Made by a program: the position numbers and the translations under genes
From: Phycisphaerales bacterium
Lineage (GTDB): Bacteria; Planctomycetota; Phycisphaerae; Tepidisphaerales; Tepidisphaeraceae
DNA: 64,000 bases
Direction of reading: 5' to 3'
Assembly (NCBI GenBank): GCA_020847545.1
Contig: JADLBV010000130.1
Span: 1-64,000, forward strand
In this document: in pieces, positions 1 to 64,000 of the stretch
Numbering within the stretch: the stretch's first letter is position 1
Layout: every line of letters starts with the position of its first letter
Notes under the pieces: generated by a model
Seen by the model: the letters and a program-made list of their open reading frames with translations, nothing else
Databases searched by the model: none
Told to the model about the DNA's origin: nothing

Positions 1-2
1 GG

Positions 3-113
3 AGCATCGAAGGTGTCGAAGCAATCCTGGCTTTGCGAAGCAAATGGCTCAGCGAAGACGAGGAGTCACAACACTACTGGTTGGGGCTACCTCCCCGCAA
101 ACTGGCCGCATAA
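3..113 (+). pseudogene. Transposase C-terminal fragment (possibly ISKra4-like)
   Basis: An open frame enters from the left edge and ends at a TAA at 111-113, giving about 36 residues. The phrase EAILALRSKWLSEDEE followed by HYW resembles the C-terminus of ISKra4-type transposases, where EAIL-LR is followed by a short acidic stretch and a YW pair; this is recognition from memory on a short stretch. The upstream part lies outside the window, so it may be an intact element or a remnant. No terminal inverted repeat could be recognised just downstream. Confidence 0.4.
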
Positions 114-612
114 ACTGTCACACGCCCTGATGAATTTCACGATGGATTTTTTATTGGAATTTTTCGATCTCATCACCTATAATTATCTTTTACAACTCGA
201 CTGGCCGTATTCGAGTCTGCCGTCGGGGTGTTGCACCAGGCTCAGCACTCGGCGAAAAACCGCATGGAAACCACTTGACTGGGGTGGGATGATCTATAAA
301 TTACCGCATCTTCTTATACTTCAAGTCCAAGCGTCACTTTGTCGCTTGGGTTCGCGTATGAGTTGATACTGCGTGGGGGTGTTCAACCGGAGAGGCCGTG
401 AAGATCGAGCTGACATAACAGCTCATGCTGACCGAAACCCAGCAGGGGTCAGCCTGAGCGGACCCTGCGGGCCGAGGACGATCACGGTCGCCGGGAACAA
501 ACAGATCGCAACGGCATCAGCCGTGGATTGAATTTAATCGTGTTCACAGTTCAGTTTTAGAAGGCCGGCCAAGTCCAAATGACCATTGGCCGGATGTTGA
601 CGAGGTATAGAT
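114..612. other. Non-coding stretch before fusA
   Basis: About 500 bases with no supportable gene. The left part (about 125-215) is AT-rich and the rest is mixed, with short open frames that lack recognisable protein character, consistent with decayed mobile-element DNA next to the transposase scrap. The fusA ribosome binding site (GAGG, 600-603) lies at the right end. Confidence 0.5.
565..593 (+). other. Stem-loop in the fusA leader
   Basis: CCGGCCAA (565-572) pairs perfectly with TTGGCCGG (586-593) across a 13-base loop, 19 bases upstream of the fusA start. There is no T-run after it, so it is not an intrinsic terminator. It could be a leader structure influencing fusA translation, or a chance palindrome. 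Confidence 0.4.
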
Positions 613-2730
613 ATGAGTCGTGATTTATCCAGGATCAGGAACATCGGTATCGCCGCCCACATCGACGCGGGCAAGACCACCGTCTCCGAGCGCATCCTTT
701 TTTACACCGGCAAGACCTACAAGATGGGCGAGGTTCACGAAGGAACCGCCGTCATGGACTTCCTGGAAGAGGAACAAAAGCGCGGCATCACGATTCAGTC
801 CGCCGCCACCACCTGTCCCTGGAAGGATTACACGATCAACCTGATCGACACCCCCGGACACGTCGACTTCACCGTCGAGGTGGAGCGATCGCTGCGCGTA
901 TTGGACGGCGCGGTGGCCGTGTTTGACGGCAAGGAGGGCGTCGAGGCCCAATCCGAGACCGTCTGGCGACAGGCGACCCAGTACCACGTTCCGCGCCTGT
1001 GCTTCCTCAACAAGATGGACAAGATGGGTGCGGATTTTGATTTCAGCTTCAACAGCATCATCGAGCGGCTGGGCGCGCCGGCCGTCGCGGTGCAGATTCC
1101 GATCGGCCAAAGCAGCACCTTCCGAGGCATCATCGACCTGATCCGCGGCATCGCCATCTATTATTCGATGGATGAAAAGGATCGCGGCGGCAAATGGGAA
1201 GAGAAACCGATCCCCGCCGATGAGCAGGAGCGTTATGAAAAATGGCGTCACACCCTGATCGAAAAGGCCGCCGAAACCGATGATGCCCTGACCGAAAAAT
1301 ATCTGGCCGGCGAGGAGATCAGCGAAGCCGAACTCAAAGCCGCCATCCGCAAGGCAACGATCAGCTTCCACATGCACCCGGTCTTCTGCGGCTCGGCTTT
1401 GAAATACGTCGGCATCCAGCGGCTGCTGGACGGCGTGTTGGACTATCTGCCCAGCCCGCTTGATCTGCCACCGATTCATGGGCATGACATTAAAGACCCT
1501 GAAAAAGTCATCGAACGCAAATCCGATCCCGATGAACCGTTCTGCGGCCTGGCGTTCAAGATCGTCAACGACCAGCACGGCGATCTGACCTACGTTCGCG
1601 TCTACAGCGGCAAACTTCCCAAAGGCAGCCGCGTCCTCAACAGCAACCGCAACAAGCGCGAAAACATCTCGCGCATGTTCCAGATGCACGCCGCCGACCG
1701 AAACCCGCTCGAAGTGGCCGAAGCCGGCGACATCGTGGCGTGCATCGGCATCAAGGAAGCCCTCACCGGCGATACGCTGTGCGACCCGGACCATCCGATC
1801 CTGCTGGAACGACCAACCTTCCCCGAACCGGTCATCAGCATGTCGATCGAGCCAAAGACCGCCGGCGACAAGCAAAAACTGGGCGAGGCCCTGACGACTC
1901 TCAAGCGCGAAGACCCGACCTTCCAGGCCAATTACGATGAAGAGACCGGCCAGACCATCATCGCCGGCATGGGTGAGCTTCACCTTGAAATTCTTCGCAA
2001 CAAGCTGACCCGCGACATGAAGGTGGATGTCGTCGTCGGCAAGCCCAAGGTCGCCTACAAGGAGACCATCGTCGGCTCGGCACAGAACGTGCGCGGCAAG
2101 CACGTCAAGCAGAGCGGCGGTCGCGGCCAATATGGTGATTGCGTCATCAACATCGAACCGTTTGACGGCACCGGCGTCGAGCCTGAGGTGCTTAAGAAAC
2201 TCGGCTGGCAGGATGGTGTCGCCTTTGAAAACAAGGTTTTCGGCGGCGCGATTCCCAAGGAATACATCCCCTCGGTGGAATATGGCGTCCGCATGGCCGC
2301 CAAGACCGGCGTGTTGGCCAATTATCCGCTGATCAACGTCAAGGTCACACTGGTCGATGGCAGCTATCACCAGGTTGACAGCTCGCAGATCGCCTTTGAA
2401 CTGGCCGGCCAGCTCGCCTTCCGCGAAGCCTGCTCCCGCGCCGATCTGACGCTGCTGGAGCCGATCATGAAGGTGGTGGTGACAACCCCCGAGGAATTCG
2501 TCGGCAACGTCACCGGCGACCTCAATCGCCGCCGCGGCATGATCGTCAACAGCGACCAACGCGGCAACACCCGCATCGTCGAGGCCGAGGTTCCGTTGAG
2601 CGAAATGTTCGGATACACCACCGAACTGCGCTCGATGTCCACCGGCCGCGCCAGCTCGGTTATGGAACCGCTCAAATACTCCCCCGTTCCTTCCCAGGTC
2701 AAAAAAGCGATTCTGGAAGAAGTGGGATGA
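613..2730 (+). CDS. fusA: Elongation factor G
   Basis: Translational GTPase that drives ribosomal translocation and, with RRF, ribosome recycling in the cytoplasm. The 705-residue length is normal for the family. The G1 motif AHIDAGKTT is at residues 15-23, RGITI follows near 57-61, DTPGH is at 79-83 and NKMD at 133-136. Domains II-V follow, including the AGMGELHLE segment of domain III. The ATG at 613 follows a GAGG at 9-base spacing. The gene stands alone rather than in the str operon (rpsL-rpsG-fusA-tuf), and it ends in an intrinsic terminator. Its last 97 bases including the stop, plus 127 bases downstream, recur at 4161-4384. All five base differences within the coding part are synonymous. 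Confidence 0.97.
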
Positions 2731-2861
2731 TTGCTGCGGTTATTGGATGAACAAAATCAAATGGGCCGGCCGGTCGGATGTGACCCATCCAAACCGACGG
2801 CCCATCTGTTTTTGGGAATACGCTCGAGTGTTCCTGATTGACGCACCCATGTGGACCGATA
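2638..2861 (+). repeat. 224-bp direct repeat, copy 1 (fusA 3' end plus terminator)
   Basis: Covers the last 93 bases of fusA and 131 bases downstream. It matches 4161-4384 without gaps, with 13 mismatches by eye. Five mismatches fall in coding sequence and all are at third codon positions that keep the amino acid. The right end abuts exactly the inverted-repeat element at 2862-2995. Confidence 0.9.
2761..2813 (+). terminator. Intrinsic terminator of fusA
   Basis: An imperfect GC-rich stem built from ATGGGCC...GGTCGG and CCGAC...GGCCCAT (2761-2804) is followed by CTGTTTTT. It lies 30 bases after the fusA stop. Confidence 0.8.
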
Positions 2862-2995
2862 GTAACTGTTTACCGTGGCCGCATTGAAACCGGTGATATT
2901 TCGAGATATTTCGCGAAAATCGTGATTTTACTTTCGATATGGCTTCGCATTCCGTCTCGGTATTTACGAGCGATATTCTCACGGTAAACAGTTAC
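2862..2995. mobile_element. 134-bp MITE-like element with 16-bp terminal inverted repeats
   Basis: GTAACTGTTTACCGTG at 2862-2877 is the exact reverse complement of 2980-2995. The AT-richer interior has no coding capacity. Ends beginning GTAA recall IS66-type elements, but the family is not established. The flanking octamers (2854-2861 and 2996-3003) differ, so there is no intact target-site duplication. The left end coincides with the end of the 224-bp repeat. Confidence 0.65.
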
Positions 2996-3110
2996 ACTGG
3001 AACATACAATGCGAGGCGAAGGTGGTGACCATGGCGCGACGAAGCGGAAAGGATGATGATGTTGTCAAAAGCACTAGCTGCGTCCCCGTCTCATATCCCC
3101 TAGTGCGGGA

Positions 3111-3563
3111 GTGGTAAACGTGCTGGACACGCTCAGTTTTCGGCAAATCGACGCGCTGCATGAGTACCGGGATCAACTTTGGAAATCCGAGGGTTTGGAT
3201 CAGTCATGGATCGGCACGACCGCAAACGGTTTCGCTTGGGCGGGCACTGGCCTCCTCTATTCGGCGGCACTTGTCTACGCTTGGGGTGCGGCCGGAAAGC
3301 CCACGATGGATGTTGCTATCAGGTACACGGGTCAAGCGCCGAAATACGTCCACTTTGAGTATGGGGCCAATGGAGTTTGGCAACAGGCAGTCGGCGAACG
3401 CGGAGCAATGTGGATCATACGCGGGGCCGGAGAAGGTTTGCGTATTACGGGGATTCCTGTTTTATCCTCAGAATCAGCAATGGCGACGGGTGCTGCTGCA
3501 ACTGCTTACAATTGCTTCACTGTTGTAGCGCGTGCCCTCTTCAAAGGCTGGGGAGACTGGTAG
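3111..3563 (+). CDS. Orphan C-terminal effector-like domain of a lost Rhs/polymorphic protein
   Basis: About 150 residues from a GTG, with no obvious ribosome binding site; the frame is open back only to 3078. It is not a family I can name. A KYVHFEYG stretch near residues 84-91 and a later YNCFTVVARA helix near 133-142 give a His-then-Asn-Cys order like circularly permuted papain-fold domains (LRAT/PPPDE type); this is inference from pattern only. It is followed after 4 bases by a small acidic-to-neutral gene and then by a Rhs core fragment, the usual surroundings of displaced Rhs C-terminal toxin/immunity cassettes. It is probably a decayed or silent tip rather than an independently translated gene. 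Confidence 0.5.
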   Translation: MVNVLDTLSFRQIDALHEYRDQLWKSEGLDQSWIGTTANGFAWAGTGLLYSAALVYAWGAAGKPTMDVAIRYTGQAPKYVHFEYGANGVWQQAVGERGAMWIIRGAGEGLRITGIPVLSSESAMATGAAATAYNCFTVVARALFKGWGDW

Positions 3564-3567
3564 CAAC

Positions 3568-3921
3568 ATGGGTTTGCCCGCTTTGTTCATTCCAGATCGC
3601 GTCATGCCAGACTTGCCCGTAATTCTGTCGGGTGCGGGTGCATTGGTGACTTCTAAGCCAGCATCCAAAGACGATGCAGAGCATGGTTGGATCGCAGTGT
3701 TCACTTGCAAATCAGCAGAAGGCATGATCATTCGCATTACTTGTCGCAAAGCGACGCAACACCGGCCAGAAGGTACGGTAGCTGTACTCGAAATCGAAGC
3801 TCCGAGTTGGCCCGGATCGCGCGAATTACGAGAAGCGAACCGTTTCTTGGGGAAGATTGAGTTGACGCTACGACAGCACGGTGCTATCGACCTTCAAGAA
3901 GTTAAAGAGCATGTTCCATAA
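3568..3921 (+). CDS. Small protein, possible immunity partner of the preceding ORF
   Basis: 117 residues from the ATG at 3568; a GTG at 3532 in the same frame would add 12 residues and overlap the preceding gene. No signal peptide or membrane segment is visible. The sequence is mixed alpha/beta with a VAVLEIEAPSW strand and a C-terminal helix rich in charged residues. Size, solubility and the 4-base gap after the effector-like ORF fit a cognate immunity protein, but nothing in the sequence proves it. Confidence 0.5.
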   Translation: MGLPALFIPDRVMPDLPVILSGAGALVTSKPASKDDAEHGWIAVFTCKSAEGMIIRITCRKATQHRPEGTVAVLEIEAPSWPGSRELREANRFLGKIELTLRQHGAIDLQEVKEHVP

Positions 3922-3946
3922 ACTCAACAAAGAACCTTGGTTTCGG

Positions 3947-4160
3947 AATTCTTCGTATACGCTGCTGGCGGATGGCCAGCGGGATGATGTCATTGAGAAA
4001 CGGTATGATGGGAGCGGTTCCACGCCGACGAGCACCACCAAAATCGACTGGAGCTACGATGCCTTAAACCGGCTGACCCGTGAAGTTCGCGATGAGGGCA
4101 ATGATGGGGTCCAGAATGGCGGGGATTACAGCGAGACCTATGCCTTTAGTCCGTCCAATA
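3947..4160 (+). pseudogene. Rhs core fragment (YD repeats), broken
   Basis: One frame reads through typical Rhs/YD-repeat phrases (SSYTLLADGQRD, IDWSYDALNRLTRE, then DYSETYAF). It has no start of its own and runs out of frame into the copied fusA tail at 4161, so it is a truncated piece of a large Rhs gene. Order effector tip, immunity-like gene, core fragment is what serial displacement of Rhs C-termini leaves behind. Confidence 0.75.
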
Positions 4161-4384
4161 TCCACCGGCCGCGCCAGTTCGGTCATGGAACCGCTCAAAT
4201 ACTCCCCCGTCCCTTCCCAGGTCAAAAAAGCGATCCTGGAAGAAGTGGGTTGATCTCGGCGGTTATTGGATGAACAAAATCATATGGGCCGGCCGGTCGG
4301 ATGTGACCCATCCAAACCGACGGCCCATCTGTTTTTGGGAATACGCTCGAGAGTTCCTGATTGACGCACCCATACTGACCGATA
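4161..4384 (+). repeat. 224-bp direct repeat, copy 2 (displaced fusA tail)
   Basis: Ungapped second copy of 2638-2861, including a stop codon and the terminator hairpin. It lacks any upstream fusA sequence and is preceded by the Rhs fragment. Confidence 0.9.
4284..4336 (+). terminator. Second copy of the fusA terminator
   Basis: Same stem and T-run as at 2761-2813, unchanged in sequence. It would stop transcription coming out of the Rhs remnant before the kinase gene at 4434. Confidence 0.75.
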
Positions 4385-4433
4385 TGATAAAACAGTAGGT
4401 ATACCATCCGGTTCGGCTCCTCAGGACGGTTCC

Positions 4434-5516
4434 ATGCAGCCCATCGCGTCACCGATTCAAAGCGGCGTCTCCGGCACGGGCCAGACCCGCCAGGCCGGGC
4501 AACGCGAACAATTTTCCGCCGAAGAACTCGCCATCGTTTTATCCCATTTCGATATCGGAACCATCGATTCCATCATCGAATTCCCGCGCGGCTCAAGAAA
4601 AGCCCCCAAGTTGCTGATCACCAGCGAGCAGGGCAAGTTTTTGTTAAAACGCCGCGCCCGTGGCAAGGATGACCCGTTCAAAGTCGCCTTCAGCCACTCC
4701 CTGCAACTTTTTCTGGCCAGCAAACAGTTTCCATTGCCGCATCTGATCGGTACGCGCTCTGAAAACAATTCGATGCTCCAATGGCGCAACGGCGTCTATG
4801 AGCTGTTTGAATATATTCCCGGCCAGGGATATCCACAGACTCTGGAAGCTACCTTCGACAGCGGGCGCGTGTTGGCGCTCTTTCATAAATTGCTGCTCGA
4901 TTTCAAATCCGAATGGCAGCCGCCCAATGGCAGCTATCATCAGGCCCCGGCCGTCGAACAGGGGTTAAAGGCGATCCCATCCACCTTGTCCAGCGGCGAT
5001 GGGGAGATGACCCGGCTGTTGTCGTTTTTGCTGGAAAACTATCAAAAGGCGGCTAAAACGGTCGATTCGCTGGGGCTGGACACCTGGCCTCGTCAGATTG
5101 CCCACGCCGACTGGCATCCGGGCAACATGCTGTTTCGCGAAAATCACATCGTCGCGGTGATCGATTACGACGCCGCCCGTCTGCTGGCGCGGGTGATCGA
5201 TGTGGCCAACGGTTGCCTGCAATTTTCGATCATCGGCGGTGAAGAGGATGTCTCGCGCTGGCCGGACTACATCGATGAAAGCCGTTATAAGCGGTTTTTA
5301 CGCGGCTATGATGAGGTGATGCTCTTGTCGCAGGCCGAGATCAAGGCGCTGCCCTGGCTGATGATCGAGGCGTTGATCGCCGAGGCGGTCTTTCCCATCG
5401 CGGCCACCGGGTCATTTGGGCGGATGGAAGGGGCGAGCTTTTTACAGATGGTGCAGCGCAAGGTTCAATGGTTGTCGCGCAATTCGCAAAAGCTGATCGA
5501 CACGGCCGAGGGCTAA
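4434..5516 (+). CDS. APH-family small-molecule kinase (CotS/homoserine-kinase-like)
   Basis: A 360-residue protein of the aminoglycoside/choline/homoserine phosphotransferase fold, which transfers ATP phosphate to a hydroxyl of a small substrate. The catalytic loop HADWHPGN is at residues 224-231, with D226 as expected base and N231 for metal. The second metal aspartate is D244 in VIDYD. The N-terminal lobe carries a FLLKRR beta-strand with the ATP lysine. The substrate cannot be read from sequence; an antibiotic-resistance role is not implied. A PDZ protein starts 7 bases after the stop, so the two are probably co-transcribed. Confidence 0.85.
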   Translation: MQPIASPIQSGVSGTGQTRQAGQREQFSAEELAIVLSHFDIGTIDSIIEFPRGSRKAPKLLITSEQGKFLLKRRARGKDDPFKVAFSHSLQLFLASKQFPLPHLIGTRSENNSMLQWRNGVYELFEYIPGQGYPQTLEATFDSGRVLALFHKLLLDFKSEWQPPNGSYHQAPAVEQGLKAIPSTLSSGDGEMTRLLSFLLENYQKAAKTVDSLGLDTWPRQIAHADWHPGNMLFRENHIVAVIDYDAARLLARVIDVANGCLQFSIIGGEEDVSRWPDYIDESRYKRFLRGYDEVMLLSQAEIKALPWLMIEALIAEAVFPIAATGSFGRMEGASFLQMVQRKVQWLSRNSQKLIDTAEG

Positions 5517-5523
5517 ATTGAAG

Positions 5524-6279
5524 ATGACTCTGCGGATTGCCATTTTGGTGTGCCTGTGCGCGGTTGGCGCTCAAGGCGCGCAACACCTTGATGCCACAAC
5601 CGCGCCCGCCACCATGCCAACGACATCGCCGACTGTGCAACTGGAACAATTGCGCCAGTGGGTAACGGCCCTGGACGATGCGGAAGCGACCAATCGCGAA
5701 GAGGCATTTGGCCTGTTGCTTGGGTTGAACCGGGCGGATTTGCCGGCGTTGCGTGGTGTGGCAGGTGAATTTCATCCCCTTTCTCCATCGCAGGCGGCCG
5801 CGTTGCATCAGGTGGTGGTGCATGTTTATTTGACGGGTGAAAAATATGAGGCCAATCGGCAGGCCGGTTTTCTGGGGGTTCGGTTGGGGGATGTCATCGA
5901 ATTGAATTCGTCCACCGGCGATGAGCCACCCGCCGGCCCGCGCGCGGGTGTGGTGATCATCGACCGGATGCCGGGATTTTGCGGATATCGCGCCTTGCGG
6001 GATGGAGACATCATTGTGGCCGTCACCGACCGACCGGCGACGCTGATTTCATCATTGGAAAACTTTCGCGCGGTCATCCAGTCATTTGCGGCCGGTCAGA
6101 CGATCCACATGCAGGTCATCCGACAGGGCCGGCTGGTTCGCACCGAGGCGGTGCTGGATGGCACGCCGATACAGGCCGACCAGATGCCGCTGGAAAAAAT
6201 GCTGCATGACCGCCAGGAAAACGCGGAAATTCACTGGCAGAAGCAGTTTGGCGCATTATTAATGCAGCCGTCTACATAG
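5524..6279 (+). CDS. Secreted PDZ-domain protein
   Basis: 251 residues from the ATG at 5524; a TTG at 5518 would add two. An N-terminal signal peptide (about 1-19, ending AQG-AQ) is followed by a Thr/Pro/Ala linker. A helical region reaches about residue 115, and a PDZ-like domain (about 118-215) has the loop FLGVRLGDV, a GYRALRDGDIIVAV strand and a TIHMQVIRQG strand typical of DegP/RseP PDZ modules. There is no protease domain, so it is probably a periplasmic binding or scaffold protein. It directly follows the APH-type kinase. Confidence 0.7.
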   Translation: MTLRIAILVCLCAVGAQGAQHLDATTAPATMPTTSPTVQLEQLRQWVTALDDAEATNREEAFGLLLGLNRADLPALRGVAGEFHPLSPSQAAALHQVVVHVYLTGEKYEANRQAGFLGVRLGDVIELNSSTGDEPPAGPRAGVVIIDRMPGFCGYRALRDGDIIVAVTDRPATLISSLENFRAVIQSFAAGQTIHMQVIRQGRLVRTEAVLDGTPIQADQMPLEKMLHDRQENAEIHWQKQFGALLMQPST

Positions 6280-6326
6280 ACGCCGCTGTATACGTCCGGG
6301 GCAAATTCGGATATCTTTTCGGGCCT

Positions 6327-7226
6327 GTGTCTGGACCAGATTCCGTCGAACAATCCGTGCCAAAGATGCTGGACGTTCCGCTATTGTTGGAACGCAGCCA
6401 CCCATTGCCGCGCCGAAACTGGATGCGATATGCGGTGGTGGCCTTTGTCGTGTTGATTCTGTTCGGCTCCATCGCCGGCAACAACACCCCGCAATTCCAG
6501 ACCGCCCTGCGGTTGATCTCAGCGTTTTTGATGGTGGTTCTGGTGGCGGTGATGGGGTTGGTGATGTATCTCACTGTCCGCGACCATCGCGCCGAGCAAA
6601 ACCGCATGTTGGCACTGGAAGAGATGGTGCAACTGCGGCGATGGGAACCGGCCGCGACGATGCTGGATCAGACCCTCTCCCGCCCGATGCTCAATCCGTA
6701 CAACCACGCCCAGGCGCTGCTCTATTTGTCCACCGTCCTGGCGCGCTATCATCGTTATGAGGATGCCATCGCGGTGCATGATTACCTGCTGGATGTGTTG
6801 CATCTCGAAGGCCCGGCGGGGTTTGCCGCGCGGCTGGGGCGTGCGATGAGCATGGTGCATGAGGATCATCTGGTGGATGCCGACCGTGCGATCTCCGAAT
6901 TGAGGCGCATGTCGGGCGATGAATCGGCCGGGCTGACATTGATCGAGATTTACCGCGATGTGAAGACCGGCCATCCGGCCGAGGCGATTGACCTGTTCAC
7001 CGGCCGGCGCGACCTGCTTCGCGGCCAACTGGGGCATCGTTTTGCCGATGCGTGTGTGCTGGCGGCAAAGGCGTATGATCTGGTCGGCCAGAGCGACCGT
7101 GCGGCGACGGCCTATCGCGATGCGACGATACTGTCGCCGGTGGTGGAATTGAACCGTCGCTATCCAGAGGTGACAAAGCTGGCGGAAAAATATCCCGCCG
7201 CCACGGTCCCGTCCGAGGCGGCATAA
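6327..7226 (+). CDS. Membrane protein with TPR-like helical repeats (first of a pair)
   Basis: About 299 residues from a GTG; an in-frame ATG at 6366 is an alternative. Two adjacent membrane segments lie near residues 35-50 and 60-82. The rest is helical with TPR-like pairs (AQALLYLSTVLARYHRYEDAI, ADACVLAAKAYDLVGQSDRA). It sits 28 bases ahead of a second protein of the same design, suggesting a pair working together at the membrane. No catalytic motif is seen and the function is unknown. Confidence 0.7.
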   Translation: MSGPDSVEQSVPKMLDVPLLLERSHPLPRRNWMRYAVVAFVVLILFGSIAGNNTPQFQTALRLISAFLMVVLVAVMGLVMYLTVRDHRAEQNRMLALEEMVQLRRWEPAATMLDQTLSRPMLNPYNHAQALLYLSTVLARYHRYEDAIAVHDYLLDVLHLEGPAGFAARLGRAMSMVHEDHLVDADRAISELRRMSGDESAGLTLIEIYRDVKTGHPAEAIDLFTGRRDLLRGQLGHRFADACVLAAKAYDLVGQSDRAATAYRDATILSPVVELNRRYPEVTKLAEKYPAATVPSEAA

Positions 7227-7254
7227 AAGGTTACGCAAGACGAGTGATTTGAAC

Positions 7255-8085
7255 ATGCTCGACGAAGACATTGCCATCTCACGCTTTCGACGCGATTTGC
7301 TGCTGGGGATGGTGGTGCGCGCCCTGTTGCTGGCGGGGGCGCTGGTCGCGATAGGCGTGGCCCCATTTTCATCACGGCTGGATGGGGGGATGCTGTTGCT
7401 GATCGTTGGTGGCATCTGGCTGGCGCTCAGTTATCAGAGCATGAAAGGTTCGCGTCTGGCCGCCCGCTCCCCATCATTGATCGCCATGGGGGATTTTGAT
7501 GAGGCCGAACGACAGATCGAAGAGGCGTTGCGGAGTTTTTCCATCTTCCGCGCCGCCAAATTGATGTCGTTGCATCATCTGGCGATGCTGCGGCATGCCC
7601 AGCGGCGCTGGCAGGAGTCGGCGATGCTGGCGAAGGCCGTGCTGCGGCAGCGGCTGGGGGCGTTGCGCGGGTTGTCCAGATCAATGCGGCTGATTCTGGC
7701 CGATTCATTGTTGGAAATGGACGACACGCATGGGGCGTATCAGGCCATTTCAGGACTGTATAACGAGCGTTTGGCGCTGGGCGAGGCGATGAATCTTCAA
7801 CTGGTGCAACTGGATTATCTCTGGCGCATTCGCGCCTGGCAGGAGATGTTTCACAATGTCGCCGCCAAGGTGCAGTTGGCCGAGTTGATGCCCACGGGAG
7901 GGGCGGCCCGTTCACAGGCGTTGATGGCGCTGGCCGCCCGAAAAGTCGGCCGTGAGGATTGGACCGCATGGTTGATGGAACGGGCGCAGTTGTTGGTCGA
8001 TCCATTCCAATTGGTACTCGAACGTCCGGTTCTGGCTGAACTTTGGACGATAACGCCGCAAACAACGGCACAATTGAAACAATAA
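7255..8085 (+). CDS. Membrane protein with TPR-like helical repeats (second of a pair)
   Basis: 276 residues from the ATG at 7255; a TTG at 7249 is possible. Two hydrophobic segments (about 18-35 and 42-60) are followed by helical repeats such as FDEAERQIEEALRSF and QRRWQESAMLAKAVL. It mirrors the upstream gene in topology although the sequences have diverged. A flavoenzyme gene starts 19 bases later. The specific function is unknown. Confidence 0.7.
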   Translation: MLDEDIAISRFRRDLLLGMVVRALLLAGALVAIGVAPFSSRLDGGMLLLIVGGIWLALSYQSMKGSRLAARSPSLIAMGDFDEAERQIEEALRSFSIFRAAKLMSLHHLAMLRHAQRRWQESAMLAKAVLRQRLGALRGLSRSMRLILADSLLEMDDTHGAYQAISGLYNERLALGEAMNLQLVQLDYLWRIRAWQEMFHNVAAKVQLAELMPTGGAARSQALMALAARKVGREDWTAWLMERAQLLVDPFQLVLERPVLAELWTITPQTTAQLKQ

Positions 8086-8104
8086 AACAAGAAAGGGTGC
8101 GGGT

Positions 8105-9355
8105 ATGAGCGGTCAGGATGTGTTGATCATCGGTGGGGGCATTATTGGGGTTTCCTGTGCGGAGGAACTGACCCGCGCCGGCAAGCGCGTGACGTTGATC
8201 GACAAGCGCCCCATTGGTCACGGCTGCTCCTATGGCAACGCCGGCTGGATCACACCCTGTTTTGCAATGCCGCTGCCGATGCCGGGGATGTTGATCAAAT
8301 CCCTGAAATGGATGGCCGACCCGCAGGGTCCGCTTTATATCCAGCCGCGCCTCAACATGGCGCTGGTGGGCTGGCTGATGCGATTCATGCGCGCCATGAA
8401 CCAGCAACAGATGCTCCGCTCGATCAAGGCGCTGACGGGCATTTCGATCTACAGCCTGGATCAATATCGCAAGTGGGACAGCGAATCTCACGGGGCCTTT
8501 GGCTATCAGCAAAAAGGTCTGCTGATGGTTTCGCAGACTCAGGAAGGAATGCGCGCGGTGTTGGAGGAACTGCGACTGGTGAGTTCCAACGGCGTTGATG
8601 GCCGGCAATTGTCACCCGATCAGGTCCATGAATTGGAACCCGCGGTCGACGCCCAGAAGGTACTGGGGGGCGTCTATTTCCCCAACGAAGCCCATGCCGA
8701 GCCACTGGCGGCGGTGAATTTTCTGGCCGATCGCTCCCGCAAGGGTGGGGCACAATTGTTGCCGGGCACGGAGCTGCTGGAACTGGTGGTCCGTAACGGG
8801 GCCATTGACCATGTGCGCACCAACCATGGCATCATGAAGGCGGACCAATATGTGCTGGCAACCGGCGCCTGGTCGCCCCCCATCGCAAAGATGCTTGGGG
8901 TGCGCGTGCCGATTTTGTCGGGCAAGGGATATTCGATGATCATCGACAAGCCGGCACGAATGCCGCATGTGCCGATGATGTTGATCGAAAAAAAGATCGC
9001 GATCACGCCGCGGGCCGATTCGTTGCGGCTGGCGGGGACGCTGGAACTGGTGGGGGTGGATGAATCGGTCAGCATGGGGCGAGTGGATGCGATTTTGCGC
9101 GGGTCGGCCGGATTATTGGAACTTCCCCAGCCGCTGGAGGTCAAGGAAATCTGGCGTGGCCTGCGCCCCTGCACCCCCGATGGTGTGCCGATCATCGGGC
9201 GGGTGCCAAAACTGCCCAATTTGCTGATCGCGGCCGGACACCAGATGCTGGGGTTGCAATCCGCCCCCGGAACCGCCCGATTGGCGGCCGATTTGCTATT
9301 GGACCGTCCGCCGGCGTTTGATCCAGCCCCATTCCGGGTGGAACGGTTCGCCTGA
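8105..9355 (+). CDS. FAD-dependent D-amino acid dehydrogenase / DAO-family oxidoreductase
   Basis: 416 residues, the usual length of DadA-type enzymes that oxidise D-amino acids (or sarcosine, glycine or hydroxyproline relatives) to 2-oxo acids. The Rossmann FAD motif VLIIGGGIIGVSCAEEL is at residues 6-22. The HGCSYGNAGWI segment near 40-50 is typical of DadA-like proteins, and a C-terminal GLRPCTPDGVPIIG motif near 355-368 contacts FAD. No membrane anchor is seen. Substrate range cannot be decided: DadA, or a cis-4-hydroxy-D-proline dehydrogenase relative, are the main options. Confidence 0.85.
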   Translation: MSGQDVLIIGGGIIGVSCAEELTRAGKRVTLIDKRPIGHGCSYGNAGWITPCFAMPLPMPGMLIKSLKWMADPQGPLYIQPRLNMALVGWLMRFMRAMNQQQMLRSIKALTGISIYSLDQYRKWDSESHGAFGYQQKGLLMVSQTQEGMRAVLEELRLVSSNGVDGRQLSPDQVHELEPAVDAQKVLGGVYFPNEAHAEPLAAVNFLADRSRKGGAQLLPGTELLELVVRNGAIDHVRTNHGIMKADQYVLATGAWSPPIAKMLGVRVPILSGKGYSMIIDKPARMPHVPMMLIEKKIAITPRADSLRLAGTLELVGVDESVSMGRVDAILRGSAGLLELPQPLEVKEIWRGLRPCTPDGVPIIGRVPKLPNLLIAAGHQMLGLQSAPGTARLAADLLLDRPPAFDPAPFRVERFA

Positions 9356-9448
9356 ATCGAATCCTTAAGAGTCTCACCGAATTTCGATGCCGATCAAGCC
9401 GATAGATAATGGGCGGCAAAATGCCGTCCATTTTCAGGGAGAGAAGGC

Positions 9449-9916
9449 GTGAAAGGCATACGAATCGGAGAATTATTGGTCGAACAGGGCCTCCTGTCGG
9501 CATCGCAGGTGAATACCATCCTGGCGTTGCAACGAAGGTCGCACCGTCCATTTGGAGACCTGGCTGAGCGGCTTTATGGTCTCAGCCCCAACGCGATTGA
9601 AGATGCGTGGGTTGAGCAATACGTCCGGCTGGCAGGTGTGGTGGATCTGGATGAGCAGGAGATCGAGATCGACTGCCTGCGTCGGATCAACCGCCGACAG
9701 GCGTGGCAGTTTCACCTGTTGCCGTTGAATCAGGAGGGGAGCGAAATCCAGATGGCGACCAACAGCGACAATCTGGTGCGGGCGCTCAACTTCGCCACGC
9801 GAAGTGTCGAAGATCCAGTCTACATGGTGATTGCCGAGCGTGAGCAGCTTCAGGAATTTTTAATGAAACATTATCCCGTGCCGCGTCATATTGCCCAGTA
9901 CGCGGAAACGATGTGA
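9449..9916 (+). CDS. Stand-alone MshEN (T2SSE N-terminal) domain protein, likely c-di-GMP receptor
   Basis: 155 residues from a GTG preceded by GGGAGAGAAGG. Residues 5-57 contain two successive 24-residue motifs separated by exactly five residues. The first begins RIGELLVEQGLL and ends in Gln; the second begins PFGDLAERLYGL and ends in WVEQ. This is the architecture of MshEN, the c-di-GMP-binding N-domain of MshE/PilB-type ATPases. The second motif lacks the initial Arg, which may weaken binding. No ATPase domain follows. It probably relays c-di-GMP levels; a REC-GGDEF protein is encoded at 21858. Confidence 0.7.
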   Translation: MKGIRIGELLVEQGLLSASQVNTILALQRRSHRPFGDLAERLYGLSPNAIEDAWVEQYVRLAGVVDLDEQEIEIDCLRRINRRQAWQFHLLPLNQEGSEIQMATNSDNLVRALNFATRSVEDPVYMVIAEREQLQEFLMKHYPVPRHIAQYAETM

Positions 9917-9935
9917 TGACGGATGTTGACATGGA

Positions 9936-9980
9936 AGTGCCGGGTGGACGGGAAGCTGATCCCCACCCGGCACTTTTTTT
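9936..9980 (+). terminator. Intrinsic terminator after the MshEN gene
   Basis: AGTGCCGGGTGG pairs with CCACCCGGCACT and is followed by seven T. It lies between two convergent genes and its T-run overlaps the last bases of the minus-strand gene. Confidence 0.9.
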
Positions 9981-11703
9981 ATTTCACATCCGCCACTTGT
10001 GCCGATGGCGGAAGCAGGATCTGTGCCCGTTGATCCCGATAGGCGATGGTCCAACCGTGATCGATCAGGATGGATGAGAAGATGCTTCGTTCGGTTGGCA
10101 GCACGGCCGCATCCGCCTCGATTTGATCAAGCCATTTTGACCGCTGTATTTCATCCCCAAGATAAGCCGACCGCCAGAAATCCTGTGAATACAGTTGTGT
10201 TCGCCCATCGAGCAGCACCTGATATTGCCCTCCCAATCTCCATGACAGATACCCACCCCAAGTGAATTCATTGATCAGATGCCCGGTGCGCGGATGGACA
10301 TTCATCTGCACAAAATCCGCCGCCGAAGTTGGATAGCCGGGCGTCTCTGGTCCGTGGCGATTCAGCCATTGATCCATGCCATTGCCCGTTCGCGGAAACG
10401 CCATTCCCACCCGCACAAGGCCGATGATGAACACACCCGCCAATGCTCCCCGCAGGATCGGTCGATCCAGCACACGATCCGACAAAAATTGCAACCCTCG
10501 CGCGAACGCCGGCATGGAGAGGATCGCAAACAACGGCGCGAACCGCCCCAGCCGCAACAGAAGCACCAATCCCAACCCCAGCCAAAGCCAGTCCGAAAGA
10601 TCGAGCTGTTTACGATATCGCACGGCCGCCGCGATCATCAGCAGAATCATCACCCCAAGGATTTTCCCGCCTGTCCCATCCAGAAAAGGCCGCATCTCGG
10701 CGATGATCGGCCCGGCCACCATCGCGTCGGTGTGCTGATAAAACCAGGCCGTCTGGATCGTCCCCTTGAGCATCGGGGTCAAGAGACATCCGATGGCACA
10801 CGCCGCCGTCAACAATCCATATCGGCGAGCCAGATGCCATTGACGGTTCCAAATCGCTCCGACAACGACCACGCCGCACATCACCGGCACGAACACGGCA
10901 TATAGATGAATGTTGGTCAGCAGAATCGTCAGTGGTATCGCCGCCCAGACCAAGGCAAACGCGTGTATTTTTTCTCCCTCCCCCGGTATTCCGGGGGAGG
11001 GCTGGGGAGGGGGTTCGTTTCGCCAAATTCGTGTAAGAACCCCCTCCCTAACCCTCCCCCGGATTACCGGGGGAGGGAATAAAGAAGCTCCGCTGGTAAA
11101 ATGATCGCCGCTAAAATTCACATGCGTTTGTCCTGCCAACCGGCCCTCCTTGGATCTCCAATTCAACTGCCGATCCCGCACGATCAGCCAGAAGATGATC
11201 CCCAGCAGCAAAATCGCCGCCGTCGCCGGCCGAAAGCTCAAATAGGGCAGCATCATGGCCATCCCAAACGCCGTCAGCAGGATGATGGATAAATATCGCG
11301 CCCGCTCCGGTCGACCGATGGCCGCCGCACATCCAATCATCGCCAGCAGGATGACAATTCCCGCCTGCATTATCGCCTGTGTCGCCACAGCCAAACGATA
11401 ACCGCCCATGTCCCACACCCACTTCATTCCCAATTCCGCCAGCCACGAATAGGGTGTCCACGGCGTCTTGTTCGATGCGAATGACAGATCATCCACCAGC
11501 GGGCCGATCCCCTGTCGGTGCAGCGCCTCGGCCACCCTCAGATGCCAGAAGCAATCCGGGTCCAGCGTGTCGTACAAAATCGCCTTCCCCGCCGCCGTCA
11601 ACGCCAAAAGCGCCACCAACAGGATAAAACCCTGCCGTATCCCCCGCGATGATTGCTCACAATCGGATGTATTCACCTCTCTTTTGTCGGCAAGAGGCCA
11701 CAA
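9979..11703 (-). CDS. GT-C-like polytopic membrane protein with an in-frame palindromic insertion
   Basis: Up to 574 residues; the upstream start is a TTG at 11703 and an alternative GTG is at 11676. About ten hydrophobic segments and a TLDPDCFWHLR loop after the first of them resemble GT-C-fold glycosyltransferases and related Planctomycete membrane proteins. The C-terminal domain is soluble (YQVLLDGRTQLYS region). Near residues 208-245 the protein contains a Pro/Gly/Arg-rich stretch encoded by a palindromic repeat (10971-11092) that is unlike the rest and keeps the frame. The function is probably lipid-linked sugar transfer or surface polymer handling. It is transcribed divergently from the ABC exporter. 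Confidence 0.65.
   Translation of the reverse strand: MWPLADKREVNTSDCEQSSRGIRQGFILLVALLALTAAGKAILYDTLDPDCFWHLRVAEALHRQGIGPLVDDLSFASNKTPWTPYSWLAELGMKWVWDMGGYRLAVATQAIMQAGIVILLAMIGCAAAIGRPERARYLSIILLTAFGMAMMLPYLSFRPATAAILLLGIIFWLIVRDRQLNWRSKEGRLAGQTHVNFSGDHFTSGASLFPPPVIRGRVREGVLTRIWRNEPPPQPSPGIPGEGEKIHAFALVWAAIPLTILLTNIHLYAVFVPVMCGVVVVGAIWNRQWHLARRYGLLTAACAIGCLLTPMLKGTIQTAWFYQHTDAMVAGPIIAEMRPFLDGTGGKILGVMILLMIAAAVRYRKQLDLSDWLWLGLGLVLLLRLGRFAPLFAILSMPAFARGLQFLSDRVLDRPILRGALAGVFIIGLVRVGMAFPRTGNGMDQWLNRHGPETPGYPTSAADFVQMNVHPRTGHLINEFTWGGYLSWRLGGQYQVLLDGRTQLYSQDFWRSAYLGDEIQRSKWLDQIEADAAVLPTERSIFSSILIDHGWTIAYRDQRAQILLPPSAQVADVK
10971..11092. repeat. Palindromic repeat inserted in frame in a coding sequence
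   Basis: Long imperfect inverted repeat. CTCCCTCCCCCGG...CCGGGGGAGGG hairpins at both ends flank a central arm GGAGGGGGTTC / GAACCCCCTCC. It matches 38345-38456 in design and in much of its sequence, including the GCCAAATT/GCGAAATT loop and the AAGCTCC end. Stem bases differ between copies in a compensated way (GGTATTCC versus TGTACTCA), as expected for a structure-conserved REP-like family. Confidence 0.8.
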
Positions 11704-11733
11704 TCGGCCGCAGATTCGCTAAGATTGGCCCTG

Positions 11734-13611
11734 ATGAGCGATTTCGCCATGACCGAATCCGCCAATCCGACACCCCAGCGCCATCCCGGCCCGGTTTTTC
11801 GACGGCTATTGCTGCTGTTGCGCCCCCATTGGCCGGGGATCGGCATCGGCCTGATCCTGCTGCTGATGTCGGCCCCATGTGAACTATTCGCCCCGCTGGT
11901 CTGGCAATGGGTGACGGATGTGGTGGTCCTCTCCCATCGCGCCACCAACCAGACGTGGTTGGGCAAACTCTTTTCATTTGATGGGTGGATCACCGACCGT
12001 TTTCATCTGCTGATCTCGGCGACGACATGGATGTTTGTCGTCTACCTTGTCGGCGAGGCGCTGGGGACCATCGAATCCAACCTGCTCAATCGCATCGCCC
12101 AGAAATTCATCCTGAAACTGCGCAACCGCGTCTACCACAAACTGCAAACCCAGAGCCTGGGGTATCTCCAGCGTCAGCGCACCGGCGACCTGATGAGCCG
12201 GGCGATGGGGGATGTTGATGAGCTGCAATTGTTCATCGTCGGCGGCATCGACCAGATCATCAGCGAAGGGCTGATCTGGGTCATCACCGTGGTGATCGTG
12301 ATGATGATCGACTGGCGGGTGGCCAGCGCCTCCTTGGCGCCGTTGATTCTGGTCTATTTTCTGCTGCGATTTTTCAACAAGCACATTCGCCCCATCTACA
12401 CCGCCACTCGCAATCGGCTGGGGGATATCTCCACACGATTGCAGGAAAACCTGTCGGGCATTCTGGTCATCAAGATTTTCGGCCGCGAACAGGCCGAGGC
12501 CCGGCGATTTCACGATTCGACACAGGCCTATTACGACCAGCAGATCAAGGCGATCAATGCCCGGAGCATTTTCTTCCCATTCAGCAGGGTGGTGGGTTTT
12601 TTCAGCAACGTCTTCATGATCGGCGTGGGGGGGTATTACATGCTGAAGGATTACAGTTTCACCGCCGGCAACCTGGTGGCGTTTCGCGGCTATTGGTGGC
12701 GTTTGTTCGGGCCGATCCAGACCCTGGCCCGCGTCAATGACATGGTGCAACGCGCCCTCGCGGCGGCGACTCGGATATTTGAAGTTCTCGATGCACCCGA
12801 TGAATTGCCCGATGCATCCGATGCGGTCGATCTGCCGGCCGTTCGCGGGGAATTGTCGTTGCGCGATGTCTCCTTCCAATACCCCATCGAAGCCTCGGCC
12901 AATTCCGCCCCTCAGGTGTTGCACCGGATTACACTCAATATCCAACCCGGCCAGACGGTTGCCCTCTGCGGCCCCAGCGGATCGGGCAAAAGCACAATCC
13001 TGAGTTTGCTGCCTCGTTTTTATGACCCCACCGAAGGGGCCATCACGCTGGATCAGCATGATCTGCGACAGGTTCGACGGGAAAGCCTGCGAAAACATTT
13101 TGCCCTGGTGCAGCAGGAGACATTTTTGTTCAACGACAGCATCCTGGACAACATCCGCTATGGCCATCCGCAGGCGACCATGGAGCAGGTTGTATTGGCA
13201 GCGCAGGCCGCCAATGCCCACGGGTTTATCAATTCCTTGCCCAACGGGTATCACACCAAGGTGGGCGAGCGCGGCATTCGTCTCAGCGGCGGCCAGAAAC
13301 AACGCATCAGCATCGCCCGCGCCTTTCTGGCCAATCCGACGATTCTGCTGCTCGATGAGCCAACCAGCAGCGTGGAACCCGATTCGGAGGCCGCCATCAT
13401 CGCGGCGCTGGATCGGCTCATGGTGGGGCGGACGACGGTTTTGACCAGCCATCGACCCAGTCTGATTCAGCAGGCGGATCAGGTTTATGTGATTGAAAAC
13501 GGGCGGATTGTGGAGTCCGGCCCGCCGGGCGATCTGGCCCGAAATGGGGGTTGGCTGGCACGATTTTTGCGCTCGGCGGATGAAATATCGTCCGATATTG
13601 CCGCCAAATAG
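11734..13611 (+). CDS. ABC exporter, fused permease-ATPase (MsbA/lipid-exporter type)
   Basis: 625 residues from the ATG at 11734; upstream in-frame codons to 11653 lack protein character. An N-terminal six-helix ABC exporter domain (about 25-340) has its coupling region around LQENLSGILVIKIFGRE. It is followed by a nucleotide-binding domain with Walker A GPSGSGKST at 413-421, signature LSGGQKQRISIARA near 517-530 and Walker B ILLLDEPTS near 537-545. It works as a homodimer exporting lipids, glycolipids or drugs. The neighbouring divergent GT-C-like gene suggests an envelope glycan or lipid, which is inference. Confidence 0.9.
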   Translation: MSDFAMTESANPTPQRHPGPVFRRLLLLLRPHWPGIGIGLILLLMSAPCELFAPLVWQWVTDVVVLSHRATNQTWLGKLFSFDGWITDRFHLLISATTWMFVVYLVGEALGTIESNLLNRIAQKFILKLRNRVYHKLQTQSLGYLQRQRTGDLMSRAMGDVDELQLFIVGGIDQIISEGLIWVITVVIVMMIDWRVASASLAPLILVYFLLRFFNKHIRPIYTATRNRLGDISTRLQENLSGILVIKIFGREQAEARRFHDSTQAYYDQQIKAINARSIFFPFSRVVGFFSNVFMIGVGGYYMLKDYSFTAGNLVAFRGYWWRLFGPIQTLARVNDMVQRALAAATRIFEVLDAPDELPDASDAVDLPAVRGELSLRDVSFQYPIEASANSAPQVLHRITLNIQPGQTVALCGPSGSGKSTILSLLPRFYDPTEGAITLDQHDLRQVRRESLRKHFALVQQETFLFNDSILDNIRYGHPQATMEQVVLAAQAANAHGFINSLPNGYHTKVGERGIRLSGGQKQRISIARAFLANPTILLLDEPTSSVEPDSEAAIIAALDRLMVGRTTVLTSHRPSLIQQADQVYVIENGRIVESGPPGDLARNGGWLARFLRSADEISSDIAAK

Positions 13612-13680
13612 GGTGTTGTTCCTTTTCCTTTTGCCGGACCGCACCTATAGTAATTCGACGAATTTTCCCACAGGAGAACC

Positions 13681-14112
13681 ATGGCGTCTGAAACTGATTT
13701 TCCCGCACGCGGCAAAGTGACCGGCATCAATGATGGACGGATCGTATTTGCCCCGGTGGAAACAACTTATGAACTGCATCTGGAAGGGGCCAAAGGGGCC
13801 GCCATCAAAGCCGAATCGACCATCATTCAAGGGCTGATCCGAGTCACGGCACGCAAAATCTGGACTGTTCCCAGCGGCGGATCATTTGTTGTTCCGATTT
13901 TCGGGCCACCCCGGATTGTGCAAGGCCGGGTCCGCTGGGCGAGCGACAATCGCATTGTCCTTCAGGCCGGCGTGCCAATCATCGTGGAATTGCCCGCCGA
14001 CCCGGATGCGTTTGATCTGGTCAACGGCCCGATTGTCCTTGGTGCGATGGTGAACGTGACCTGTTTGCCGGGGGCAACCTTTGAACCGGTGTTGTCCGCG
14101 GTTGCTCGATAA
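13681..14112 (+). CDS. Conserved-looking small soluble protein of unknown function
   Basis: 143 residues, ATG preceded by CACAGGAGAACC (AGGAG at good spacing). No signal peptide or membrane segment. It is mostly beta-strand with repeated short blocks (GKVTGINDGRIVFAP, QGRVRWASDNRIVLQAG) that look like two related beta-barrel halves. It opens a tight gene row with the next ORF and the ABC importer, so it may serve that transporter or its substrate pathway. I do not recognise the family. Confidence 0.65.
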   Translation: MASETDFPARGKVTGINDGRIVFAPVETTYELHLEGAKGAAIKAESTIIQGLIRVTARKIWTVPSGGSFVVPIFGPPRIVQGRVRWASDNRIVLQAGVPIIVELPADPDAFDLVNGPIVLGAMVNVTCLPGATFEPVLSAVAR

Positions 14113-14122
14113 CTATTAGACC

Positions 14123-14812
14123 ATGATTGTCCGCATCAACCAGTTCGATGTCGCGCAGGCGGAGTCCAATGCCGCATGGGGCGCTCATGGTCCGCGCGGC
14201 GGGTTGGAATTCATCTGGCCGGCGGATGCCAATGCGTTTGAAATTCTGATTCTTGAAAATGATGAGCAGAGCCGGTCATTGGACAAGAGCTTTCGCCAGT
14301 CGCAATTGCGGCAATTGATCGGCGAAGTGACGGCCGCGTTGTTGGAAGAGGACCAGCAGATCGTCGCCCGATTGGATGGGCCATTGCAGGCGGGTGAATT
14401 GCTGGGGGTCTTTTCGCATCTGACCACGCCGGAGGGACGGGGGCGATTTGCATTTTCCGACGCCCGAAAATTTCAGCAGGAACCTGGCGTGACGGCCGGC
14501 AGCGTGCGGTTGTGTCTGTCGGCGGAACGATTGGCGTCGTTGTGTGGCGATCATGACATCGGGCTGGAACATGAGGTTCGCCTGCGGATTTTCAGTGTGG
14601 CCGATGAGTTGGTTGATCCGCTGCTGGACATCAATTCGACCGAGGATGAGCGTTGGTCGGAAGTGCTGGACCACGCCGGGTTTATGCTATCGACAGTGCG
14701 TGGACTTCAATCGATGCACATCACGACCCGTCGTTTTTCACCCGCGGAAGCGCGCAATCGGATATTGCAGCGGCTGACTTCGCGGGCGCAGCCGGCCCAA
14801 TCGGCGATATAA
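14123..14812 (+). CDS. Unknown soluble protein upstream of an ABC importer
   Basis: 229 residues, starting 10 bases after the previous gene and ending 3 bases before the ABC ATPase start, which strongly implies one transcript. No membrane segment or signal peptide. Alpha/beta sequence with no motif I can name. Conserved-looking acidic patches occur near residues 40-50 and in the C-terminal LDINSTEDERWSEVLD segment. A role linked to the imported substrate is inference from position only. Confidence 0.6.
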   Translation: MIVRINQFDVAQAESNAAWGAHGPRGGLEFIWPADANAFEILILENDEQSRSLDKSFRQSQLRQLIGEVTAALLEEDQQIVARLDGPLQAGELLGVFSHLTTPEGRGRFAFSDARKFQQEPGVTAGSVRLCLSAERLASLCGDHDIGLEHEVRLRIFSVADELVDPLLDINSTEDERWSEVLDHAGFMLSTVRGLQSMHITTRRFSPAEARNRILQRLTSRAQPAQSAI

Positions 14813-14815
14813 CTT

Positions 14816-15595
14816 ATGACTGAACCGGTTCAGATTGGCGGGGGGGCGCCGGCCGTGTCATTGCGGGGAATTACACGGCGGTTTGAGGGTGGGGTGTTGA
14901 CGCTGGAGAACCTGAATTTATCCGTTCAGGCCGGCGAATTTCTGGCGATTCTGGGGCCTTCGGGGTGTGGCAAATCAACCTTGTTGCGGCTTGTGGCCGG
15001 CTTGGATCATCCCAACAGCGGCGAAGTTCATGTGGGTTCGCGGGAGATGCCATCGCGTGGCGGCATCGCCTATGTCTTTCAAGACCCACATCTGATGCCT
15101 TGGCGAAATGTGATCGACAATGTCGCTTTGCCGCTGGAGTTGCGCGGGGAATCCAAATCGCGCCGTCGGGAATCGGCCAAAGCGGCCATTGAAAAAGTGG
15201 GTTTGGCCGATGCGAGTCGGCGGTATCCCAATCAACTGTCGGGTGGGATGAAGATGCGGGTGTCGTTGGCGCGGGCGCTGGTGACGGAGCCGGAACTGTT
15301 GTTGATGGATGAGCCGTTTGGTTCGCTGGATGAATTAACCCGCCAGATGCTGGATGAGCAGTTGTATGCCCTGTGGCAGGAGCGTCGGATGACGGTGCTG
15401 TTTGTCACGCATACGGTGCATGAGGCGGTCTTTTTGTCGAGCCGTGCGATTGTGATGTCGCGCCGGCCGGGCCGGATCGTTCTGAACCATCAAAGCGACC
15501 TGCCCGAAATGCGCGGCGCGTGGATTCGCACCGAGCCGGTCTTCATGCAGGAATGCCGGGTGCTGTACAAGGCCCTGGAATGGGGGTCGGCATAA
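14816..15595 (+). CDS. ABC importer ATPase, nitrate/sulfonate/pyrimidine-precursor class
   Basis: 259-residue ATP-binding subunit of the TauB/SsuB/ThiZ class. Walker A GPSGCGKST is at residues 47-55, signature LSGGMKMRVSLARAL near 142-156 and Walker B ELLLMDEPFGSLD near 162-174. The Q-loop AYVFQDPHLMPWRNV is typical of this class. The stop touches the permease start (15595/15596), so translation is coupled. It energises uptake through the downstream permease and lipoprotein. Confidence 0.9.
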   Translation: MTEPVQIGGGAPAVSLRGITRRFEGGVLTLENLNLSVQAGEFLAILGPSGCGKSTLLRLVAGLDHPNSGEVHVGSREMPSRGGIAYVFQDPHLMPWRNVIDNVALPLELRGESKSRRRESAKAAIEKVGLADASRRYPNQLSGGMKMRVSLARALVTEPELLLMDEPFGSLDELTRQMLDEQLYALWQERRMTVLFVTHTVHEAVFLSSRAIVMSRRPGRIVLNHQSDLPEMRGAWIRTEPVFMQECRVLYKALEWGSA

Positions 15596-16369
15596 ATGCG
15601 AAAGTCCTGGCAGGTGATTTGGCCGCCGTTGGTGACGTTTGTGCTGCTGCACATCTTGTGGGAGGAGATCGTGCGGCGGCTTGGCGTGCCGGCGTGGAAA
15701 GTGCCAGCGCCCAGCGATATTTTTCGCGCCGCTGTTGATCGGTGGGGCGATCTGTTGACGGCCACGGCCCACACATCGACCGCGGCGCTGCTGGGATTTG
15801 GGTTGAGTGTGCTGGTTGGTCTGATCGTCGGCATCGCGTTGTCGAGCATGAAATGGATCGAGCGGGCGTTTTATCCGTTCACAGTCTTTTTACAGACCGT
15901 TCCACTGGTCGCCATCGCGCCATTGCTGGTGTTGTGGCTGGGGTATGGGTTGGCATCGGTGACGGTTTCGGCGTTTATCGTTTCACTCTTTCCGGTGATC
16001 GCCAACACACTGGCGGGAATGCGGTCGGTTGATCCCGGATTGAGGGATTTGTTTCGGTTGTATGGGGCGGGACCGATTCGGACGCTGTTTCGCTTGAAAC
16101 TGCCGGCCGCCTTGCCGAATGTATTTACCGGCCTGCGCATCGCATCGGGGCTGGCGGTGATCGGGGCGGTGGTGGGTGAATTTGTTGCCGGAACCTTCGA
16201 TCAACAGGGATTGGGCCTGCTGGTTCAATCGGCCAGCCGAAACCTGCAAACCCCGCTGGTCTTTGCCGCCGTGGCGGCGGCGTCGTTGCTGGGGCTGGCA
16301 TTGTTTGCCATCGTGAACTTCAGCGGGTATTGGATGTTGCGTCGATGGCACGCCTCGGCGAGAACATGA
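15596..16369 (+). CDS. ABC importer permease (SsuC/TauC/ThiX type)
   Basis: 257 residues with six membrane segments. The cytoplasmic EAA-like loop is GAGPIRTLFRLKLPAALPNVFTGLRIA, near residues 155-182, the usual form in BPD_transp_1 permeases of this class. It begins directly at the end of the ATPase gene and is followed 45 bases later by the binding lipoprotein. Together they form a complete importer. Confidence 0.9.
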   Translation: MRKSWQVIWPPLVTFVLLHILWEEIVRRLGVPAWKVPAPSDIFRAAVDRWGDLLTATAHTSTAALLGFGLSVLVGLIVGIALSSMKWIERAFYPFTVFLQTVPLVAIAPLLVLWLGYGLASVTVSAFIVSLFPVIANTLAGMRSVDPGLRDLFRLYGAGPIRTLFRLKLPAALPNVFTGLRIASGLAVIGAVVGEFVAGTFDQQGLGLLVQSASRNLQTPLVFAAVAAASLLGLALFAIVNFSGYWMLRRWHASART

Positions 16370-16414
16370 GCCGACAAATCAGGTGGTCGATGTCACCGCA
16401 TGAAGGAGTCTTGC

Positions 16415-17392
16415 ATGATGGTTATTAAATCTCGGTCAGTTTTATTGTTGCTTGCGGGTTTGTTGCTGATCGGTTGCGACAGACGTTCAACCGATTCAAG
16501 TTCCACCAATTCCGGCAATGGTTCGGCGGTGAAATTGATATTGAACTGGAAGCCGGAGCCGGAATTCGGCGGGTTTTATACGGCCCAGGAGCAGGGCCTG
16601 TACAAAAATCACGCCTTGGATGTCACGATTGAATCGGCCCCGGAACATGTCACCCAACTGGTGGCGGCCGGCAAGGCGCAGTTCGGCATCATGGCGGCCG
16701 ATGAGATCGTCACCGCGCGCAGCCAGGGAATCGACATCGTGGCCCTCTTCGCGGTCTATCAGACCAATCCACAGGGGATCATGACCCACGAATCGCGCGG
16801 ATTTAAGGAAATCGGCGACGTACTGCGGTCGCCGGGCACATTGGCGGTGCAGCCGGGGTTGGCGTATGTCGATTTTCTGGAAAAAAAGTACACGCCGGTG
16901 CGTACGCAGATTGTGCCGTATGATTACAGCATCGTGCGATTCATGGCATCACCCGATTTTTCACAGCAATGTTTCATCACGGCCGAGCCGCTGGCCGCGC
17001 GCACGCAAGGGGCCGATCCCAAGGTCTTTCTGATCGCCGATTCGGGGTTTAATCCGTACGCCGGCATCGTGGTGACGCGCGGCGATTTTCTGAAAAACAA
17101 CCGCAAGACTGTTGAAGATTTCATCGCCGCGACGCGCCAGGGTTGGCGGTCCTATCTGGATAATCCCAAGGCCGCCAATGCCATGATGGGATCGTTGAAC
17201 AAGGAAATGGATGCACAGACATTCGCTGCCGCCGCCGAGGCGCAAAAGCCCTTGATCGAAACAGATGAAACCCGCGAGCATGGTCTTGGCACAATGACCA
17301 ATGAACGGTGGCAAACACTGATCGGGCAGCTTCAACAGATGAAGAAAATCACCAAAGCCCCATCGGCTGGTGAATGTTTCGTCAATCCATAG
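16415..17392 (+). CDS. Substrate-binding lipoprotein, NMT1/THI5 (ThiY) type
   Basis: 325 residues from the ATG at 16415, which has AGGAG six bases upstream; an ATG at 16400 overlaps that site. Lipobox LLIGC makes Cys 21 the lipidation site. The opening strand LILNWKPEPEFGGFYTAQEQGLY matches the NMT1/ThiY pattern for binding formyl-aminopyrimidine or HMP thiamin precursors, although nitrate and sulfonate binders share the fold. No TPP riboswitch is visible upstream, which leaves the ligand open. It completes the importer encoded by the two preceding genes. Confidence 0.8.
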   Translation: MMVIKSRSVLLLLAGLLLIGCDRRSTDSSSTNSGNGSAVKLILNWKPEPEFGGFYTAQEQGLYKNHALDVTIESAPEHVTQLVAAGKAQFGIMAADEIVTARSQGIDIVALFAVYQTNPQGIMTHESRGFKEIGDVLRSPGTLAVQPGLAYVDFLEKKYTPVRTQIVPYDYSIVRFMASPDFSQQCFITAEPLAARTQGADPKVFLIADSGFNPYAGIVVTRGDFLKNNRKTVEDFIAATRQGWRSYLDNPKAANAMMGSLNKEMDAQTFAAAAEAQKPLIETDETREHGLGTMTNERWQTLIGQLQQMKKITKAPSAGECFVNP

Positions 17393-17403
17393 TGGGGGAC
17401 AAA

Positions 17404-18621
17404 ATGAATCGTTCAAACTGTCGGTGGCGGGGGGGATGTGGAATTATTCTGTTGGCGATGATGGGGATGATCGGCTGCGCGAGTGGCAAAAAGGGAGCTG
17501 TTGCCACCGAACCGATCGGCATCCAATTGCGGCGATTGGACGATCAATCACAATGGCGACGATACGATGTGTTGCTGAGTTTTGAGTCCGAATCAGACAG
17601 GGTTTTCGTGGATTGCGGGCCGAACACGGGAAAGAGGGATACGCAGATCGCCCATGCCGGGCATGGCAGTCTGGCGATACCCGCCGGCGCGCAGAGCATC
17701 GACATCAAGCTGTCATCCTTATTACGCGGCCGGAAATTTCCGGGTGATTGGACGCTGGTTGGCGCGTATGTTTATACGGAACAACCACTTACGCTTCACA
17801 CGTCCTATCTGGCAGGCGAAAAATCATTGGGCCGTCGCGACATTCCCATCCCCGCGCGACAATGGACGGCCGTATTTATTGACCTGACCAAATTGGATCC
17901 CAACCTGCCGATGGGCATGATGCAAATCCACACGGATGGATCGGCGGCGATTTATCTCGATGACGTGATGCTGGTGGACAACCGCCAGGTTTTGGTGGAC
18001 ACCACATCGGCCGACTCGCAATTGGAAGGTTGGAAAATCGTTCGCCGGGGGTTTGCGATTGATGGGGATGCGCCGGGGCGTTTCCGTTTCGCGCTGGACA
18101 CGCCCGAATCCGCTTCCAATGGTTGGGTCGTTCAGCAGGTCAACGCGTTGCGGGCGTTGTTCACATCCGAAGACAAATCCAAAACCCTGTGCATCTATCC
18201 CGATGGTCGTGCGTTTTGGGATGGGGTTTATCGCCCGATGGGTTCGATGGAGCAGTTGGGCCAGACAATCGCCCAGCAGCACGAAAACCCGGCCGAAGTA
18301 CAGGTGCTGGATGAATCGGGAAAGCTCAATCGGTCCACACCCGGCGATGCCAACCATGATGGATACAACGAATGTCGCGGCGCGTATCAGTTAAAGTCAA
18401 CCGGATCGAGAATGCAGATCAGACTGACGCCGCACACCGCAAGTGTGGTGTTGCCGGTATTGGAAATCGCCGGCCTGCCGGCAGGGAAGGTGCAAGTGAC
18501 AATTGAAGGGCGATTGGTGGATCAATGGGTCCGCATGGAAGATGGAGAGGTATTGGTTGTGATCCCCGCGCGCATACAACGAACAACATTGATCGATATT
18601 CGCGTGAAAGGGGAAGATTAA
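17404..18621 (+). CDS. Large lipoprotein of unknown function
   Basis: 405 residues from the ATG at 17404. A signal peptide with lipobox MIGCASGKK is followed by beta-rich sequence with a carbohydrate-binding-module-like region (about 40-180: FVDCGPNTGKRD, HAGHGSLAIPAG, YLDDVMLVDNRQ). The C-terminal part has an immunoglobulin-like strand pattern. It lies 11 bases after the importer lipoprotein and may share its transcript. The fold hints at glycan binding at the outer membrane; the function is unproven. Confidence 0.65.
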   Translation: MNRSNCRWRGGCGIILLAMMGMIGCASGKKGAVATEPIGIQLRRLDDQSQWRRYDVLLSFESESDRVFVDCGPNTGKRDTQIAHAGHGSLAIPAGAQSIDIKLSSLLRGRKFPGDWTLVGAYVYTEQPLTLHTSYLAGEKSLGRRDIPIPARQWTAVFIDLTKLDPNLPMGMMQIHTDGSAAIYLDDVMLVDNRQVLVDTTSADSQLEGWKIVRRGFAIDGDAPGRFRFALDTPESASNGWVVQQVNALRALFTSEDKSKTLCIYPDGRAFWDGVYRPMGSMEQLGQTIAQQHENPAEVQVLDESGKLNRSTPGDANHDGYNECRGAYQLKSTGSRMQIRLTPHTASVVLPVLEIAGLPAGKVQVTIEGRLVDQWVRMEDGEVLVVIPARIQRTTLIDIRVKGED

Positions 18622-19430
18622 CGCACATCGGGCGAATCCATCTGGCTTTTACTCCGAAAGTGAAACGGATAAGCGAATTGGAATCCGCAGCGTTGATACA
18701 GACTTTTCGCCCGCAGATTGTCGGCGACCATTTGCAGATACATCTGTGGCGCGTTTTGCTGGATTGACCAGTGGGCCAGAGTTGCCAAAATCGCAGCTGC
18801 GTGACCTTGGCGGCGATGGGCCGGATGGGTGTGCATGCAGAAGATGCCGGTCCACCCTTGGGCCGAGACCGCCAATCCACACGCCACCGTTAATTTGTCA
18901 CGTCGTATTGAAGCGAACACCCTTTGTCGTGTGATGGATTGGACGATCTGCTGATGAACCCGGCGGCGTTGAATTGGCTCATCGAAGGCACAATCAATCC
19001 AACCCGAATCCGGCCTGTCGGACAAAGCAATTTCCTGCAAGTTGTCAGATTCAGCCGGTTGTGTCAGCCGATCCGCCGGCGCGGTCCAGACTTCGGCCGA
19101 TTCTTTGACCTGATAGCCGCGTTGTTCCAATTCAGGGCTTAAATTGGTCGGCACGGCCGCCGGCGACAAATAAAAGATCACCGGTAACCATCGATCCGCA
19201 TAAAACGCCTCCGCGGATGCGATCCAATCTCGTACATCGCAAGAATCAGACATCGCGTGTCCGCTGGTCAACACGCTGTTGGCCCGTTGAGTGACCCCGG
19301 AGGCGGCGCGCAACACCCACGGGCCGACCGATTGTCGTTCGGCGGCCGGCCAGGCGGCGTCGGCTTGACGGTCCAAAAACTCCGTCAGCGAACGGGTGGT
19401 TGTGATGTCAGGCCTGTTTTCAAGTCCCAT
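18618..19430 (-). CDS. GNAT-family N-acetyltransferase
   Basis: 270 residues from the ATG at 19430; a TTG at 19460 is upstream in frame. The acetyl-CoA-binding loop HPAHRRQGHAAAILATLAHW (R/Q-x-x-G-x-A pattern) lies near residues 208-227, with a C-terminal YQRCGF strand. The N-terminal half (about 1-125) resembles the partner domain of tandem-GNAT proteins but lacks a second acetyl-CoA loop. Its stop overlaps the end of the convergent lipoprotein gene by four bases. The substrate is unknown. Confidence 0.8.
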   Translation of the reverse strand: MGLENRPDITTTRSLTEFLDRQADAAWPAAERQSVGPWVLRAASGVTQRANSVLTSGHAMSDSCDVRDWIASAEAFYADRWLPVIFYLSPAAVPTNLSPELEQRGYQVKESAEVWTAPADRLTQPAESDNLQEIALSDRPDSGWIDCAFDEPIQRRRVHQQIVQSITRQRVFASIRRDKLTVACGLAVSAQGWTGIFCMHTHPAHRRQGHAAAILATLAHWSIQQNAPQMYLQMVADNLRAKSLYQRCGFQFAYPFHFRSKSQMDSPDVR

Positions 19431-19534
19431 AATCCAATCCCGCGACAAAATGTCACCCAATACTGTTGTTTCCCATGTATGGCACTTAACCCACCATGCT
19501 TACACGACGATGAAAATGAGAGCAAACAGTGTAA

Positions 19535-21250
19535 ATGCCCATGAATCCAGTGCCGCCCAATCAGGTCAGTTATGAGCCGGTGATCCGCTCGTGGGAGGAG
19601 CGAACAAACCGGTTTCGACGATTCTGTGCGCGCATCGGGCTGCAAGGAAAGCTGATCCTGAGTTTCGCGTTTTTGCTCCTGTTGGCGCTGGTCAGCAGTT
19701 ATTTGTTGTTCGCCGGTGAAACACGCCGGATGTTCGATCATGTCATGGGCGAAACATCCGCCGAGATCGCCCAGACGCTGGCCAAGGCCAGCGAGACGCC
19801 GCTGGAGGAGAATGATATCGCGGAATTGACGCGCATCAGCAAGGATTTGCTGAAAAATCGCGAAATTGTGTCGGTGGCGTTTTACGATGCCGCCGGCAAT
19901 CCGATCTCATTTGCCTGTCAGGATCCCGATTATGCCATGCACGATCCGGATTTGTTGCCGAGGATCAAACAGAACACGCAGCGGTTGATGCAGGTGGTGC
20001 ATGGGTCTTCGCCGGTGATCGGCAATTATGCGCAGGTGACCGCGCCGGTGTTGCAGTTGACGCAGGCAAGAACGGAAGCGGTCGGCACAACGACGCGCGA
20101 GACCGGCACCCGGTTGATCGGATATGTTTCGGTCAGCCGTACCGATTCAAGTCAATTGCAACATCTGAAGCGCACCAACATCATGGTGAGTCTGATCGGC
20201 GGGGCGGTGTTTTTGCTCAGTCTGCCGATTGTTTTCGCTTTGGTGCATCGAATCTTTCATCCCATCCGCCAACTGGTGAGCGCCACCGACAAGATCGCCG
20301 GAGGTGAATTGTCCACACAGGTGGCGATCCATCGGCCCGATATCATCGGCACGCTGGCGCGGTCGTTCAACGAGATGGTCAAGACCATCCACTCTCAGCA
20401 AAAGGACCTGGAACAGGCCAATCAGGACCTGGAAGATCGAATCGAACAGCGTACCGCGCAGTTGGTCTCCGCCAACAAACGCCTGAGTGCGGAGATCGCG
20501 GAAAAAGAGGATTTTCTGCGGGCCGTGTCGCACGATCTCAATGCCCCGCTGCGCAACATTTCCGGCATGGCGGCGATGCTGATGATGAAATATCGCGGCC
20601 AGTTTGATGAGGATGTGATTCATCGACTGGAACGCATCCAGAAAAACGTCGAGGTGGAGACGGGTTTGATCGGTGAATTGCTGGAATTGTCGCGCATCAA
20701 AACCCGCCGCCAGAAGATGGAGCCGGTTGAAATTCATGCGATGGTCAATGATCTGGCGGGCGTTTTTGAGAACGACCTGAAGGATCGCCGGATCGATCTG
20801 ATCATCGACGGCCGGCTGCCGGTGTTGAATTGCGAGCGGTCGCGGTTGCGGCAGGTCTTTCAGAACCTGATCGACAACGCCATCAAATACATGGGTGAGG
20901 GAAGCCTGCGCGAGATTCATGTCGGTTGTGAGCTGCGCGAGTCGGAGGCGGAATTTTACGTTCGCGACACCGGCATGGGGATCGAGCCGGAGGATGCCGA
21001 CAAGATATTCTATGTCTTTCGACGTGGCAAACAGGCCGCCTCGCAGCAAATCACCGGCAAGGGTGTCGGTCTGGCCAGCGTCAAAAGCATCATCGAAACC
21101 TACAGCGGCACGATCTGGGTGCAAAGCAAACCCAAGGAGGGGAGCACCTTCCGATTCACGATCAATGGCCAGCACGTTCCGGCCTTGCAGGGTGGATCGG
21201 CCACGAGAAGGAAATCAAGCGAACCCGAATTGATGGAGAGTGCATCATGA
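19535..21250 (+). CDS. Membrane sensor histidine kinase (HAMP-HisKA-HATPase)
   Basis: 571 residues. Membrane segments near 36-58 and 215-238 enclose a periplasmic sensor of about 155 residues (Cache/PAS-like, inference). HAMP lies at about 239-292, a coiled coil at about 285-325, and HisKA holds the phospho-accepting histidine H333 in VSHDLNAPLRN. The HATPase domain has N-box NLIDNAIKY and glycine boxes DTGMGIEP and GKGVGLASV. The DLNAPLR variant is typical of phytochrome-like kinases paired with Rcp1-type regulators, which fits the next gene. Its stop overlaps the regulator start by four bases. Confidence 0.92.
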   Translation: MPMNPVPPNQVSYEPVIRSWEERTNRFRRFCARIGLQGKLILSFAFLLLLALVSSYLLFAGETRRMFDHVMGETSAEIAQTLAKASETPLEENDIAELTRISKDLLKNREIVSVAFYDAAGNPISFACQDPDYAMHDPDLLPRIKQNTQRLMQVVHGSSPVIGNYAQVTAPVLQLTQARTEAVGTTTRETGTRLIGYVSVSRTDSSQLQHLKRTNIMVSLIGGAVFLLSLPIVFALVHRIFHPIRQLVSATDKIAGGELSTQVAIHRPDIIGTLARSFNEMVKTIHSQQKDLEQANQDLEDRIEQRTAQLVSANKRLSAEIAEKEDFLRAVSHDLNAPLRNISGMAAMLMMKYRGQFDEDVIHRLERIQKNVEVETGLIGELLELSRIKTRRQKMEPVEIHAMVNDLAGVFENDLKDRRIDLIIDGRLPVLNCERSRLRQVFQNLIDNAIKYMGEGSLREIHVGCELRESEAEFYVRDTGMGIEPEDADKIFYVFRRGKQAASQQITGKGVGLASVKSIIETYSGTIWVQSKPKEGSTFRFTINGQHVPALQGGSATRRKSSEPELMESAS

Positions 21251-21756
21251 TGACATTGACACCAACCAAACTTCAGCCCGCGAACAAGCATCGACAGGAG
21301 ATGCCTTCGATCACGATTCTGCTGGTCGATGACGATCCCGATTGCCGGATGCTGATTCGCGACGCCATCACCGAATGCAAGGTGAGCAACTCGATCTTCG
21401 AGGTGAGCAACGGCCGGGAAGCGATGGAATTCCTGCATCGGCGCGGCCGATATGCCGATGCTCCCCGGCCGGGGTTGATTTATCTGGACATCGAAATGCC
21501 CGAAATGGACGGGCAGGAAGTGCTGCGGCAGATCAAGGCATCGCCCGAACTGCGCGACATTCCGGTGGTGATGATGACCGGCGTCAGTGATGAGGGGCAG
21601 ATGAAACTCGCCGCCGAAAACGGGGCCAACAGCTATACGCTCAAGCCCGCCAACGCCGAGCAGTTTTTGCGAACGGTGCTGGCCAGCACCAATTATTGGC
21701 TGACGATCCATCAATATCCGGAGCGCCATCTGCCGGCGTCAGCCTGTCGGCGATAA
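21247..21756 (+). CDS. Single-domain response regulator (Rcp1/CheY-like)
   Basis: 169 residues; start overlaps the kinase stop (ATGATG). Receiver domain with acidic pocket DDD at 28-30, phospho-acceptor D81 in YLDIEMPEMDG, Thr in MMTG and Lys in TLKPANAEQF. There is no output domain. The long loop before D81 and the alpha-helical start are as in Rcp1-type regulators that serve phytochrome-class kinases. It likely receives phosphate from the upstream kinase and passes the signal by protein contact. Confidence 0.92.
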   Translation: MMTLTPTKLQPANKHRQEMPSITILLVDDDPDCRMLIRDAITECKVSNSIFEVSNGREAMEFLHRRGRYADAPRPGLIYLDIEMPEMDGQEVLRQIKASPELRDIPVVMMTGVSDEGQMKLAAENGANSYTLKPANAEQFLRTVLASTNYWLTIHQYPERHLPASACRR

Positions 21757-21857
21757 GGGCCGAATGGGTCTCTTTTGGATGAACGGTCGGTATATCGTAA
21801 ATCAATAATGACGGCGGCCCGGAGGGTCGCTCCAAAGGTCAAAGAAAGGGTCGATTC

Positions 21858-22856
21858 GTGCGGAAGCTCAAGCTCCTGGTCATCGAAGATGATGCGGATC
21901 AGTTGGAACTGATTCGCGAAACGCTCGAAGATTACTTCGGACGCGACACCGTCGTCGGTGCCGACAGCCGCAAGGCCGCACTGACACAGGAATTGGGTTC
22001 GTTCGACCTGATTTTGACCGACTACAACCTGCCGGACGCCAATGGGATGGATCTTCTGGCCGAGATTCGCCAGCGCTGTTCCACGCCGGTGATCATGGTC
22101 ACGGGCGAAAATGTGGGCCATTTCGCGGCCGAGGCGATCCGAAAAGGGGCCACCGATTACGTCGTCAAATTCGGCGATTACCTCTTCACCATCCCGCTGG
22201 TGGTGGAAAAGAGCCTCACGGTCGCCAAAGTCATGCACGAAAACGACTCGCTTCGACAGGAACTGGAAGCGGCCCTGACGGAGGTTCGCAATAAAAACAC
22301 GCAGCTTGAAGAATCATTGCAACGGGTGGAGGAGCTGGCCGCGACCGATCCATTGACCGGCCTGTACAACCGCCGGCATTTCAGCCGGGTGCTGGATCAA
22401 CTCTTTGCAGAGGCACAGCGTTATCCCAGCGATTTGTCGTGTGCCATGATCGACTTGGATGGATACAAACAGCTCAACGACGGTTATGGACATCAGGTGG
22501 GTGATCAATTGCTGGTGATGGCCGGCAAGGTGATCCTGGCCAACATGCGCCGAATGGACGTTGCCGCCCGTTATGGGGGTGATGAATTCGTATTATTGCT
22601 GCCGCACGCCGACGCCAATGAGACGGCCAACGTCGCCCAGCGCATCCGCGAACAATACCTCGCCGCCACGGCCCAACTGCTACGCCGACCGGCCGGTGTC
22701 ACCATGTCGGTGGGGGTCAGCTCACTGTCAGCCAACAAACCCACCCACGCCGACCAATTGGTCGCCCTGGCCGATGCCGCCCTCTACAAAGCCAAAGACG
22801 GCGGCCGAAACCGCATCCACACGCAACTGGAAGCTGCCCTACCAGTGGCGATCTGA
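21858..22856 (+). CDS. Response regulator diguanylate cyclase (REC-GGDEF)
   Basis: 332 residues from a GTG. Receiver domain about 1-122 with DD at 11-12 and acceptor D55. A coiled-coil linker (about 125-155) leads to a GGDEF domain with intact YGGDEF near 240. The product-inhibition I-site RRMD lies five residues before GGDEF. It should make c-di-GMP from GTP in response to phosphorylation, very likely in the same pathway as the kinase and regulator immediately upstream. The stand-alone MshEN protein at 9449 is a possible receptor of the signal. Confidence 0.92.
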   Translation: MRKLKLLVIEDDADQLELIRETLEDYFGRDTVVGADSRKAALTQELGSFDLILTDYNLPDANGMDLLAEIRQRCSTPVIMVTGENVGHFAAEAIRKGATDYVVKFGDYLFTIPLVVEKSLTVAKVMHENDSLRQELEAALTEVRNKNTQLEESLQRVEELAATDPLTGLYNRRHFSRVLDQLFAEAQRYPSDLSCAMIDLDGYKQLNDGYGHQVGDQLLVMAGKVILANMRRMDVAARYGGDEFVLLLPHADANETANVAQRIREQYLAATAQLLRRPAGVTMSVGVSSLSANKPTHADQLVALADAALYKAKDGGRNRIHTQLEAALPVAI

Positions 22857-22932
22857 TGCAAAACTGGTATTTTCGATAATAATGGCGTATGCACAAATTG
22901 TGCCGGTAGGGTAATCGCAGACAATAATATTC

Positions 22933-22960
22933 TTGACATATCGTCTGGGTGGGGTATAGT
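22933..22960 (+). promoter_or_regulatory. Sigma-70-type promoter of the LacI-family operon
   Basis: TTGACA (22933-22938) and TATAGT (22955-22960) with a 16-base spacer. It lies 52 bases upstream of the regulator start and just before the twin operators. Confidence 0.75.
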
Positions 22961-22971
22961 CCGTCGCGTAA

Positions 22972-22985
22972 TTGAAAGGTTTCAA
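22972..22985. promoter_or_regulatory. LacI-type operator 1
   Basis: TTGAAAGGTTTCAA, a palindrome around GG; the arms extend to 18 bases (AATT on each side). It lies between the promoter and the regulator gene, about where transcription would begin. Confidence 0.75.
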
Positions 22986-22993
22986 TTCATTGA

Positions 22994-23007
22994 TTGAAAT
23001 GTTTCAA
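22994..23007. promoter_or_regulatory. LacI-type operator 2
   Basis: TTGAAATGTTTCAA, the same hexamer arms as operator 1, centred 22 bases further (two helical turns). It ends 5 bases before the regulator start codon, so binding would block the transcript leader: autoregulation. Confidence 0.75.
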
Positions 23008-23012
23008 CGGGA

Positions 23013-24092
23013 ATGGCTATGCGACCCAAACGCGTCTCCATCGTCACAGTTGCCCGCCAGGCGGGTGTTGCACTGGGCACGGCCTCGATGGCCTTGTCCG
23101 GCGACAGTCGGATTGCTCCCGCCACCAGTCAGCGTGTCAGACAGATCGCCGCCAAGCTTGGTTATCGCCCCAACCGTACCGCCCGTGGGTTGGTCATGAA
23201 CAAATCGTTTTTACTGGCATTGGTTGCTCCACAATCGCAGTTTCGGGTGATGGAAGTCCTGGCCGGAGCGCAGGCCGAGGCCGCCCGGCATCGTTATTCG
23301 GTCCTCACCTTTGTCCATGATGACACTTTGGCCGAGGAACGCCGCCATCTGCAATTGGCGCTCGATTGCAAGGTGGATGGCCTGATGGTCATGCCCATCG
23401 TCAATCTTAATGGTGAGAACAACGAGCAGGTGTTGCGTGATATCGCGGCCGAACATTGCCGGGTCATACAATTAAACCATCGTGTCAGCGAGGGTCTGCC
23501 CGCCGTCCGCAGTGATTACATCCACTCGGGGGCCATGTTGGCCGAGCGATTGATTGCCTTGGGACATCGTCGAATTGTCCATTTTACCAATGCCGAATTT
23601 GACCGTCCCGGCGACGCACAGCCATTCGCGGCGGGATGGGCGATTGCACAGGGTTATTGCAACGCGATGCGGATTGCGGGGTTGGAGCCGCAATTCATCA
23701 CCAGGCCGTGGTCTGATTTTGTTTCAGGTCATTTAGATCGTGTCAACGGCATCATGAACGGCGTTCTCGATGAAGCTTTGGCCGGAGCGTTTCCGGCGAC
23801 GGCGATCATTACACGGTTTGCCACCGAGGCGATCGAGTTGTCCATGGCGGCCCGCCTTCGCGGCATTGAAATCCCGCGCGGCCTGTCCATCGTCGGTGCC
23901 AGCGACACCGAGGCCGCATCCCTTCCCTGGCCGGCCGTCACTGTCAGCCGTGAACCTTATGCAAAGATAGGCATGGCTGCGGTTGAACTGCTTTTGAACG
24001 CAACCGACAAGAACGCCGGCAATACAAACCTGCTCATTCAGCCCGAACTGGTCATCCGGCAATCCGACATTCAACTCAATGGAGGTACATGA
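23013..24092 (+). CDS. LacI-family transcriptional regulator of a glycan operon
   Basis: 359 residues. The N-terminal helix-turn-helix (about 8-57: VARQAGVALGTASMALSG, then QRVRQIAAKLGYRPN) is followed by a periplasmic-binding-protein-like sensor domain (about 65-355) that should bind a sugar effector. Twin palindromic operators lie just upstream. The stop overlaps the pseudopilin start, and GH20, PEP-CTERM and hydrolase genes follow in the same direction. The regulator therefore probably represses its own operon until an amino-sugar or related inducer appears. Confidence 0.9.
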   Translation: MAMRPKRVSIVTVARQAGVALGTASMALSGDSRIAPATSQRVRQIAAKLGYRPNRTARGLVMNKSFLLALVAPQSQFRVMEVLAGAQAEAARHRYSVLTFVHDDTLAEERRHLQLALDCKVDGLMVMPIVNLNGENNEQVLRDIAAEHCRVIQLNHRVSEGLPAVRSDYIHSGAMLAERLIALGHRRIVHFTNAEFDRPGDAQPFAAGWAIAQGYCNAMRIAGLEPQFITRPWSDFVSGHLDRVNGIMNGVLDEALAGAFPATAIITRFATEAIELSMAARLRGIEIPRGLSIVGASDTEAASLPWPAVTVSREPYAKIGMAAVELLLNATDKNAGNTNLLIQPELVIRQSDIQLNGGT

Positions 24093-24799
24093 TGCGAAAA
24101 ACCGCGTTCACCCTGGTCGAGCTGCTGGTCGTCATCGGCATCATAGCCGTTCTGATCGCGATGCTGTTGCCCGCCCTGAACAAGGCCCGACAGGCCTCCA
24201 TGAGCGTTGCGTGCCAGTCCAATCTCAAGCAGGTTGGCATGGCCTTTGCCATGTATTACGGGGATAATCATGGATATTTGCCATCATGGGACAATGGAAC
24301 ACCCATGGGCAGCATGCCCCGGTTCTGGTTTGAGAAGATCGACAAGTATCTCATTTCCAATCAACAGGCCAACTGGTCGGCCAAATCCCCCGTCTGGGTC
24401 TGTCCCGAAGTGCCCGATCCGGGATTTGGATGGAGGGACATCTCCTACGGTTACAACAGCATCTTGGGATACTACAACGAAACAACCGGAACCAAGACCA
24501 CCAACCGCATCAAAATCACCTACCTTCGTCATGCCACCGACAAGATTGTGGTCGCCGACGGACAGGGGGTCTCGACCCCCACGGGTGTCCAATACCGCTC
24601 GCTGATCGACTCCGGCAACGGCTATTCTGCCCGATACCTGCCGGCCGCGCGCCACAACGGCGACAAGATGACCAGCATCCTGTTCGCCGATGGACATGTG
24701 GAGTCGCTCAATCGCAGCGATGTGGTCTCCCCTTTTTACGGTGCGCCCTGGACCGGCAAGCTGAGTTATTACTGGAGAGTGGATTCCAATTTCCAATAG
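24089..24799 (+). CDS. Pseudopilin-like protein with H-X9-DG-type C-terminus
   Basis: 236 residues. N-terminal type IV prepilin signal AFTLVELLVVIGIIAVLIAMLLPAL, cleaved before Phe, followed by the KARQASMSVACQSNLKQVGMA helix typical of Planctomycete prepilin-like proteins (DUF1559 relatives). The C-terminal part carries a TSILFADGHVESL motif. Many such proteins sit next to degradative enzymes and may form surface or export structures, which is inference. The gene overlaps the regulator by four bases and precedes GH20 by 25. Confidence 0.85.
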   Translation: MMRKTAFTLVELLVVIGIIAVLIAMLLPALNKARQASMSVACQSNLKQVGMAFAMYYGDNHGYLPSWDNGTPMGSMPRFWFEKIDKYLISNQQANWSAKSPVWVCPEVPDPGFGWRDISYGYNSILGYYNETTGTKTTNRIKITYLRHATDKIVVADGQGVSTPTGVQYRSLIDSGNGYSARYLPAARHNGDKMTSILFADGHVESLNRSDVVSPFYGAPWTGKLSYYWRVDSNFQ

Positions 24800-24824
24800 G
24801 TTTTTCGACACGGCTGATTAACCA

Positions 24825-27434
24825 ATGAAACCATCGATTTCCATCACGCTTGCCCTGATCCTGCTTGCGGGAATCGCCCGGGCCGCATGGTCTGCGGGGC
24901 CTGCGTTGACACCCGATGTCCAGCAGCGTTCGGATGCCACGGGGGTCTTTGCGGTTTCGCCGGATGTCGTCATTGTATTTCAAGGTGATCTGCAATTTGA
25001 GGCCGATGTGTTGCGGCGGGGCATCATTGATCGTCACGGCATCGAGTTGATGGTTCATCAGTCAACGGAGGTTGGAAAATCACGGGTTATCCGACTTCAT
25101 GTCGAAAAGAATTCTCCGGTTGCCGCACAGTCCGCGGATGGATATGTGCTGGATGTATCTCCCACAGGAATTGATCTCTCTGCCCCATCTCCGGCTGGTG
25201 TTTATTATGGACTCCAGACGCTCCTGCAGTTGATGCGGATCGACCAAACAGGCCTGCATGTCGGCGTCACGCGCATTTCCGATTGGCCCGACCAAAGCTG
25301 GCGCGCCGCGTATCTGAATTGGCGTTTCATCCGGCCTGGCCAGGCTTCCCTCGACAATCTCAAGGCCCTCATCCGCGGCTTCTCATCGCTGAAGATGAAC
25401 ATCCTGGTCGTCGATGTGGCCGACAATCTGACATACGACTTTGTGACATTCCCCGATCGCGCAACACCCGCCTTCACAAAGGAAAATCTGGTCGAACTGG
25501 TGAAATACGCCCGTCAATACCATGTGGAACTGGTTCCCTATCTCCAGACGATCAGCCATGTGGCATGGTTGCACTCCAACAAGGCGCTATATGAGAAGCT
25601 GAAGGAGGCAACGATCGTCGGCGTCTGGAATTCTCAGTATTGCCCCTCCAATCCGCAGGCCGTCCAGCTCGTCCATGACATGATCGAGGCGCAGATCGAC
25701 ATTTTTCAACCGAAATATTTCCACATCGGTCTGGATGAAGTCGTTGACGGCCCCTTCGCCACCTGCCCCATTTGCAGCAAAAAGGATAGTGTCGCGCTCT
25801 ATCGCGATGCCGTGCTAACCATCTGCAGGCAACTGCAATCACATCACATTCGCCCCATCATCTATAACGACGCCTTCACGCATCGCAGCCCGGAAAGTGA
25901 CAAAAAACCACCCTTCGGATGGGAGATCATCGACCAGATTCCCAAGGATGTGTTGATCGACTATTGGGATTATTCCATGGTGCTGGGGGAACGATTTGAA
26001 TCACAGACGAAATGGTTCACCGACAAGGGCTTCGACCTCATCGGTTCCTCCTATCAGCGGCCGCAAAACGTGGCCTCCATGCCCGCTGCCATACAGGGCA
26101 ATCCACGCGGCAAGGGGATCATGCTCACCTTCTGGAACGATGTGGAATCATGGGATGACTTCTCATCGGTCACGCCGGCCGCCTGGGCAACCACCACGCT
26201 GTCGGCCATGCGCGGCTGGAAAGTGCAGCCGGCCGATCTGGATGAGGTGTCGCAAGACCTGGTGGGGGAATTTGCCTCGGCCATCAACTCGCCGGCCTCC
26301 TACGCCGCTACAACCGCCGTCGCTGCTGATTTGAAGGGTGGGTTAAACAGCCGATTCGGCCTGCCACCCAACGCCTTTGCTTCACAAACCATGACCAAGG
26401 CACTGGCGGAATTATCCTCGGTGGGCATCTCCCTCCAGTCCAATCAAAGCGGCGACAATGCGATCACTCTCAGCGGCGCCCAGGGAGATGGACTGCCTAT
26501 CAACGCTGTCACGATTCCCATCAACCGCAGTGCCGTGGCACTTCGTTTCACGCAGACATGCGACCGCCCCTTCCATTATGACCAGTGGAACAAAATTCCG
26601 GAGGAAATGACCAAAAAGCCGGTTATCGGCCGCTATCTCATCAATTATACGGATGGATCCAATGCGACAATCGAATTGAAATACAACTGGAACATCACCG
26701 ATTGGAACGCCCCCTACGGCACGTTTGAAGGGCGGATTGCCTATCAGGGAACCACCGACGCCGGCGCAAGGCTCATCCTGCTGCAACAGACCTGGCACAA
26801 CCCCGCGCCCGACAAAGTGATCCGCGACGTGGTTTTCCAGACAACCCAGTGCGATGGCATGTCGCCGGTGCTTCTGGCGATGGATGCGATCACTCCCAAC
26901 AGTTCGCCGGTGATGATCGACTCGTTTACGGGCGATCCCGGCCAGCCCGACAACCAATGGCGCATCTCCGGCGAGAATTTCTCCGCCTCGGCGACGGCCA
27001 AAACCATCAAGACCACCGACCCAGCACATGACAGCGTGCTGGAGGTGTCATTGCCAAAATCAAACCCGGCCGGCAGCGCCAGATTGATTCTGGATGTGCC
27101 CGTCAAATGCCCGCCCGATGCCACCCAACTCTCATTCTGGATTCACCTGAGCGACCCGCAGGCCGTCTCACAAAGCGGCATTTACATCGGCAACGACCTG
27201 TTCGCCAAAAATGGCAGTCAGTTTCATGTGGTCCGCCAGGCGGATGGTTGGCAGGAGTGCATCGTCTCACTGTCGCCGATGTTTGGGGCGATCAAGCCGG
27301 CCGAGGTGACCCAACTGCGAATTTCACTCTGGGTCGGCCAAAACCAGCCGGCCAATGCGATCCAATTGGATGATGTTCAGTGGATTACCAAACCACAACG
27401 AAACAGCAATTTAAGAACCCGGTGGTATCGGTGA
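24825..27434 (+). CDS. Secreted glycoside hydrolase family 20-like enzyme
   Basis: 869 residues with a signal peptide (about 1-23). Residues about 30-150 match the GH20b partner domain (ending SPAGVYYGLQTLLQL). A TIM-barrel (about 160-470) carries the catalytic Asp-Glu pair D304-E305 in KYFHIGLDEV, where most family members have HIGGDE. The C-terminal 400 residues are beta-rich and probably bind carbohydrate (FTGDPGQPDNQW to the LDDVQW end). The expected activity is exo-beta-N-acetylhexosaminidase, though the altered motif could shift specificity. Encoded in the LacI-controlled operon. Confidence 0.8.
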   Translation: MKPSISITLALILLAGIARAAWSAGPALTPDVQQRSDATGVFAVSPDVVIVFQGDLQFEADVLRRGIIDRHGIELMVHQSTEVGKSRVIRLHVEKNSPVAAQSADGYVLDVSPTGIDLSAPSPAGVYYGLQTLLQLMRIDQTGLHVGVTRISDWPDQSWRAAYLNWRFIRPGQASLDNLKALIRGFSSLKMNILVVDVADNLTYDFVTFPDRATPAFTKENLVELVKYARQYHVELVPYLQTISHVAWLHSNKALYEKLKEATIVGVWNSQYCPSNPQAVQLVHDMIEAQIDIFQPKYFHIGLDEVVDGPFATCPICSKKDSVALYRDAVLTICRQLQSHHIRPIIYNDAFTHRSPESDKKPPFGWEIIDQIPKDVLIDYWDYSMVLGERFESQTKWFTDKGFDLIGSSYQRPQNVASMPAAIQGNPRGKGIMLTFWNDVESWDDFSSVTPAAWATTTLSAMRGWKVQPADLDEVSQDLVGEFASAINSPASYAATTAVAADLKGGLNSRFGLPPNAFASQTMTKALAELSSVGISLQSNQSGDNAITLSGAQGDGLPINAVTIPINRSAVALRFTQTCDRPFHYDQWNKIPEEMTKKPVIGRYLINYTDGSNATIELKYNWNITDWNAPYGTFEGRIAYQGTTDAGARLILLQQTWHNPAPDKVIRDVVFQTTQCDGMSPVLLAMDAITPNSSPVMIDSFTGDPGQPDNQWRISGENFSASATAKTIKTTDPAHDSVLEVSLPKSNPAGSARLILDVPVKCPPDATQLSFWIHLSDPQAVSQSGIYIGNDLFAKNGSQFHVVRQADGWQECIVSLSPMFGAIKPAEVTQLRISLWVGQNQPANAIQLDDVQWITKPQRNSNLRTRWYR

Positions 27435-27485
27435 GCGATGTCGTTCACACCATCCGGTAGTTTCCATTTTATGGAGGTCCGTATC

Positions 27486-28331
27486 ATGCAGTCTCGTAAT
27501 CGCATCGTCGTGTCGGCCCTGTCGGTCGGCCTGATTCTGGGCGGTTTTACCGCCTCATCCCAAGCCGCCAAGGTTCTGGTGACCGGTGAATCCCCCGATT
27601 CCGGCCAATCCGCCGCCAATCAGATCGGGACATCCGGCATCACGTTCTACAACAATGCCGTTGTTGACTCGACCCCCGCCAATGCCAAGTTTGGCAGCGG
27701 GTCGATCAGTTTCAACAACACCCAATCCGGCGCATCAACCAACAAACTGCAGTTGCTCGACACCCAATCGCTCGGATCGCAATTCACATTGGCCGCCGAG
27801 GTCAATTTCACCAGCCCTGTTGGATATGAACGCCTCTTTTCCAGTGGTGCGGGTGGCTCCTTCTTTGCGATTCAAGTACTCCAATTTCAGGATCCAAACT
27901 ATTCCAATCAACTGAACCTGAAACTTGCATTCTACGTCAACGGCAGCGCGGCCATCCCGATGAATACCTACGGCCTGACCCCCGCCACCACAGCGATGAA
28001 CGCCTACCACTCGCTGGTGACCACGTTCGACAATGGCGATGTCAAACTCTACTGGGACGGCAGCCAGATCGCCTCGGCGACCGGCATCGCCACGCCGAAC
28101 CTCACCGGCAATATCTTCATTGCGGGCGACCCCGGTGGCACCTCCACCTATCCATTTTATGGCCGCATGGATGACATTCTGGTGTATGACCAGGCGCTCA
28201 GCGCCGGCGATGTCAGCTTGCTTGGCCAGAACGGAGCGGCCGCGCTGCTTGTCCCCGAACCCGCCTCGATGGGCCTGATTCTGGGCGGAACGATGCTGCT
28301 GGTGGGCCGGCGGCGGCGTCAGATGGCGTAA
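27486..28331 (+). CDS. LamG-like PEP-CTERM surface protein
   Basis: 281 residues from the ATG at 27486, which follows GGAGGT. Signal peptide about 1-27. A laminin-G/concanavalin-like domain (about 60-250) contains LLDTQSLGSQFTLAAEVNF, KLYWDGSQIASATG and the ending YGRMDDILVYDQALSAGDV. The C-terminus has VPEPAS, a hydrophobic helix and RRRR, the PEP-CTERM signal for exosortase-dependent sorting. It probably binds glycan at the cell surface alongside the GH20 enzyme encoded 51 bases upstream. Confidence 0.9.
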   Translation: MQSRNRIVVSALSVGLILGGFTASSQAAKVLVTGESPDSGQSAANQIGTSGITFYNNAVVDSTPANAKFGSGSISFNNTQSGASTNKLQLLDTQSLGSQFTLAAEVNFTSPVGYERLFSSGAGGSFFAIQVLQFQDPNYSNQLNLKLAFYVNGSAAIPMNTYGLTPATTAMNAYHSLVTTFDNGDVKLYWDGSQIASATGIATPNLTGNIFIAGDPGGTSTYPFYGRMDDILVYDQALSAGDVSLLGQNGAAALLVPEPASMGLILGGTMLLVGRRRRQMA

Positions 28332-28355
28332 TTGTTCTGTCTGACTAACAGTTTC

Positions 28356-28387
28356 GGCAGGGCAGGCATTAAACCGCCTGCCCTGCC
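28356..28387 (+). other. Perfect intercistronic hairpin
   Basis: GGCAGGGCAGGC pairs perfectly with GCCTGCCCTGCC around an 8-base loop, between the PEP-CTERM gene and the next hydrolase gene. No T-run follows, so it is more likely a message-stabilising or processing structure than a terminator. Confidence 0.65.
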
Positions 28388-28404
28388 TTGCACCGGAGTT
28401 GTTC

Positions 28405-29901
28405 ATGGAATCGGGCCTCAGCACCATCACCTTTTTCGACGACTTTGCGCTGCTCAATCGCACGCAATTCAATCGGCGATTCTTCACCCCGCGCCTCATC
28501 GAGGAATCGCAGTTCTTCGATCCCACCTATTCGCTGACCTATTCGTCGATTCAGTGGTGTCCGGAAGTGGATAAATACCGCCTCTGGTACAACGTCAACC
28601 ATCAGGTGTGCAAATCGGAGATCGGCGGGGGGGGCCAGGATGAACATTTCATGCTCGCGCTGGCCGAAAGCCCCGACGCCATCCACTGGGAGCGAAGGAA
28701 TTTTCGCAACCGCGCCGATGGCACGAATCTGGTCTACACCGGCGAAGAAGGGAGCATTCACGGAGCGATGGTGATCCGCGACCCACACGATCGCGACCCG
28801 CAGCGCCGATACAAATGCGCCACGAGTGTCGATTCAATGTCCCGCGACAATCAGAACGTCGCACCGGGCATCATCGCCACCAGTCTCGATGGGATTCACT
28901 GGAATGACCAGAAGATGCAATTCCAGTGGGGACGGTCAATGTCCGATGCCTACAATTGCCTGTTTTACAATCCGGTGCTGGGGGCGTATCAGGTGTTGTT
29001 CCGGGCTGTCTTGACCGATCGGCGGATTTGCACCTCCTACAGCACGGATCTGATCCACTGGACGCCGCCGCGCGTCATTCTCACCCCCGATGGCCTTGAT
29101 CCGGCCTGCTGTGAATTTTACGGCATGTCGGCCGGCTATTACGACGGCATCTTTTACGGATTCCTCTGGATCCACGACACCGACATGGTGGATCGCGTCC
29201 CCTGGAAGTTCAAGGGGAATGTCTATTCCGAACTGGTCTACAGTTATGATGGCCTCAACTGGCTGCGCACACACGAAAAGGCGATCGGCCTGCGCGACAT
29301 CGGCCAATATGGCGCCACCCAGAATTATCTCTGCAACATCATCTCCGACCGCAAGGGCGAAAACTGGCTCATCAGCGGATTCTTCCCGCTGCTGGAGCAT
29401 GGATCAACCACCTATGGTGAACGCAGAACCAGCCTTGAAAGCGGCTCAAACCGACTTGTCGCCCATTACACCAGCACGATTCGGCCGGGCCGGTATTGCG
29501 GCCTTCAAGGCGTCGGCGACGCCTTTTTGCGCACCAAACAAATCCTGCTGGCCGGCGATGAACTGACCATCAACGCCCAATGTCCACACGGTGAGATGAA
29601 GGTGCAACTGGTCGATCTGTGGCAAAAGCCGATTGCCGGCTTCACGTTCGACGACGCCATTCTCTTTAGTGGTGATGAAACCGCATGGACGCCCACATGG
29701 AAAGAACGTTCCATCGCCGAGCTGCGCGGCAAGCGGATCGGAATTGAAATCCGGCTGTATACCGGATGTATATATGGCATCACCGGCCGGTTTCACCCCT
29801 TCCATGGCGCGCTGCCGCAAAAAAGTTACGGCGACCCCGCCGACATCGGCCAGGAGATCCTCGGCCCGTCAATCGATTACAGCCGGGTCAGTCCACAATG
29901 A
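28405..29901 (+). CDS. Five-bladed beta-propeller glycosidase-like protein (GH32/43-type fold)
   Basis: 498 residues from the ATG at 28405; a TTG at 28399 is upstream. Repeated beta-propeller phrases occur: YSSIQWCPEVDKYRLWYN, ALAESPDAIHWERRNF, ATSLDGIHWNDQKM, CTSYSTDLIHWTPP and YSYDGLNWLRTHE. The pattern 'S-x-DG-x-x-W' recurs in GH32/GH43 and related families. No signal peptide is visible, so it may act in the cytoplasm on imported sugar fragments. It is the last gene of the LacI-controlled row. The precise family and substrate are not determinable by eye. Confidence 0.7.
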   Translation: MESGLSTITFFDDFALLNRTQFNRRFFTPRLIEESQFFDPTYSLTYSSIQWCPEVDKYRLWYNVNHQVCKSEIGGGGQDEHFMLALAESPDAIHWERRNFRNRADGTNLVYTGEEGSIHGAMVIRDPHDRDPQRRYKCATSVDSMSRDNQNVAPGIIATSLDGIHWNDQKMQFQWGRSMSDAYNCLFYNPVLGAYQVLFRAVLTDRRICTSYSTDLIHWTPPRVILTPDGLDPACCEFYGMSAGYYDGIFYGFLWIHDTDMVDRVPWKFKGNVYSELVYSYDGLNWLRTHEKAIGLRDIGQYGATQNYLCNIISDRKGENWLISGFFPLLEHGSTTYGERRTSLESGSNRLVAHYTSTIRPGRYCGLQGVGDAFLRTKQILLAGDELTINAQCPHGEMKVQLVDLWQKPIAGFTFDDAILFSGDETAWTPTWKERSIAELRGKRIGIEIRLYTGCIYGITGRFHPFHGALPQKSYGDPADIGQEILGPSIDYSRVSPQ

Positions 29902-29904
29902 ACA

Positions 29905-30133
29905 AATAAAAAACGCCCGCCGTGATCGCGTTAACGATGACGACGGGCGAAAAAACGGAAAATCCACCTGTGCCGTGCGGGAGCGGTTGATCAAACCCTT
30001 CAAAAAAGGTGGGTGATAAGCCGAATCAGGAGGGTTCTCCTGTTGTTCTCGCCGTTCGGATCCCGACTTTGGTACGGCCTCATTAAAGTGGCCGATGCCG
30101 CGGGCGTGCGGCGGGCGAGCGGGTTATCCCCAA
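29905..30133 (-). ncRNA. Probable structured small RNA, 6S-RNA-like
   Basis: On the minus strand a near-consensus promoter leads into about 220 non-coding bases ending in an intrinsic terminator. The RNA can fold as one long rod. CCCTT near its 5' end pairs with AAGGG (29996-30000 region), GATAA with TTATC (30124-30128 / 30015-30019), and CTCGCC with GGCGAG (30114-30119 / 30048-30053). A terminal hairpin CGGCC/GGCCG lies at 30075-30094. A small side hairpin CAGGAG/CTCCTG (30027-30042) sits on the 3' strand of an internal loop. That is the layout of 6S RNA, which mimics an open promoter and binds RNA polymerase. The identity rests on shape only; another structured RNA is possible. Confidence 0.5.
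29908..29949 (-). terminator. Intrinsic terminator of the small RNA (minus strand)
   Basis: CGCCCG...CGGGCG stem with inner CGT/ACG and ATCG/CGAT pairs (29914-29949), followed on the minus strand by TTTTTTATTTG. Confidence 0.8.
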
Positions 30134-30139
30134 GGGTTG

Positions 30140-30169
30140 ATTATAGGTTTAACCAATAATGCTCCTCAA
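30140..30169 (-). promoter_or_regulatory. Promoter of the small RNA
   Basis: On the minus strand TTGAGG (30169-30164), an 18-base spacer and a perfect TATAAT (30145-30140). The start point would be near 30133. It lies downstream of the REC-GAF gene and no coding sequence follows, supporting an RNA gene. Confidence 0.7.
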
Positions 30170-30271
30170 TCTCGTACACTGCAGAACATCCGCTTCATTG
30201 AATCTTATCGGCATTCAATCGGCCGGGCAATCAGCAAAAACGCCTGAAAATCCGTATCATTCCGCAACAAT

Positions 30272-31414
30272 TCAAAACGGCGGGTTCTCTCCGCGCTTCC
30301 ACCAGTCCCCATCACTCTTGTGGCCGTTCTCCTCATCCAGCGTGTCGCCATCGGCAAACGGACTTCCATCCCCTTCGTACTGTTGCGCCCCGCGCACGAT
30401 CGTCGCCAGCGCCACCGCGAAGATCGCGCTGATCGACTGCAGTGTCTTGGCATCCTCATTGGTGAACGGTTTGTTTGCGTCTCGGAACAGGATCATCGCC
30501 GCCAGCGGCTCGCCCAGATAGGTGCAATTGGCGCCAAGGATCGTCTGATCCGCCAGATAATCCAGCTCCGGTTCGGACAATTTCTCCTGAGCCTCCTCGG
30601 GCATCAGATGAACCATCCCCTCGCGCACCACCAGCGGCAGCAGTCCTTGCTGCAACGCGCCCGCCAAGTCCTGTTCACCCGCGATGGTGAATTTCATGTA
30701 CGCCCCCAGTTGAAATTCCGAATCCTCGGAGGCCAGCCAGATCGCGATGTTGCTGTATCCCAGTTGCCGCAGCATCCAGTCCATCGCGTGGCACAGGAGT
30801 TGTTCCAGGTCCTTCGCTTCACTGATGTATTTGCGGAATCCCTCCTGCGTGCGCACCACATCCATTTGCCGGGACAATTCGGTGTAGGCGCTGATCAGAT
30901 CGTTGCAGAGCAGGTCCACCTTTTTGGACACAACCTTGCGGGCCGAGTTGAGCCGTTTCACAGCATCCCGCAACCGATCCAGCCGCTGGCTCTCCTTCAG
31001 CCGCTTTGCCTGTCGGGACAACGCCGTTTTGACATGCTCCATCAACTGCGTGGCCGAAAAGGGTTTGGCGACAAAATCGACCGCTCCCTGTCGCAGCGCC
31101 GACACCGCGCGATCGACGCTGGGCGCGCCGGTGATGACGATCGCGCTCGACATCGGCTGCTGCGAACGCAGCGACTCCACCAGCGATGTCCCATCCCCAT
31201 CGGGCAGGTTCACATCCACCACCAGCAGGTCGATCGATTCCTTTCCGATCACTTCCCGTGCCTGTTGAATGCTTTGTGCCGCCACGATCCGGCAGGGCAT
31301 CTGGCTTGCGATCACATCGCCCACCAGTTCCACAAGCGATGGCTCATCATCCACCACCAGAATATTCGCCTTGCCGATGTTCAGCGCCGGGGTTTTGCTT
31401 AAAACCGGTGTCAT
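30272..31414 (-). CDS. Response regulator with GAF-like output domain
   Basis: 380 residues from the ATG at 31414, preceded by AAGCAGG; a TTG at 31441 is upstream. Receiver domain at about 15-130 with VVDDEPSL, acceptor Asp in LLVVDVNLPDGDG, VITGAPS and AKPFSATQL. A coiled-coil stretch (about 130-195) leads to a GAF-like domain (about 205-350) built from alternating strands and helices. No DNA-binding or GGDEF output is present. It lies 29 bases after the HDOD-kinase gene and is probably its partner. Confidence 0.85.
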   Translation of the reverse strand: MTPVLSKTPALNIGKANILVVDDEPSLVELVGDVIASQMPCRIVAAQSIQQAREVIGKESIDLLVVDVNLPDGDGTSLVESLRSQQPMSSAIVITGAPSVDRAVSALRQGAVDFVAKPFSATQLMEHVKTALSRQAKRLKESQRLDRLRDAVKRLNSARKVVSKKVDLLCNDLISAYTELSRQMDVVRTQEGFRKYISEAKDLEQLLCHAMDWMLRQLGYSNIAIWLASEDSEFQLGAYMKFTIAGEQDLAGALQQGLLPLVVREGMVHLMPEEAQEKLSEPELDYLADQTILGANCTYLGEPLAAMILFRDANKPFTNEDAKTLQSISAIFAVALATIVRGAQQYEGDGSPFADGDTLDEENGHKSDGDWWKRGENPPF

Positions 31415-31443
31415 CCTGCTTCCCTTCCTGTTATCACCCAATG

Positions 31444-33747
31444 CTAAGGCGCGATTTTACGCGCTGCCTGTTGATCCGTTGCCGCTTCCACCGTCGGCAG
31501 CAGGATCAACGTCCGAGTTCCCTCATCACGCCGGCTCTCCAGCCGGATCGAGCCGCCGTTGGATTCGATCCATCTCGACGCCCTGGCCAGTCCCATGCCG
31601 CGGCGGCGGCCGGCCGGCTTGAAACTGAAAAACGGATCGAACGCATGTCGAACCGTATGCTCATCCATCCCGCATCCATTGTCCGCGATGGTCAATACCA
31701 CCCGGCCGGAATACGGATCAAACGCGGCCTGGATCGTCAACCGGCCCTGGCTGCCATCCGTGGCCTGGATCGCGTTGTCGATCACCTCGACGAGCGCCGC
31801 CGTCACCTGATCGGCGTCCACCCGCACCAGCGGAACCTCCTGAATCGTCCGCTCTATCGTCCTATCGGCAGGATCGGACCGCGTCTTGGCCAGTTCCATC
31901 GCACGATCGACCAATTCCCTTACCGACACCGATTTTGGCCGCGGCGGTTGCGGGCGGGCGAAATCCATCAGTTCCGAGATCATTTCGCTCAGGCGGTGCG
32001 ACTGTTCATAGATCAATTTGGCGGCCGTCTGTTGCTTGGGGTCCGACAATTGTGCCGCCAGCAGTTGTGATCGGCCGGAAATGATCGCCAGCGGGTTGTT
32101 CATCTCATGTGCCGCCCCAGCCGCCATTTCACCCACCATTATCATGGTCCGCGACCGCAATATCTCATTCTGGGCGTTGTGCAATTGCCGATTGGCCTCG
32201 GCCAACTGTTCGGCCAGCGTCCTCGCCTCATCGCGAATCTGGGCCGTCCGCAACGCCAGGCTCCACCCGCCCGCGATGGCGCTCAATTCCTGTATTTGTG
32301 GGCTAAGTCGCTGTGCCTCGCCGGCCGGCCCGCCCCAGATCACGCCCCCGATGCACTCTCCCTCGGCCTCCAGGGCGATCCAATAGCGTTGGTCGTGAGT
32401 TAATCTTGGCGAAATGGCCGACACCAGCCATTCAAGATCATCCCCAACCGGCACGATCGGGCTTTCCGTTGCGGCGGGGATTTTCAGCGAATAGACGCCG
32501 GCCGCCTCTTCACCAGATGCCGGCGGCGGGCAATCAACCAGCGCGCTTTGAAACACTTCCCCCGTCTGATCAAAAAGCAACGCCTCTGCAAATGTTTGCC
32601 CAGGTGCGAGCGAAAAGGCGCACGCACTTCGCACATCCAGCACCGTGATGGCGGTCTGTCCGATGGCCGAAAGCACCGTCTGCGGCGGCGCATCCGGCCG
32701 CAACACCGACTGAAATCCGCTCAGGGCGTCAAAAAACCGCGCCCGTACCGCCAATTTACGATTCTTGCTGGCCAGTTGGCCGCTCACCCGTCCCAGTTCC
32801 TTGTTCGCCTGCGCCAACGCCTGCTGATACAACTCGCTGCTGCTGGTTTGGCCCAACCCCAGCGCCTGTGCCCTTGGTTCGATTTGCTCAACCAGCCCCT
32901 GTTGAACCATGAGAACCTGCTCGCCGGTCAATCCCACCACATCCATCAGCACGTTTTTGCTGACCGGGAAGGTGTAGTTGCCGCTGTAACCCAAATGTTG
33001 TTCGCGGACGATCAAATCCGCCAGCGTCACCAGGTTGAGCAACCGGGGATTTTTCACGGTTGCCGGCAATGCTTCGGGCAATTGGCCATGCAGCCAGATC
33101 GAATCCCGAACCGTCAGCGGTAATTGCCATCGCTCGGCCAGCCGTTTACCGACGACCATGTGATCCAACCCGATGACCGTTCGTTCCAGGTCGGCGATGT
33201 TGCCGCGCAACAGGTCGGCCGCCTCAACCACCCGGTCAAAACTTTTGGGCAGCACCGCATCCAGCGCCACCTTCCCCAGGTCGTGCAGCAACCCGCACAC
33301 AAACGCCTCGGCCGGATCGACGCCACAACCCTTGTTCTGCGCCGCCAACAGCTCGCAGCAACAGGCCACCGCCACGGAATGTTTCCAGAATTCCTCGCGA
33401 CTGAAATGCCCTGTTTTATTGGGAGATTCCTCGGCGAAGGTCTGGAACACCGACACCGCCAGCACCGCGCTGCGCACCGCCTCAAACCCCAGCAGCGACA
33501 CCGCCCGCTCGACGCTGGTCACCTGTCCGCGCACCCCCACGTCCGCACGATGCACCAGTTGCAATATCCGCGTCGTCAGGGAAGGGTCGCTGGTGATCAG
33601 CCGCACCACATCCGCGGCGCTCGAATCATCGCTGCTGGTCGCCTCCAACACCCGAATCGCCACGGCCGGCAGCGTCGGCAGATCCTCCAGTTGCTGAAGA
33701 ATCAACTCGACGCGCTTTTCGCGAAGCTGGTCGTTGGCCTGTGTCAT
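31444..33747 (-). CDS. HDOD-domain hybrid histidine kinase
   Basis: 767 residues. An HDOD domain (about 15-215, with LPTLPAVAIRVLEATSS and a HDLGKVALDAV segment) is joined by a coiled coil (about 300-330) to a GAF-like region (about 335-485). The kinase has acceptor H547 in AAHEMNNPLAIISGRSQLL and a HATPase domain with DNAIQATDG, DNGCGMDE and GRRRGMGLA. There are no membrane segments, so it is a cytoplasmic kinase. HDOD domains occur in regulators of motility, stress and phosphodiester signalling. The gene sits between an HTH-REC regulator and a REC-GAF regulator, forming a three-gene signalling operon. Confidence 0.9.
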   Translation of the reverse strand: MTQANDQLREKRVELILQQLEDLPTLPAVAIRVLEATSSDDSSAADVVRLITSDPSLTTRILQLVHRADVGVRGQVTSVERAVSLLGFEAVRSAVLAVSVFQTFAEESPNKTGHFSREEFWKHSVAVACCCELLAAQNKGCGVDPAEAFVCGLLHDLGKVALDAVLPKSFDRVVEAADLLRGNIADLERTVIGLDHMVVGKRLAERWQLPLTVRDSIWLHGQLPEALPATVKNPRLLNLVTLADLIVREQHLGYSGNYTFPVSKNVLMDVVGLTGEQVLMVQQGLVEQIEPRAQALGLGQTSSSELYQQALAQANKELGRVSGQLASKNRKLAVRARFFDALSGFQSVLRPDAPPQTVLSAIGQTAITVLDVRSACAFSLAPGQTFAEALLFDQTGEVFQSALVDCPPPASGEEAAGVYSLKIPAATESPIVPVGDDLEWLVSAISPRLTHDQRYWIALEAEGECIGGVIWGGPAGEAQRLSPQIQELSAIAGGWSLALRTAQIRDEARTLAEQLAEANRQLHNAQNEILRSRTMIMVGEMAAGAAHEMNNPLAIISGRSQLLAAQLSDPKQQTAAKLIYEQSHRLSEMISELMDFARPQPPRPKSVSVRELVDRAMELAKTRSDPADRTIERTIQEVPLVRVDADQVTAALVEVIDNAIQATDGSQGRLTIQAAFDPYSGRVVLTIADNGCGMDEHTVRHAFDPFFSFKPAGRRRGMGLARASRWIESNGGSIRLESRRDEGTRTLILLPTVEAATDQQAARKIAP

Positions 33748-33775
33748 ATCGAGGGACCGTCCACGGCTTTTATTG

Positions 33776-34339
33776 TCACACCGTCAACAGTTCCCCGACC
33801 CGCTCGATCAGCTTCTCAATGTTAAACGGCTTTTTGACAAAATCATCCGCGCCGGCCTTCAACAAATCATTGATCTCATCCTGGTTCACCACGCCAGACA
33901 CAATCACGATCTTGATCTGCTCAAAATTCGGATTGGCCCGCAACGTCTTGCACACCACATTGCCGTTCACATCCGGCAGCATGTAGTCCAGAATCACCAG
34001 GTCCGGCATGAATTCCTGCGTCAGCAGGCCCGCATCGTAGCCGGTTGAGGCGGTCTTCACTTCAAATCGGCCATCCCGCTCCAGCACGTCCACGAACAAT
34101 TCCACAATTTCCGGATCATCATCCACCACCAGAATTTTGCGTTTGCCCGAATCCAGCGCATCGGGTGGAATCCCGTTCTCCTTCATAAACGCGATCAACG
34201 CCTCGCGCGGTATCCGCCGAAACCGGCTGCCCGGCACGCGAAACCCCTTCAATCGACCACTGTCAAAACAACGGATGATCGTCTGCTGCGAAACCTTGCA
34301 GACATCCGCTGCCTCTCCTGTTGTAAATACCGTCTTCAT
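33776..34339 (-). CDS. Excisionase-type HTH fused to a receiver domain
   Basis: 187 residues. Residues 1-52 form a MerR/excisionase-type winged helix (FTTGEAADVCKVSQQTIIRCFDSG, then RFRRIPREALIAFM). Residues 68-186 form a receiver with DDD at 73-75, acceptor D118 in LVILDYMLPD, and KKPFNIEKLIE at the end. The domain order, DNA-binding first and receiver last, is the reverse of OmpR/NarL regulators. It is the first gene of the HDOD-kinase operon, 28 bases upstream of the kinase. It may be a phosphorylation-controlled DNA-binding protein. Confidence 0.88.
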   Translation of the reverse strand: MKTVFTTGEAADVCKVSQQTIIRCFDSGRLKGFRVPGSRFRRIPREALIAFMKENGIPPDALDSGKRKILVVDDDPEIVELFVDVLERDGRFEVKTASTGYDAGLLTQEFMPDLVILDYMLPDVNGNVVCKTLRANPNFEQIKIVIVSGVVNQDEINDLLKAGADDFVKKPFNIEKLIERVGELLTV

Positions 34340-34407
34340 TCTTCACCTCGATGCCCAGTTAAAACATCAACCACGGCAATCTTTATCGAACTTATCCAAT
34401 TACCCCA

Positions 34408-34435
34408 TTTATACATCGACTGGTCAAAAATACAA
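34408..34435 (-). promoter_or_regulatory. Possible promoter of the HTH-REC / HDOD-kinase operon
   Basis: On the minus strand TTGTAT (34435-34430), a 16-base spacer and TATAAA (34413-34408), 69 bases upstream of the HTH-REC start in an AT-rich intergenic stretch. Confidence 0.4.
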
Positions 34436-34566
34436 CTTGAAAGCCGGATTCTTTTCCTATCTTTACTATTCTGCATTAAGATGGTGAAAATTGGGCGGGG
34501 GTTTTTATTTTATCGGACGATGGTAGGATGTTTTGGGGTCATCTCCGGATTGTTTTGGAGAATCGC

Positions 34567-35550
34567 TTGCCAACATTACAGGATATTGCCAACCAGACCC
34601 GAACCAGCGCCAGCACGGTCAGCCGGGTGCTGGCCGGCGGGCCATCGGCTCGTCGAATCAGCCATGCCACCCGTCAGCGTGTGTTGGAGGCGGCTCGTTT
34701 GGCGGGTTATCGGCCGAACCTGATCGCACGATCTTTGCGAACCCGAAGGTCGCACACCATCGCCTTGCTGGTTTCGGACATCGCCAACCCCTGGTTTGGC
34801 CAGATGGCCCGCCTGATCGAGCAGAGCCTGCATCGCCACGGGTATTCCCTGATGCTTTGCAACAGCGGCGAAGAGCTGGCCAGCGAGGTGGAATATCTGC
34901 AATTGTTGCCCCAAAAAGGAATTGACGGGCTGATTTTTGTGCCGTTGACGCGAACCAAAAAGGCGTTGATGGAGATACTGCCGGCCAATTTGCCGCTGGT
35001 GGTGCTGGATCGGCCAATCGCGGGCATTGTGTGGTCGGTCTATACCGATCAGGACCAGTCGGCCCATCTGTTGTGCGATATTTTGGAACGTCACGGTGTC
35101 AAAACGATTGCCTTGGTGGCCGGTCCGCAGCAGATCGTAACCCACCGTCGGCGGGCTGAGATTTGCGCGGAGCGGTTTAAGGTCATCGCCCGCGTGGATG
35201 GCCCGGCCCAGCGTGAGACCGGCCGGATGGCGTATGTGAAATTTCTCAACGTCCAGCCCGATGCGATCATCTGCACCAACAATTTTCTGGGGCAGGGGAT
35301 ACTGGATTCGATTGTGGATGTTGAAAATGCGCCGATGATCGGGTGTTTTGACGAAATCCCGATGATGCACCTGCTGCCGATCCCGATCGTGTGCAGCACG
35401 CAGGATGTGCCGTTGCTGGCCGAGGGGTGCGTCAACCAGATGCTGGCACAACTTCAGCCCCAACCCGAACCGGCCCCCAAGCCAATTGTGCTGACCTCAC
35501 GGGCCGTCACCAATCCGGCATTTGGGAAAATATCCGCAAAATCCCGATAA
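34567..35550 (+). CDS. LacI-family transcriptional regulator
   Basis: 327 residues if translation starts at the TTG at 34567, which has GGAG six bases upstream and gives the family-typical MPTLQDIANQTRTSASTVSRVLAGG start. An ATG at 34528 would add 13 atypical residues. The helix-turn-helix occupies about 1-50 and the sugar-binding-like sensor domain about 58-320 (SDIANPWFGQMARLIEQSL and later VVLDRPI). No target operon adjoins it, and no clear palindromic operator is seen upstream, so its regulon lies elsewhere. It is convergent with the lipoprotein pair. Confidence 0.88.
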   Translation: MPTLQDIANQTRTSASTVSRVLAGGPSARRISHATRQRVLEAARLAGYRPNLIARSLRTRRSHTIALLVSDIANPWFGQMARLIEQSLHRHGYSLMLCNSGEELASEVEYLQLLPQKGIDGLIFVPLTRTKKALMEILPANLPLVVLDRPIAGIVWSVYTDQDQSAHLLCDILERHGVKTIALVAGPQQIVTHRRRAEICAERFKVIARVDGPAQRETGRMAYVKFLNVQPDAIICTNNFLGQGILDSIVDVENAPMIGCFDEIPMMHLLPIPIVCSTQDVPLLAEGCVNQMLAQLQPQPEPAPKPIVLTSRAVTNPAFGKISAKSR

Positions 35551-35552
35551 AT

Positions 35553-36197
35553 TTACTCTTCCGCTTTCCAGTCGTGCAGCAGTCGGCCAACTTGTGTGCC
35601 GACCCGTTTCACCAGTTCATCGCGGACACTGGCGGGGGTAATGCCCGGTTCGATATGGACCAAGGGGGATTCGGCCGCCACCGGCACGCCCCCTTGTGAG
35701 TCGGGCCAGAGGGTGTTGCCGGTGGCGACATCGACCACTTTGACGCGGACCGCGACGGTGGCTTTGACGAATTCACCCCCACCGGCGGGGTCAACCGAGG
35801 ATTGCAGGACATTGACGTACAGGATTTGTTTGGCGCCGGTTGCCTGGCCGATCTCCGGGATGGACAGGTCGTGAAACTGTTCTCCCTTGGTGTCGCGGAG
35901 TTGATACAGTTTCTTTTGATCAACAAGGGGGACGACTTTGTTGTCGGTGAGGTCGGCCACGATGGCGGCGGCGAGTTGTTCGGCCGTGACAAACGAGGCC
36001 GAGGGTGTGCGGAAACTTTCAACCAGTACCAGCATCGGTTCCTGAGCGGGGATGTATTTTGCCTTGATGGTGGGGGGGCCGGAGAGTTTATAGGCCAGCA
36101 CACTGGCGGCGGCGCAACCGCAGAGGGTCAGGCACATCAGGAGCGATCCGAGACACAACGGCCTGAGAAGATGTTTCACCCGAAACAATTTCATCAA
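35553..36197 (-). CDS. Lipoprotein, second of a paralogous pair
   Basis: 214 residues with signal peptide and lipobox LTLCGCAAAS. The mature start (LSGPPTIKAKYIPAQEPMLVLVESF) parallels that of the upstream gene (LPPPTIQAAYKGLQNQTAAIMVW). An alpha/beta pattern with a repeated ATGAKQILYVNV strand recalls CsgG/LpoB-like periplasmic domains, which is inference. Its start overlaps the upstream gene's stop by four bases, so the two are co-translated and may form a heteromer. Confidence 0.75.
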   Translation of the reverse strand: MMKLFRVKHLLRPLCLGSLLMCLTLCGCAAASVLAYKLSGPPTIKAKYIPAQEPMLVLVESFRTPSASFVTAEQLAAAIVADLTDNKVVPLVDQKKLYQLRDTKGEQFHDLSIPEIGQATGAKQILYVNVLQSSVDPAGGGEFVKATVAVRVKVVDVATGNTLWPDSQGGVPVAAESPLVHIEPGITPASVRDELVKRVGTQVGRLLHDWKAEE

Positions 36198-36862
36198 TCC
36201 TCCGCCGGGTGTGGGATGAACCGTTTGGCCAGTTCCGTGGTGAACTGGTCAACTACGCCGAGATAAATGCGGTAGTCATCGGCGTTGGGGACGCCTTCTT
36301 CGGGGGATTTGGGTGGGAAGATGGCGCGGATGTTGTTTTCCTCATAGGCGACTTTGGCCTGTCCATCCTTGATTTCAACGACTTTCAGCGATCCAACCAA
36401 TGTTCCACGAAAGAGGTCCACCGAGACATCCGAGCGGGCTTGCAGGGTCTGAATTTCGACGTAGACCAGCCGTGAGACGCCGAATTTCGGGGCGACGGTG
36501 GTGACGGGGGCGCTGTTGACCTGTGGGTAATCGTGCTGATAGCGGACGATGCGAACCGGATCGACCGGCCAGGTCAGACCTTTGAGTTCATCGACATCGA
36601 GCGTTTTTTCATCGTAGGTCATCTTTTTCTGCAAAGAGCGGGCGATATCGACCTGGATGTTGTTGAAATCCATGCGGATGCCCGGGTCGGCCCAGACCAT
36701 GATGGCGGCCGTCTGATTTTGCAGCCCCTTGTAGGCGGCCTGAATGGTGGGGGGTGGCAGCGCGTGTGCGGCCACGCCGAAGATCGCGCATCCCGCGGCC
36801 ATCGTCAGTGTGAGCGGCAGCATGGCCCACAATGCCCATTTGCCGATTGCCCGATTGCCCAT
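36194..36862 (-). CDS. Lipoprotein, first of a paralogous pair
   Basis: 222 residues from the ATG at 36862; frames further upstream overlap the DUF2752 gene. Signal peptide with lipobox MAAGCAIFG. Same layout as the following gene: Cys, short linker, PPTI-x-A-x-Y motif, then an alpha/beta domain with KFGVSRLVYVEIQTL matching the neighbour's QATGAKQILYVNVLQ. It is expressed with DUF2752 upstream (22-base gap). The pair is probably anchored in the outer or inner membrane facing the periplasm; the function is unknown. Confidence 0.75.
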   Translation of the reverse strand: MGNRAIGKWALWAMLPLTLTMAAGCAIFGVAAHALPPPTIQAAYKGLQNQTAAIMVWADPGIRMDFNNIQVDIARSLQKKMTYDEKTLDVDELKGLTWPVDPVRIVRYQHDYPQVNSAPVTTVAPKFGVSRLVYVEIQTLQARSDVSVDLFRGTLVGSLKVVEIKDGQAKVAYEENNIRAIFPPKSPEEGVPNADDYRIYLGVVDQFTTELAKRFIPHPAED

Positions 36863-36884
36863 GGTGTCGCTCCGTGTTGGTGAG

Positions 36885-37364
36885 TTACCAGCCGTCAATT
36901 CCGTGCAGATGAATCCAGATTTTCCAGCCCCACGCCGCCACCAGCAAAACAAGAAAGATCGAGACCCACGGCAGTCGCGGCAGAAATTTCAAAATCCGCA
37001 GTGCCGGCCGGCCGGTGATGGCGATGTACAACCCGGTCCAGATCGTGATGACGGCGATCACCGCCAGCAGCATTCCCATCGGCTGGACATAGAAACTGGC
37101 GGGAATATTTCCATGTGCGAACCAACTGAAACTGGTGGTCATCCCGCAGGTGGGGCAGGGCAGGCCGGTATGGGACAGAAACTGACATTGGGTGAGCCGC
37201 AATTGTTCGTGAGAGCCAACCCCCGAACGCGAAGGGTGCAGCCACGCGGCCAATCCAAGAACAATCGCACAACCGGCCGCGATCCCCAGCGCGATCAGTC
37301 GCATGCCCAATTCCAATTTGGGGTGTTGAAATTGCGGGGTGTAGACCAGCGGGGCCGAATCCAT
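36885..37364 (-). CDS. DUF2752 membrane protein
   Basis: About 159 residues from the ATG at 37364; an ATG at 37406 would give 173. The family hallmark GLPCPTCGMTTSFSWFAHGN is near residues 79-98 with its CPxCGMT motif. Hydrophobic segments flank it (about 22-41, 105-125 and 135-155). The role of DUF2752 is not established. It heads a three-gene row with the paralogous lipoproteins. Confidence 0.85.
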   Translation of the reverse strand: MDSAPLVYTPQFQHPKLELGMRLIALGIAAGCAIVLGLAAWLHPSRSGVGSHEQLRLTQCQFLSHTGLPCPTCGMTTSFSWFAHGNIPASFYVQPMGMLLAVIAVITIWTGLYIAITGRPALRILKFLPRLPWVSIFLVLLVAAWGWKIWIHLHGIDGW

Positions 37365-37462
37365 GCCATTACTGTACGTCAGGTGTGCCGGGCAATCAAA
37401 ATGCACAATCGCCGGGGTTGAATTTTGGATTCTTCTGTTGGCCGTTATACTCTCATGCGATC

Positions 37463-38311
37463 ATGGCATTGCGAATTTTATGTCTGGGAGACATCGTTGG
37501 CCGGCCGGGCCGTCAGGTGGTTCATCAGCGGCTGGGGGAACTGGTGCGTACGCGCCAAGTTGACCTGGTGGTGGCCAATGCCGAAAACATCGCCGGCGGC
37601 AGCGGGATTACGGCCAATTTGTTTACCAAAATCCGCTCTTATGGCGTGGATGTGGTGACATTGGGGGATCATGTTTATCGCAAGGCGGATGTCTTTTCGA
37701 CGATGGGCAACAGCGAACGGCTGTTGCGGCCGGCCAATTTGTCAACACGGGCGGCCGGGCGATCTTTTACAACCGTCACCACCAACTCCGGCATCAAAGT
37801 GGGTGTTTTTTGTCTGCTGGGGCGGATTTTCATGAACATGCCATCGGATGATCCCTTCGCGGCGGCCGACCGCATCCTGAGCCAGATTCCCAAAGATGTG
37901 CGGGTCTGCGTTTGTGACATGCACGCCGAAGCCACAAGCGAAAAAGTGGCCATGGGACACTGGCTGGATGGGCGATGCTCGATGATCGTCGGCACGCACA
38001 CGCATATTCCCACCGCCGACGCCAAAATTCTCCCCGGTGGCAGCGCCTACATCTCCGATCTGGGGATGTGCGGGCCGTATGATTCGGTGCTGGGAAGACG
38101 AAAAGATCGGATCCTCAAGCACATGACCACCTCCATGCCCCAGTCATTTGATGTGGCGACGGGGGATGTCCGCTTGTGCGGCGCGCTGGCCGAGATCGAC
38201 CCGGAAACAGGTCAGGCATTGTCGATGGAACGGATCGAAGTTCAGGGTGATAACGCGGATCATCCGTATGATGCGGATGATGCGAGGCCAAATCACACCG
38301 GCGGGGAATGA
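37463..38311 (+). CDS. YmdB-family metallophosphoesterase
   Basis: 282 residues from the ATG at 37463; upstream in-frame codons lack character. The family signature LGDIVGRPGR is at residues 8-17, ANAENIAGGSG near 41-51, TLGDHVYRK near 67-75 and the metal histidines in VGTHTHIPTAD near 178-188. YmdB-type enzymes are calcineurin-like phosphodiesterases that cleave 2',3'-cyclic nucleotides and influence RNA turnover and biofilm genes. The length is normal. The C-terminal tail is Asp/His-rich with short DNA repeats (GATGCGGATGATGC). Confidence 0.9.
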   Translation: MALRILCLGDIVGRPGRQVVHQRLGELVRTRQVDLVVANAENIAGGSGITANLFTKIRSYGVDVVTLGDHVYRKADVFSTMGNSERLLRPANLSTRAAGRSFTTVTTNSGIKVGVFCLLGRIFMNMPSDDPFAAADRILSQIPKDVRVCVCDMHAEATSEKVAMGHWLDGRCSMIVGTHTHIPTADAKILPGGSAYISDLGMCGPYDSVLGRRKDRILKHMTTSMPQSFDVATGDVRLCGALAEIDPETGQALSMERIEVQGDNADHPYDADDARPNHTGGE

Positions 38312-38344
38312 GCCAATTGAAAAAAACGCCGAAATTGCATGTGC

Positions 38345-38456
38345 ATTCTCCCTCTCCCTGTACTCAGGGAGAGGGGCAGGGGAGAGGGTTCTTCACGGGG
38401 CGAAATTAAGAACCCTCTCCCTCACCCTGAGTACAGGGAGAGGGAATCAAAGCTCC
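38345..38456. repeat. Palindromic repeat, intergenic copy
   Basis: TTCTCCCTCTCCCTGTACTC and its near reverse complement form arms of about 40 bases around CGGGGCGAAATT. It is the same family as the in-frame insertion at 10971-11092. It lies between the convergent phosphoesterase and dipeptidase genes and can form very stable RNA hairpins on either strand. Confidence 0.85.
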
Positions 38457-38509
38457 ACACAATAAATCGATGTTTGGGAACCTTGGTTTCTTGTAGTATT
38501 CGGCCAGAC

Positions 38510-39604
38510 CTACGCCGGTAAATGCCGACGGAAAAAATTCAGCCAGTTGCCATGGAAGATGGCCTCGATGTCGGCCAGTGCATATCCACGACCATCGAGA
38601 ATGGATTGCAGCTTGTGCAAATCCACAATCGTCTCCATTCCATCGGGTGTCTGATTGGAACCGAATCCACCATCCAGGTCCGAACCAATGGCGGCGTGTC
38701 GGCAATTTCCGGCCAGTTGGCAGATGTGATCGATATGGTCGGCGATGGCGTCGATTTTGACCACGTCGCGCGGCATATGGTCCGGGATGTAATTCGGATA
38801 CAGCATCCACGCATCGCAGACCGCGCCGATGACCGCGCCGCGCTCGATCAGAAGTTTCAACTGTTCATCGGAGTATTGTCGGTCTCCGGGAACCAATGCC
38901 CGGCAGTTGTTGTGGCTGGCCAACACCGGGCCGCTGAATTGATCCAAAGCCTGAAAAAAACTGGGGTCGCTGCTGTGGGTCAGGTCGAGGATCATGCCCA
39001 CTTTCTGGAATTGTTTCAGCAATTCAACGCCGGCGGGAGTCAACGGGCCGGAATCTCCGGTGCCAACCGCATAGCGGCTGTGGCCATAATGCGCCAATCC
39101 GACGCTGCGAAGACCAAGCGCCCACCAGTAAGGGACTTCATCCGGATTCAGGATCGGATCGGCCCCCTCCATCGCCAGAATAAATCCGATCGGCAGACGA
39201 TCAACCGCATTGCCGGCCGATTCCCAGGTCCGCCAATGATCATCCAACTCCCCGCGCGTGCGAATCGGCCGAAGCTCGCCGCGGGCGCTGAGGGTTTGAT
39301 AATAATCCAACTGTCCCCGCGCGATGGCATGGGCGTGGTCCTGCGTGGCGGTATCGAGGTCGTGGCGCCAAAACCCTCCCGGCGGACAAACTTCCCGCTT
39401 GGCCCGCACCAACAGCGTCGCCAAGCACACCGCGACTCGCCCCCGTCGCATCTCCGGCAAGCTCACCGTCGCCTTGCCCCGGCTGGGGTGATCGGTCATG
39501 TGCTGTTCACGCCCTCGCAGGACCTCCAGCGGTTCGGTCAAATCGCGGTTAAATGAGAGCGCGCTCCAGGACAAATCCAGATGGGAATCGATGATGGGGA
39601 TCAT
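38510..39604 (-). CDS. Membrane-dipeptidase-like peptidase (M19)
   Basis: 364 residues of the renal-dipeptidase fold, a zinc enzyme that hydrolyses dipeptides, often with a D-residue at the C-terminal side. Metal motif DSHLDLS (H-x-D) near residues 6-12, the bridging Glu in FILAMEGAD, and later His residues in LDLTHSS and ASHNNCRAL are present. Also GSDLDGGFG near 314-322. No signal peptide is present, so unlike the animal enzyme it acts in the cytoplasm. Last of a five-gene operon; its start overlaps the preceding gene by four bases. Confidence 0.9.
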   Translation of the reverse strand: MIPIIDSHLDLSWSALSFNRDLTEPLEVLRGREQHMTDHPSRGKATVSLPEMRRGRVAVCLATLLVRAKREVCPPGGFWRHDLDTATQDHAHAIARGQLDYYQTLSARGELRPIRTRGELDDHWRTWESAGNAVDRLPIGFILAMEGADPILNPDEVPYWWALGLRSVGLAHYGHSRYAVGTGDSGPLTPAGVELLKQFQKVGMILDLTHSSDPSFFQALDQFSGPVLASHNNCRALVPGDRQYSDEQLKLLIERGAVIGAVCDAWMLYPNYIPDHMPRDVVKIDAIADHIDHICQLAGNCRHAAIGSDLDGGFGSNQTPDGMETIVDLHKLQSILDGRGYALADIEAIFHGNWLNFFRRHLPA

Positions 39605-40581
39605 GGTTGTTGTTTCTCTTTTGCGTATGAGAAAGGAAAATACTCATCCTGCATTCGCGTGATTTGCCTGGCGTGTCGGCGGAATATTTCCTTCCAGCGT
39701 GCGGCCTCCTGGGGGGTGTAGGAATAAAACCCCTTGCCGCTGGAGATGCCATTGGCCCCCTCATCGGCCAATTGCTGAAGATGCGCGGGTGGAACGGATG
39801 CGTTGGACAGGGTTGGAAAGATCGTCTCCATGGCGCGGACACAGGTTGAAAAACCGAAATAATCGATTGCCCGAAACGGTCCGGCGACCCCCATCCACAA
39901 TCCAAGCGCGTTGCGGCACGCCTCATCAATCGTCGCCTGATCCGCGATGCCGGTATCCAGCAGATGCAGCGCCTCGCGATACATCGCATATCCAAGACGA
40001 TTGACAATGAATCCCTCAATATCCCGGCGGACAAGCGAAGGATCCTTGCCGCAGGCCCGGGCCAGGCCGGCCGCCACCACATACGCGGCATCCGAGGTTT
40101 GCCGGCCGCGAATCAACTCCATGAACCGGGTGATGTGCGAAGGATCCGCCCAGTGCATCCCGATCAGTCGGCCGGGATGCTTCATGGACTGCTGCAAATC
40201 CGTGATCGACAATCCGGAGGTGTTGGAGGCGATTGTCACATCCGGTCGAAGGATGGATTCGAGCTGCGAAAACAACGACTGTTTGACTGACAAATCTTCA
40301 ACCACGCATTCGATCACAACATCGCAGTCGGCAAATTCCCGCAACGAACCGACCTCAAAATACCGGCCGTGCCAGTCGTCCAAAATCGGTTTGGAAAATC
40401 CGAAATGTTCCACCAATTCCTGCAAGTTGGCCTCGATTTCCCGTCGGGCCACCTCGTACATCCCCGCATCGGCGGAAAACGCCCGCACCACAAACCCATG
40501 GCCCAGCAGGCACGAAGCGATTCCACGCCCCATCATCCCAAGCCCCACCAGGCCGATCGATTGATTCGGCTGCGGGTTCAT
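39601..40581 (-). CDS. 3-hydroxyacyl-CoA-dehydrogenase-family oxidoreductase
   Basis: 326 residues. NAD-binding Rossmann motif GLVGLGMMGRGIA near 10-22, followed by NTSGLSITDL and GMHWADP, the equivalent of the GxHF(F/M)NP catalytic segment in which Asn is replaced by Asp. C-terminal domain DIEGFIVNRLGYAMYREAL near 187-205. In this operon the substrate may be a free hydroxy acid rather than a CoA ester, as in L-gulonate or hydroxybutyrate dehydrogenases. It overlaps both neighbours by four bases. Confidence 0.85.
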   Translation of the reverse strand: MNPQPNQSIGLVGLGMMGRGIASCLLGHGFVVRAFSADAGMYEVARREIEANLQELVEHFGFSKPILDDWHGRYFEVGSLREFADCDVVIECVVEDLSVKQSLFSQLESILRPDVTIASNTSGLSITDLQQSMKHPGRLIGMHWADPSHITRFMELIRGRQTSDAAYVVAAGLARACGKDPSLVRRDIEGFIVNRLGYAMYREALHLLDTGIADQATIDEACRNALGLWMGVAGPFRAIDYFGFSTCVRAMETIFPTLSNASVPPAHLQQLADEGANGISSGKGFYSYTPQEAARWKEIFRRHARQITRMQDEYFPFSYAKEKQQP

Positions 40582-41432
40582 GCGAGCCTCTTTAATCCCA
40601 GGAGCGACAGCGCATCGCGATGGATGAGATTTTCGATCTGTTTTTCATCCAGCCGCGGCATCGCCGTCCCGGCCGTCATGTCGTTCAGTTTTCGCAGTCC
40701 CTCAATCGTGTCATTGACCGTGGAGAACGGATAGTCCGTTCCGAACAGCAGCTTGCCCCAGATACCATATTCCTGGACCAGCATCAGGCTGTGATACAAC
40801 TGGAACGGCCGGTAAAACAGGGCGCTGATGTCCGCGAACAGATTGGGGTGCTTGCGGATCACGGCGACACACTCTCCCTCATAGGGGTGGGAAAGGTGCG
40901 CCAAAATGATCTTTGTCTGTGGATGGCGGATGGCCACCCGGTCCAGCAGTCGTGGCAGTGTGTATTCGATCGGCGCCTGGGCGACAAACGTCGTTCCGGT
41001 GTGCAGCAGCACCGGCAGGCCATGTTGCTGGGCATATTCCCACAATGAGTCAAGCTTGGGATCATCGGGTGAAAATCCGGCATACATCGGCAACAGCTTG
41101 ATGCCGCGCAGCCCCAACTCCTGATGTCCCTGTTTGAGTTCATCCTCCCAACCCGGCACGGTGGGATCCAGCGACATGAACCCGATCAACCGGCCGGGGT
41201 CTTGTGCCACATAATCGGCGATGAACCGGTCTTCCACCCATACACCGGACAATCTGGCCTTGCCGCCAAAGACGATCGCCACGGCATCATCCGGCGCGCT
41301 CCTGCGATAATCCTCATACCGCACCGTCAGATCGACCTCCCGCCCGGCCCGCGCCCGCGAGGCCTGACGGCGAAAGTCATCGTTAAAATGCTTCTGATCC
41401 AACCATGCGTGACTGTGTACATCAACAATCAT
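40578..41432 (-). CDS. Amidohydrolase-2-family metal-dependent hydrolase or decarboxylase
   Basis: 284 residues of the TIM-barrel amidohydrolase superfamily (ACMSD/decarboxylase branch). Metal motif VDVHSHAW near 3-10, GIKLLPMY near 110-117, the metal His in PVLLHTGTT near 137-145, AHLSHPYEG near 176-184, and the catalytic Asp in LLFGTDYPFS near 231-240. The reaction (decarboxylation or lactone/amide hydrolysis) cannot be told. It lies in the middle of the five-gene operon, overlapping both neighbours by four bases. Confidence 0.85.
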   Translation of the reverse strand: MIVDVHSHAWLDQKHFNDDFRRQASRARAGREVDLTVRYEDYRRSAPDDAVAIVFGGKARLSGVWVEDRFIADYVAQDPGRLIGFMSLDPTVPGWEDELKQGHQELGLRGIKLLPMYAGFSPDDPKLDSLWEYAQQHGLPVLLHTGTTFVAQAPIEYTLPRLLDRVAIRHPQTKIILAHLSHPYEGECVAVIRKHPNLFADISALFYRPFQLYHSLMLVQEYGIWGKLLFGTDYPFSTVNDTIEGLRKLNDMTAGTAMPRLDEKQIENLIHRDALSLLGLKRLA

Positions 41433-42349
41433 GAGTGGAGGTTCTCCTGCAACAGTTCGTACAGCCGATCAACCTCTTGGCGGGTTTCATTGTCCAGCCG
41501 ATACCCCACCGGGCCGCGGGCAACGGTGTTTTTGAAGATGCCCCGTTTGACCAGCAAGTGTTTTTCGACCGCGATGAACGCATCCAGGCTTGTTTGCAGC
41601 GATATCATCGCCGCCAGTGGCTGGCCGAGTTGATCGGCACGACGGATGTCCCCTTTTTCAAGGGCCTTCCACAGCGCCACCAGCACATCGATCAGGTCAG
41701 CCCCCGGCATGGTTCCGACGATGCCGCGGCGGTGGCTGTCAATGAGCGCGATTCCGCCGGTTCCTTCAAATATGCGCGCCCGGCCGCCGGTTGCATCGCG
41801 CAGTTCGCTCAGGCGTTGGCCGATGGGGGCTGCTTCGGGCTTGAATTGGATGCGGTCCGGGCCGTATTGCTCCATCAATTTTGCCTGCAGCGCGATCGAC
41901 ATCGGCCGGCCGACGTAACCGCTGGCATCCTGCACAATCACCGGCAAGCCAATCGCCCGCGTGATTTTCTGGTAATAATCAAACAGTTCCACCTCGCCGA
42001 GCGCCACCGAGACCGGCGGAATCGCCATCACCGCGGCCGCACCTACTTCCTGTGCCTGAACCGCGAATTGAACGGCCAATCGGGTGGATTCGGCCCCCAC
42101 GCTGATGATCGCCGGCTTGTTCCGTGACGCCGCGAATCGACACGCGGCTTTTGCCAATTCCTGGCGTTCGGTACTGCTTAGCCGCAACACTTCCGACACC
42201 ATCGCCGCCACGATCCCATCGGCGCCGGCGTCAAAGAGAAAATGAATCTCCTTTTCCAGCGTCGTCAGATCAAGCGATTCATCTTCGTGAAACGGTGTTG
42301 AAAAGACGGGAAAGACGCCTGTAAACGCGGCAGTGTTTTTTGTTGTCAT
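41429..42349 (-). CDS. Dihydrodipicolinate-synthase-family aldolase or lyase
   Basis: 306 residues of the class I aldolase DapA/NanA fold. The Schiff-base lysine is K170 in RIQFKPEAAP. The usual YNxPxR segment is replaced by VQDASGYVGRP, so the canonical catalytic Tyr is absent and the enzyme is not expected to be DapA proper. GTGGIALIDSHRRGIVGTMPG forms the late substrate loop. It most likely cleaves or dehydrates a 2-keto-hydroxy acid within the pathway. It overlaps both neighbours by four bases. Confidence 0.85.
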   Translation of the reverse strand: MTTKNTAAFTGVFPVFSTPFHEDESLDLTTLEKEIHFLFDAGADGIVAAMVSEVLRLSSTERQELAKAACRFAASRNKPAIISVGAESTRLAVQFAVQAQEVGAAAVMAIPPVSVALGEVELFDYYQKITRAIGLPVIVQDASGYVGRPMSIALQAKLMEQYGPDRIQFKPEAAPIGQRLSELRDATGGRARIFEGTGGIALIDSHRRGIVGTMPGADLIDVLVALWKALEKGDIRRADQLGQPLAAMISLQTSLDAFIAVEKHLLVKRGIFKNTVARGPVGYRLDNETRQEVDRLYELLQENLHS

Positions 42350-43431
42350 GATAATTTCCCCCTCGCATCCACGCGGATGGGCCGGATGGAACCATCCGAC
42401 TCACGCCACCACAATTCATCCTGCAAATTCACGCACGGGCAGATGTGGTTGGGGATGATCGTCACCCGCTCGCCCAGTTCCGGCCGGCGCGAACCGGACG
42501 AAAATTCCACTTGCGCATGTTCCTCGCTGAGCCGCCGGATCACCGCGTGGGGGTATTCGACGATGTATCCATGCCCCGCATCCGGCTGTGGGATCAGTCG
42601 GTCGCTGGTCAGGGTTTTGCTCCCGCTGTCCAACACCACCTGATTGGGGACGGCCGTTGAGATCACCGTGGCGTGGATGCGGGCGGCACAATCCTCAATG
42701 TTGCAAAAACCGCCACGCACGGTGTTCAGGTCATTGAAAACATATGTCCCCGGCCTGATTTCCGTGTATTGCCGCACCAGATTGGATTGCAGGGCGCTGG
42801 GGGTCGATCCACCTGAAACAATCTGTGCCGACAGCCCATCCCGACGCCACAAATCCAACGTCTCCTGCAATAGTGCATCGACTTTTTTCAATGATTCGGC
42901 CTGATGATCAGGTTTGTCCCACACCTGTCCCGGATAGCAGAAAAGCCCATCGAGCCGCAAATTCGGCAATTTTGAGATTGCGCGAGCCAATTCCAACGCC
43001 AATTGCGGCGATTGTACGCCGGTGCGATGCAGCCCCACATCCAGATCAACCAGCATTCCAAGGGTTGAACCGGCCAACTTCGCGGCATCGGACAACACGC
43101 GGGCGGCGTACTCTGAATCCACCGCCACGCGCAAGGTATTCGTTCTCGCCAGTTGTGCAGCGGCGTTGGCACGAACCGGATCGAGCGCCGGATAGGCCAG
43201 CAAGAGATCATCGCTGACTTGCGACATGACCTTCGCCTCGCCCACTTTGGCGACGGTCAAACCTTGGCAGCCGTTTTCGATTTGCAGTCGGCCGATGAAT
43301 TGAGATTTGTGCGTCTTGGTGTGCGGGCGGATGTTGATCTTGTGGGCGGCGCCAAAGTCGGCCATCCGCTTGAGGTTTCGACGCACGATATCGGCATCGA
43401 CGACCAGTGAAGGTGTTGACAATATTTCCAT
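42346..43431 (-). CDS. D-threonine aldolase / D-serine dehydratase-like PLP enzyme
   Basis: 361 residues of the fold-type III, alanine-racemase-like family. The PLP lysine is expected at K39 in IRPHTKTHK. The C-terminal domain keeps the metal-binding His and Cys in IIPNHICPCVN near 333-343, as in D-serine dehydratase and D-threonine aldolase. Activity should be metal-assisted cleavage or deamination of a D-3-hydroxy amino acid. It is the first gene of the operon, starting 19 bases from the divergent regulator, with a predicted leader of only about six bases. Confidence 0.88.
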   Translation of the reverse strand: MEILSTPSLVVDADIVRRNLKRMADFGAAHKINIRPHTKTHKSQFIGRLQIENGCQGLTVAKVGEAKVMSQVSDDLLLAYPALDPVRANAAAQLARTNTLRVAVDSEYAARVLSDAAKLAGSTLGMLVDLDVGLHRTGVQSPQLALELARAISKLPNLRLDGLFCYPGQVWDKPDHQAESLKKVDALLQETLDLWRRDGLSAQIVSGGSTPSALQSNLVRQYTEIRPGTYVFNDLNTVRGGFCNIEDCAARIHATVISTAVPNQVVLDSGSKTLTSDRLIPQPDAGHGYIVEYPHAVIRRLSEEHAQVEFSSGSRRPELGERVTIIPNHICPCVNLQDELWWRESDGSIRPIRVDARGKLS

Positions 43432-43472
43432 ATCTATGTAGACAGTCTAAATGCCTAAAATCGCCGTGTCAA
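43416..43472. promoter_or_regulatory. Symmetrical divergent promoters sharing a palindromic operator
   Basis: Plus strand: TTGACA (43416-43421), 17-base spacer, TAGACA (43439-43444), start point predicted at the A of the regulator ATG (43451). Minus strand: TTGACA (43472-43467), 17-base spacer, TAGACT (43449-43444), start near 43437. The two -10 boxes overlap in the palindrome TAGACAGTCTA (43439-43449), a likely GntR/FCD operator. Confidence 0.7.
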
Positions 43473-44122
43473 CCAGTAGGGGGAAGCTCCTTGCCCAGCG
43501 CGAACAGGCTCATCGGGAGCTTCGTCGATTGTTGCTGCTACAGAAAATTTCCCCCGGCCGGCGTCTTGGGGAGCCGGCATGGGCCAAGCGGCTGGGGGTC
43601 AACCGTACCGCGTTGCGCGAGGCGTTTGCGAGACTGGAGGCCGAAGGGTTGATCGAAAAAGGGCCGCAGACCGGGTATTTCGTTCCGGTGTTGTCGGAGG
43701 GTGACATTCGTGAAATATTGCAGACCCGGCTGGTGGTTGAGGTTGCGGCGATGGAGATTTTATTAGCCTCTCGAAAAAATACGCCGCAGCATCTCAAGCC
43801 GCTGCGGCACGCATGCGATGATCTGGAGCGGTTTTTGGAGCGGGGGTATTCGCTGGGGTTCAGCGAGGCGGATCGGCGGTTTCATGAATCGCTGGTGGAG
43901 GTGGCGGGGAACCAGCGGCTGAGGATGATTTACCAACGCGCGCCGTTGCCGATGATTCATGATGAAGTGGTGCGGTCGGAGCATTGGTTGAATGAAGGGT
44001 ATGCCACGCTGCGCGACCATCGGGAGATTCTGAGCCATCTGGTTGGGGGGGATATTGAGGCGGCCAAGACGATTCTTCGCGAACATCTGACCTATCGCGG
44101 TCGGCCGGCGATTATGGCATGA
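43451..44122 (+). CDS. GntR-family (FCD) transcriptional regulator
   Basis: 223 residues. Winged helix at about 20-82 (LLLLQKISPGRRLGEPAWAKRLGVNRTALREAFARLEAEGLI) followed by an all-helical FCD sensor (about 92-215) with metal-ligand-type positions (Asp/His in EADRRFHESLVEVAGN and DHREILSHL). No Shine-Dalgarno lies before the ATG, and the predicted start point is the ATG itself, so the message may be leaderless. It probably represses both itself and the divergent five-gene operon through the shared palindrome, with a pathway acid as effector. Confidence 0.9.
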   Translation: MPKIAVSTSRGKLLAQREQAHRELRRLLLLQKISPGRRLGEPAWAKRLGVNRTALREAFARLEAEGLIEKGPQTGYFVPVLSEGDIREILQTRLVVEVAAMEILLASRKNTPQHLKPLRHACDDLERFLERGYSLGFSEADRRFHESLVEVAGNQRLRMIYQRAPLPMIHDEVVRSEHWLNEGYATLRDHREILSHLVGGDIEAAKTILREHLTYRGRPAIMA

Positions 44123-44177
44123 TGTTTGATCCCGCTGGACCGGCCGGTCCGGGGGGCTTAGCATTCCAACGACCAAT

Positions 44178-46031
44178 ATGAAGCAGGAATATGACATTCT
44201 GGTCATTGGTGGGGGCCATGCCGGCGCGGAGGCGGCGTGGGGGTCAGCGCATCTTGGGGCATCGGTGGCGCTGTTGACGTTGGATCCATCGCGCATTGGG
44301 CAAATGTCGTGCAATCCATCCATCGGCGGGCTGGCCAAGGGACAGATGGTGCGCGAGATCGATGCGCTGGGGGGGTTGATGGGGATCGCGACCGACAACA
44401 CGGCCATTCAGTTGCGGATGCTCAATCGCAGCAAGGGGCCTGCCGTCTGGGGGCCGCGTTCACAGTCGGATAAATATCGATACGCGGCCGAGGTCCAACG
44501 GTTGCTGTCAACATGTGCCAATCTGGACATTGTTCGTGGTGAAGTGGTGGAAATTCTGACCGAAGGAGAATCGCCGGTCGTGCGGGGTGTGACGCTGGCC
44601 AATGGTCAAAGCGTGCGATGCCGGGTGGTGATCGTTACCACGGGGACATTTTTGCGGGCATTGATGCATACCGGTGAAGCCAAAACCGAAGGTGGGCGGG
44701 TGGGAGAGGGGTCGGCCAGAGGGTTGTCGGGATGTTTGACGCGGCTGGGGTTGGAATTGGGGAGGCTCAAGACCGGCACGCCGCCGCGGTTGCATCGGGA
44801 TTCGATAGATTTTTCGGGGCTGGAAGTGCAATGGGGCGATGAAGATCCGCTGCCGTTTTCTTATCTGAATGAGTATGGTCAGGGTGGGCGCTGGCGGCCG
44901 CCATTGCAACAGGTTCCTTGTCATCTGTCGGCGACCAACGGGAAAATTCACCAGATCATCCGCGAAAATCTGCACCGCGCCCCGATGTACAGCGGGCAGA
45001 TACAGAGTCTTGGCCCGCGATATTGTCCGAGCATCGAGGACAAGATCGTTCGTTTTGCGGATAAGACCAGCCATCATGTTTTTCTGGAACCCGAAGGGCT
45101 GGATACGGAGGAGATTTATTGCAACGGGATCAGCACCAGCTTGCCGGCCGATGTGCAGGAACAAATCGTTCGGCTGGTTCCCGGATTGGAAAAAGCGAAA
45201 TTTCTGAAATACGGATACGCGGTGGAATATGACATGGTCTGGCCGACGCAGATTCGCGCCACGTTGCAGACCAAGCGGATTGCGGGGCTGTTTCTGGCCG
45301 GCCAGATCAACGGAACCAGCGGGTATGAGGAGGCGGCGTCCCAGGGGTTGGTGGCGGGGATCAATGCCGTGCAATATGCCGATGGGAAAGAGTGCGATTT
45401 TGTGCTGGGGCGGGATCAGGCGTACATCGGGGTGATGATCGACGACCTGGTGACCAAGCCGCCAACCGAGCCGTATCGCATGTTCACCAGCCGGGCCGAG
45501 CATCGGTTGCACCTGCGAAATGACAACGCGGATGTGCGGTTGACCGACATCGGCCGGCGGATTGGGCTGGTGGATGATGCGCGCTGGGCAAAATTTGAGT
45601 CGATGCGCGCGGAGGTTGAGCGGGGGTTTGGATTTCTTCGACAAAATCGCGTTGAAGGGGTCAGCGCGCTGGAATGGTTGAAGCGTTCACAAACCGACTG
45701 GGCGGGATTGTGCCGATTGTTGCCCGGCGCATCGGCCATCGCGTCGGATATTGCCATCCGGATCGAAATCAACGTCAAATATGAAGGGTATATCGCGCGT
45801 CAGGGGAGGCAGATCGAGCGGTTTAGCCAACTGGAAAGCAAGCGCATCCCCGATGGGATGGACTTTGCATCGGTGATGGGACTGAGGAATGAAGCGAAGA
45901 TCAAATTCGCACAATTCACCCCCCGCAGTCTGGGGCAGGCGCTGCGCATCAGCGGGATCACGCCGGCGGATGTGACCGTGCTGGCGATTCACCTGGATCG
46001 GTCTTCGCCGCGAAGTGCGATGGGTTCCTGA
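44178..46031 (+). CDS. mnmG: tRNA uridine-34 carboxymethylaminomethyl modification enzyme
   Basis: 617 residues, normal for MnmG/GidA, the FAD enzyme that with MnmE installs cmnm5 on U34 of certain tRNAs. FAD motif ILVIGGGHAGAEAA near 6-19, MSCNPSIGGLAKG near 44-56, GTGTPPRLH near 198-206 (read as KTGTPPRLH) and NGTSGYEEAASQG near 377-389 are all hallmarks. The C-terminal helical MnmE/tRNA-binding part is complete. The 3' end overlaps the convergent small gene by 43 bases. Confidence 0.97.
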   Translation: MKQEYDILVIGGGHAGAEAAWGSAHLGASVALLTLDPSRIGQMSCNPSIGGLAKGQMVREIDALGGLMGIATDNTAIQLRMLNRSKGPAVWGPRSQSDKYRYAAEVQRLLSTCANLDIVRGEVVEILTEGESPVVRGVTLANGQSVRCRVVIVTTGTFLRALMHTGEAKTEGGRVGEGSARGLSGCLTRLGLELGRLKTGTPPRLHRDSIDFSGLEVQWGDEDPLPFSYLNEYGQGGRWRPPLQQVPCHLSATNGKIHQIIRENLHRAPMYSGQIQSLGPRYCPSIEDKIVRFADKTSHHVFLEPEGLDTEEIYCNGISTSLPADVQEQIVRLVPGLEKAKFLKYGYAVEYDMVWPTQIRATLQTKRIAGLFLAGQINGTSGYEEAASQGLVAGINAVQYADGKECDFVLGRDQAYIGVMIDDLVTKPPTEPYRMFTSRAEHRLHLRNDNADVRLTDIGRRIGLVDDARWAKFESMRAEVERGFGFLRQNRVEGVSALEWLKRSQTDWAGLCRLLPGASAIASDIAIRIEINVKYEGYIARQGRQIERFSQLESKRIPDGMDFASVMGLRNEAKIKFAQFTPRSLGQALRISGITPADVTVLAIHLDRSSPRSAMGS

Positions 46032-46390
46032 AACAATTCGGTGATGATGAACTGTTGACGAAGCGTGTTGGGTGTCAGCCAGTTGTGAATCGCCTCGGCC
46101 GAGACGGCCTGGGGTTTTGATCGACGGACGACCGGATCGGCTGTTGGCGCGGATGGTGCGTTGTTCTCCGGTTCAACATTCGTCTCAACCGGCAATGGCG
46201 GCGGAAGGACGTTGATGGATCGGGTTTTCGGTTTGATGGCCGGTCTTTTTTTGGGGGGGAGCGCCTTTGGATTCTTTTTCGTTTTTTTGGCCGTTGCCGC
46301 CGCGGCGGTGATGAACCAGATCAAGCCGATCACCACCAGCGGGATCCAACCCCCTTCGGCCAGCAAAAATGTAATGGCCAGAATGTTCAT
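45989..46390 (-). CDS. Small single-span membrane protein, unknown
   Basis: 133 residues: one N-terminal membrane segment (about 14-33), then a Lys/Pro-rich cytoplasmic linker (TAKKTKKNPKALPPKKRP) and a C-terminal helical tail. It lies 12 bases downstream of the flotillin-like gene and so belongs to the NfeD/FloA row. The last 43 bases are antisense to the end of mnmG. No family is recognised. Confidence 0.6.
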   Translation of the reverse strand: MNILAITFLLAEGGWIPLVVIGLIWFITAAAATAKKTKKNPKALPPKKRPAIKPKTRSINVLPPPLPVETNVEPENNAPSAPTADPVVRRSKPQAVSAEAIHNWLTPNTLRQQFIITELFQEPIALRGEDRSR

Positions 46391-46402
46391 GTTTCACGCC
46401 GA

Positions 46403-47419
46403 TCAGCTTTTTGGTCCATCGGTCGGTCGGGCGACGGCGTCGCGCATGGCGGTGTCGGCCTGCACGTTGCGCAGGCGGTAATAGTCCATCACGCCCAGGT
46501 TGCCCTTGCGGAACGCCTCGGCGATGGCGCGGGGCACTTCGGCTTCGGCCAGCACGACGGCGGCGCGGTTCTCGGCCTGTTTGGCGACGTTTTCCTGTTC
46601 ATGGGCGATGGCCATGGCGCGTCGCTGTTCGGCTTCGGCCTGGAAACGGCGTTTGTCCGATTCGGCCTGGTCGGCCTGCAACTTGGCGCCGATGTTTTCA
46701 CCCACATCAATGTCGGCGATGTCGATGGAGAGAATTTCAAAGGCCGTGTTGGCATCCAAACCCTTGGCCAGCACCGCCTTGGAAATATGGTCGGGATTTT
46801 CCAGCACATCCTTGTGGTCGTTGGCCGTGCCGATGGAGGTGACGATCCCCTCGCCGACGCGGGCGATGACGGTCTCCTCGGTGGCGCCGCCGACGAGCCT
46901 TTTGATGTTGGTGCGGACGGTGACGCGGGCCTTGACCTTCAATTGAATGCCGTTTTTGGCCACGCCGTCGATGGTTGTCCGCCCCATGGCGGCGGAGGGG
47001 ACGTCGATGACCTTGGGATTCACGCTGGTCTGAATGGCTTCGAGAATGTCGCGGCCGGCAAGATCAATCGCGGTGGCGGTTTTAAATGGCAGGTCGATGT
47101 TGGCCTTGGAGGCCGCGATCATCGAGGTGATGACGCGGGGCACATCGCCGCCGGCGAGCAGATGCGATTCCATTTCGGTTTGAGTGACGTTCAGCCCGGC
47201 GCGGGTGGCCTGGATGCGGGAGTTGACGATCACCGAAGCGGGGACTTTCCGCAGCTTCATGCCGATCAATTCCAACATGCTGACGCGCGCCCCGCTGACC
47301 AGCGCCCGCACATACAACCCCAGAAACTGGAGCATCAAACCCACGATCACGATGACCACGACCAGAACAACCAGAACAATCGCGATCACAAATCCTTCGG
47401 CCGCGCCTAGCAAATTCAT
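46403..47419 (-). CDS. floA: Flotillin-like protein FloA
   Basis: 338 residues, typical of FloA (UPF0365), which marks membrane microdomains. An N-terminal hairpin membrane segment (about 8-33) leads to the [16 protein letters not shown] region, a SPFH-like domain (about 50-230, with [23 protein letters not shown] and GIVTSIG), and a coiled coil rich in Ala/Glu (about 250-310: [23 protein letters not shown]). Its start overlaps the upstream NfeD gene by four bases, the conserved nfeD-floA arrangement. Confidence 0.95.
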
Positions 47420-47940
47420 ATGACTCTCCCTTGATGAGTTGATTCGGTTTGGTTTGATTCGGGCGACTGGACCAGCCGCACGCGCGGCAATCCTTCATCA
47501 ATCGCCACGATTTTGACACGGCTGCCGGCGGGAATCCAACCCAGCTCGGAGGCCGCTTCGACCCGTTTGCCGTCAAATTCCACCTCGCCGGTGGGACGCA
47601 GGTCGCTGCGAGTCGTCCCTTCCTGGCCGATGTGGGCCGCAGGAGGAAGGGGGATCGACCGCACCTCGGGCAGCACCATTTTGCGTCCCAAAGGCGTTTT
47701 GGGCCAGATTTTCATCGCCCAGCCGGCCGCGAAAGGGGCGACGCCGACAGATGCCAGCATCACCACCACGCCCAGCCATTGATTGATGGTAAAGCAAACT
47801 CCGATTGCCGCAATGACCAGCCCCGCTCCCAACACCCCCAATATCCCGTGCGTGGGCAGCAGCAATTCGCCGATCATCAGCGCAAGGCCGCCGATCAGCA
47901 GCACCGCAAAGAGGATTCCCGGATTTCCCATCATCTCCAT
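47416..47940 (-). CDS. NfeD-family short protein
   Basis: 174 residues from the ATG at 47940; a GTG at 47958 is upstream. Membrane segments (about 7-28, 33-50 and 57-72) are followed by an OB-fold NfeD C-terminal domain ([38 protein letters not shown] in pieces from about 122). It partners the FloA encoded with a four-base overlap downstream and the long NfeD upstream. Confidence 0.9.
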
Positions 47941-47976
47941 GGACTCTATTTTAGACACCGAATCGAGCCGGAAGTT

Positions 47977-49515
47977 TCATACCGTTCGCACCACCGCATA
48001 TCCGCCGCGCAATTCCATGACGACCAGTCGGCTGTTGGCCGGCACAAAGCCGCTGTCGCTGACGACATCGATGGTTCGTCGATCGCCGGTGGCCGGGTCG
48101 ATGAAGGCGGCCGTGCCACCGGGGCGAAGATCGGTCAACGCCTCGCCCGATGCGCCGATTTTTGGCCAGGATTCAACGGTGGATGAACCGCCCGATTGCG
48201 CCAATCCACCGGCCGGTTCCTGAATAATCAAACGGTTAAAATAGGGAAGCTTTGGAAGATAGCGATTGAGCCAGAACCACAAAAAGAGGGAGGCGGCCAT
48301 CGCGCCGGCGATGACCAGCAACCCCCGCTGCATGGCCGACCAGGTGGAACCAAACGCGGGGAATATGCCCGGCATGCCATCGGGTTCCTTGGGCACAAAG
48401 GTCATCAAGAATCCGCCCAATGCCAGCAGCAATCCCACGATTCCCGGCACAAAATGGCCGGGGAAGACAAAGACCTCAAAAGCCAGCAATGCCAGTCCGA
48501 TGAGGATGGCGAGGATTTCCCACCATTGGGCATAGCCGGTTAGGAGTGGAACGCCGAGCAAAATCATCAAGCTGGCGGCCGCGAATGCTTCGGGGGCGCC
48601 GTGCCCCGGCACATGCAGCGCGGTGTAGAGGCTCATGAAGAAGATGATCGTCAGGACCAGTCGGACGACATCGCCACCCAGCCAATCGATCGCCCGGTCG
48701 CCGAGGCTTGGTTCGAGTGTCCGCAGCAGGTTGTAGTTGCGTTGTTGTGCGAGTTGATCGGCGGAGTTGACAATCTGTTTTGCCAAACCCAGTTGCAAGG
48801 CGAGGTTGCTGTGGACGGTCAAGAGGGATTCGGGGCCGTCGATGGGGTTGCGCACGTTGGGGACGGGTTGCCAGTCTCCCTGGGCGGTCAACTGTTGATA
48901 GGTGGTTCCATCCACGAAGCGTTTTAGGCCTTGTTTGTTTTCGATCCAGTGGACCTCAACACCCACGGAGACCATCGCTTCGGCCAGCAGCGGTTCGTAG
49001 CCGTTGCGCAGGGCGCTGTCGCGAAAATCTTCGAGGACGGGGCTTTCGGCCTTGGCCCGCTCGGCCGCGCCGAGGGTTTGCATTCCGCCGCCGGGGGAGA
49101 GGGCGATGGGGGCGGCGTCGCCGAGGGTGGCGCTGGGGCCCATGACCAGTTCATTGCATGCCAGGGCGATCATCGCGCCGGCCGAGATGGCTTTTTGAGG
49201 GACATAGGCGATGGTGTGAAGGTCGGTTTGGCTCTTGAGAAAATGGGAAATTTCAAGGCCGGATGTCACCGCGCCGCCATAGGTGTCGATCTGGAGGATG
49301 ATCGCTTTGGCTCCCAGCTTGCGTGCGGCATCAAATCGGCGAACCAACGCATCGAGCTGCATGTCATTGATCGGCCCCGACAGGATGATTTGCACGGCAG
49401 GGGTTGAAGCCGCGGTGGTTTGGGATGTTGTCACGGCCGAACCGGCGCACAGGCTCCCCAGCAGCAGCAACGCCGCACAAAAGCCGCACCAGAGTCCGGC
49501 GGTCTTTTGATTCAT
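47977..49515 (-). CDS. Long NfeD protein with ClpP-class serine protease domain
   Basis: 512 residues from the ATG at 49515. Signal segment about 7-27. A ClpP/SppA-type protease domain (about 40-225) has the nucleophile S111 in KAISAGAMIALACNE and the preceding IDTYGGAV oxyanion strand; a Lys partner is expected nearby. About five membrane helices follow (260-430), then a C-terminal OB-fold NfeD domain (about 445-512). The GDAAPI loop is also conserved. It acts at the membrane together with FloA in microdomain protein quality control. Confidence 0.92.
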   Translation of the reverse strand: MNQKTAGLWCGFCAALLLLGSLCAGSAVTTSQTTAASTPAVQIILSGPINDMQLDALVRRFDAARKLGAKAIILQIDTYGGAVTSGLEISHFLKSQTDLHTIAYVPQKAISAGAMIALACNELVMGPSATLGDAAPIALSPGGGMQTLGAAERAKAESPVLEDFRDSALRNGYEPLLAEAMVSVGVEVHWIENKQGLKRFVDGTTYQQLTAQGDWQPVPNVRNPIDGPESLLTVHSNLALQLGLAKQIVNSADQLAQQRNYNLLRTLEPSLGDRAIDWLGGDVVRLVLTIIFFMSLYTALHVPGHGAPEAFAAASLMILLGVPLLTGYAQWWEILAILIGLALLAFEVFVFPGHFVPGIVGLLLALGGFLMTFVPKEPDGMPGIFPAFGSTWSAMQRGLLVIAGAMAASLFLWFWLNRYLPKLPYFNRLIIQEPAGGLAQSGGSSTVESWPKIGASGEALTDLRPGGTAAFIDPATGDRRTIDVVSDSGFVPANSRLVVMELRGGYAVVRTV

Positions 49516-49581
49516 CACTACTATTGTACACCAATCCATTGTGGCGGTCTTCCATTGCTTCTACACTTCGGTCCCGTGCCG

Positions 49582-50364
49582 ATGGATTTATCCGAATATC
49601 AGGCCATCCTGCTCGATCTGGATGGGACGTTGTATCACCATGAACACCCTTTGCCGGGGGCGGTGAATCTGTTGCTTCGATTGCAGGCGGAGGGGAAGTT
49701 GTTTGCCTGTTTATCCAACAGCACGAGCAGTCCGGTGCGGATCGCCGAACGACTGATGCGGATGGGGGTGTCGGTGGAGGCGGATCACATCTATTCCGCC
49801 GCGGCCGCGACGGCCGATTATGTGGTGCAGACATTTGCCCCGCGTCCGCGCATCTTTAATCTTTCAACCGAATCGATCAGGGAGATGCTCGAAGGGCAGG
49901 TGGATTGGGTGCAGCAGGATGGTGAGCCTTGTCATGCCGTCATCGTCGGGACGCCGACCAATGTGTATGCCACGGAGGAACGCCAGCGCATCGCACTGGG
50001 GTTGTTGCGCAAGGGGGCGCAGCTTGTGGGGATTTGCGCGGATCGGGTTTATCCGAGCACACGCGGGTTGGAGTTCGGGGTGGGGGCCTTGTCGGCGATG
50101 CTGGCCTATGCCGCCGGCCGACAACCCGTGTTCTGCGGCAAACCCCAACCGGTTTTTTTCAACAAGCTCTGCACGAGATTGAGTGTGGACCCCAAACGAT
50201 GCCTGTTGATCGGCGACAATCTGGAGGCCGACATTGTGGGGGCCAAAAACGTGGGGATGAAAACCCTGCTCACGCTGACCGGCGTCACCCGGCGCAGGGA
50301 TTTGTCGGCGGTCGCGGCCGAATGGCAGCCGGATGGGATCGTTGAAGACCTGAGCGAAGTCTGA
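49582..50364 (+). CDS. HAD-superfamily phosphatase, NagD/type IIA
   Basis: 260 residues from the ATG at 49582; a GTG at 49576 is possible. Catalytic motif I LLDLDGTLY with D12 and D14, motif II in CLSNSTSS, a type IIA cap domain (about 75-180), and motif IV GDNLEADIVGA near 212-222. Expected reaction is dephosphorylation of a small phospho-metabolite such as a nucleotide, phosphoglycolate or sugar phosphate. It is convergent with pnp and shares the intergenic hairpin. Confidence 0.88.
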   Translation: MDLSEYQAILLDLDGTLYHHEHPLPGAVNLLLRLQAEGKLFACLSNSTSSPVRIAERLMRMGVSVEADHIYSAAAATADYVVQTFAPRPRIFNLSTESIREMLEGQVDWVQQDGEPCHAVIVGTPTNVYATEERQRIALGLLRKGAQLVGICADRVYPSTRGLEFGVGALSAMLAYAAGRQPVFCGKPQPVFFNKLCTRLSVDPKRCLLIGDNLEADIVGAKNVGMKTLLTLTGVTRRRDLSAVAAEWQPDGIVEDLSEV

Positions 50365-50383
50365 CCTGATCTTATCAAAAGAA

Positions 50384-50415
50384 ATTCCCTCTTTCGGGTG
50401 TCCGAAAGAGGGAAT
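50384..50415 (-). terminator. Intrinsic terminator of pnp
   Basis: A perfect 14-base stem (ATTCCCTCTTTCGG / CCGAAAGAGGGAAT) around GTGT, followed on the minus strand by TTCTTTTGAT. It lies between the convergent HAD and pnp genes. Confidence 0.8.
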
Positions 50416-50446
50416 GGGTTGCTACGCAAAATGGGATCGGTGGGAT

Positions 50447-52711
50447 TTACCGTCGATCTCCGCGTCCGCCGCGATGGCCGCCTCGGCCGCCACCGCGTCC
50501 GCCGCGGTCGCCACGGTCGCCACCTTCGCGACGATTGCCGGAGCTTTCGCCCCCTTCATCGCCCACGCCCGCGCCGACTGGTTCGGGGTCGCTTTGGCCC
50601 AGTTCCTTCATCGCCGCCTTGCGGGAGAGTTTGATGCGGCCCTGATCGTCGATCAGGATCACCTTGACCTGCACCTCATCATCAATGTTGACGAAGTCGG
50701 TGACGTTCTGGACGTATTTGTCCGACAGTTCGGAAACATGGCACAGGCCGTCGGTTTCGGGCGCGATTTCGACAAAGGCGCCGAATTCCTTGATGGAGAC
50801 GACCTTGCCGGTGTAAATCTTGCCGACCTTCACTTCGGCGGTCATCGCCTCGACGATGTCGCGTGCCTTTTCGGCCGATGCGCCATCGACGGAGGAGATG
50901 AAGACGGTTCCATCGTCCTCGATGTCGATCTGGGCGCCGGTCTCTTCCTGGATGCGCTTGATGTTTTTGCCGCCGGGGCCGATCAGCTTGCCGATCTTTT
51001 CCGGGTCGATCTTGACGGTCAGCAGGCGCGGCGCCCACTGGCTGATGGCCGCCCGCGGCTGGTCGAGAGTCTGGGCCATGATGTCCAGAATCCTGAGCCG
51101 GGCCTCTTTGGCGCGGTGCAGTGTCTGGCGGATGATCTGATAATCCAGCCCTTCGATTTTAATGTCGAGCTGGATGGCGGTGATCCCATCCCGCGTGCCG
51201 CAGACTTTGAAGTCCATGTCGCCGAAGTGGTCTTCCTCGCCGATGATGTCGGTCAGCAGTTCCTTTCGGCCACCTTCCTGGATCAGGCCGATGGAGATGC
51301 CGCCGACCATCTTGGTGATCGGCACGCCCGCATCCATCAACGCCAGACAGCCGCCGCACGAGCTGGCCATTGAGCTGGAACCGTTGGATTCCAGAATGTC
51401 GCTGATGATCCGCACGGTGTAGGGGAACTGATCGACCGATGGCAGCACCGCCACCAGCGACCGTTCCGCCAGCGCGCCGTGGCCGATTTCACGTCGGCCG
51501 GGGCCGCGGATGGGGCGAACTTCACCCACGCTGTAGCTGGGGAAGTTGTAATGCAGCATGAATTTCTGGCTGTATTCGGCGATCAGGCCGTCCACGAGCT
51601 GTTCATCGGAACTGGTTCCGAGCGTCACGGTGCACATCGACTGGGTTTCGCCGCGGCTGAAAACCGCCGACCCGTGGACACGCGGCAACACGTTGACCTG
51701 ACAGGTGATGGGGCGGATGTCGCCAAACCCCCGGCCGTCCGGACGTACGCCGGACAAAATCGCCTCGCGGGTGGCCTGTTCCTCCACTTCGGCGAAGACC
51801 GAGCGAATTTTGCGGACTTGATCCCGCTGCGCCATGATCGACAGATACGAGGCGTTGGGATCGGTCACGGGGGGGGCCATTTCGGCGACGAGGTCCTCAA
51901 GAATCTGCGCCACCGCGTCGGAGCGGTCCTGCTTGCCGGCCTTGCCTTTGACATCGCGAATCTTGCCGGCGACCCGGTTGCGGATCGAATCGACGAACGC
52001 CTGATCGGGGGCTTTGACATCGCCGACTTTGGCCTGTCCGACCTTGGATTGCAATTCCTCGATCATCGAGACGACTTCGACGACGACCTTGTGGCCGAAT
52101 TCGATGGCGTCCGCCACCACATCCTCGGATGTCTCGCGGGCGCCGATCTCGATCATGTTCACATAATGCTTGGTTCCGGCCACCACGAGGTCAAACTCGG
52201 AATATTCAAGCTGTTCCTGCGTGGGGTTGATGACAAATTGGCCATCAATCCGGCCCACGCGAACATGCGCGGTGGGGGTGATGAAGGGGATGTCCGAAAT
52301 GGCCACCGATGCGGAGGCCGCGATGCCGGCCAGGATGTCCGGGTCGTTTTGCTGGTCGGCCGCCAGGACGTTGAGGTGAATCTGCACCTCGTCCATGAAT
52401 CCCTTGGGGAACAATGGCCGCAACGGGCGGTCGATCAGACGGGCGGTCAGGATTTCCTTGGTGGTGGGGCGTCCTTCGCGCTTCATGAACCCGCCGGGGA
52501 ATTTACCGGCCGCCGCCCGGCGTTCGCGGTAATCCACCTGCAGAGGGAAAAAATCGATTCCCTCGCGCGGCTTGGCCCGCACCACGGCTCCAAACACCAC
52601 GGTGTCGGCATACTGAACTGTCACGGCGCCATGCGCCAGCTTGGCCAGTGTGCCGGTCTCAATGGACAAAGTACGCCCGCCGATTTGGCGTTCAACTCGA
52701 ATCGCTTGCAT
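50447..52711 (-). CDS. pnp: Polyribonucleotide nucleotidyltransferase (PNPase)
   Basis: 754 residues from the ATG at 52711; a GTG at 52717 is too close to the AGAGGA site. Two RNase PH domains separated by the all-helical domain (FETGTLAKLAHG near the start; GRREIGHGALAERSL in the second core). A KH domain (IGKLIGPGGKNIKRIQEETGA) and an S1 domain (GKIYTGKVVSIKEFGAFVEI) follow. It degrades RNA 3' to 5' using phosphate. The last 35 residues are unusually rich in Gly and Arg (GGRGGGRGG type), an RGG-like RNA-binding tail beyond the S1 domain. It lies downstream of rpsO, the classical arrangement. Confidence 0.97.
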   Translation of the reverse strand: MQAIRVERQIGGRTLSIETGTLAKLAHGAVTVQYADTVVFGAVVRAKPREGIDFFPLQVDYRERRAAAGKFPGGFMKREGRPTTKEILTARLIDRPLRPLFPKGFMDEVQIHLNVLAADQQNDPDILAGIAASASVAISDIPFITPTAHVRVGRIDGQFVINPTQEQLEYSEFDLVVAGTKHYVNMIEIGARETSEDVVADAIEFGHKVVVEVVSMIEELQSKVGQAKVGDVKAPDQAFVDSIRNRVAGKIRDVKGKAGKQDRSDAVAQILEDLVAEMAPPVTDPNASYLSIMAQRDQVRKIRSVFAEVEEQATREAILSGVRPDGRGFGDIRPITCQVNVLPRVHGSAVFSRGETQSMCTVTLGTSSDEQLVDGLIAEYSQKFMLHYNFPSYSVGEVRPIRGPGRREIGHGALAERSLVAVLPSVDQFPYTVRIISDILESNGSSSMASSCGGCLALMDAGVPITKMVGGISIGLIQEGGRKELLTDIIGEEDHFGDMDFKVCGTRDGITAIQLDIKIEGLDYQIIRQTLHRAKEARLRILDIMAQTLDQPRAAISQWAPRLLTVKIDPEKIGKLIGPGGKNIKRIQEETGAQIDIEDDGTVFISSVDGASAEKARDIVEAMTAEVKVGKIYTGKVVSIKEFGAFVEIAPETDGLCHVSELSDKYVQNVTDFVNIDDEVQVKVILIDDQGRIKLSRKAAMKELGQSDPEPVGAGVGDEGGESSGNRREGGDRGDRGGRGGGRGGHRGGRGDRR

Positions 52712-52763
52712 AAACACGAATCCTCTTTGGCCTCTACAGGATGTTGATTAGTAGAGAAAATAG

Positions 52764-52908
52764 GCCACAGATGGACAAAACCGGATACTGAAAATCATTT
52801 TTGATTTTTGATTTGCGATTTTTGATTGAAGAGGCGGTGGTGGGCCTTTTTCAGCAATCGAAAATCAAAAATCCAAAATTCCAATACCTGGTTTTGTGCA
52901 TCTGTGGC
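52764..52908. repeat. 145-bp imperfect palindrome between rpsO and pnp
   Basis: Outer arms GCCACAGATG...ACAAAACC (52764-52784) and GGTTTTGTGCATCTGTGGC (52890-52908) pair with few mismatches. AT-rich inner arms (GATTTTTGATTTGCGATT against AATCGAAAATCAAAAATC) pair at 17 of 18 positions. It would fold into one long hairpin in the rpsO-pnp transcript, 53 bases ahead of the pnp start. Confidence 0.75.
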
Positions 52909-52996
52909 GCCCGCGTCTGGTGATTACCACGCCCAAGCCAAGAGGCCAAAGGGCTTAAAGGGGGTAACTGGACAGGCCGGGGACGACAAAACAATT

Positions 52997-53266
52997 TTAC
53001 TTACGCAGACCCAGGCGGCCGATGATCCGCTGATAGCGGGAGCGGTCTTCCTTGGTCAGGTATTTGAGCAGATTGTTGCGCTTGCCGACCATTTTCAGCA
53101 ATCCACGTCGCGAAGAATGGTCCTTCTTGTGCGTCTTCAGATGCTCGGTCAGCTCGCTGATCCGCCGTGTCAACAGCGCGATCTGCACCTCCGGCGAACC
53201 GGTATCATTGTCATGAATCTTGTACTCGCTGACGATCTGCTGCTTTGCTTCATCAACCACAGACAT
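52997..53266 (-). CDS. rpsO: 30S ribosomal protein S15
   Basis: 89 residues, the standard length. Family phrases [48 protein letters not shown] and [12 protein letters not shown] span the protein. It binds 16S rRNA at the platform. pnp follows 285 bases downstream across the large palindrome. The leader contains a short GACCGGCAAGCCGGCC hairpin. Confidence 0.97.
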
Positions 53267-53448
53267 CGAATAATCTCCCAGACACCTGGCCGCCAGCGCT
53301 GTTTTCTCAGGCCGGCTTGCCGGTCAATAATGGGGTCGCGCCCCGCGCGTGGCCACAACGACGGCCAATAAGGATAGGGTCAACCACCCCCCAATGCAAG
53401 GTGATCGGACCATGAAAATTCGTTGTATATTGCTAAGATAACCGGTTC

Positions 53449-54084
53449 GTGCCGTATCAATACCCCATTTTGCTCGATCTGTCCCGACGGTCGGTCCTGA
53501 TTGTCGGCGGCGGGCGGGTTGCGTTGCGAAAAGTACGCACATTGCTCGATTCCGATGCAAGGCAAATCCGGTGCGTTGCCCCGCGAATTGACCCGCAAAT
53601 GCCGTCAGAAGTGCAACGAATCGCCGAGCCTTACCATGTGAAATACTTGGATGGCATGGATTTGGCCTTTGCCGTCACGGATTCGCCCCAGGTCAATGAT
53701 CAGGTGGTTCAGGATGCCCAAATGCGTAACATATGGGTTTGTCGGGCGGATACTGATACGGATCAGGCCGGTGATTTTATCCTCCCCGCGAAGTTTCAAC
53801 GCGGCCCGATCACGGTGGCGGTCTCCACATCCAGCCCGGCGATTTCGGCGGCGATTCGCGACCAGTTGTCGAATTTGCTCGATGAACGCTGGATCAAACT
53901 GGCTGAGGCGATGCAACTCCTTCGCCCACAAGTGCTTGCGTGCGATGGACTGACCGGCCAGCGCCGTGGTGATGCCTTGCGTGACCTGGCCGGTGGTCAG
54001 GCGATGGAACTATTGGACGAACAAGGGTTTACATCTTTGGAACGCTGGATCAAGAACCGTTATCCTGAATTGAATGTCACCTAA
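53449..54084 (+). CDS. Precorrin-2 dehydrogenase / sirohydrochlorin ferrochelatase
   Basis: 211 residues from a GTG. CysG N-domain/Met8p family: YPILLDLSRRSVLIVGGGRVALRKVRTLL forms the NAD-binding start, AFAVTDSPQVNDQVVQDA follows, and FILPAKFQRGPITVAVSTSSPAISAAIRD is the conserved dimer/active-site block. It converts precorrin-2 to sirohydrochlorin and inserts iron, giving siroheme. It overlaps the next gene by 11 bases and heads a tetrapyrrole row with hemX-like and hemA. Confidence 0.93.
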   Translation: MPYQYPILLDLSRRSVLIVGGGRVALRKVRTLLDSDARQIRCVAPRIDPQMPSEVQRIAEPYHVKYLDGMDLAFAVTDSPQVNDQVVQDAQMRNIWVCRADTDTDQAGDFILPAKFQRGPITVAVSTSSPAISAAIRDQLSNLLDERWIKLAEAMQLLRPQVLACDGLTGQRRGDALRDLAGGQAMELLDEQGFTSLERWIKNRYPELNVT

Positions 54085-54904
54085 TCCCGGACAACTTGGA
54101 TTATTGACGGCGTCGGTGATCTTTTTCGCCGTCGGTGGGGTGTTGTCGTTGTTGCGTGTTTTTCGCCACAAGCCCGGTTTGCGACTGCCGGCCAAAATCT
54201 GTGCGTATGTTGGCATCGCGATGGCATTGGCCGTGCTGGTATGGCATGGCCGGATTCGTGGTAGTTGGTATCCGTTGGAAGATAATTTCGACGCGCTGAT
54301 CTGGCTGGGCGTGTTGTTGGCGCTGTTTGTGCAATACGTCCAACGCCAACGCCCGTTGGGTGGGTTGGACTGGTTTATCATGCCGGTGGTGATTTTGCTG
54401 CTGGTGGCGGCCGGTGTTTTTGGGCAGATCAGCCCGCGCGAATACATCGACAGCACATGGTCGATTGTCCATCGCGTCAGCTCATACGGCGGGGCGGTGG
54501 CGTTTGCGGTGGCGGGGGCGACGGGGACCATGTATTTGATCCACAACCGCAGGCTTCGACGCAAAACCGTCCGCCCGGAACTGGATTTTGGCAGCCTTGA
54601 ACGGCTCGAACGAATCTCGATGGTCTCGGTGACACTCGGATTCGCGCTGCTGAGCATCGGACTGATCACCGGCATCGCGGAGGTCATTCACCTTGGCCAA
54701 TATACATCGCTGGGAATCAACCGGATGACGCAACCCAAGGTGCTGCTCGCCTTTGCGGTCTGGCTGATCTACGCGCTGGTGCTGCATACGCCGATCAATC
54801 CACGGATGCGCGGGCGTCGGGCGGCGACATTGAGCATCCTCGGTTTCGTTTTGATGATCGGGGCCTTGGTGGCGGTTCAGTTCATGCCCGGAGGGACACG
54901 CTGA
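54074..54904 (+). CDS. HemX/CcsA-like cytochrome c assembly family membrane protein
   Basis: 276 residues with about eight membrane helices. Conserved features of the CcsA/HemX group include WYPLEDNFDALIWLGV after the second or third helix and WSIVHRVSSYGGAVAFAVAG with a likely heme-ligand His. The short length and position before hemA favour HemX, which in Bacillus tunes glutamyl-tRNA reductase level, over the cytochrome c synthetase CcsA. Its stop overlaps the hemA start by one base. Confidence 0.85.
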   Translation: MSPNPGQLGLLTASVIFFAVGGVLSLLRVFRHKPGLRLPAKICAYVGIAMALAVLVWHGRIRGSWYPLEDNFDALIWLGVLLALFVQYVQRQRPLGGLDWFIMPVVILLLVAAGVFGQISPREYIDSTWSIVHRVSSYGGAVAFAVAGATGTMYLIHNRRLRRKTVRPELDFGSLERLERISMVSVTLGFALLSIGLITGIAEVIHLGQYTSLGINRMTQPKVLLAFAVWLIYALVLHTPINPRMRGRRAATLSILGFVLMIGALVAVQFMPGGTR

Positions 54905-56226
54905 TGCAGCGGCTGTTGCTCATGGGACTGAACCACGCGACCGCGCCGCTGGAGGTGCGCGAAAAGCTGGCCTTTTCCACCACCCAGCGCCGCTGCGCCC
55001 TGCGGGGTATCCGCGAGAAATTCCCCGGTGCTGAGGCTGTCATTTTGTCCACCTGCAACCGGGTTGAATTGTATATCTCACGGCCAACCCATGACCTTCC
55101 CCGGCCGGAACAGATGGTTGATTTTATTGGGCGGTTTCATCAGGTGCATCCGGACCAATTTTCGCCACACCTGTATCACAAGGCGAATGTGGAGGCCGTG
55201 GCGCATTTGTTCAATGTCGCCTCATCGCTGGATTCGATGATCCTCGGCGAGACGCAGATCCTTGGACAGGTGCGCGAGGCGTATGATCTGGCCCGTTCCG
55301 AACAGTCGGCCGGGCTGGTGTTGCATCCGTTGTTTCAACGGGCCATCGCCGTTGGCAAACAGGTGATGACGCAGACCACCATCGCTGAAGGCCAACTCAG
55401 CGTCGCCAGTGTCGCGGTGGATTATGCCAGGCGGATTTTCGAGCAGTTTTCGGACAAGACCATTCTCAGCATCGGCGCCGGCAAAATGGCGACGCTGGTT
55501 CTGCGGCATTTCGCACAGCTTTCGCCACGACGATTGCTGGTGTGCAATCGGGATTTGCGCAAGGCCGAGGAATTGGCCCGGCGTTTTGGGGGCGCATCGG
55601 CCGCATTTGAACAACTGGCGCAACATCTGGTGGAGGCTGACATCGTGGTCTGCGCCACCGGGGCGACCGAACCGATCATCTCGGTCGAATTGTTTGAACC
55701 GTTGCGAAAACTTCGCCGCTATCGGCCGATCTTCATGATCGACATCGCGATGCCGCGCGACATCGATCCCAGGGTGGGTGAACTGGAACACGTTTACCTC
55801 TACAACATCGACGATCTGCAACAGGTGGTCAGGCAGACCCAATCCCAGCGCAATGGTTCATTGGAGGCGGCCCGACGGATTGTCGAGGCGGAGGTGAACT
55901 CGTTTGGTCAGTGGCATCGCGCCCGTGAGATGGGGCCGTTGATCGAGCGGTTGTATGCCCATCACCATCAGATGGCACAGGAAGAGCTTCGGCGAACACT
56001 GAACAAGATGCCGGAGTTGAACGAAAGCCAGATCGCTCATTTTGAAGACCTTGCCCGCCGGGTCGTCAATAAGTTGTTACACGATCCGGTGCAACGTCTG
56101 CGTGGTGGGCAGATGCCGCATGGTCTGCAACAGACTTACGTTCACGCGATGGAAAAACTGTTCAATCTGGACTCGCCGTCAACCCCAAAACAGGAGGATG
56201 ATGCCGCCGGCCCAAGCGCAACCTAG
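54904..56226 (+). CDS. hemA: Glutamyl-tRNA reductase
   Basis: 440 residues. GLNHATAPLEVREKLAF at the N-terminus, catalytic Cys C51 in ILSTCNRVE, LGETQILGQVREAY near 115-128, and NADPH motif IGAGKMA near 194-200. The C-terminal dimerisation helix is complete. It reduces glutamyl-tRNA to glutamate-1-semialdehyde, the first committed step of C5 tetrapyrrole synthesis. The tail of the gene overlaps the next ORF by 29 bases. Confidence 0.97.
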   Translation: MQRLLLMGLNHATAPLEVREKLAFSTTQRRCALRGIREKFPGAEAVILSTCNRVELYISRPTHDLPRPEQMVDFIGRFHQVHPDQFSPHLYHKANVEAVAHLFNVASSLDSMILGETQILGQVREAYDLARSEQSAGLVLHPLFQRAIAVGKQVMTQTTIAEGQLSVASVAVDYARRIFEQFSDKTILSIGAGKMATLVLRHFAQLSPRRLLVCNRDLRKAEELARRFGGASAAFEQLAQHLVEADIVVCATGATEPIISVELFEPLRKLRRYRPIFMIDIAMPRDIDPRVGELEHVYLYNIDDLQQVVRQTQSQRNGSLEAARRIVEAEVNSFGQWHRAREMGPLIERLYAHHHQMAQEELRRTLNKMPELNESQIAHFEDLARRVVNKLLHDPVQRLRGGQMPHGLQQTYVHAMEKLFNLDSPSTPKQEDDAAGPSAT

Positions 56227-58174
56227 CCCATGGTGGATCAGCCGTGGCGCCGCGTTGGTGGTGGCGTCGGGGGTGTTTCTGATTTGTCTGTTCATCAACG
56301 CCGGTTTGGCGTGGGTTGCGGTCGCGGCGGTGGTCTTGATGGAAGGGGCGGTGGCGCTGCTGATCATGTTGGCCGGCGGGTTGCTGGGGTGTGCAATCCT
56401 GCGGTGGATGTTTGGGGAAAAAACAGCCGAGATACCACTGTTGCTGCGCTGGTCCACCGGCATCGCGTTGGGATTGGGGACTTTCAGTCTGGCCGTGCTG
56501 GGGATCGGGTTGGCGGGGGAATTTAATCGTCCCCATGCCATTGCGTTGCTGGCGGTCGCATCGGCGGCGGGGGGGATTGGTCTGGTTCATGGCAAGACCA
56601 ATGCGATTGAGCAATCCATCGATCAACGCATCAAGGTTTGGCTGAATCAACCGGCCGGGTGGGGGTGGTTGTGGGTGGCGGTGATGCCGGCGTTGGCGAT
56701 TGCGGTTTTGGGGGCGACATTGCCGCCGGGCATTTTATGGGGTGATGAACCGCACTGGTATGATGTGATGGAATATCACCTGCAGGTGCCGCGAGAGTGG
56801 TACGAAGCGGGTCGGATGATGCCGCTGCATCACAATGTCTTTTCCTATTTTCCATTCAACGTCGAGATGCTCTATTGGCTGGCGATGACGCTTCGCGGCG
56901 GGCCTTGGGCGGGGATGTACGCGGCCCAGTTTTTACATCTGGGGATGATGATCATCACGGTAATGGGCGTGGCCGGGGCGGCCGGGGAATGGGGCGGATC
57001 GGCCGCTAAAAACAGCGCCGGCGCGCTGGTGGCGGCGACACCCTGGCTGACGCTGCTGGCTCCTGTTGCGTACAACGAAGGGGGATTGCTGTTGTATGGT
57101 GGGTTGGCGGTGATCTGGGGATTGCGCCAGTTGCGCACAGGCAATTTTCGTCTGCGAACCATGGCATTGGCGGGTGTGATGGCGGGGTTGGCCAGCGGGG
57201 TGAAGTTGACCGCGGTGCCGATGGTTTTTGTGGCGTTGGGCGTGGCGATGTTGTTGGTCGAAATCATCGGCCGATGGAAACGCACTTCGATTGTCGGTTA
57301 TCTGATCTACTTTCTGGCCGGCGGGGTGGTGTTTTCACCCTGGTTGATCCGGAATTTGGCATGGACGGGCAATCCGGTTTTCCCCGAAGCGATGCAACTG
57401 CTTGGTCGGTCGCACTTTACGCCCGAACAGGTGGAACGATGGAACCATGCCCATGCCGCCACGGCCAATCAGCTAACTATCGGGGCGAAATTGTCGGCCG
57501 GGTGGAATCAAATCATCATCGACCGGCGATATGGTGGCGTGTTGTGGCTCGCGGCGGCGGTTGCGGCCGTTGTCGGTTGGCGAAATCGATCAACTTGGCT
57601 GCTGCTGATTCTTGGTGGCGGCATCGCATTTGTCTGGCTCTTTTTCACGCATCTGCAAAGCCGATTTTTTGTACTGGGCATCCCCATTGCGGGTTTGTTG
57701 GCGGCCATGACGCGCGGCAAATGGGCGCATCGGCTCATGGGTGGGGCGGCTGTGGTGGCGGCGATCATCGGTTGGATCACCCTGCAAACGAAGTTGGACC
57801 CATATCTTCAACGGGGTGTTTTGGTCGCCGTTGGATTGGAAGATTATCGGCTGATGATCCCCTCGCAGCAGGTGGTGGACATTCTCGACGGCAAGGACGA
57901 TCTGGCATTGGTGGGGGACGCGGCCGCATTTCGCTATCCCATCCCCATGACCCGGCTTCATTATCGAACCGTCTTCGATGTGCCACCCGATGGCGATGCC
58001 GTCCATGCGTGGCTGAAGGGGCAACCCACTCATCCATCGCGGCCATTGTGGCTTTTGATCGACCCGCCCGAATTGGAACGGTTTACCCGCACCTATCAAC
58101 ACATCCCACCCGTCCCGGAATGGGTGCGGCAACATGGCGAACCCTTTGTGGTCAATGTGAAGGCGTTGCCCTGA
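56198..58174 (+). CDS. Polytopic membrane protein, GT-C glycosyltransferase-like
   Basis: 658 residues from the ATG at 56198 (a second ATG follows directly; AGGAGG immediately precedes them). Twelve or more membrane helices. The luminal loop WGDEPHWYDVMEYHLQVPREWYE has the acidic pair expected of GT-C enzymes, and FSYFPFNVEMLYWLA resembles ArnT/PMT-type proteins. The C-terminal soluble tail (about 560-658) contains a VGDAAAFRYPI strand. It likely transfers sugar from a lipid-linked donor. It is translationally coupled to hemA by overlap without an obvious link to heme. Confidence 0.7.
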   Translation: MMPPAQAQPSPWWISRGAALVVASGVFLICLFINAGLAWVAVAAVVLMEGAVALLIMLAGGLLGCAILRWMFGEKTAEIPLLLRWSTGIALGLGTFSLAVLGIGLAGEFNRPHAIALLAVASAAGGIGLVHGKTNAIEQSIDQRIKVWLNQPAGWGWLWVAVMPALAIAVLGATLPPGILWGDEPHWYDVMEYHLQVPREWYEAGRMMPLHHNVFSYFPFNVEMLYWLAMTLRGGPWAGMYAAQFLHLGMMIITVMGVAGAAGEWGGSAAKNSAGALVAATPWLTLLAPVAYNEGGLLLYGGLAVIWGLRQLRTGNFRLRTMALAGVMAGLASGVKLTAVPMVFVALGVAMLLVEIIGRWKRTSIVGYLIYFLAGGVVFSPWLIRNLAWTGNPVFPEAMQLLGRSHFTPEQVERWNHAHAATANQLTIGAKLSAGWNQIIIDRRYGGVLWLAAAVAAVVGWRNRSTWLLLILGGGIAFVWLFFTHLQSRFFVLGIPIAGLLAAMTRGKWAHRLMGGAAVVAAIIGWITLQTKLDPYLQRGVLVAVGLEDYRLMIPSQQVVDILDGKDDLALVGDAAAFRYPIPMTRLHYRTVFDVPPDGDAVHAWLKGQPTHPSRPLWLLIDPPELERFTRTYQHIPPVPEWVRQHGEPFVVNVKALP

Positions 58175-58175
58175 T

Positions 58176-58213
58176 CCAAAAAAGAAAGCGAGGGCCGTTG
58201 AAACGGCCCTCGC
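58176..58213 (-). terminator. Intrinsic terminator of the VPLPAAAW-protein gene
   Basis: GCGAGGGCCGTT / AACGGCCCTCGC stem (58188-58213); on the minus strand it is followed by TTTCTTTTTTGG. On the plus strand it may also slow polymerase leaving the GT-C-like gene. Confidence 0.8.
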
Positions 58214-58241
58214 GAGGGAATTTACAGTCAGTCAAAAGCGA

Positions 58242-58991
58242 TTAGGCGATTGACTTGCGGAACTTGCGGGCCGCGCGGGGCAGGGCAAGTCCGATCAGGC
58301 CGGTCAGGCCGGTCCAGGCGGCCGCGGGGAGCGGGATCGCGCTGGGGATCGGCTGTTCCTTGAAGACGAAGCGTTTGACGCCTTCGCAGGAAGGAGCGGC
58401 ATTGATCACAAGCTGACCAGCGCCGCTGGCCATGCCCGGATACCACACTTCGCCGTTGTGCAGCGTGCCGTCGCCGACGGTGATGATCTGGGGCATCCCG
58501 TAGGGGGAGCCGATTTCAGTCACCGAGAAGGGTGAGGTGTCAAACGGATCGCTGCCACCGAAGGTTTCGTCCAGGTTGTAGTGCGTGTCGGCCGGGGTGC
58601 CGGTGGTGCCGTCTTCAATGATGAACTTGAAGCCGCTCCAGTCGGTGCCGCTGGCGTTGGTCACGTTCTCGGACGTGAAGACGATCTGCTGAACCGCGTC
58701 GCCGCGGATCTGCTCGAAATTGATTTCGATGGGGACGATCATCCCATACTGGTCGGGGCCGTCAGTGAAGACAGCGACTTTCTGGAGGACCACCGCATCG
58801 CACGTTTCGGCCAGAACCGTCAGTGTGACATGGGTGTTGTTGGCATCGTCAAAAGCGGACGACCAGGATGCCTTCCAGCCGCTGTCGCCGAGCACCATCG
58901 AGCCGGCCTGGGCCGAACTGGCGGTGGCTCCGACACACAAAGCGCCCGCGACAACCGCCGACGCCGTAAACTTGAACCAGGAAACGGACAT
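58242..58991 (-). CDS. Secreted protein with VPLPAAAW-type C-terminal sorting signal
   Basis: 249 residues from the ATG at 58991, which has GGAGG upstream. Signal peptide about 1-31 (ends SSAQA-GS). The mature part is beta-rich, with two Cys (about 65 and 209) that may form a disulfide. The C-terminus IPLPAAAWTGLTGLIGLALP followed by ARKFRKS is a PEP-CTERM-like tripartite signal of the VPLPxxxW subclass. Probably an exported, exosortase-processed surface protein. Strong RBS, dedicated terminator and an upstream palindrome suggest a monocistronic, regulated gene. Confidence 0.85.
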   Translation of the reverse strand: MSVSWFKFTASAVVAGALCVGATASSAQAGSMVLGDSGWKASWSSAFDDANNTHVTLTVLAETCDAVVLQKVAVFTDGPDQYGMIVPIEINFEQIRGDAVQQIVFTSENVTNASGTDWSGFKFIIEDGTTGTPADTHYNLDETFGGSDPFDTSPFSVTEIGSPYGMPQIITVGDGTLHNGEVWYPGMASGAGQLVINAAPSCEGVKRFVFKEQPIPSAIPLPAAAWTGLTGLIGLALPRAARKFRKSIA

Positions 58992-59569
58992 TTCCGAACC
59001 TCCTAAAACGACAGCCTTGCGAGCCTTTTTTCTTACCGACGGGCAGCGCTGTCGTAACATCACCACTGCCTCACCGTTTGGACCAAACGGTCCTTTAACC
59101 ACACGTTGACAGAACAAGACCCTTGCCGGTTTTGCCGGCGATCGTCGCATCGGGATCAATCTCGATCCGTCGATTGAAGAGTCACCCACTGCCGGTTGGT
59201 TTTTCTTTTGACCGGCTCTGCACCGGTCACTGAACCTCGCGGCAATCGACACCCAGAGTGTGCGCCATAAATCCAAATGGGCAAATCAAATTTTGGATTT
59301 CACAACCTGACCAAATGCGAGGATCACCGCCGCCAAATCGTGTGAATATCCCTCGAAAACCGCGATATTGAGTCGGGAATGAAGATATTATGGGAACTTG
59401 CCGCTCCTTCGTTGGCCCGATTTCCGTTGGTGCGGTTGGTGAGGGCAATGACGTTGGTAACGCCTGCGATTGGAGTGTCGTTTATAGGGTCGCCCGGAAC
59501 GCCAATAATCCGATTGCCATCCCTTGTCGCCTTGCATAAAATTGCTTCACAGTTCTTTGGAGCGGCAAA
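58992..59569. other. Divergent intergenic region between two secreted-protein genes
   Basis: About 580 bases with no supportable gene. It contains the GGAGG of the minus-strand gene, a 19-base palindrome (59073-59091) and a GACCGG/CCGGTC hairpin (59210-59228). The right third (59270-59569) shows nothing further by eye; short frames there lack protein character. Confidence 0.5.
59073..59091. promoter_or_regulatory. Perfect 19-base palindrome, possible operator
   Basis: ACCGTTTGGACCAAACGGT, 9-base arms around a central A, 82 bases upstream of the VPLPAAAW-protein start. Size and symmetry suit a dimeric repressor site; it could also fold as a leader hairpin. The regulator is unknown. Confidence 0.55.
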
Positions 59570-60865
59570 ATGATTCCCATTTCACGGTCGGGTGTTTGCA
59601 AGGCAATCGGTGCGTTCTTGATTTTTGCCATCAGCGGTTGGGCATGGGCCGAACAACCCACCCCCGAGCCGGTTCGCAAGGGGACATCCAATATCTTCGG
59701 CAATAATAATGAAGATGAGCCGGACCAGAATCAGGAGCAGGCGGGTGATTTTCCCGACTTTCTTCGGCCCGGCGTTCGGCTGACCTATTTTGAAGGGTCA
59801 TCAGTTGTGCAGGGGGTCAATTCGCAGGTGGTGCCGGATGACAAGGGGAACCTTGTGGACCCGCAGACCGGCAAGCATTACCGCCAGGATGACATGAAAA
59901 ACTCCGGCGGCGTCGGGTATGCGCAGATCAACGTCGTCACGGTCGATCCGGAACTGGTCGCGGCCGATGCGCGCAGTTTTCAGATCATCGACCTGAACAA
60001 CAACACCTGCAGCGCCACCAGCGTCGCCGCATTGACCGGCAACGCCGATCAACTGGGGATGTACTGGATCAACCCCGCCCGGCTGGCCAACATGGAACCC
60101 CATGCCGACCGCAACGAACGGGTCAACCGCATCCAATACACCCTCAACGACCGTAACTACGACGCCATCAGCATGGTCAGTGTCTCGGAGGCGGGATACA
60201 CCAGTCGAATTTATGATCTGAAGACCGGCTTGCTCCTCTCATCCAGCAGTTCCGAAACCGGTGGCAACGTCAATACGCTGGATAAAAACAACACCATCAC
60301 GCCGGGCAGGGGCAGCTCATACATTTCCCATTCACGGTTTGTCTCCATCCGACAGGTGGACATCCCCTGGGCACAGATGCGCATGCCGCGTTGGGTCTCC
60401 AAGGTCCGCCAGATTGATTATCAAGGTGGTTACACGGCCATACTTCAGGGTGGCGCGTTGCCTGGTTATGCCATGGCCGTGAGCTTTTCCATCGGGCAGG
60501 TCTCGCATGGATGCGCCCAGGCCCGCATGATGACTCGGTCTGATATCGGCAATGGACTTCCGCCGCAGGAATCGACCGTTGACCGTTGCTTCGGGTCGGC
60601 CATGCTGGCGGGGTTGTGGGTTCCGCCGGAGGCGCTGCAACAACTCAATGAAAACCAGTTGATCGACAAAGACCCCATCACCCGATTCCGCACCACCTTC
60701 ACGGGCATTCAGGGGCAGAGCGCCATCTTTGTCGAACAAGGGCCGTCCGAGATCACCCAGACCGCCTACGATGTTCAATCCGGCGTGCTACAGGGGATCC
60801 AAACCCGCCGAAAGACCGCCGCCGGCGAGATGCAGGTGCAACTGCAACTGGCCGGCCAACAATAG
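59570..60865 (+). CDS. Secreted protein of unknown function
   Basis: 431 residues. Signal peptide about 1-27 (ending AWA-EQ), then an acidic Asn/Gln/Glu-rich linker (NNNEDEPDQNQEQ) and a mostly beta-strand mature domain. Recognisable blocks include RLTYFEGSSVVQGVNSQ, RVNRIQYTLNDRNYDAIS and WVSKVRQIDYQGGYTAIL, without a family match I can name. One Cys pair (about 145 and 318) and a Cys near 341 are spaced in the mature part. It ends 65 bases before the SAM riboswitch. Confidence 0.65.
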   Translation: MIPISRSGVCKAIGAFLIFAISGWAWAEQPTPEPVRKGTSNIFGNNNEDEPDQNQEQAGDFPDFLRPGVRLTYFEGSSVVQGVNSQVVPDDKGNLVDPQTGKHYRQDDMKNSGGVGYAQINVVTVDPELVAADARSFQIIDLNNNTCSATSVAALTGNADQLGMYWINPARLANMEPHADRNERVNRIQYTLNDRNYDAISMVSVSEAGYTSRIYDLKTGLLLSSSSSETGGNVNTLDKNNTITPGRGSSYISHSRFVSIRQVDIPWAQMRMPRWVSKVRQIDYQGGYTAILQGGALPGYAMAVSFSIGQVSHGCAQARMMTRSDIGNGLPPQESTVDRCFGSAMLAGLWVPPEALQQLNENQLIDKDPITRFRTTFTGIQGQSAIFVEQGPSEITQTAYDVQSGVLQGIQTRRKTAAGEMQVQLQLAGQQ

Positions 60866-60930
60866 ACTAAATCCGGCAATATTCAGTAAATGCTTGACTT
60901 CCTGTCATAATTACATAACATGATTCTCAA

Positions 60931-61053
60931 CTTATCCAGAGTGGTCGAGGGACTCGGGCCCGAAGACGCCACAGCAACCGGTTGGCTGCCGAAATGGTCG
61001 TTGAACTTGGTGCTAAATCCCGCCTGTTGGAAAAAAACGACAGGGAAGATAAG
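60931..61053 (+). promoter_or_regulatory. SAM-I (S-box) riboswitch aptamer
   Basis: P1 is CTTATC (60931-60936) with GATAAG (61048-61053). The S-box core follows: CAGAGTGG, GAGGGACT, GGGCCCGAAGACGCC, then AGCAACCGG and GGTGCTAAATCC, with a P4 hairpin CCTGT/ACAGG (61023-61044). The order and spacing match the SAM-I class. It lies upstream of the ThrC-like and CysO-like genes. SAM binding should stabilise P1 and lower expression through the adjoining terminator. Confidence 0.92.
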
Positions 61054-61089
61054 AAGACGCTGACCGACGAGACAAGGTGTCCGCCCGAG

Positions 61090-61118
61090 GCCTCTTCTTA
61101 TATGAAGCGGCTTTTTTT
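61090..61118 (+). terminator. SAM-controlled terminator of the riboswitch
   Basis: GCC-T-CTTC pairs with GAAG-C-GGC (61090-61111), followed by seven T. The 5' arm segment CTTCTTAT (61094-61101) is exactly complementary to ATAAGAAG (61049-61056) in the 3' strand of P1, which would form the antiterminator when SAM is absent. Confidence 0.85.
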
Positions 61119-61163
61119 GTTTGGGCGTGCGGGCGATGTTGCCCGCGGCGTCGGAAGGAAATT

Positions 61164-62432
61164 ATGAGTTACGTTTTGGGTTTGAAGTGCAAAGAGTGCG
61201 GCCATCGCGTGCCGGTCAGTCCAGTTCATGTCTGCGAGGCCTGCTTTGGGCCGTATGAAGTTGAGTACGATTATCAGGCCATGAAGGGGCGGGTGACACG
61301 CCAATCCATTGAGTCCGGGCCGAACAGTTTGTGGCGTTACAAGGATTTGCTGCCGATTGAGGGTGAACCGAAGACCGGGTTTCATTCCGGGTTCACACCC
61401 CTCAAACGCGCGCATCGACTGGGGCGGGAACTGGGCGTTTCGCAGCTTTGGATCAAGGATGATTCGTGCAACTATCCCACCTATTCCTATAAGGAACGGG
61501 TGGTGTCGGTGGCCATCACCAAGGCGGTAGAGTTTGGTTTTGAAACGGTTGGATGTGCCAGCACGGGAAACCTCGCCAATTCCACCGCCGCCCACGCGGC
61601 CGAGGCGGGGTTGCGCTGTTTTGTGATGATTCCGCACGATCTGGAACAGGGAAAGGTATTGGGGTCGCTGGTCTTTGGGCCGCAGGTGGTGCGGATCGCC
61701 GGCAATTATGATGAGGTCAACCGGCTTTGCACGCAGATCGCGGATAAATATGGGTGGGCGATTGTGAATGTGAATCTGCGGCCCTATTACACCGAAGGGG
61801 CCAAGACGCACGGCTTTGAAATCGCCGAGCAGTTGGGATGGAAGCTGCCGCAACATACGATCATCCCAACTGCGGGTGGGACGATTTTGCCCAAGGTGTA
61901 CAAGGCGTATCGGGAATTGATCGAATTGGGTTTGGTTGAAGACAACCAGCCAAAAATTTATTCAGCGCAGGCGGCCGGCTGCAATCCGGTGGTGAAGGCG
62001 ATCCAGAGCGGCACGGACAACATCGAACCGCAAAAACCCCGGACGATGGCCAAATCCATCGCCATCGGCAACCCGGCCGATGGGCTGTACGCCTATCAGG
62101 TGGTCACACAGTCGGGCGGGTGGGGTGAAAGCGCCACCGATCGGCAGATCGTCGATGCGATCAAGTTGCTGGCCAAAACCGAAGGCATCTGGACCGAGCC
62201 GGCCGGCGGCACAACGCTGGCGGCGGCGATCAAATTGATCGAACAGGGTCGAATCCCTCGCGATGAGTCGATTGTCATCAGCATCACCGGCAATGGCCTC
62301 AAGACCCAGGAGGCGGTGGTGAATGAACTGCCCGTCCGACGGGTGATCGAACCGAAAATCACGGATTTCGATCAGTGGATGGAGCAGGAAGTGTCGCCGG
62401 AAGTTTCGGATCGGCTGGCGGCGGTGCTATAA
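61164..62432 (+). CDS. Threonine-synthase-like PLP enzyme under SAM control
   Basis: 422 residues from the ATG at 61164 (GGAAGGAAA upstream). An N-terminal zinc-ribbon has Cys 9, 12, 24 and 27. A fold-type II PLP core follows, with Schiff-base lysine K110 in YPTYSYKERVV and CASTGNLANSTAAHA. Annotation by similarity would be threonine synthase (phosphohomoserine to threonine). However, SAM-I control, the YSYKER variant of the usual SFKDR motif, and a CysO-like sulfur carrier 34 bases downstream point to a possible sulfhydrylase making homocysteine or cysteine from a phosphorylated precursor. The two activities use the same aminoacrylate-type chemistry, so sequence alone cannot decide. Confidence 0.85.
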   Translation: MSYVLGLKCKECGHRVPVSPVHVCEACFGPYEVEYDYQAMKGRVTRQSIESGPNSLWRYKDLLPIEGEPKTGFHSGFTPLKRAHRLGRELGVSQLWIKDDSCNYPTYSYKERVVSVAITKAVEFGFETVGCASTGNLANSTAAHAAEAGLRCFVMIPHDLEQGKVLGSLVFGPQVVRIAGNYDEVNRLCTQIADKYGWAIVNVNLRPYYTEGAKTHGFEIAEQLGWKLPQHTIIPTAGGTILPKVYKAYRELIELGLVEDNQPKIYSAQAAGCNPVVKAIQSGTDNIEPQKPRTMAKSIAIGNPADGLYAYQVVTQSGGWGESATDRQIVDAIKLLAKTEGIWTEPAGGTTLAAAIKLIEQGRIPRDESIVISITGNGLKTQEAVVNELPVRRVIEPKITDFDQWMEQEVSPEVSDRLAAVL

Positions 62433-62466
62433 TCAGTCGTCATAGAAGAAGTATTGAAGGAGCAAC

Positions 62467-62745
62467 ATGAGCATTAAAGTACGAATTCCCTCACCGCTGC
62501 GAAGTTATACCGGCGGGTCGGATGTGGTGGAGTCGCCCGGCGTCAGCGTGGGCGAGGTATTGAACAATTTGAAAACCAAGGCGGCCGGCATCGAAACGCG
62601 GCTGTTCAAGGGGCCTGACCAACTGAATCGTTTCGTGAATGTCTATCTGAACGACGAGGACATCCGTTTCCTGAAAAACCTGCAAACGCCGGTGAAGGAA
62701 GGGGATGAAATCTCGATCGTTCCCGCCATCGCCGGAGGGCGATAG
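62467..62745 (+). CDS. CysO-like ubiquitin-fold sulfur carrier (MoaD/ThiS family)
   Basis: 92 residues with a GAAGGAG site. The sequence follows actinobacterial CysO closely in pattern: IPSPLRSYTGG near 8-18, RFVNVYLNDEDIRF near 56-69, and the end VPAIAGGR. Family members are activated as a C-terminal thiocarboxylate on Gly-Gly and donate sulfide to a PLP enzyme. Here one residue, Arg 92, follows G90-G91, so a Mec+/JAMM-type protease would be needed first, as known for some CysO/HcyS-type carriers. It is co-transcribed with the ThrC-like gene and RNase R. Confidence 0.88.
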   Translation: MSIKVRIPSPLRSYTGGSDVVESPGVSVGEVLNNLKTKAAGIETRLFKGPDQLNRFVNVYLNDEDIRFLKNLQTPVKEGDEISIVPAIAGGR

Positions 62746-62752
62746 TCTATTT

Positions 62753-64000
62753 ATGGCAGAAAGTCTGCACACTCGAATTTTGAATCATCTGAAGAATCCC
62801 GCGTATCGACCCGTCAAGTCACGGGCGTTGGCGCGGGAATTGAACGCACATCGTGAAGAAGAATACCCCGCCTTCAAGGAGGCATTGCGCAACCTTGAGG
62901 AGCAGGGGAAGGTGGTGGTGGGGCGGGGACGCAACATAGAGTTGCCGCCGCCTCCCAAGCCCGCCAAAGCCTCCAAACCCGTCACGAACAATCAACCGAC
63001 ACTGACGCGGGGGATGGTCGTCGGCTCCTATCGGCACAACCGGCGGGGGTTTGGGTTTGTCATCCCAACCGATCCGCCGGGGCATGAGGATTTGTTCATC
63101 CCCGAAGGGTACAACGCCGGCGCGATGTCCGATGATATCGTGCGCGCCCAGATCACCGGCAGCGACCGGCGTGACGGGCGGATGCGTTATGAGGGGCGGA
63201 TCACCGAGGTCATCCAGAGAGTCAACAATCGCTTCGTCGGCTCGCTGGAACGTCAACACAACCTGTGGATGGTCCTGCCGGATGGAAATGATTTCACCGA
63301 TCCGATTTTGACCCCCGACGCCGCCTCCCGGCACATCAAGCCGGGGACGAAGGTGGTCGTTGAACTGACGATCTGGCCGGAGGATGGCAAGCGGGCGCAG
63401 GGGGTCATCACCGATGTGTTGGGGCAGGCGGGCGAGAAGGATGTCGATCTGCGTTCGATCATCGTGCAGTACAACATGCCGGGCGAATTTCCGGGCGAGG
63501 TTCGTACCGAGGCCCGCGCGGCGCTGGATCGATTCAACGCCACGCTCAAGGACCAGCAGGCCGGCCGGCTGGATTTGACCGATGATCTGATCTGCACCAT
63601 CGACCCGGATGATGCCAAGGATTACGACGACGCCATTTCGCTGCGGCAACTGGAAAACGGCCACTGGCAACTGGGCGTGCATATCGCGGATGTGGCATTT
63701 TTTGTGCCCGAAGGTTCGGCGCTGGATCAGGAGGCGAACAAGCGGGGCAACAGCGCCTATTTTCCAGGCCACGTTATTCCGATGCTGCCGGAGATTTTGT
63801 CCAACGGGGTTTGTTCGTTGCAGGAGGGTGTGCCGAGGCTTTGCAAGTCGGCCTTCATCGAACTGGACGATCATGCCAAGCCGGTGGCCGCCAAATTCGC
63901 CAACACGATCATCCGATCCGCCAAACGGCTGCGCTATCGCGAGGCACAGGCGATTCTGGACAATGTGGCGGTCATTCCCCATCCCGAAGGGGCGCGACGG
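62753..64000 (+). CDS. rnr: Ribonuclease R (3' end beyond the window)
   Basis: Starts at the ATG at 62753, seven bases after the sulfur-carrier stop; the frame stays open to the window edge (416 residues seen of about 750 expected). An N-terminal helix-turn-helix-like region (about 1-60) precedes a cold-shock domain with RHNRRGFGFVIP near 94-105. The RNB catalytic domain shows the metal Asp cluster in TIDPDDAKDYDDAIS near 283-297 and GVHIADVAFFV. It degrades structured RNA 3' to 5'. Shared transcription with the SAM-controlled genes is likely but may be supplemented by an internal promoter. Confidence 0.93.
   Translation, partial: MAESLHTRILNHLKNPAYRPVKSRALARELNAHREEEYPAFKEALRNLEEQGKVVVGRGRNIELPPPPKPAKASKPVTNNQPTLTRGMVVGSYRHNRRGFGFVIPTDPPGHEDLFIPEGYNAGAMSDDIVRAQITGSDRRDGRMRYEGRITEVIQRVNNRFVGSLERQHNLWMVLPDGNDFTDPILTPDAASRHIKPGTKVVVELTIWPEDGKRAQGVITDVLGQAGEKDVDLRSIIVQYNMPGEFPGEVRTEARAALDRFNATLKDQQAGRLDLTDDLICTIDPDDAKDYDDAISLRQLENGHWQLGVHIADVAFFVPEGSALDQEANKRGNSAYFPGHVIPMLPEILSNGVCSLQEGVPRLCKSAFIELDDHAKPVAAKFANTIIRSAKRLRYREAQAILDNVAVIPHPEGARR

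Follow-up and report, generated by a model that had tools for sequence, protein, structure and literature searches.

Why does a SAM-I riboswitch stand ahead of a gene annotated as threonine synthase, and why is this gene followed closely by one for a sulfur carrier? The question is raised by a locus in a 64 kb stretch of DNA from a Phycisphaerales bacterium (hereafter the window, meaning that stretch at its full length). The answer proposed here, to which we give a probability of roughly 0.88, is that the locus is a SAM-repressed metM-metO operon, predicted from its sequence and from that of its relatives to make homocysteine for methionine.

The MetM-MetO system is already known and is not a new idea. 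According to PMC12172450, which cites Hasebe et al. 2024 (doi 10.1128/aem.01247-24), MetM of Streptomyces albulus acts as a homocysteine synthase on O-phosphohomoserine, and a SAM riboswitch lies upstream of its gene. The same paper also describes a neighbouring gene that resembles metO of S. albulus and codes for a protein of the sulfur-carrier family.

The operon and its leader

The first-pass annotation had recognized a SAM-I aptamer ahead of the operon, a fold-type II PLP enzyme resembling threonine synthase and, 34 bases further on, a CysO-like MoaD/ThiS protein. All three identifications hold and the gap is exact (Table 1). The aptamer scores well above the RF00162 gathering score of 44.4; it is the sole Rfam match of the window, and a search of the whole 3.75 Mb genome found no other SAM-I copy.

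Table 1. Features of the metM-metO locus, in window coordinates
Feature	Position	Strand	Basis
SAM-I (S box) riboswitch aptamer	60929..61055	+	RF00162, 73.0 bits, E 3.6e-15, full length
3' strand of P1 with neighbouring bases (AUAAGAAGA), 5' strand of antiterminator	61049..61057	+	
3' strand of antiterminator (UCUUCUUAU), also 5' side of terminator	61093..61101	+	
Intrinsic terminator	61089..61118	+	hairpin 61089-61112 with one internal mismatch, then U run; fold -11.1 kcal/mol
metM, fold-type II PLP enzyme, predicted O-phosphohomoserine-dependent homocysteine synthase	61164..62432	+	ATG 61164, stop 62432, 422 aa; PF00291, TIGR00260, MetM clade, motif
metO, CysO-like ubiquitin-fold sulfur carrier, 92 aa, ending AGG-R	62467..62745	+	PF02597, 60 bits; CysO structure matches

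The leader carries the features of the SAM-I class, namely the P1 to P4 consensus and an alternative terminator and antiterminator. The two antiterminator strands are perfectly complementary over 9 bp (duplex -14 kcal/mol) and this structure and the terminator are mutually exclusive, an arrangement typical of SAM-I switches that turn transcription OFF. A simple consensus terminator scan of the leader found nothing, because the hairpin contains one mismatch. Several homologous loci, the distant L119 among them, likewise have a P1 3' strand complementary to the 5' arm of a T-run hairpin; at other homologous loci, a simple test found no equivalent pairing. We infer that the leader is a SAM-dependent OFF switch, both SAM binding and termination being predicted. 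At high SAM, the aptamer would close P1, positions 61093-61101 would be freed for the terminator and transcription would stop before metM, whereas at low SAM the antiterminator would form and the metM-metO operon would be expressed. Downstream, an RNase R gene (62753-64000) starts 7 bases past metO and may belong to the same SAM-controlled transcript.

The best match of MetO among solved structures is a ThiS/MoaD family protein (4n6e_B, 85.9 bits), and CysO of Mycobacterium tuberculosis (3dwg_C, deposited as 9.5 kDa culture filtrate antigen) reaches 77.8 bits. The protein ends in AIAGG-R, one residue beyond the diglycine, a detail absent from the first-pass annotation. Extra residues or a fusion after the GG are found in about half of the 112 complete carriers from metM-metO loci.

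MetM, the separate threonine synthase and the sulfur genes of the genome

MetM matches PF00291 with 220 bits and the threonine synthase equivalog TIGR00260 (thrC) with 263 bits, far over the cut-off of 167, and falls slightly under the cut-off of PRK08197 (299.8 bits against 303). TIGR00260 is, however, unable to tell MetM from ThrC. The two are distinguished by a motif: where canonical ThrC has NSxNPxRxEGQK, a loop that probably binds the substrate phosphate, the window enzyme carries NVNLRPYYTEGAKT, and MetM proteins have in common NVN-x-RP-[YF]-Y-x-EG-[AS]-K (sometimes NIN). A quick tree of 58 proteins, with SH-aLRT support only and with long branches flagged, splits off the 41 MetM sequences, with that of Nonomuraea, by a branch with a support of 100. 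This stem branch amounts to 1.68 changes per column, and the canonical ThrC of the same genomes fall elsewhere in the tree. Judged by clade and NSxNPxRxEGQK motif together, the window enzyme falls outside canonical ThrC, whereas another gene of the genome, at C31 (TIGR00260 255 bits, motif NSVNPFRLEGQKS), belongs to it.

The locus has a SAM-I-metM-metO orthologue in an actinomycete, Nonomuraea gerenzanensis (L147, on a record that is listed among plasmids but has the size of a chromosome), where a SAM-I aptamer of 68.7 bits precedes a MetM and a MetO that are respectively 50% and 47% identical to those of the window. This MetM served as actinomycete stand-in for S. albulus MetM in the tree and in the identity comparison; the canonical ThrC of Nonomuraea itself lies outside the MetM clade. 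A search of viral contigs with MetM found no relative. At two loci of one family (L060 and L063), MetM is devoid of several N-terminal cysteines which, in the window protein, resemble a zinc-binding module.

The genome encodes seven PF00291 proteins. The first-pass annotation had named a second thrC, and JAMM and MoeB/E1-like genes, among those to look for; the former is the gene at C31 and the latter two lie in one cluster at C95 (G000:C95:19900-27000, L020). This cluster encodes, in one run, CysH-like, PHP, CysC-like (the CysC- and CysH-like calls being judged from sequence only), CysK, rhodanese, JAMM (81.5 bits), CysM-type and MoeB/ThiF-type (E1) proteins, and no sulfur-carrier gene was found in it. 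Three ThiS-family proteins are encoded in the genome, MoaD (over the TIGR01682 cut-off), ThiS (over the TIGR01683 cut-off) and MetO, and MetO seems to be the only CysO-like carrier, although, with an assembly of 162 contigs at 95.6% completeness, a further carrier gene may lie in unassembled DNA. Elsewhere in the genome (G000:C32:51762-54000, L018), another E1-like protein (432 aa) has a JAB-domain stretch and a membrane protein for neighbours and apparently belongs to a separate system.

Gene content suggests the following course for the reaction, with its sulfur donor and its E1 and JAMM partners. The JAMM protease, probably that of C95, would trim the Arg after the MetO diglycine, and the candidate E1 of the MoeB/ThiF family at C95 would adenylate MetO. 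A sulfurtransferase, possibly the rhodanese-type protein of C95, would then give its sulfur to form a C-terminal thiocarboxylate on MetO; in the S. albulus system, thiocarboxylated MetO is reportedly the sulfur donor. Finally, MetM would join O-phosphohomoserine drawn from the threonine branch to the carrier sulfur, yielding homocysteine and hence methionine, a path that SAM would close as described above.

MetM-MetO is not the only candidate homocysteine route of this genome, as metX and metY, which make up a complete route, lie side by side at C80. The first-pass annotation had regarded as telling against its own reading the combination of a complete separate homocysteine pathway with this gene as the sole threonine synthase; the pathway is present but, with ThrC at C31, the gene is not the sole one. 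Since no SAM-I was found at metX here, the data do not support SAM-I control of the methionine genes of this genome in general.

MetM replaces MetX and MetY among relatives

The distribution of the two routes was surveyed in 150 genomes of the class, with metM called at over 50% identity. The metM gene is present in 41 of them and metX, over its cut-off, in 72: both occur in 5 genomes, metM only in 36, metX only in 67 and neither in 42. This corresponds to an odds ratio of 0.087 (Fisher p 3.8e-8, shared ancestry being ignored). The window's own family shows the same exclusion, with 13 MetM-only and 6 MetX-only genomes, 2 with both and none with neither (p 0.0005, uncorrected for phylogeny), and the metM/metX switch is repeated in families f1, f15 and f18. 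MetA is absent from all 36 MetM-only genomes, as is MetY over its cut-off (three give weak paralogue matches), and at least two thrC-type genes (E<=1e-40) were found in 39 of the 41 metM genomes.

The regulation follows the enzyme. Among the 66 SAM-I sites of the 150 genomes, 42 are located upstream of metM (50-265 bases off, same strand) and 19 upstream of metX (within 2 kb, same strand), leaving 5 elsewhere. This placement agrees with the first-pass view that SAM control fits methionine supply. All the metM genomes but one have such a site upstream of metM (40/41), the exception being G058, in which metM was matched only from residue 72. MetM replaces MetX/MetY among relatives, inside single families, and takes over their SAM-I switch. 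The window genus, represented by this genome and a same-genus relative, stands out by having retained both routes, and its SAM-I is confined to metM. In some members of the window's family (L028-L030, L035, L036 and L048), about 1 kb separates metM from metO; in several loci this insert holds a probable exported protein gene (about 290 aa), and the protein of the one locus tested (L029) has no match in Pfam.

Three other readings can be weighed against these data. The one that survives best, though we consider it unlikely, is compatible with the proposed operon: the MetM function would be real, but would form a redundant or degenerating second route beside the complete MetX-MetY one. This reading bears on the weight of the locus in the organism, which would have kept or acquired it to little effect, and leaves the chemistry of MetM untouched. 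The adjacent metX and metY genes at C80 speak for it, as does the window metO, which lacks the neighbouring NIL gene that comes after metO in many homologues. Against it speak the MetM of the same-genus genome, which is 97% identical and retains an intact SAM-I and terminator, and the intact MetM motifs and fully open frames of the window.

Less probable is a genuine threonine synthase with an unrelated neighbour for carrier, SAM repression serving to spare phosphohomoserine or to tune the threonine/methionine branch. The window protein does exceed the TIGR00260 cut-off, and regulation of ThrC by SAM is known from plants, where the enzyme is allosterically activated. Furthermore, a Microcystis homologue with 51.6% identity to S. 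albulus MetM reportedly converts phosphohomoserine to threonine in vitro, acting mainly as a threonine synthase, and the authors doubt that it has the full MetM function in that organism (PMC12172450); by analogy, MetM-clade enzymes may keep threonine synthase activity. But this reading leaves unexplained why a canonical ThrC exists elsewhere in the genome, as do two or more thrC-type genes in nearly all metM genomes, and why the adjacency of the carrier is kept across many phyla; it predicts neither the exclusion of MetX nor the absence of MetA and MetY from MetM-only genomes. The sparing of phosphohomoserine at a real ThrC, offered in the first-pass annotation as an alternative, becomes much less likely given the ThrC at C31 and the metX exclusion.

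Cysteine synthesis in CysM-CysO style from a phosphoserine-type substrate, with SAM reading the general sulfur status, also entertained in the first-pass annotation, is now much less likely and indeed highly improbable: the solved structures closest to the carrier are of CysO type, but the enzyme resembles ThrC rather than CysM, C95 already encodes CysK and a CysM-type enzyme, and both the exclusion and the alternation of SAM-I sites concern the homocysteine genes. The plain-threonine and cysteine readings were thus rejected on paralogy, exclusion and regulation. These same features, together with the match to S. albulus MetM-MetO as far as PMC12172450 describes it, argue for the carrier-dependent synthesis of homocysteine from phosphohomoserine that had been put forward for this locus.

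Loci beyond the class and comparison with known systems

A scan of GTDB genomes gave at least 578 related stretches, of which the best 80 were examined. Their titles include Verrucomicrobia, Nitrospirae, Deltaproteobacteria, Omnitrophota, Mariprofundus, Gemmataceae and others; within these best 80, the MetM-MetO route is seen far past actinomycetes and cyanobacteria. As to the pairing of CysO-like genes with S-box and ThrC-like neighbours, which the first-pass annotation proposed to survey, a carrier lies downstream of metM (same strand, within 2 kb) in 77 of the best 80 loci, from many phyla, and in two of the other three the contig stops less than 350 bases from metM. SAM-I was detected in 39 of these loci with a model built in this analysis, about half being without it. 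Because the genes of the MetM clade bear a threonine synthase annotation, methionine synthesis can be scored as missing from genomes that have metM.

Other sulfur genes occur near metM-metO in the best 80 loci, encoding an E1 in 31, a CysK-type enzyme in 23 and a CysM-type enzyme in 12; at 12 cross-phylum loci, a single carrier accompanies MetM and a CysM-type enzyme. In L055 (138-1592) and L056, a second CysO-like carrier is encoded near metM-metO as a fusion with a MoeB-type E1. In 56 of the best 80 loci, a NIL domain, in a small protein or fused to the carrier, lies no more than 1.5 kb away from the carrier, and NIL was also found in 23 of 42 class loci. The small NIL proteins (about 78-99 aa) are encoded directly 3' of metO in L053, L044, L072, L130, L076 and others, and NIL-carrier fusions occur in L067, L119 and L144.

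These data suggest, tentatively and at somewhat less than even odds, that MetO is shared, acting as a SAM-gated sulfur hub for both MetM and the CysM-type enzyme of C95, and that the small NIL protein is a further, unrecognized component of the operon in many other lineages. Since the genome has three ThiS-family proteins and the C95 cluster lacks a carrier, MetO is the natural candidate partner of the C95 CysM-type enzyme. If this sharing is true, the sulfur supply of both sulfur amino acids would be limited by a single riboswitch. The possible novelty would thus lie in one carrier feeding homocysteine and cysteine synthesis and in the small NIL protein of many homologous operons, the latter being a concrete new experimental target.

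The closest known system is MetM-MetO of S. albulus, which, in the account given by PMC12172450, shares with the window a ThrC-like PLP enzyme gene followed by a carrier gene, an upstream SAM riboswitch and the predicted conversion of O-phosphohomoserine to homocysteine. The window differs in belonging to another lineage, with a MetM about 50% identical to an actinomycete one, in also having MetX-MetY, and in a carrier that ends GG-R. CysM-CysO-Mec of M. tuberculosis has in common with the window genome a CysO-like carrier and, at C95, the E1, CysM-type and JAMM proteins. In the window, however, the gene adjoining the carrier encodes a ThrC-like enzyme instead of CysM, which places the locus outside the CysM-CysO type; it is moreover SAM-regulated, and the C95 cluster is without a carrier gene.

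HcyS of Wolinella succinogenes functions in a protein thiocarboxylate-dependent methionine synthesis (Krishnamoorthy and Begley 2011, as cited in PMC5764234). Both systems would use a carrier thiocarboxylate as sulfur donor for homocysteine, which is a prediction for the window, and C-terminal trimming is likely needed in both. The enzymes differ, that of the window being a ThrC-like protein of fold-type II and that of the HcyS system presumably a MetY-type protein of fold-type I. With canonical bacterial ThrC, MetM shares the fold, the PLP lysine region and the presumed substrate O-phosphohomoserine, but it belongs to a separate, fully supported clade and carries NVNLRPYYTEGAKT in place of NSxNPxRxEGQK. 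Lastly, the NIL domain is linked to homocysteine synthesis in the DUF39-NIL/ferredoxin pathway (PMC5764234), and NIL proteins adjoin metO in many homologous loci; unlike in that pathway, the metO-linked NIL proteins, of which the window locus has none, are small, devoid of ferredoxin and in some cases fused to the carrier.
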